DNA of 13,315 bases from Hydrogenophilales bacterium (GTDB lineage Bacteria > Pseudomonadota > Gammaproteobacteria > Burkholderiales > Thiobacillaceae). The DNA lies in assembly GCA_011391655.1 (NCBI GenBank), contig JAABQE010000110.1, positions 1 to 13,315 on the forward strand, read 5' to 3'. Positions 1 to 13,315 of this stretch are shown here, piece by piece (the stretch's first letter is position 1; every line of letters starts with the position of its first letter). The notes beneath the pieces are model-generated. The model saw only the letters and a program-made list of their open reading frames with translations, ran no database searches and was not told where the DNA came from. The translations under genes were made by a program, and so were the position numbers.

Positions 1-193
1 CGCCCGGATAGCGCGCCAGCACGGCATCCGGCAGCACTCGCGACCCGTTATCGACTACGATGATCTCGAAATCGCCGTCCAGTTGCTGTGCCGTCACGGA
101 CTTCAGGCAACGATCCAGCGCATCCGGCATGTTGAAATGCGGGATGATCACCGAAACACGTGGGCCTGGCAAAGCGGCAGGCTCATTGACCAT
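1..193 (-). CDS. Family 2 glycosyltransferase, N-terminal part (cut by window edge)
   Basis: The first 64 residues of a glycosyltransferase-A fold enzyme are visible. Residues 13-21 read VSVIIPHFN, the usual first beta strand of GT2 enzymes, and IIVVDNGS at about 44-51 is the nucleotide-sugar-binding strand with its Asp. Family members transfer a sugar from a nucleotide donor to a growing lipid-linked glycan on the cytoplasmic face of the inner membrane. The start is chosen because a perfect AGGAGG lies 9 nt upstream (203-208, minus strand), inside the 19-bp gap after the ATPase stop codon, so the two genes are probably co-transcribed. The acceptor and donor cannot be told from this fragment, and the C-terminal part is outside the window. 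Its place next to a polysaccharide export locus suggests a role in repeat-unit assembly; that is inference. Confidence 0.85.
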   Translation of the reverse strand, partial: MVNEPAALPGPRVSVIIPHFNMPDALDRCLKSVTAQQLDGDFEIIVVDNGSRVLPDAVLARYPG

Positions 194-202
194 GGCCAAC
201 GG

Positions 203-208
203 CCTCCT
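203..208 (-). promoter_or_regulatory. Strong Shine-Dalgarno for the glycosyltransferase
   Basis: The minus strand reads AGGAGG here, 9 nt before the ATG at 193. It lies in the 19-bp gap after the ATPase stop codon and fixes the glycosyltransferase start. Confidence 0.75.
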
Positions 209-212
209 GAAT

Positions 213-1601
213 TCAGGCCGCCAGTTTTGCCATGGCGGCCGACATTGTCAGGAGCGCCGCGACGCCCGGATAGCTGAAACGGAATTGCGGATCACCATGA
301 CCTTCGCGCCGTTCCAGCAGGTCAACCGAATTGACGAACAGCTTGAGATCGCGCTCGATGCTGATCGGCGTAACGCCGCCGCCCATTTCGGCATAAACGT
401 CATCGATGGTGAACCAGCCATCGGCCGTGCTGCCAGCGCGCGCCGCGGCAATCAGCAGCGACCAGTGCGTGCGGGCTTCTTCGCGAACCAGATTGGCCTG
501 GACGCGGCGCGGCAGGCTGGCCTGCCAATCGGCGATGACCTTTTCCACCGCGGTGCGCGCGTCGGCATAGCTGACTTCGTCACGCTTTGCGGTGAGTGCG
601 GTCAGGCCGGCCTGGTGACCCAGCAACCGGACGAGATACGGCGACCCGCCGGCCATGCGGGTGATGAGCGTCAGCGCGTCCTTGCTGTAGGTGATCTCGG
701 CAGCGACTTCACCCATGCGCAGCAGATCGCGCACTTCGCTGGGGGCGAGAGGCGTCATCGGCAGGCCGGCAATGTTGCGGCGGATCGACGGTGCGTAACC
801 GATCAACTCGTCGAGGTTCAGGGCCACGCCGGTGATCACCAGCTGCACACGCGCGGCGCGGTCCGACAAATTCTTGATCAACTCGGCGACTTCGCGGCGG
901 AAGTTCACATCGACGACGCGGTCATATTCGTCGAGGATGACAATCACGCGCGTGCCGACGACGCCAGACAGGACTTCGGCCAGCTCGCGCGCGCCAAACG
1001 GGCCCTCCGGCAGCATGGTTTCGAAGGTGCCGGCCTTTTCGCCTTCAGGCGAATTCGGAAGGACAGACGCGTGATAGAGGCGCGGAATGCGCGCCAGCAC
1101 GGAGCGGAACATGTCCGGGAAATTCGCCGCAGTGCCGCAACTGGCATAGATCACGTGATAACGGGCTTCGCGTGCAGTTTCGGCAAAAACGTGGGCCAGG
1201 CTGGTCTTGCCGATCCCGCGCTCACCATAGACGACCACGTGAACGCGCTGTTCTTCCACAGCATTGATCAGCGCCGACATCGCATCGCGTCGACCGGCGA
1301 AGGTTTCGCGGGCGACAACTGGCTGTGACGCGCCGAGGGCGTCGCGCAGGGCAAGACGGCGACGTGCGCCGTCATTGTTGCTGTCTGTTTCCACGTCGTC
1401 CGACGCGCTGGCAATGAAACGCGGCAGCATCGGACCCGGCTCGGCCGGTGATACTGGCGAGTTCCAAGCAAAATTATTTGCCACTGGCGCCTGTTCGGGC
1501 GTCATTGCCATCTCCATCGGCGGTTCGAAGAATTCGGCCGGGGCCACAATTGTCGGCTCGTCCGCGTCCCCCCGCGTCCTGCGCTTCCAGATCATCTGCA
1601 T
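213..1601 (-). CDS. AAA+/ORC-like P-loop ATPase of the polysaccharide locus
   Basis: A 462-residue cytoplasmic ATPase. A low-complexity, Pro/Glu-rich leader (1-95) is followed by FAGRRDAMSALINAVEE (101-117), typical of the start of AAA_16/ORC-type modules. Walker A is GERGIGKTS (126-134), Walker B is VIVILDEYDR (219-228, with D224-E225), and a sensor-1-like strand LVITG sits at 254-258. The C-terminal ~90 residues look like a winged-helix domain. No membrane segment or signal peptide is seen. Related ATPases occur in exosortase-linked polysaccharide loci of other proteobacteria (PEP-CTERM system-associated, ExeA-like), where their exact job is not settled; membership of that group is my inference. 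The start at 1601 has GAGGA 5 nt upstream; M3 (1595) is also possible. It is divergent from the export operon and upstream of the glycosyltransferase gene. STAND-like regulation is an alternative role. Confidence 0.85.
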   Translation of the reverse strand: MQMIWKRRTRGDADEPTIVAPAEFFEPPMEMAMTPEQAPVANNFAWNSPVSPAEPGPMLPRFIASASDDVETDSNNDGARRRLALRDALGASQPVVARETFAGRRDAMSALINAVEEQRVHVVVYGERGIGKTSLAHVFAETAREARYHVIYASCGTAANFPDMFRSVLARIPRLYHASVLPNSPEGEKAGTFETMLPEGPFGARELAEVLSGVVGTRVIVILDEYDRVVDVNFRREVAELIKNLSDRAARVQLVITGVALNLDELIGYAPSIRRNIAGLPMTPLAPSEVRDLLRMGEVAAEITYSKDALTLITRMAGGSPYLVRLLGHQAGLTALTAKRDEVSYADARTAVEKVIADWQASLPRRVQANLVREEARTHWSLLIAAARAGSTADGWFTIDDVYAEMGGGVTPISIERDLKLFVNSVDLLERREGHGDPQFRFSYPGVAALLTMSAAMAKLAA

Positions 1602-1870
1602 CCCTGTCCTCGTCTATACGCGTCGCAACCACATGCGATATACGACCGCTAGCGGCTGCATGTTGCGGCGGGTGTGCCACGAAGTGCGCCCGGAAGCGAG
1701 TGGCAAAACGGCATCAAATCAGCCGAACTGCCCAAAAAAGCCCATGAAGCCGGGGTGGATGGTTGCCGCACCTGCCATCTCAGTGTAGCAATTATGCGCA
1801 AATGGTGTGGAAGGCGGGCAGTTTTTTGCCTCTCTGCAACGCCAGATGGTGGATTGGGGATACAGGTTTG
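1602..1870. promoter_or_regulatory. Divergent intergenic region between ATPase and export operon
   Basis: This 269-bp non-coding gap separates two divergent transcription units and must hold both promoters. I could not identify a convincing -35/-10 pair for either direction. It contains a nested inverted repeat at 1624-1667, annotated separately. Open frames through it have no recognisable protein content; the one reading into the beta-barrel gene from 1763 adds 36 residues that do not resemble a signal peptide. No RNA gene was recognised. Confidence 0.6.
1624..1667. repeat. Nested inverted repeat, candidate operator
   Basis: The outer arms are CGCAACCACATGC (1624-1636) and GCATGTTGCG (1658-1667). 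They are complementary except for a 3-nt insertion (CCA) in the left arm. Between them lies a perfect 10-bp palindrome, CCGCTAGCGG (1646-1655). Its place just upstream of the ATPase start and between divergent genes fits a dimeric regulator site or an mRNA leader hairpin of the ATPase transcript. The binding protein is unknown. Confidence 0.4.
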
Positions 1871-3217
1871 ATGAAGTTGCGGACAGCAGCAGGGCTGACT
1901 GGAACGGGGGTGCCGCTTGGCTTGTTCCTGTCCTTGACCTTTGCGCAAGCCGTTGCATTGCCGGCAGCAGCCCAACAATCGGGTCTGCCGGCGATGCGCG
2001 ACAATGATGATGCGCCTATTCGCAACGCTGGCGGCGTTGGCGGGGTTGCGGGTTATCCCGGACGTGGTCTGCAGTTCGGTTTCAACGTGTCCAGCCGTTA
2101 CGAAAGCAATCTGGGCCGGCAGAATCTGCCTGACGCCGGTTACCGCATTCGTCCCCAGGTCGACGGGAGATATGGCATAGGGTTGGGGCAGCAGGGCCTG
2201 TACGTGGAAGGCACGTTGGCGCGCGATATGTTCTTCAGCGCGCCAAATCTGCGCGACCGTAACCGTTATCAGCTTGGCGCCGGGCTCGATTATCGTCTGT
2301 CGAGATGCAGCGGGCAGTTGGGCGGCAGTTGGCAGCGGTCGCTGGTATTCCAGAGCGAGGCGGTGGCCTTTGGTTCGCTTCAGCAGGATAGCACCCGACT
2401 TGGACTGAGTGCCAATTGTCGCATCAGCGGCGCGATCGGGGTGAACGGTTCGGTGTCCAAGCAGGAATTCAAGACCGAAGTGGGTCAGGGCACCGCCTTC
2501 AACGTCAGCACCACGAGCTATTCTCTGGGCCTCAGCTTTGGTAGCGCAGGATTGGGCCAATTCTCGTTGAGCGGGTCGAGTAGCGACTCGCAGATGCCGG
2601 GACGTCTTGTGGTGACAGCGGACGGACTCGTGGAAGACAGTCTGACCCAGCGCAATGTCCGTTTTGGTTACACCCGCTCGTTTGGCAGCAAGATCAATGT
2701 CGGGCTGGGCGTTTCCTACATCAACAGCCAGCCAGGTACGGACGAGCAGTTGGTCTTGATTGACAACGTGCCGCAGTTGGTGCCCCGCGAAGGTTTCAAA
2801 GGTGCTGGTTTTGATGCAGCACTGGATCTGAACCTTTCTCCGCGCCTCGACGTGTCCTTCTCAGCCAATCGCAGCACATTCGCCAACCCCAATGTCGGAG
2901 CGCAATTCTCCGTGGCGACCAACTATTCTGCTGTGGTCAATTATCGATTGAATCAGCGTTATTCCGTTGCAGTCGGTGCCTCGCGGAGAGAAAATAACTA
3001 TCGTGGCGGCTTTGCGTCTTCGCTGGATCCCTTCGTCCGCGTTGCGGATACGCTGGACCGTTTTTACGGCCAGATTGGCGCTCGCCTGGGTCAGCGACTT
3101 CGTCTGACCTTCGACATCGCCCACAATCGCCGGAAATCCAACCCTGCCATTTTGAATTTTTCATCGACGGGTGTCGGTCTCAACCTTGGCGTTCAGTTCG
3201 GAAGAGGACAACGATGA
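1871..3217 (+). CDS. Outer-membrane beta-barrel protein of exopolysaccharide export
   Basis: A 448-residue protein. The start at 1871 is chosen because it gives a typical Sec signal peptide: MKLR, a hydrophobic core to about residue 30, then PAAAQQ with likely cleavage near residue 34. The in-frame ATG at 1763 would put 36 non-signal residues in front. The mature part is rich in alternating polar/hydrophobic strands ending in aromatic residues, and the C-terminus ends VGLNLGVQF plus five residues, like the closing strand of an outer-membrane barrel. Two cysteines (C146, C183) could form a disulfide. The stop overlaps the next start by 4 nt (ATGA), so it is coupled to the Wza-like gene. Together they probably form the outer-membrane exit for the polymer, the barrel being the pore. 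I recognise the fold, not a named family; exosortase-linked loci often carry such a barrel. Confidence 0.85.
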   Translation: MKLRTAAGLTGTGVPLGLFLSLTFAQAVALPAAAQQSGLPAMRDNDDAPIRNAGGVGGVAGYPGRGLQFGFNVSSRYESNLGRQNLPDAGYRIRPQVDGRYGIGLGQQGLYVEGTLARDMFFSAPNLRDRNRYQLGAGLDYRLSRCSGQLGGSWQRSLVFQSEAVAFGSLQQDSTRLGLSANCRISGAIGVNGSVSKQEFKTEVGQGTAFNVSTTSYSLGLSFGSAGLGQFSLSGSSSDSQMPGRLVVTADGLVEDSLTQRNVRFGYTRSFGSKINVGLGVSYINSQPGTDEQLVLIDNVPQLVPREGFKGAGFDAALDLNLSPRLDVSFSANRSTFANPNVGAQFSVATNYSAVVNYRLNQRYSVAVGASRRENNYRGGFASSLDPFVRVADTLDRFYGQIGARLGQRLRLTFDIAHNRRKSNPAILNFSSTGVGLNLGVQFGRGQR

Positions 3218-4008
3218 AATCTATAGCGGCAACCGCAGCCATCGCGCTGGCTTTGGCCAGCACCGGAGTGGCCCAATATGCTGCTGCCCAGACGGTCAGC
3301 AGCCCGAAGGGTTATGTTCTTGGTCCGGATGATACCGTGCAGGTGATCGTCTACGGCCAGAGCGAGTTCAACGTCACCACGCGTGTGAAGGCGGATGGCT
3401 CAATCGTGATGCCGCTGATCGGGATCGTGCAGGCGGAAGGGCAGACCAACATCACCCTCGCCAAGCAGATTACCGATAAACTGGTGTCCGGCGGTTACCT
3501 CAAGCAGCCTTTGGTCAACATCGAGGTGGGGGCCTATGTCTCGCGATCGGTGAATGTGGCGGGCAGCGTTTCGTCGCCCGGCATCGTTCCGCTGGACCGT
3601 CCGTATCATGCTCTGGAAGCCTTGCTGAAGGCAGGATGGGTGAGGGGCGATGGCGCGACATTTGTATATTTGCGGCGACAGGGCCAGACCGAGCGCAAGC
3701 TTGACGTGGAGCAGTTGGTGCGCGGCGGCGCCGAGGCCGATCCGTTGCTGGAGCCCGGCGACACGCTGTTTGTCCCGCAGGCGGAAACCTTCTTTATCTA
3801 CGGTCAGATCAATTCGCCGGGCATGAAGGCCATTCTTCCTGGAATGACGGTGCGTCAGGCGATTGGTCTGGCAGGCGGCGTCACCCCGTCAGGCAAGGCT
3901 GACAAGGTCGGGTTGGTGCGTGCCAGCACCGGCAAGGAAATTGATGCCGACCCTTCGCAGAAAATTCAGAATGGCGACGTTATCATAATCAAGGAGCGGT
4001 TGTTCTGA
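3214..4008 (+). CDS. Short Wza/OPX-type polysaccharide export protein (SLBB domains)
   Basis: A 264-residue periplasmic protein. The signal peptide covers residues 1-26, with an AAAQ-TV cleavage region. There is no cysteine anywhere, so it is not a lipoprotein as E. coli Wza is. A Poly_export domain (about 32-106) starts YVLGPDDTVQVIVYGQ. It is followed by two SLBB domains: VAGSVSSPGIVPL (115-127) and YGQINSPGMKAI (196-207) mark their starts. The protein stops right after SLBB2, so the C-terminal amphipathic helix that forms the Wza outer-membrane pore is missing (about 380 residues in Wza). It therefore likely needs the preceding beta-barrel protein to cross the outer membrane. The start overlaps that gene by 4 nt and has an AGAGGA ribosome site at 3203-3208. 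Family assignment is firm; the pairing is inference from length and context. Confidence 0.93.
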   Translation: MKSIAATAAIALALASTGVAQYAAAQTVSSPKGYVLGPDDTVQVIVYGQSEFNVTTRVKADGSIVMPLIGIVQAEGQTNITLAKQITDKLVSGGYLKQPLVNIEVGAYVSRSVNVAGSVSSPGIVPLDRPYHALEALLKAGWVRGDGATFVYLRRQGQTERKLDVEQLVRGGAEADPLLEPGDTLFVPQAETFFIYGQINSPGMKAILPGMTVRQAIGLAGGVTPSGKADKVGLVRASTGKEIDADPSQKIQNGDVIIIKERLF

Positions 4009-4059
4009 TCGCAGGGAAACCCTGTCGATTCGGCACGACTGTGAAACGAATGAGAGGAA

Positions 4060-4072
4060 CCGGCATCGCCGG
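4060..4072 (+). promoter_or_regulatory. Hairpin between ribosome site and start of the chain-length gene
   Basis: CCGGC-ATC-GCCGG forms a 5-bp GC stem with a 3-nt loop in the 73-bp gap before the ATG at 4082. AGAGGA (4053-4058), the best Shine-Dalgarno sequence, is 23 nt from the ATG, which is too far unless the stem folds and shortens the distance. GGTGA at 4074-4078 is the alternative but only 3 nt away. A second small stem, CAGGG-AAA-CCCTG, lies at 4012-4024 just after the previous stop. Neither is followed by a T-run, so neither looks like an intrinsic terminator. Confidence 0.35.
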
Positions 4073-4081
4073 CGGTGAACT

Positions 4082-5476
4082 ATGAGCCTGATTCAATTGT
4101 TGCGTATTCTGATCGCGCGCCGCCTCATCCTTCTTGGCTGCTTGGGCCTGTGTCTGGTGGTCGCTGTGGGGGTTGGTTTGATCTTGCCTGCACGCTACCC
4201 GGCGACGGCACGTGTCATGATGGACAATTTCAAGCCCGATCCTGTGACGGGAGCGATGATGAACGTTGCTGGCCTTCGCACGTTCACACGGACGCAGCTG
4301 GAGTTGATCAAGGATTATCGCATCGCCGGTGAAGCGGTGGACCGGCTTGGCATGGCCAACAATCCGCAGCTGCAGGCAGCATGGCAAAGCGAGACCGGTG
4401 GTTTCGGTGATTTCCGCCGTTGGCTGTCGGATCGGATCGTCGCCAGCGTGCAGGTGAACCTGGTCGAAGGCAGCAACATTCTGGCGATTTCGTACGAAGC
4501 GCCAAACCCCGAAATCGCCCGCCGCACGGTCAATGCTCTGCGCGATGCCTATATCGACAACAGCCTGCGCCTGCGGACCGACACGGCTGGGCGGACGGCT
4601 GAATGGTATCGTGAGCAGGCTGGACGCGCGCTGAAGGCGTTGGAAGCGGCCGAAGCAACCAAGACGAAATTCGAACAGGATAACGGCATCGTCATGACAT
4701 CCGCCGGTGAAGCGGAGTCCGTCAAGTTGGCCAGCTTGCAGGCGGCCCTTACCGCCGCGCGCAGTGGCCAGTCTGTTCAGCAATTCGAAGCCATGCGCCA
4801 ATCCACTACGTCGACCGTGGTGGAGACGCTGAAGGTTCAGCTTGCCACGTTGAACGATCAGATCGAGCAGGCATCCGAGCGTCTTGGTGTTCAGCATCCG
4901 ACCTACATCGCCATGCTGTCGCGCCGTGGGCAGCTGGAACGGCAGCTGGGACGCGAGCAGGCCGTCGCTCGACAGGCCGGTGCGATGCAGCTGGGGGCAT
5001 CCCGCAGTGGCATTGCGCAGCTGGAAAGCGATTATGAAGCGCAGCGTTCCAAGGTGTTCGCCATGAAGGAGAAGCTGGACAAGCTGAACCAATTGGTCAG
5101 CGAAGTGCAGTTGCGTCGTCAGCAGTATGAACAGGCAGCAAAGCGCACCAGCGAACTTCAGCTTGAGTCCAACGTCGCTGACTCCGGCCTTATCGTGCTG
5201 GGTGACGCAACGGTCACGAACAAGCCGTCCTTCCCGAACTGGCCGCTGATTTTCGGGCTTGCGGCCGGCGCAGGCCTCGCCCTGGGCCTGGTGATGAGCC
5301 TGTTGGTCGAGCTTCTGAACCGCCGTGTGCGCGGCGCTGAAGATCTCAGCCTTGCCTCGCGCGTTCCGGTGTTTGCGGTCATCGCAGACCGCAAGCGGCC
5401 CGAATGGCAGCAGGTGATCAAGCGCATCCTGACCCGCGGTAAAACCAATCAAGTCGGCTGGCAGCCGGCGCAATGA
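4082..5476 (+). CDS. Wzz-type polysaccharide co-polymerase / chain-length determinant
   Basis: A 464-residue inner-membrane protein with the Wzz/GumC layout. Membrane segment 1 is at about 15-36 and a periplasmic Wzz domain follows (ATARVMMD at 41-48, then FTRTQLELIKDYRIA at 68-82). A long Gln/Glu/Arg-rich coiled coil runs from about 175 to 365, a proline motif KPSFPNWP is at 381-388, and membrane segment 2 is at about 388-411. The cytoplasmic tail of about 50 residues starts NRRVRGAEDL. These proteins oligomerise in the inner membrane, set polymer length and dock onto the periplasmic OPX protein. The kinase-like domain is not fused here but encoded by the next gene, which overlaps by 4 nt (ATGA). 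No in-frame upstream start with a better ribosome site exists. Family is clear; the polymer is unknown. Confidence 0.93.
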   Translation: MSLIQLLRILIARRLILLGCLGLCLVVAVGVGLILPARYPATARVMMDNFKPDPVTGAMMNVAGLRTFTRTQLELIKDYRIAGEAVDRLGMANNPQLQAAWQSETGGFGDFRRWLSDRIVASVQVNLVEGSNILAISYEAPNPEIARRTVNALRDAYIDNSLRLRTDTAGRTAEWYREQAGRALKALEAAEATKTKFEQDNGIVMTSAGEAESVKLASLQAALTAARSGQSVQQFEAMRQSTTSTVVETLKVQLATLNDQIEQASERLGVQHPTYIAMLSRRGQLERQLGREQAVARQAGAMQLGASRSGIAQLESDYEAQRSKVFAMKEKLDKLNQLVSEVQLRRQQYEQAAKRTSELQLESNVADSGLIVLGDATVTNKPSFPNWPLIFGLAAGAGLALGLVMSLLVELLNRRVRGAEDLSLASRVPVFAVIADRKRPEWQQVIKRILTRGKTNQVGWQPAQ

Positions 5477-6456
5477 GCATGGATGCAATGAACAACAGCG
5501 ACAGCGTGGCTCCCGAGCCAGAAGTGCAGCCTGACAGCGCACCGGACATCATAGAAGATCAGGTCGGTGATTCCGTCGCTGCGTCGGTCGTCGCTGGCGG
5601 TGTCGACGGCAGTGATCGGTTTGATGCGCCCATTCGCGATGTGCTGGTCCGGATGGGCCATCTGAGCGAAGATCAGGTTGCCCGGGTGATTGGACACGCG
5701 GCAACACGCGGCCTCGATTTCGATCAGGCGGCGCTTGAACTGGGTTTCATCACGACGGATGAACTGGATCGCGCGCGCGAACAGCTGATCAACAGCATGG
5801 CGTTGCAGAACGTCGCGCGTCGGCCCGTGTCGGAGGAGCTTGTTGCGCTGTCCGATCCAGGATCGGTGCGGGCTGAAACCGTACGTATGCTGCGGACGCA
5901 GATTATCGCCCAGCACATCAAGAATGGTCGGCGCGGTCTGGCGGTCGTGGCTGCTGCCGATGGGCATGGCTGCTCCTTTGTCGCGGCCAATCTGGCGGTC
6001 TCACTCAGCCAGGTCGGTTTCAAGATCCTGCTGGTGGACGCCAACATGCGATCGCCGCGGCAGGATCAGATCTTTGGCGTTGATCCCAACGCCCCCGGTC
6101 TGTCGAGCTTCCTGACCATGCAGGTCGCAAGGCCTGAACGGGTGGTGAACGCCAACGTGGTCCCCGGCTTGGCCCTGATCACTGCAGGCCCGCCGACCAG
6201 CCGCCCACAGGAACTTCTGTCGGGCAACCGCTTCCGCGACGGGGTCAACACGCTGCTGCGTGAATATGATCTCGTGATTTTCGATACGCCGGCCGCCAAT
6301 ACCAACGCCGACGCGCTGAACGTTGGTGGTGCCGCAGGCTATGCCCTGCTCGTGGGGCGCACCAATGACAGCTATTACCGTGACATCAATACGCTCACCA
6401 ACCAGCTGGCTGCTGCCCGTTGTGCCGTGGTGGGAGCAGTTTTGAACGAATTCTGA
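5473..6456 (+). CDS. BY-kinase-like ATPase with degenerate P-loop and GspE_N/MshEN-like head
   Basis: A 327-residue cytoplasmic protein. Residues 1-50 are acidic and disordered. Residues 52-105 hold two tandem helical motifs (VLVRMGHLSEDQV and AALELGFITTDEL), like the N-terminal domain of GspE/PilB ATPases. Residues 125-327 follow the CpsD/CapB tyrosine-autokinase fold: RAETVRMLRTQI, a P-loop strand, the Walker A' region LLVDANMRSP (186-195), AGPPTSRPQELL (238-249) and Walker B YDLVIFDTP (265-273). The P-loop reads GHGCS (164-168) where the family has GEGKS/T, so Cys167 replaces the ATP-binding lysine. Walker A' has Asn191 where the second Asp is expected. The protein ends at LNEF, without the tyrosine cluster that is normally autophosphorylated. 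It is therefore probably a pseudokinase or scaffold partner of the co-polymerase, with which it overlaps by 4 nt. The homology is clear; loss of activity is inferred. Confidence 0.88.
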   Translation: MSMDAMNNSDSVAPEPEVQPDSAPDIIEDQVGDSVAASVVAGGVDGSDRFDAPIRDVLVRMGHLSEDQVARVIGHAATRGLDFDQAALELGFITTDELDRAREQLINSMALQNVARRPVSEELVALSDPGSVRAETVRMLRTQIIAQHIKNGRRGLAVVAAADGHGCSFVAANLAVSLSQVGFKILLVDANMRSPRQDQIFGVDPNAPGLSSFLTMQVARPERVVNANVVPGLALITAGPPTSRPQELLSGNRFRDGVNTLLREYDLVIFDTPAANTNADALNVGGAAGYALLVGRTNDSYYRDINTLTNQLAAARCAVVGAVLNEF

Positions 6457-7358
6457 TGCCCGATCCAGCCGGCATGACCAATATTGCTGCTCCGACAGGC
6501 GGTGATCTCAAGGCGCTGCTGCTGCGGCACTGGCCAATGTGGCTGGGCCTTGCCGCAATGGCGTTTCCGACGTTGGTGGCTTTGGCGCAGGGCCCTTGGC
6601 AGGAAGAATCCGGTGTGCACGGCATCATCGTGCTTGTCACTGGACTCTGGCTTGTCTGGCGACGCCAAGCGGAAATTGCCGCTGTGGAGCAACCGGGCAG
6701 TCCGCTGGTGACAATCCTGCTGCTTGCGGTGGCCTTGCCGCTCTATGGGGCGGGCCGGGCGTTTGAATTCATCAGCATTGAAGCCGCAGCCTTGCTGCTC
6801 GCCATGGTGGCTGTTGCGCACCAATATCTGGGAACGCCGGCGCTGAAGCTGCTGTGGTTCCCGATCCTGTATCTGGGCTTTGTGATCCCACTGCCGGGCT
6901 GGTTTCTCGACAGCATCACCCTGCCGTTGAAGGAACTGGTTTCGGCCATCGTGACTGACAGCCTTGCTGCGGTCGGATATCCTGTCGGCCGGATGGGGGT
7001 CACACTTTATATCGGCTCCTATCAGTTGCTGGTTGAGGATGCCTGCGCTGGCCTGAATTCGCTCGTCAGCCTGTCTGCAATTGGCCTGTTTTATGTTTAT
7101 CTTCTGCGCGGATCGAACCCGGTCTATTCCGCACTGCTGTTGGCAATGGTGATCCCCATCGCGATTGCCGCAAATTGTGTGCGCGTCGCGGCACTGGTGT
7201 TGATAACCTATCACTTCGGCAATGCCATGGCGCAGGGATATCTGCACAACTTCGCCGGCATGGTGACCTTTGTTTCGGCCTTGCTTCTCATTTTTGCGCT
7301 TGATTGGGCTGCGACGCCGCTTCGGCGCCGGCTGGCCCGTGCAGGAGATGCAACATGA
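6456..7358 (+). CDS. xrtV: Exosortase (sphingomonad-type, probably XrtV)
   Basis: A 300-residue multi-spanning inner-membrane cysteine protease/transpeptidase that cuts and sorts proteins carrying a C-terminal PEP-CTERM-like tag. The expected catalytic residues are all present: Cys197 in VEDACAGLNSL (193-203), Arg243 in ANCVRVAAL (239-247) and His264 in YLHNFAGM (262-269). About eight hydrophobic segments surround them. The ATG at 6456 overlaps the previous stop (TGATG, 1 nt) and fits coupling; an internal Met at residue 7 is possible. The DACAGLNSLVSL wording, with the separate EpsI gene and the 85-residue neighbour, points to exosortase V rather than XrtA; this subtype call is from memory of the family. 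No tagged substrate gene is visible in the window, so targets must lie elsewhere. The stop overlaps epsI by 4 nt. Confidence 0.9.
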   Translation: MPDPAGMTNIAAPTGGDLKALLLRHWPMWLGLAAMAFPTLVALAQGPWQEESGVHGIIVLVTGLWLVWRRQAEIAAVEQPGSPLVTILLLAVALPLYGAGRAFEFISIEAAALLLAMVAVAHQYLGTPALKLLWFPILYLGFVIPLPGWFLDSITLPLKELVSAIVTDSLAAVGYPVGRMGVTLYIGSYQLLVEDACAGLNSLVSLSAIGLFYVYLLRGSNPVYSALLLAMVIPIAIAANCVRVAALVLITYHFGNAMAQGYLHNFAGMVTFVSALLLIFALDWAATPLRRRLARAGDAT

Positions 7359-8053
7359 GCGTGCCAAGCCGACGCGACGTTCTTATGGGGGGGGCGCTGC
7401 TGGCCAGTGCAGGCACGGCGGCTGCCCTGGTGCCGCGCGATCGTCTGGTGTTGATGCCTGAAGGGCATGAGCTGGAACAGATGGTGCCCCAAAAGATCGG
7501 GTTGTGGACCCACGTGCCCAGCCCGGGCATCGTGCTGCCACGGACAGAAGGCAGCCTGTCAGCCAAGATCTACGGCGAGGTATTGAGCAGGATATATTAC
7601 GCGCAGGACCGGCTGCCGGTGATTTTGGTGATTGCCTATGGGCCAGTTCAGAATGACCTGTTGCAACTTCACCGGCCCGAAGTCTGCTATTCCGCCGTGG
7701 GTTTCGATATTTCGGAAACCGTACAGCGACCGTTGATGATGGGACGCGGTGTGGCGCTGCCCGCGCGGCAGTTGGTGGCTCGTTCGGAATCACGCACGGA
7801 AACCATCAGTTATTGGACACGTGTTGGCGATGATCTGCCAACCAATGGTACGGAGCAGCGGATGGTGAAGCTGCGCCAGCAATGGGACGGCTACATTGCT
7901 GACGGCATATTGGTGCGCATGAGCTGTGCGGTGCCGCCGGATGCAAAGGTTCTCGACCAGCTGTCAGAATTTGCTCGTCTGCTTGTCAGCTCGGTGCCAG
8001 CCATTGATCGGCCGGCGCTGATCGGGCGCAAATATGCGGCGCGATTGGCATGA
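7355..8053 (+). CDS. epsI: Exosortase-associated protein EpsI
   Basis: A 232-residue EpsI-family protein. In many exosortase systems EpsI is fused to the C-terminus of the exosortase or encoded next to it; its biochemical role is not known. The conserved signature HRPEVCYSAVGFDI (106-119) with Cys111 is present, as is YWTRVGD (153-159). The start at 7355 is supported by AGGAG at 7343-7347 and the ATGA overlap with the exosortase stop; the in-frame ATG at 7304 lies within the exosortase gene. The N-terminus SRRDVLMGGALLASAG (5-20) is a good twin-arginine signal: an SRRxVL box followed by a modest hydrophobic stretch ending near TAAA. Export by the Tat route would place the domain in the periplasm. 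It is the last gene of the plus-strand unit; a strong hairpin follows 17 bp later. Confidence 0.9.
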   Translation: MSVPSRRDVLMGGALLASAGTAAALVPRDRLVLMPEGHELEQMVPQKIGLWTHVPSPGIVLPRTEGSLSAKIYGEVLSRIYYAQDRLPVILVIAYGPVQNDLLQLHRPEVCYSAVGFDISETVQRPLMMGRGVALPARQLVARSESRTETISYWTRVGDDLPTNGTEQRMVKLRQQWDGYIADGILVRMSCAVPPDAKVLDQLSEFARLLVSSVPAIDRPALIGRKYAARLA

Positions 8054-8070
8054 TCGCGCCGCGGGTCAGC

Positions 8071-8089
8071 CGGGCAGCCTGGCTGCCCG
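8071..8089. terminator. Hairpin between convergent genes, likely bidirectional terminator
   Basis: CGGGCAGC-CTG-GCTGCCCG is a perfect 8-bp stem with a 3-nt loop. It lies in the 53-bp gap between the stop of epsI and the stop of the opposite-strand small membrane gene, the expected place for a shared terminator. No T-run follows on either strand, so it may act as a pausing or mRNA-end-protecting stem rather than a classical intrinsic terminator. Confidence 0.6.
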
Positions 8090-8106
8090 AGATTGCAGGG
8101 GCCGGC

Positions 8107-8364
8107 TCAGTTCTGGCCGAACGGCTGCAGCACGCGCCAAATGAAGGCGATGGTTGCACCGAACAGCGCGATTGCGCCGGCGTGCAGCAGCATTTCACCG
8201 GATTTGATGGCTTCGTTGCCAAGATAATTGGTGAACGCGCAGCCAAGTGCCGCCACCAGATATTGCCAGAGATGGTCTCGCGGTTCCCCCTGACTGCGCT
8301 GCAGGAACAGAACAATCAGACCGGCGAACGTCATCACCGTCAGCCAGTCATAAGGCGTTTCCAT
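8107..8364 (-). CDS. Small membrane protein, exosortase (XrtV) system accessory
   Basis: An 85-residue protein. The start at 8364 (METPYDWLTV) is chosen over the longer frame from 8448 because GAGGGAGA lies about 9 nt upstream and the 28 extra residues look like non-coding sequence. Three hydrophobic segments are visible: about 9-23, 35-50 and 62-78. The sequence from YDWLTV through FLQRS, LWQYL and NYLGNE to the C-terminal VLQPF matches my memory of small proteins annotated as XrtV sorting-system accessory proteins in sphingomonads; I cannot verify this without a search. It is transcribed opposite to the exosortase operon and convergent with epsI, so it has its own promoter. Its role is unknown; closeness to the exosortase and the membrane character suggest a helper or assembly part. 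Confidence 0.72.
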   Translation of the reverse strand: METPYDWLTVMTFAGLIVLFLQRSQGEPRDHLWQYLVAALGCAFTNYLGNEAIKSGEMLLHAGAIALFGATIAFIWRVLQPFGQN

Positions 8365-8388
8365 GCAACACTCTCCCTCGCACGCGAT

Positions 8389-8417
8389 CCTATAACAAGT
8401 TACGGGCGGCTTGCCAC
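8389..8417 (-). promoter_or_regulatory. Candidate sigma70-type promoter of the small membrane gene
   Basis: On the minus strand GTGGCA (8417-8412) and TATAGG (8394-8389) are separated by 17 bp, each matching four of six consensus bases. Transcription would start near 8382, about 18 nt before the ATG at 8364 and just ahead of its ribosome site. The surrounding 107-bp gap (8365-8471) must also hold the promoter of the sugar transferase, for which I see only AT-rich patches (CAATATTCATAG around 8439-8450). Confidence 0.35.
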
Positions 8418-8471
8418 GATGTTTGCGCATCTTTGGTGCAATATTCATAGGGCCGAGCGGGAGATGGGGGC

Positions 8472-9929
8472 GTGAACCGCCAGCAAGCGATCAAGCCCGT
8501 GGGTGCTGAAGCATCAAGCGGGCCCGGCGTCCCCCTGAGTCTGGCGGTGCTGCTGATGCGGCTGGCCGAGTTTCTGGCGGTCGGCGGCTTTGGCCTGTGG
8601 CTGGTCAATGCCGTGCCGATCGAACTCGGCAGTTTTGTTGAACTCCACAGCCGGGTCACGCTGATCGCCAGCCTGGCCTTTGCCATCATGGCCGAAAGCC
8701 TGGGCGCCTACGATGTGGAGGCCCAATTCTCGCTCCGCGAGGGTTGGCGCCGCGTGCTGATGGCTTGGGTGATGACCGCGCTGTTTCTCACCACCATGGG
8801 CTTCCTGTTGAAAACGTCGGAAGAAATTTCGCGCGGGTGGGCCATATTGTGGTTTGCAGGCGGGACCGTCGCGTTGCTTGCGACGCGTGCCGCTGCCACC
8901 TTGTGGGTTCGCAGGCTGAAACGGCGTGGCACGTTCAATGAACGGGTGGCGATCTTTGGCACTGGTCCTCAGGCACAGCGCTTTGCTGAATATGTGCTCA
9001 ACAGTGACCGGCTGACCATCACACTTGTCGGCGTGTTCGATGACCGACAGCCGGATCGCCTGCCGCCAGACGTTGCGGGTGTACCGGTGCTGGGCAATTT
9101 CGATGCGCTTGTGGACATGATCCGCGCCGGTTTGATCGATCAAGTGGTCCTGGCCTTGCCATGGGCGGCGGAAAAGCGGCTCCAGAGGCTGGTGGAGGCG
9201 TTGGCGCAAACGCCGGTCAAGCTGCGGCTGGCGCCTGATCTGGTGACGTTCACCTTCGCGCATCGGCCGGTGGTGATCCTGGGCGATCTGCCGGTGATGA
9301 CATTGTTCGAACGGCCGATCTCGGGGCTGTCAGGCATCGCCAAGACGATCGAAGACAAGCTGCTGGCTGGATTGATCCTGTTGTTCATCTGGCCGGTGTT
9401 GCTGTTGGTTGCGCTGGCGGTGAAACTGGATTCGACTGGCCCCATCCTGTTTCGGCAACCGCGCGAGGGTTTCAACAACCAGCCGTTCCGCTGCTACAAG
9501 TTCCGGACGATGTATCACGACCGTCTGGAGTACAAGGATATCAACCAGGCTGGCCGCGATGATCCGCGCATCACACGTGTTGGTCGTATCCTGCGCCGCA
9601 CCAGTCTGGATGAACTGCCCCAGTTGCTGAATGTACTGCAGGGCGACATGAGCCTGGTGGGCCCCCGCCCGCACGCACCGTCAACGCGCGCGGCCGGCAA
9701 GCTGTTTTCGGACGTGGTGCAAAGCTATGCCGCCCGTCACAAGGTGAAGCCTGGCATCACCGGCTGGGCGCAGGTGAATGGCTGGCGCGGCGAGACCGAC
9801 ACCGAAGACAAGATTGTCAAACGAGTCGAGCACGACCTTTATTACATCGAAAATTGGTCGATCGGGTTCGATCTCTACATCCTGCTCCGCACGGTTGGTG
9901 CCGTGCTGCTGCCTCGCAACGCTTTTTGA
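8472..9929 (+). CDS. Undecaprenyl-phosphate sugar-1-phosphate transferase (WcaJ/PssY-type)
   Basis: A 485-residue polyprenyl-phosphate hexose-1-phosphate transferase, the enzyme that starts lipid-linked repeat-unit synthesis by moving a sugar phosphate from a nucleotide sugar to undecaprenyl phosphate. Four N-terminal membrane segments span about 22-145. A Rossmann-like CoA_binding_3 domain covers about 155-280 ([13 protein letters not shown] at 159-171). A re-entrant/membrane helix follows (291-318, with Pro308), then the catalytic domain: KFRTM (343-347), SLDELPQ (378-384, with the Asp380-Glu381 dyad), [10 protein letters not shown] (391-400) and [17 protein letters not shown] (426-442). 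Length and order match the WcaJ/HfsE/PssY group; glucose is the usual sugar, but galactose cannot be excluded. The GTG start at 8472 is preceded by GGGAGA 7 nt away. No partner gene lies downstream on the same strand before the metabolic gene. Confidence 0.93.
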
Positions 9930-10095
9930 AGCCGCCTAGAGAGGCTGTGGGCAATATGTCGCACGGTTCAAAAATTGCTGTTGCGCACTTGGCGCGGACA
10001 TAATCTTACCTTAAGCGCGGCTAATAGAAATTGTTCCTGTCCGCTGGGCGTGGCTTTGGCGCCGTCCTCCGAACAGAATGAAGGGCAGAGCCACG
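9930..10095. other. Intergenic gap between polysaccharide locus and metabolic gene
   Basis: 166 bp without a credible gene. A small stem, GCCT-AGAG-AGGC (9934-9945), follows the sugar transferase stop but lacks a T-run and is too weak to call a terminator. A promoter candidate for the next gene is listed separately. The sequence is locally more AT-rich than its surroundings. Confidence 0.5.
9975..10004 (+). promoter_or_regulatory. Candidate promoter of the propionyl-CoA synthase-like gene
   Basis: TTGCTG (9975-9980) and CATAAT (9999-10004) are separated by 18 bp. The -10 matches five of six consensus bases; the -35 matches only its TTG. It lies about 90 bp upstream of the ATG at 10096, leaving a leader of roughly 80 nt in which I see no known riboswitch. 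Confidence 0.3.
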
Positions 10096-13000
10096 ATGTA
10101 CGATCCCGCCGCTCCGATGCGTCCGCCGGTCCCCCGGCCGCAGATCAATCCGGTGCGCAACCGCGCCGATTGGGATGCCATGCGTGCGGCCGTGCTGGCC
10201 GATCCGGGTGCATTTCATGGTGAAATCGCGGCGCGCAACCTGCACTGGTTGATGGACGTTGATGGTCGCCCGGCGTGGGTGAGCCGCGCAGACGACGGCA
10301 CCTGGCAGGGCTGGGACGCCGAAACCGCCGCACCGGTATCGCGCAGCAGGGACGGTGGCCTGCCGTGGACGCGGGCCTTCAACGCGGATGATGCGCCCAA
10401 CTTCCGTTGGTTCGAAGGTGGCCGCACCAATGCCGCCTTCAATGAACTGGATCGCCACGTGCTGGCGGGCCACGGCACCGAAGCCGCCTTCATCTTTGAA
10501 GGTGACCGCTGGGACCTGGCCGCCGAACAGGGCCGCGGCGCACCGGTGGATTGCTTGACCGTCTCGCGCCGCCAGTTGTTGCTGGAAGCTGCCAAGTGTG
10601 CCGTGGCGTTGCAGCGATTGGGCCTCAAGGCTGGCGACCGCATTGCACTGAATATGCCGAACATTCCGGCCCAGCTTTATTGGACGGAGGCCGCCAAGCG
10701 CATCGGTGTGATTTACACCCCGGTGTTCGGTGGCTTTTCGGACAAGACGCTGTCGGATCGGATCCACGATGCCGGCGCGCGCATCGTCATCACGGCTGAT
10801 GGCGGCTACCGCAACGCGCAGGTGGTGCCGTTCAAGACGGCTTACACCGATCCTGCGCTCGACAATTATGTGCCGGTTGCTGTGGCACTGCGCCTGCTGG
10901 AGGAACGGTTGGCCGGCGAAGATCTGGGTCTGTCGGCCGACACGCGCACGGCGATGGCGGCAATCGTCACGGCGGCCCTGAAGGGCGAAGTGACGGTCGA
11001 ACGCGGCGATGTGATGCGCGGCCTGGGCCGTGCGCTGGCCGAACTGGGCAAGGACGCGCTGGTTGATGCGGCTCAATCTGCCCGCATCCGCATCGCCATT
11101 GCCGAAGCGTTGGTGGCGACGCCGCCACGCGTGGAAGCCGTGATTGTCGCCACCCATGTGCAGGTGCCCGACATTGTCTGGCGTGACCGTGACGTGTGGG
11201 GCCATGATCTGACCAACGCGGCGCTGGCCGAAATCCTGGCTGCCGCCGGCTTGCCCGATGAAGAGGCGCTGCACGCGCTGGATGATCAGGCGTTTGTCCG
11301 CGCCATCTGGGCTGCGTCGCGGCCTCTGCCAGTGGATGCCGAATTTCCGCTATTTTTCATCTACACGTCCGGCTCCACTGGCAAACCCAAGGGCGTTGTT
11401 CACGTCCATGGCGGCTATGCCAGCGGCATCATGGAAACGATGAAGGTCGCTTTCGATGCGCGTCCGGGCGACGTGATGTTCGTGGTGGCCGATCCGGGTT
11501 GGATCACCGGCCAAAGCTATATGATTGCCGCGTCGCTGCTGTCCCGCGTCACGACGGTTCTGGCCGAAGGCTCACCCGTGTTCCCGCACGCCGGGCGCTT
11601 TGCTGCCATGATCGAACGCCATGGGGTGACGATCTTCAAGGCCGGCGTCACCTTCCTGAAGGCGGTGATGACCGATCCGCAGAATTTGAAGGATATCGAA
11701 GCCTACGACCTGTCGAAGCTGCGCGTCGCTACCTTCTGCGCCGAGCCTTGCTCGCCGCCGGTGCAGGCCTTCGGCATGGATCACATCACGCCGCAATATA
11801 TCAACAGCTATTGGGCGACCGAGCATGGTGGGATCGCCTGGACGCATTTCTATGGCAATGGCGATTTCCCGCTGGCCGCAGATGCGCGCACCTTCCCGCT
11901 GCCGTGGATCGTCGGCGACGTCTGGGTTGAAGATGAAGCCGGTGATCGCGGCGCGACCGCGTTGCTGAGCCGCAGCGGCACAGATGGTGTCAATTGGCGC
12001 CGCGCCGGCAAGGATGAAAAGGGCGAGATCATCATCGCCGCCCCCTATCCCTATCTGGCGCGCACCGTTTGGGGCGATGCTGAAAATTTCCGCGTGGAAA
12101 ATGGCGTTGTTGCAAGCGGCTGGGCTGGGGATGCGGATCGCTGGCGCGATGGCTATTGGGGCCGCTGGCAAGGCGTCTGGGCTTACACGCAGGGCGATTT
12201 CGCCGTGCAGGGTGATGATGACGGCTTTTCGCTGCATGGCCGTTCGGATGACGTGATCAACGTGTCCGGCCACCGCATGGGCACCGAGGAAATCGAAGGC
12301 GCCATCCTGCGCGACAAGGCGTTGAACCCGGAAAGCCCGGTGGGCAACGTGCTGGTGGTTGGCGCGCCGCACCGCGAAAAGGGGCTGACGCCGCTGGCCT
12401 TCATCACACCGGCGCCCGGCCAGATCATCACCCGGGATGACGAACGCCGGTTGGCGGATCTGGTGCGCACCGAAAAGGGTGCAGTGGCTGTGCCCGGCGA
12501 TTTCCTCACGGTGAGCCAGTTTCCGGAAACCCGCAGCGGCAAATATATGCGCCGCATGGTGCGCGCGCTGGTGGAAGGCACGCCGATTGGTGACGCCACC
12601 ACGCTGAAAAATCCGGAAAGCCTTGACGAGCTGAAGCGCGTGATCGGTGCGTGGGAGCGCAAGCAGCGCCTTTCGGCCGATCAGGATATCTTCGACCGCT
12701 ATCGCTATTTCCGCATTCAATACAATGTGGTGGCGCCCGGCAAGAAGGTGGCGACGGTGTTCGTCACCAATCCGCCGGTCAACGCCTTCAACGAACGCGC
12801 CATCGATGAGCTGGTCATCGTGGTCGAACATCTGTCGCGCCGGGATGATGTGGCCGCGGTGGTGTTCACAGGTGACGGCACCGCCAGTTTCGTGGCCGGC
12901 GCCGACATTCGGCAGTTCCTGGACGAAATTCACACGGTCGAAGAAGCCCGCGTGTTGCCGGCCAACGCGCAGCTGGCGTTCGGCAAGATCGAACAGATGG

Positions 13001-13315
13001 GCAAGCCGTGCGTGGCGGCCATCCAGGGCGTGGCGCTGGGCGGCGGCATGGAATTCGCGCTGGCCTGCCATTATCGCGTTGCCGAAGGCCATGCCCGCTT
13101 TGGCCAGCCCGAAATCCGTCTGCGTCTGCTGCCGGGCTATGGCGGCACGCAGCGCCTGCCGCGCCTGCTGACCGATCGGCGCGGGCCCGAAGGCCTGCTC
13201 GACGCGCTGGACCTGATTTTGGGTGGGCGCAGCATCGATGCGGCAGCGGCCCTGCAAATGGGGGCCATTGACGCGATTGCCGATGGCGCCACCGACGCCT
13301 TGAGCCTGGCCCATG
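10096..13315 (+). CDS. pcs: Propionyl-CoA synthase-like fusion: acyl-CoA synthetase + enoyl-CoA hydratase (3' end outside window)
   Basis: An uninterrupted frame of 1,073 codons runs off the window end. Residues 1-~855 form an acyl-CoA synthetase: YTSGSTGKPKG (423-433), YWATEHGG (572-579), QGDF (699-702), GRSDDVINVSGHRMG (715-729) and TRSGK with adenylation Lys816. From ~870 a crotonase domain begins: the oxyanion-hole strand AGADI (934-938), GGGMEFALAC with Glu986, and FGQPEIRL with Glu1006. These two glutamates are 20 residues apart, as in mitochondrial crotonase. Synthetase-then-hydratase order is that of propionyl-CoA synthase (Pcs, about 1,800 residues), which turns 3-hydroxypropionate into propionyl-CoA via 3-hydroxypropionyl-CoA and acryloyl-CoA. 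The expected third, enoyl-CoA reductase domain lies beyond the edge. Residues ~257-344 are an extra helical segment not found in plain acetyl-CoA synthetases. The start follows AAGGG at 10081-10085. A two-domain ligase/hydratase without the reductase remains possible. Confidence 0.87.
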   Translation, partial: MYDPAAPMRPPVPRPQINPVRNRADWDAMRAAVLADPGAFHGEIAARNLHWLMDVDGRPAWVSRADDGTWQGWDAETAAPVSRSRDGGLPWTRAFNADDAPNFRWFEGGRTNAAFNELDRHVLAGHGTEAAFIFEGDRWDLAAEQGRGAPVDCLTVSRRQLLLEAAKCAVALQRLGLKAGDRIALNMPNIPAQLYWTEAAKRIGVIYTPVFGGFSDKTLSDRIHDAGARIVITADGGYRNAQVVPFKTAYTDPALDNYVPVAVALRLLEERLAGEDLGLSADTRTAMAAIVTAALKGEVTVERGDVMRGLGRALAELGKDALVDAAQSARIRIAIAEALVATPPRVEAVIVATHVQVPDIVWRDRDVWGHDLTNAALAEILAAAGLPDEEALHALDDQAFVRAIWAASRPLPVDAEFPLFFIYTSGSTGKPKGVVHVHGGYASGIMETMKVAFDARPGDVMFVVADPGWITGQSYMIAASLLSRVTTVLAEGSPVFPHAGRFAAMIERHGVTIFKAGVTFLKAVMTDPQNLKDIEAYDLSKLRVATFCAEPCSPPVQAFGMDHITPQYINSYWATEHGGIAWTHFYGNGDFPLAADARTFPLPWIVGDVWVEDEAGDRGATALLSRSGTDGVNWRRAGKDEKGEIIIAAPYPYLARTVWGDAENFRVENGVVASGWAGDADRWRDGYWGRWQGVWAYTQGDFAVQGDDDGFSLHGRSDDVINVSGHRMGTEEIEGAILRDKALNPESPVGNVLVVGAPHREKGLTPLAFITPAPGQIITRDDERRLADLVRTEKGAVAVPGDFLTVSQFPETRSGKYMRRMVRALVEGTPIGDATTLKNPESLDELKRVIGAWERKQRLSADQDIFDRYRYFRIQYNVVAPGKKVATVFVTNPPVNAFNERAIDELVIVVEHLSRRDDVAAVVFTGDGTASFVAGADIRQFLDEIHTVEEARVLPANAQLAFGKIEQMGKPCVAAIQGVALGGGMEFALACHYRVAEGHARFGQPEIRLRLLPGYGGTQRLPRLLTDRRGPEGLLDALDLILGGRSIDAAAALQMGAIDAIADGATDALSLAH

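Follow-up and report, generated by a model that had tools for sequence, protein, structure and literature searches.

BY-kinases of the Wzc and CapAB type carry a GxGK[ST] P-loop and a Tyr-rich tail. EcpK of Myxococcus xanthus and HfsB of Caulobacter, both needed for polysaccharide, are described in PMC12004946 as standalone BY-kinase-fold proteins which have lost catalytic residues and the Tyr tail and which are paired with Wzz-type co-polymerases without a kinase domain, the PCP-2 partners EpsV and HfsA. In the promonan cluster of Sphingomonas LM7, separate deletions of prmE (AAA+ ATPase), prmF (Wzz/EpsF) and prmG each led to an EPS-negative phenotype (PMC11340318). PrmG was described in print as a bona fide kinase, and the need for two ATPases in this strain was likewise raised as a question. 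NCBI names the family TIGR03029 "chain length determinant protein tyrosine kinase EpsG"; according to PMC4815439 (2016), which cites Paiment 2002 and, for EpsF and EpsG of Methylobacillus, Ayabe-Chujo 2012, EpsG family proteins have been reported to autophosphorylate.

A stretch of 13,315 nucleotides (the window) was analyzed, which harbors the exosortase-linked EpsE-EpsF neighborhood typical of EpsG; the order EpsE-EpsF-EpsG-exosortase-EpsI is seen in many EpsG loci. The following genes were assigned:

213..1601, minus strand: AAA+ ATPase of the PrmE type (Walker A GERGIGKTS, Walker B ILDEYDR; AAA_16 46 bits, cut-off 32.6)
1763..3217, plus strand: EpsL-like outer membrane protein (TIGR03014 40.5 bits, below the cut-off of 275; start at 1763 set mechanically)
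3214..4008, plus strand: EpsE-like outer-membrane polysaccharide export protein (TIGR03028 149.6 bits, below the cut-off of 262.65)
4082..5476, plus strand: EpsF, Wzz-type polysaccharide co-polymerase without kinase domain, 464 aa (TIGR03017 262.8 bits, below the cut-off of 422.75; Wzz Pfam 28.8, cut-off 25.5)
5473..6456, plus strand: EpsG-like protein with predicted BY-kinase fold, 327 aa (TIGR03029, AlphaFold model, Foldseek)
6456..7358, plus strand: exosortase V, XrtV (NF035943 370.9 bits, cut-off 313)
7358..8053, plus strand: EpsI, V-type (NF045608 258.5 bits, cut-off 228)
8472..9929, plus strand: WcaJ-type undecaprenyl-phosphate glucose phosphotransferase (TIGR03023 494.3 bits, cut-off 410.75)

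The reading frame of the EpsG-like gene is unbroken; its start shares ATGA (5473-5476) with the stop of EpsF, and its stop shares TGATG (6454-6458) with the start of the exosortase gene. TIGR03029 was the top match of the protein in an NCBIfam profile search (200 bits, residues 51-326); because the curated cut-off of 313.8 bits was not reached, we named the protein EpsG-like. An AlphaFold model with a pLDDT of 85.8 was obtained, and its top Foldseek match was CapA1B1-ADP-Mg (4jlv, E 3.1e-17). The model thus predicts a BY-kinase fold, as a preceding sequence-only reading of this DNA had proposed (CpsD/CapB), and the protein shares this fold and the ring motif with Wzc and CapAB. Its features are:

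5623..5790, plus strand: degenerate N-terminal domain, related to the MshE c-di-GMP motif (NF053729 19.2 bits)
5875..5895, plus strand: ring-interface motif ExxRxxR of BY-kinases, E135/R138/R141 (all 25 window-clade rows)
5962..5976, plus strand: P-loop GHGCS, residues 164-168 (Cys167, encoded by TGC at 5971-5973, occupies the Walker A Lys position)
6028..6051, plus strand: Walker A' LLVDANMR, residues 186-193 (D189 present, second Asp replaced by N191)
6271..6291, plus strand: Walker B LVIFDTP, residues 267-273 (D271 present)

Unlike Wzc and CapAB, the protein has neither GxGK[ST] nor a Tyr-rich tail. Its C-terminus reads VVGAVLNEF, and its four tyrosines are located at 265, 290, 301, and 302, none of them in the final 25 residues. 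The exchange of lysine for cysteine in the P-loop, the replacement of the second Walker A' Asp by Asn and the missing C-terminal tyrosine cluster had been noticed before and were all confirmed, the last tyrosine being residue 302 of 327.

The exchange is conserved among close homologues (the query and the 120 best of 1951 matches): cysteine occupies the Walker A Lys site in 120 of these 121 sequences, the sole other residue being Thr in P0064, and Asn stands in place of the second Walker A' Asp in 119. Furthermore, cysteine was found throughout the window clade (25 of 25 rows, comprising the window and 24 loci), the check which the sequence-only reading had called for; E135, R138, R141, G166, S/T168, D189, and D271 were kept in the same 25 rows. 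Comparison of the window gene with eight relatives (NG86) gave dN values of 0.106-0.198 and dS values of 0.89-1.15, with synonymous sites near saturation, and a dN/dS of about 0.09-0.19. These values point to purifying selection; hence, the gene does not look decaying, in agreement with its earlier description as intact and coupled on both sides.

Most of the EpsG examined share the loss of the lysine. It was absent from all 22 top-scoring EpsG loci of 296 order-mate genomes (Sphingomonadales) and present in all eight next-ranked loci of these genomes, which have Wzc-type frames, one ending at a contig end. A top-scoring core EpsG with Cys was also used as query, and the lysine was missing in all of its 120 best relatives. 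In a search of Burkholderiales, the order of a Rugamonas genome, 9 of 65 EpsG had kept it (1 of 44 matches above the TIGR03029 cut-off, 8 of 21 below), and it is also present in two EpsG-like proteins, L043 and L051. Orthologues with GxGK[ST], which the sequence-only reading had regarded as a sign of a lone mutation or sequencing error, thus occur among distant EpsG-like proteins, and none was found among the close ones examined. The view that the protein stands in place of the kinase of the locus had to be abandoned, since most EpsG examined lack the lysine. On the tree of this site, Lys and other residues interchanged at least five times, loss and regain being indistinguishable, with 41 of 97 inner branches below 80 support. 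As most examined members of a family named tyrosine kinase by NCBI lack the BY-kinase lysine, many annotations, and many models of how chain length is controlled, may be in error. The XrtA-associated tyrosine autokinase (TIGR03018) is, like the window protein, a BY-kinase-like partner of an exosortase-linked Wzz protein; the one example examined (Methylobacter L259; 190 bits, below the cut-off of 230.65) has GKS and a Tyr-bearing tail, unlike the window protein.

The best reading of the sequence is a scaffold-type BY pseudokinase. The scaffold role suggested before was therefore retained, although the kind is not new, EcpK and HfsB being already published. As in PCP-2 systems with a BY pseudokinase, catalytic lysine and Tyr tail are lost and the partner, here EpsF, has no kinase domain; in the window, the genes of the two proteins overlap. 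EcpK has gone further, all of its Walker motifs having been lost (PMC12004946); the window protein lacks mainly the Walker A lysine and has kept G166, Ser168, D189, D271, and ExxRxxR. It further differs from EcpK and HfsB, as these are described there, by an extra N-terminal domain, the exosortase locus and a linked AAA+ gene. Two of these features, the degenerate MshE-related N-terminal domain and the linked AAA+ ATPase, go beyond the earlier reading.

We consider it fairly probable that this EpsG-type protein is a BY pseudokinase which acts as a ring-forming, phosphorylation-independent partner of EpsF, with the AAA+ ATPase supplying an ATP-driven step. This view rests on the conserved loss of the lysine, the absence of a Tyr tail, the predicted fold with its retained ring-interface and Mg-ligand positions and, at the level of the gene, purifying selection and linkage to the AAA+ gene. 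The role as phosphorylation-independent ring-forming partner of the co-polymerase is the most likely one for the protein itself: it would bind EpsF by docking at its cytoplasmic end, and its conserved ring interface would aid ring formation by the co-polymerase. EX2RX2R is described as the ring motif of BY-kinases in PMC3795738; furthermore, octamers are still formed by the engineered K-to-M BY-kinase CapA1B2(K55M) with ADP-Mg (PMC3795738; PDB titles) and likewise by Wzc K540M (PMC11986026; PDB titles). The window protein probably still binds Mg-nucleotide; judged by its motifs, it would be catalytically inactive and transfer no phosphate to tyrosine, so that autophosphorylation could not drive assembly and disassembly of the ring. 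In this lineage, the ATP-driven step would be supplied by the linked AAA+ ATPase, which may act on the EpsF-EpsG complex, perhaps by remodeling the ring.

The AAA+ protein is of the PrmE type by homology (the AAA+ protein of L274 served as stand-in for PrmE) and has both Walker motifs intact. Its model showed an Orc/Cdc6/RuvB-like fold (best E 1.4e-11, TM about 0.4), and the Walker A and B residues were invariant in 39 aligned sequences (38 of the 47 frames found and the window). Homologues were detected in 20 of the 22 genomes with top EpsG as compared to 11 of the 274 others among the 296 Sphingomonadales genomes. We propose that this protein is the ATPase of the window co-polymerase. For those EpsG loci among L001-L080 that are beta- or gammaproteobacterial, no AAA+ gene was found in up to 10 kb of flanking sequence, and a function as general kinase substitute was rejected on this ground; searches of the L035, G251, and G239 genomes likewise failed to detect the gene, and G204 has the AAA+ gene without EpsG nearby. 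Hence, lysine loss does not need the AAA+ gene, and their link may reflect lineage history. A kinase acting in trans was also considered; a search of 15 genomes (E up to 1e-10) makes it unlikely in 10, in which BY-kinase-like matches besides EpsG were all at or below 61 bits.

The probable PrmG of LM7 (P0297) has lost Walker A, with most of the P-loop, and the Walker B Asp. Of 71 PrmG relatives, 70 have Leu at the position of this Asp and the remaining one has a gap. A 94% relative of P0297 shows the locus order WcaJ-EpsL-EpsE-AAA+-EpsF-EpsG-like, as in prmA-G, and the homologue of the window AAA+ occupies the position of PrmE. LM7 thus resembles the window in its degenerate BY-kinase-like protein, Wzz partner and homologous AAA+ ATPase (PMC11340318). 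It differs in the more extensive loss in the probable PrmG, in the position of the AAA+ gene between EpsE- and EpsF-like genes and in that the prm-like regions searched gave no exosortase match. The AAA+ link provides a concrete answer to the two-ATPase question, as one of the two looks like no ATPase; PrmE and PrmG could also act in separate steps. Tentatively, and with less confidence than for the window itself, the co-polymerase cycle of Sphingomonadales might run wholly without Tyr phosphorylation, a lysine-less EpsG/PrmG protein serving as ring adaptor and a PrmE-type AAA+ protein driving assembly and disassembly of the Wzz ring. If true, chain length and export of polysaccharide would be under ATP-driven, kinase-free control. 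Deletion mutants and complementation plasmids for prmE and prmG (PMC11340318) make the AAA+ idea directly testable.

It is rather unlikely that the protein is an unusual but active kinase or ATPase, in which another basic residue, K184 or R193, for example, replaces the lysine and which phosphorylates its own scattered tyrosines or another protein. Another basic residue assumes the role of the missing lysine in WNK kinases, and both K184 and R193 are invariant in 53 aligned sequences; the Mg-ligand positions kept in the window clade and the four tyrosines of the window protein would suit such an enzyme. However, the final 40 residues contain no Tyr in 99 of 121 sequences (the 120 best core EpsG relatives and the window, the one with three), and the Leu at the Walker B Asp of PrmG relatives argues against catalysis. 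In addition, a 100-row tree requires no fewer than 31 changes of the residue at the lysine site, which fits lost constraint better than a tuned replacement. Counter-evidence to the pseudokinase reading comes from the EpsG autophosphorylation cited in PMC4815439, which favors an active kinase, and from the lysine kept in the nine Burkholderiales EpsG, L043, and L051.

An even less probable alternative is a second-messenger sensor, in which c-di-GMP bound by the MshE-like N-terminal domain, rather than phosphorylation, would switch the ring of the co-polymerase. Four of seven EpsG-type proteins, all from other clades (L036, L041, L058, and L185; 38.7-48.3 bits), passed the NF053729 cut-off of 38, whereas the window protein and L011 reached 19.2 bits and no match was listed for L022 and the PrmG relative of L171. 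Furthermore, where many Burkholderiales EpsG have RFG, DFD is found in the window protein, which differs from TIGR03029 EpsG in this degenerate domain as well as in its score; for this protein itself, a c-di-GMP sensor is unlikely. A lone mutation, a sequencing error or a decaying gene can practically be dismissed, given cysteine in 120 of 121 close homologues, the low dN/dS and the intact frame with both overlaps.

Exosortase matches within flanks of about 1.5-2 kb were scored for the 65 Burkholderiales EpsG, and the lysine was present in 1 of 44 with and 8 of 21 without such a match (Fisher p 0.0003). A neighboring exosortase is not claimed as a correlate of lysine loss because the independent pairs numbered just three on starred branches (10 if all branches are counted) and did not give a significant sign test. 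Among three further contrast matches, G138 could not be read as one frame, and Tyr-rich tails were found in G192 and G171. The exosortase V of the window had matches at E up to 1e-60 in 2 of 240 genomes of the class.

The protein encoded at 5473-6456 was named EpsG-like rather than EpsG because it scores 200 bits against its best family, EpsG (TIGR03029), which is below the cut-off of 313.8. The gene overlaps both neighbors, at its start with the stop of EpsF, a Wzz-type co-polymerase without kinase domain, and at its stop with the start of the exosortase gene. The locus begins with EpsL-like, EpsE-like and EpsF-like genes, all under their family cut-offs; exosortase V, EpsI type V and WcaJ, all over theirs, lie 3' of the EpsG-like gene.

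213-1601, minus strand, AAA+ gene of the PrmE type, divergent to the locus
4082-5476, EpsF-like co-polymerase
5473-6456, plus strand, EpsG-like protein, 327 aa
6456-7358, exosortase V
8107-8448, minus strand, short frame (113 aa) with a hydrophobic product, located between EpsI and WcaJ
10078-13314, plus strand, acyl-CoA synthetase-like frame leading into an enoyl-CoA hydratase-like part and continuing beyond the window edge; presumably reminiscent of trifunctional propionyl-CoA synthase

The P-loop of the EpsG-like protein reads GHGCS (residues 164-168), with Cys167 at the position of the BY-kinase Walker A lysine; the sequence of Walker A' is LLVDANMR and that of Walker B LVIFDTP. The C-terminus directly follows the last strand, and no Tyr occurs beyond residue 302. 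Among the query and the best 120 of 1951 homologues, Cys was found at the lysine site in 120 of 121 sequences and Thr in one, with Gly166 and Ser or Thr at residue 168 present in all 121. The sequence-only reading had raised the question whether Cys replaces the lysine throughout a clade, and this was borne out by all 25 sequences of the window clade (window plus 24 loci). A sister clade (n = 7) carries Ala (6) or Val (1), and eight further alphaproteobacterial loci carry Cys (3), Thr (3) or Ser (2). Lys was present in 11 of the best 80 of 111 related loci from titled genome records, namely in the EpsG-like L043 and L051, a short Bacillota protein (L068) and eight long frames, mostly of the Wzc type. 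The scan pattern that yielded these loci demanded Asn in Walker A', so that their Asn is biased; the lysine site lay outside the pattern. Comparison of the window gene with eight relatives gave dN values of 0.106-0.198 and dS values of 0.89-1.15. In a metagenome-assembled genome (L009, 10001-11767; also L124) a frameshift close to the end of EpsG lets its frame continue into exosortase V, possibly owing to an assembly error.

E135, R138, R141, G166, the P-loop Ser/Thr, D189 and D271 are conserved in all 25 sequences of the window clade; EX2RX2R is a conserved interface motif of BY-kinases (PMC3795738). A predicted model of the window protein (pLDDT 85.8) matched the structures of CapA1B1 with ADP-Mg, CapAB(K55M) and Wzc(K540M). 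The K55M mutant of CapAB is an octamer with ADP-Mg (PMC3795738), and Wzc K540M, termed inactive, also forms octamers (PMC11986026). By analogy with these mutants, a protein lacking the lysine should still be able to bind nucleotide and assemble into a ring, but not to phosphorylate. Ten of 15 genomes searched contained no BY-kinase-like match above 61 bits other than EpsG; an eleventh, G004, encodes a second such frame (795 aa, 75.4 bits). Against the pseudokinase reading of EpsG counts a passage in PMC4815439 citing EpsG as autophosphorylating, with a source on Methylobacillus EpsF and EpsG; a further point against it is that some EpsG proteins retain Lys.

BY pseudokinases scaffolding a PCP-2 have been published, namely EcpK of Myxococcus xanthus and HfsB of Caulobacter, and wider predictions are credited to Cuthbertson and colleagues (PMC12004946). 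The window protein is most likely of the same kind, a BY pseudokinase with a PCP-2 partner. Titles and abstract openings of the open-licence papers listed in literature searches yielded no report of lysine loss across EpsG or of an AAA+ link to pseudokinases.

Across 296 genomes of the order, the 22 EpsG loci with the highest scores carry Cys (12), Ala (6), Thr (2), Arg (1) or Val (1) and never Lys. Lys is present in all of the eight loci that follow in score; these are Wzc-type frames, one of them truncated at a contig end. A further search covered 250 genomes from the order that includes a Rugamonas genome, the Burkholderiales. Here, 65 of 71 listed matches, six frames of 724-919 aa being excluded, showed Arg (30), Lys (9), Ala (8), Val (5), Cys (4), Thr (3), Ile (1) or a gap (5). 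Lys occurred in only one of 44 proteins above the TIGR03029 cut-off as compared to eight of 21 below. The top-scoring core EpsG, itself with Cys, was used as a query, and its best 120 of 5832 relatives carry Cys (102), Ser (7), Gly (6), Ala (4) or Arg (1), but no Lys. A tree of 100 sequences built without the P-loop required at least five changes between Lys and other residues and at least 31 changes of the residue at this site. Judging from the genetic code, Arg could be an intermediate from Lys to Cys, CGC to TGC being a single-base change. Methylobacter G015 encodes both an EpsG with GDGGS and an XrtA-type tyrosine kinase with GKS and a Tyr-bearing tail. In L049, L054 and L057, two of them Iodobacter, the EpsG P-loop is shortened to EVAGELIA and more eroded than that of the window. 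In four Planctomycetota loci (L071, L072, L073, L075; three of them under the label Phycisphaerales), long Wzc-like frames contain Ala or Thr in place of the lysine and may represent fusions of a pseudokinase with the co-polymerase.

Homologues of the AAA+ gene were found in 31 of the 296 genomes: in 20 of the 22 best-scoring EpsG genomes listed as compared to 11 of the other 274, at least six of which also contain EpsG-like loci; these genomes are linked by shared ancestry, so that the Fisher value for this contrast is not a corrected probability. Four of these 11 matches were weak and seven strong. Six of the strong matches are accompanied, within the region examined, by a gene for an EpsG- or PrmG-like protein without the lysine; in the region of the seventh (G204) no such gene was found. 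There (L178) the PrmE-type AAA+ gene (8994-10442) is separated by about 1.6 kb from the gene of a PEP-CTERM FxDxF protein (6700-7416). All 39 aligned AAA+ sequences (window plus 38 of 47 frames found) share the same Walker A and Walker B residues, and the fold resembles Orc/Cdc6 and RuvB, at modest TM-scores (about 0.4). A search of the available flanks of the beta- and gammaproteobacterial EpsG loci in the set L001-L080 did not detect the gene. It was also not found in the genome of L035, but it is present in those of L031 (Phenylobacterium) and L033. A limit of the AAA+ link is that, within the tested range, it was confined to Sphingomonadales and one Phenylobacterium genome.

In Sphingomonas LM7, exopolysaccharide formation requires each of prmE (AAA+), prmF (Wzz/EpsF) and prmG (CpsD/CapB family); the authors regard prmG as a bona fide BY-kinase, and in their view the need for a second ATPase suggests that the machinery is more complex (PMC11340318). 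In the LM7 protein P0297 the P-loop has the sequence LQGGDEAS and the Walker B region is LLAYLAER; both Walker A and the Asp of Walker B are missing. Of 71 proteins of this type, 64 have Ala, six Gly and one Thr at the lysine site, and 70 have Leu in place of the Asp of Walker B, the remaining one showing a gap. P0297 is probably PrmG, because the gene order around its 94% relative (L274), WcaJ, EpsL, EpsE, AAA+, EpsF, EpsG-like, matches prmA-G in a comparison that covered all of these genes but the small prmB. The label of PrmG as a bona fide kinase is then likely a mis-annotation, judged by its motifs. If P0297 is PrmG, the published prmG deletion would show the requirement for a pseudokinase, and PrmE would be the sole plausible ATPase of the PrmE/PrmG pair.

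Four of seven scanned EpsG-type proteins passed the cut-off of 38 bits for the c-di-GMP motif NF053729 (38.7-48.3 bits), and the window protein scored 19.2 bits; its N-terminal domain is probably a relic, and that of EpsG in other clades is a possible sensor. In these four proteins (L036, L041, L058, L185; other clades), an MshE-related c-di-GMP motif domain is joined to the lysine-less kinase fold.
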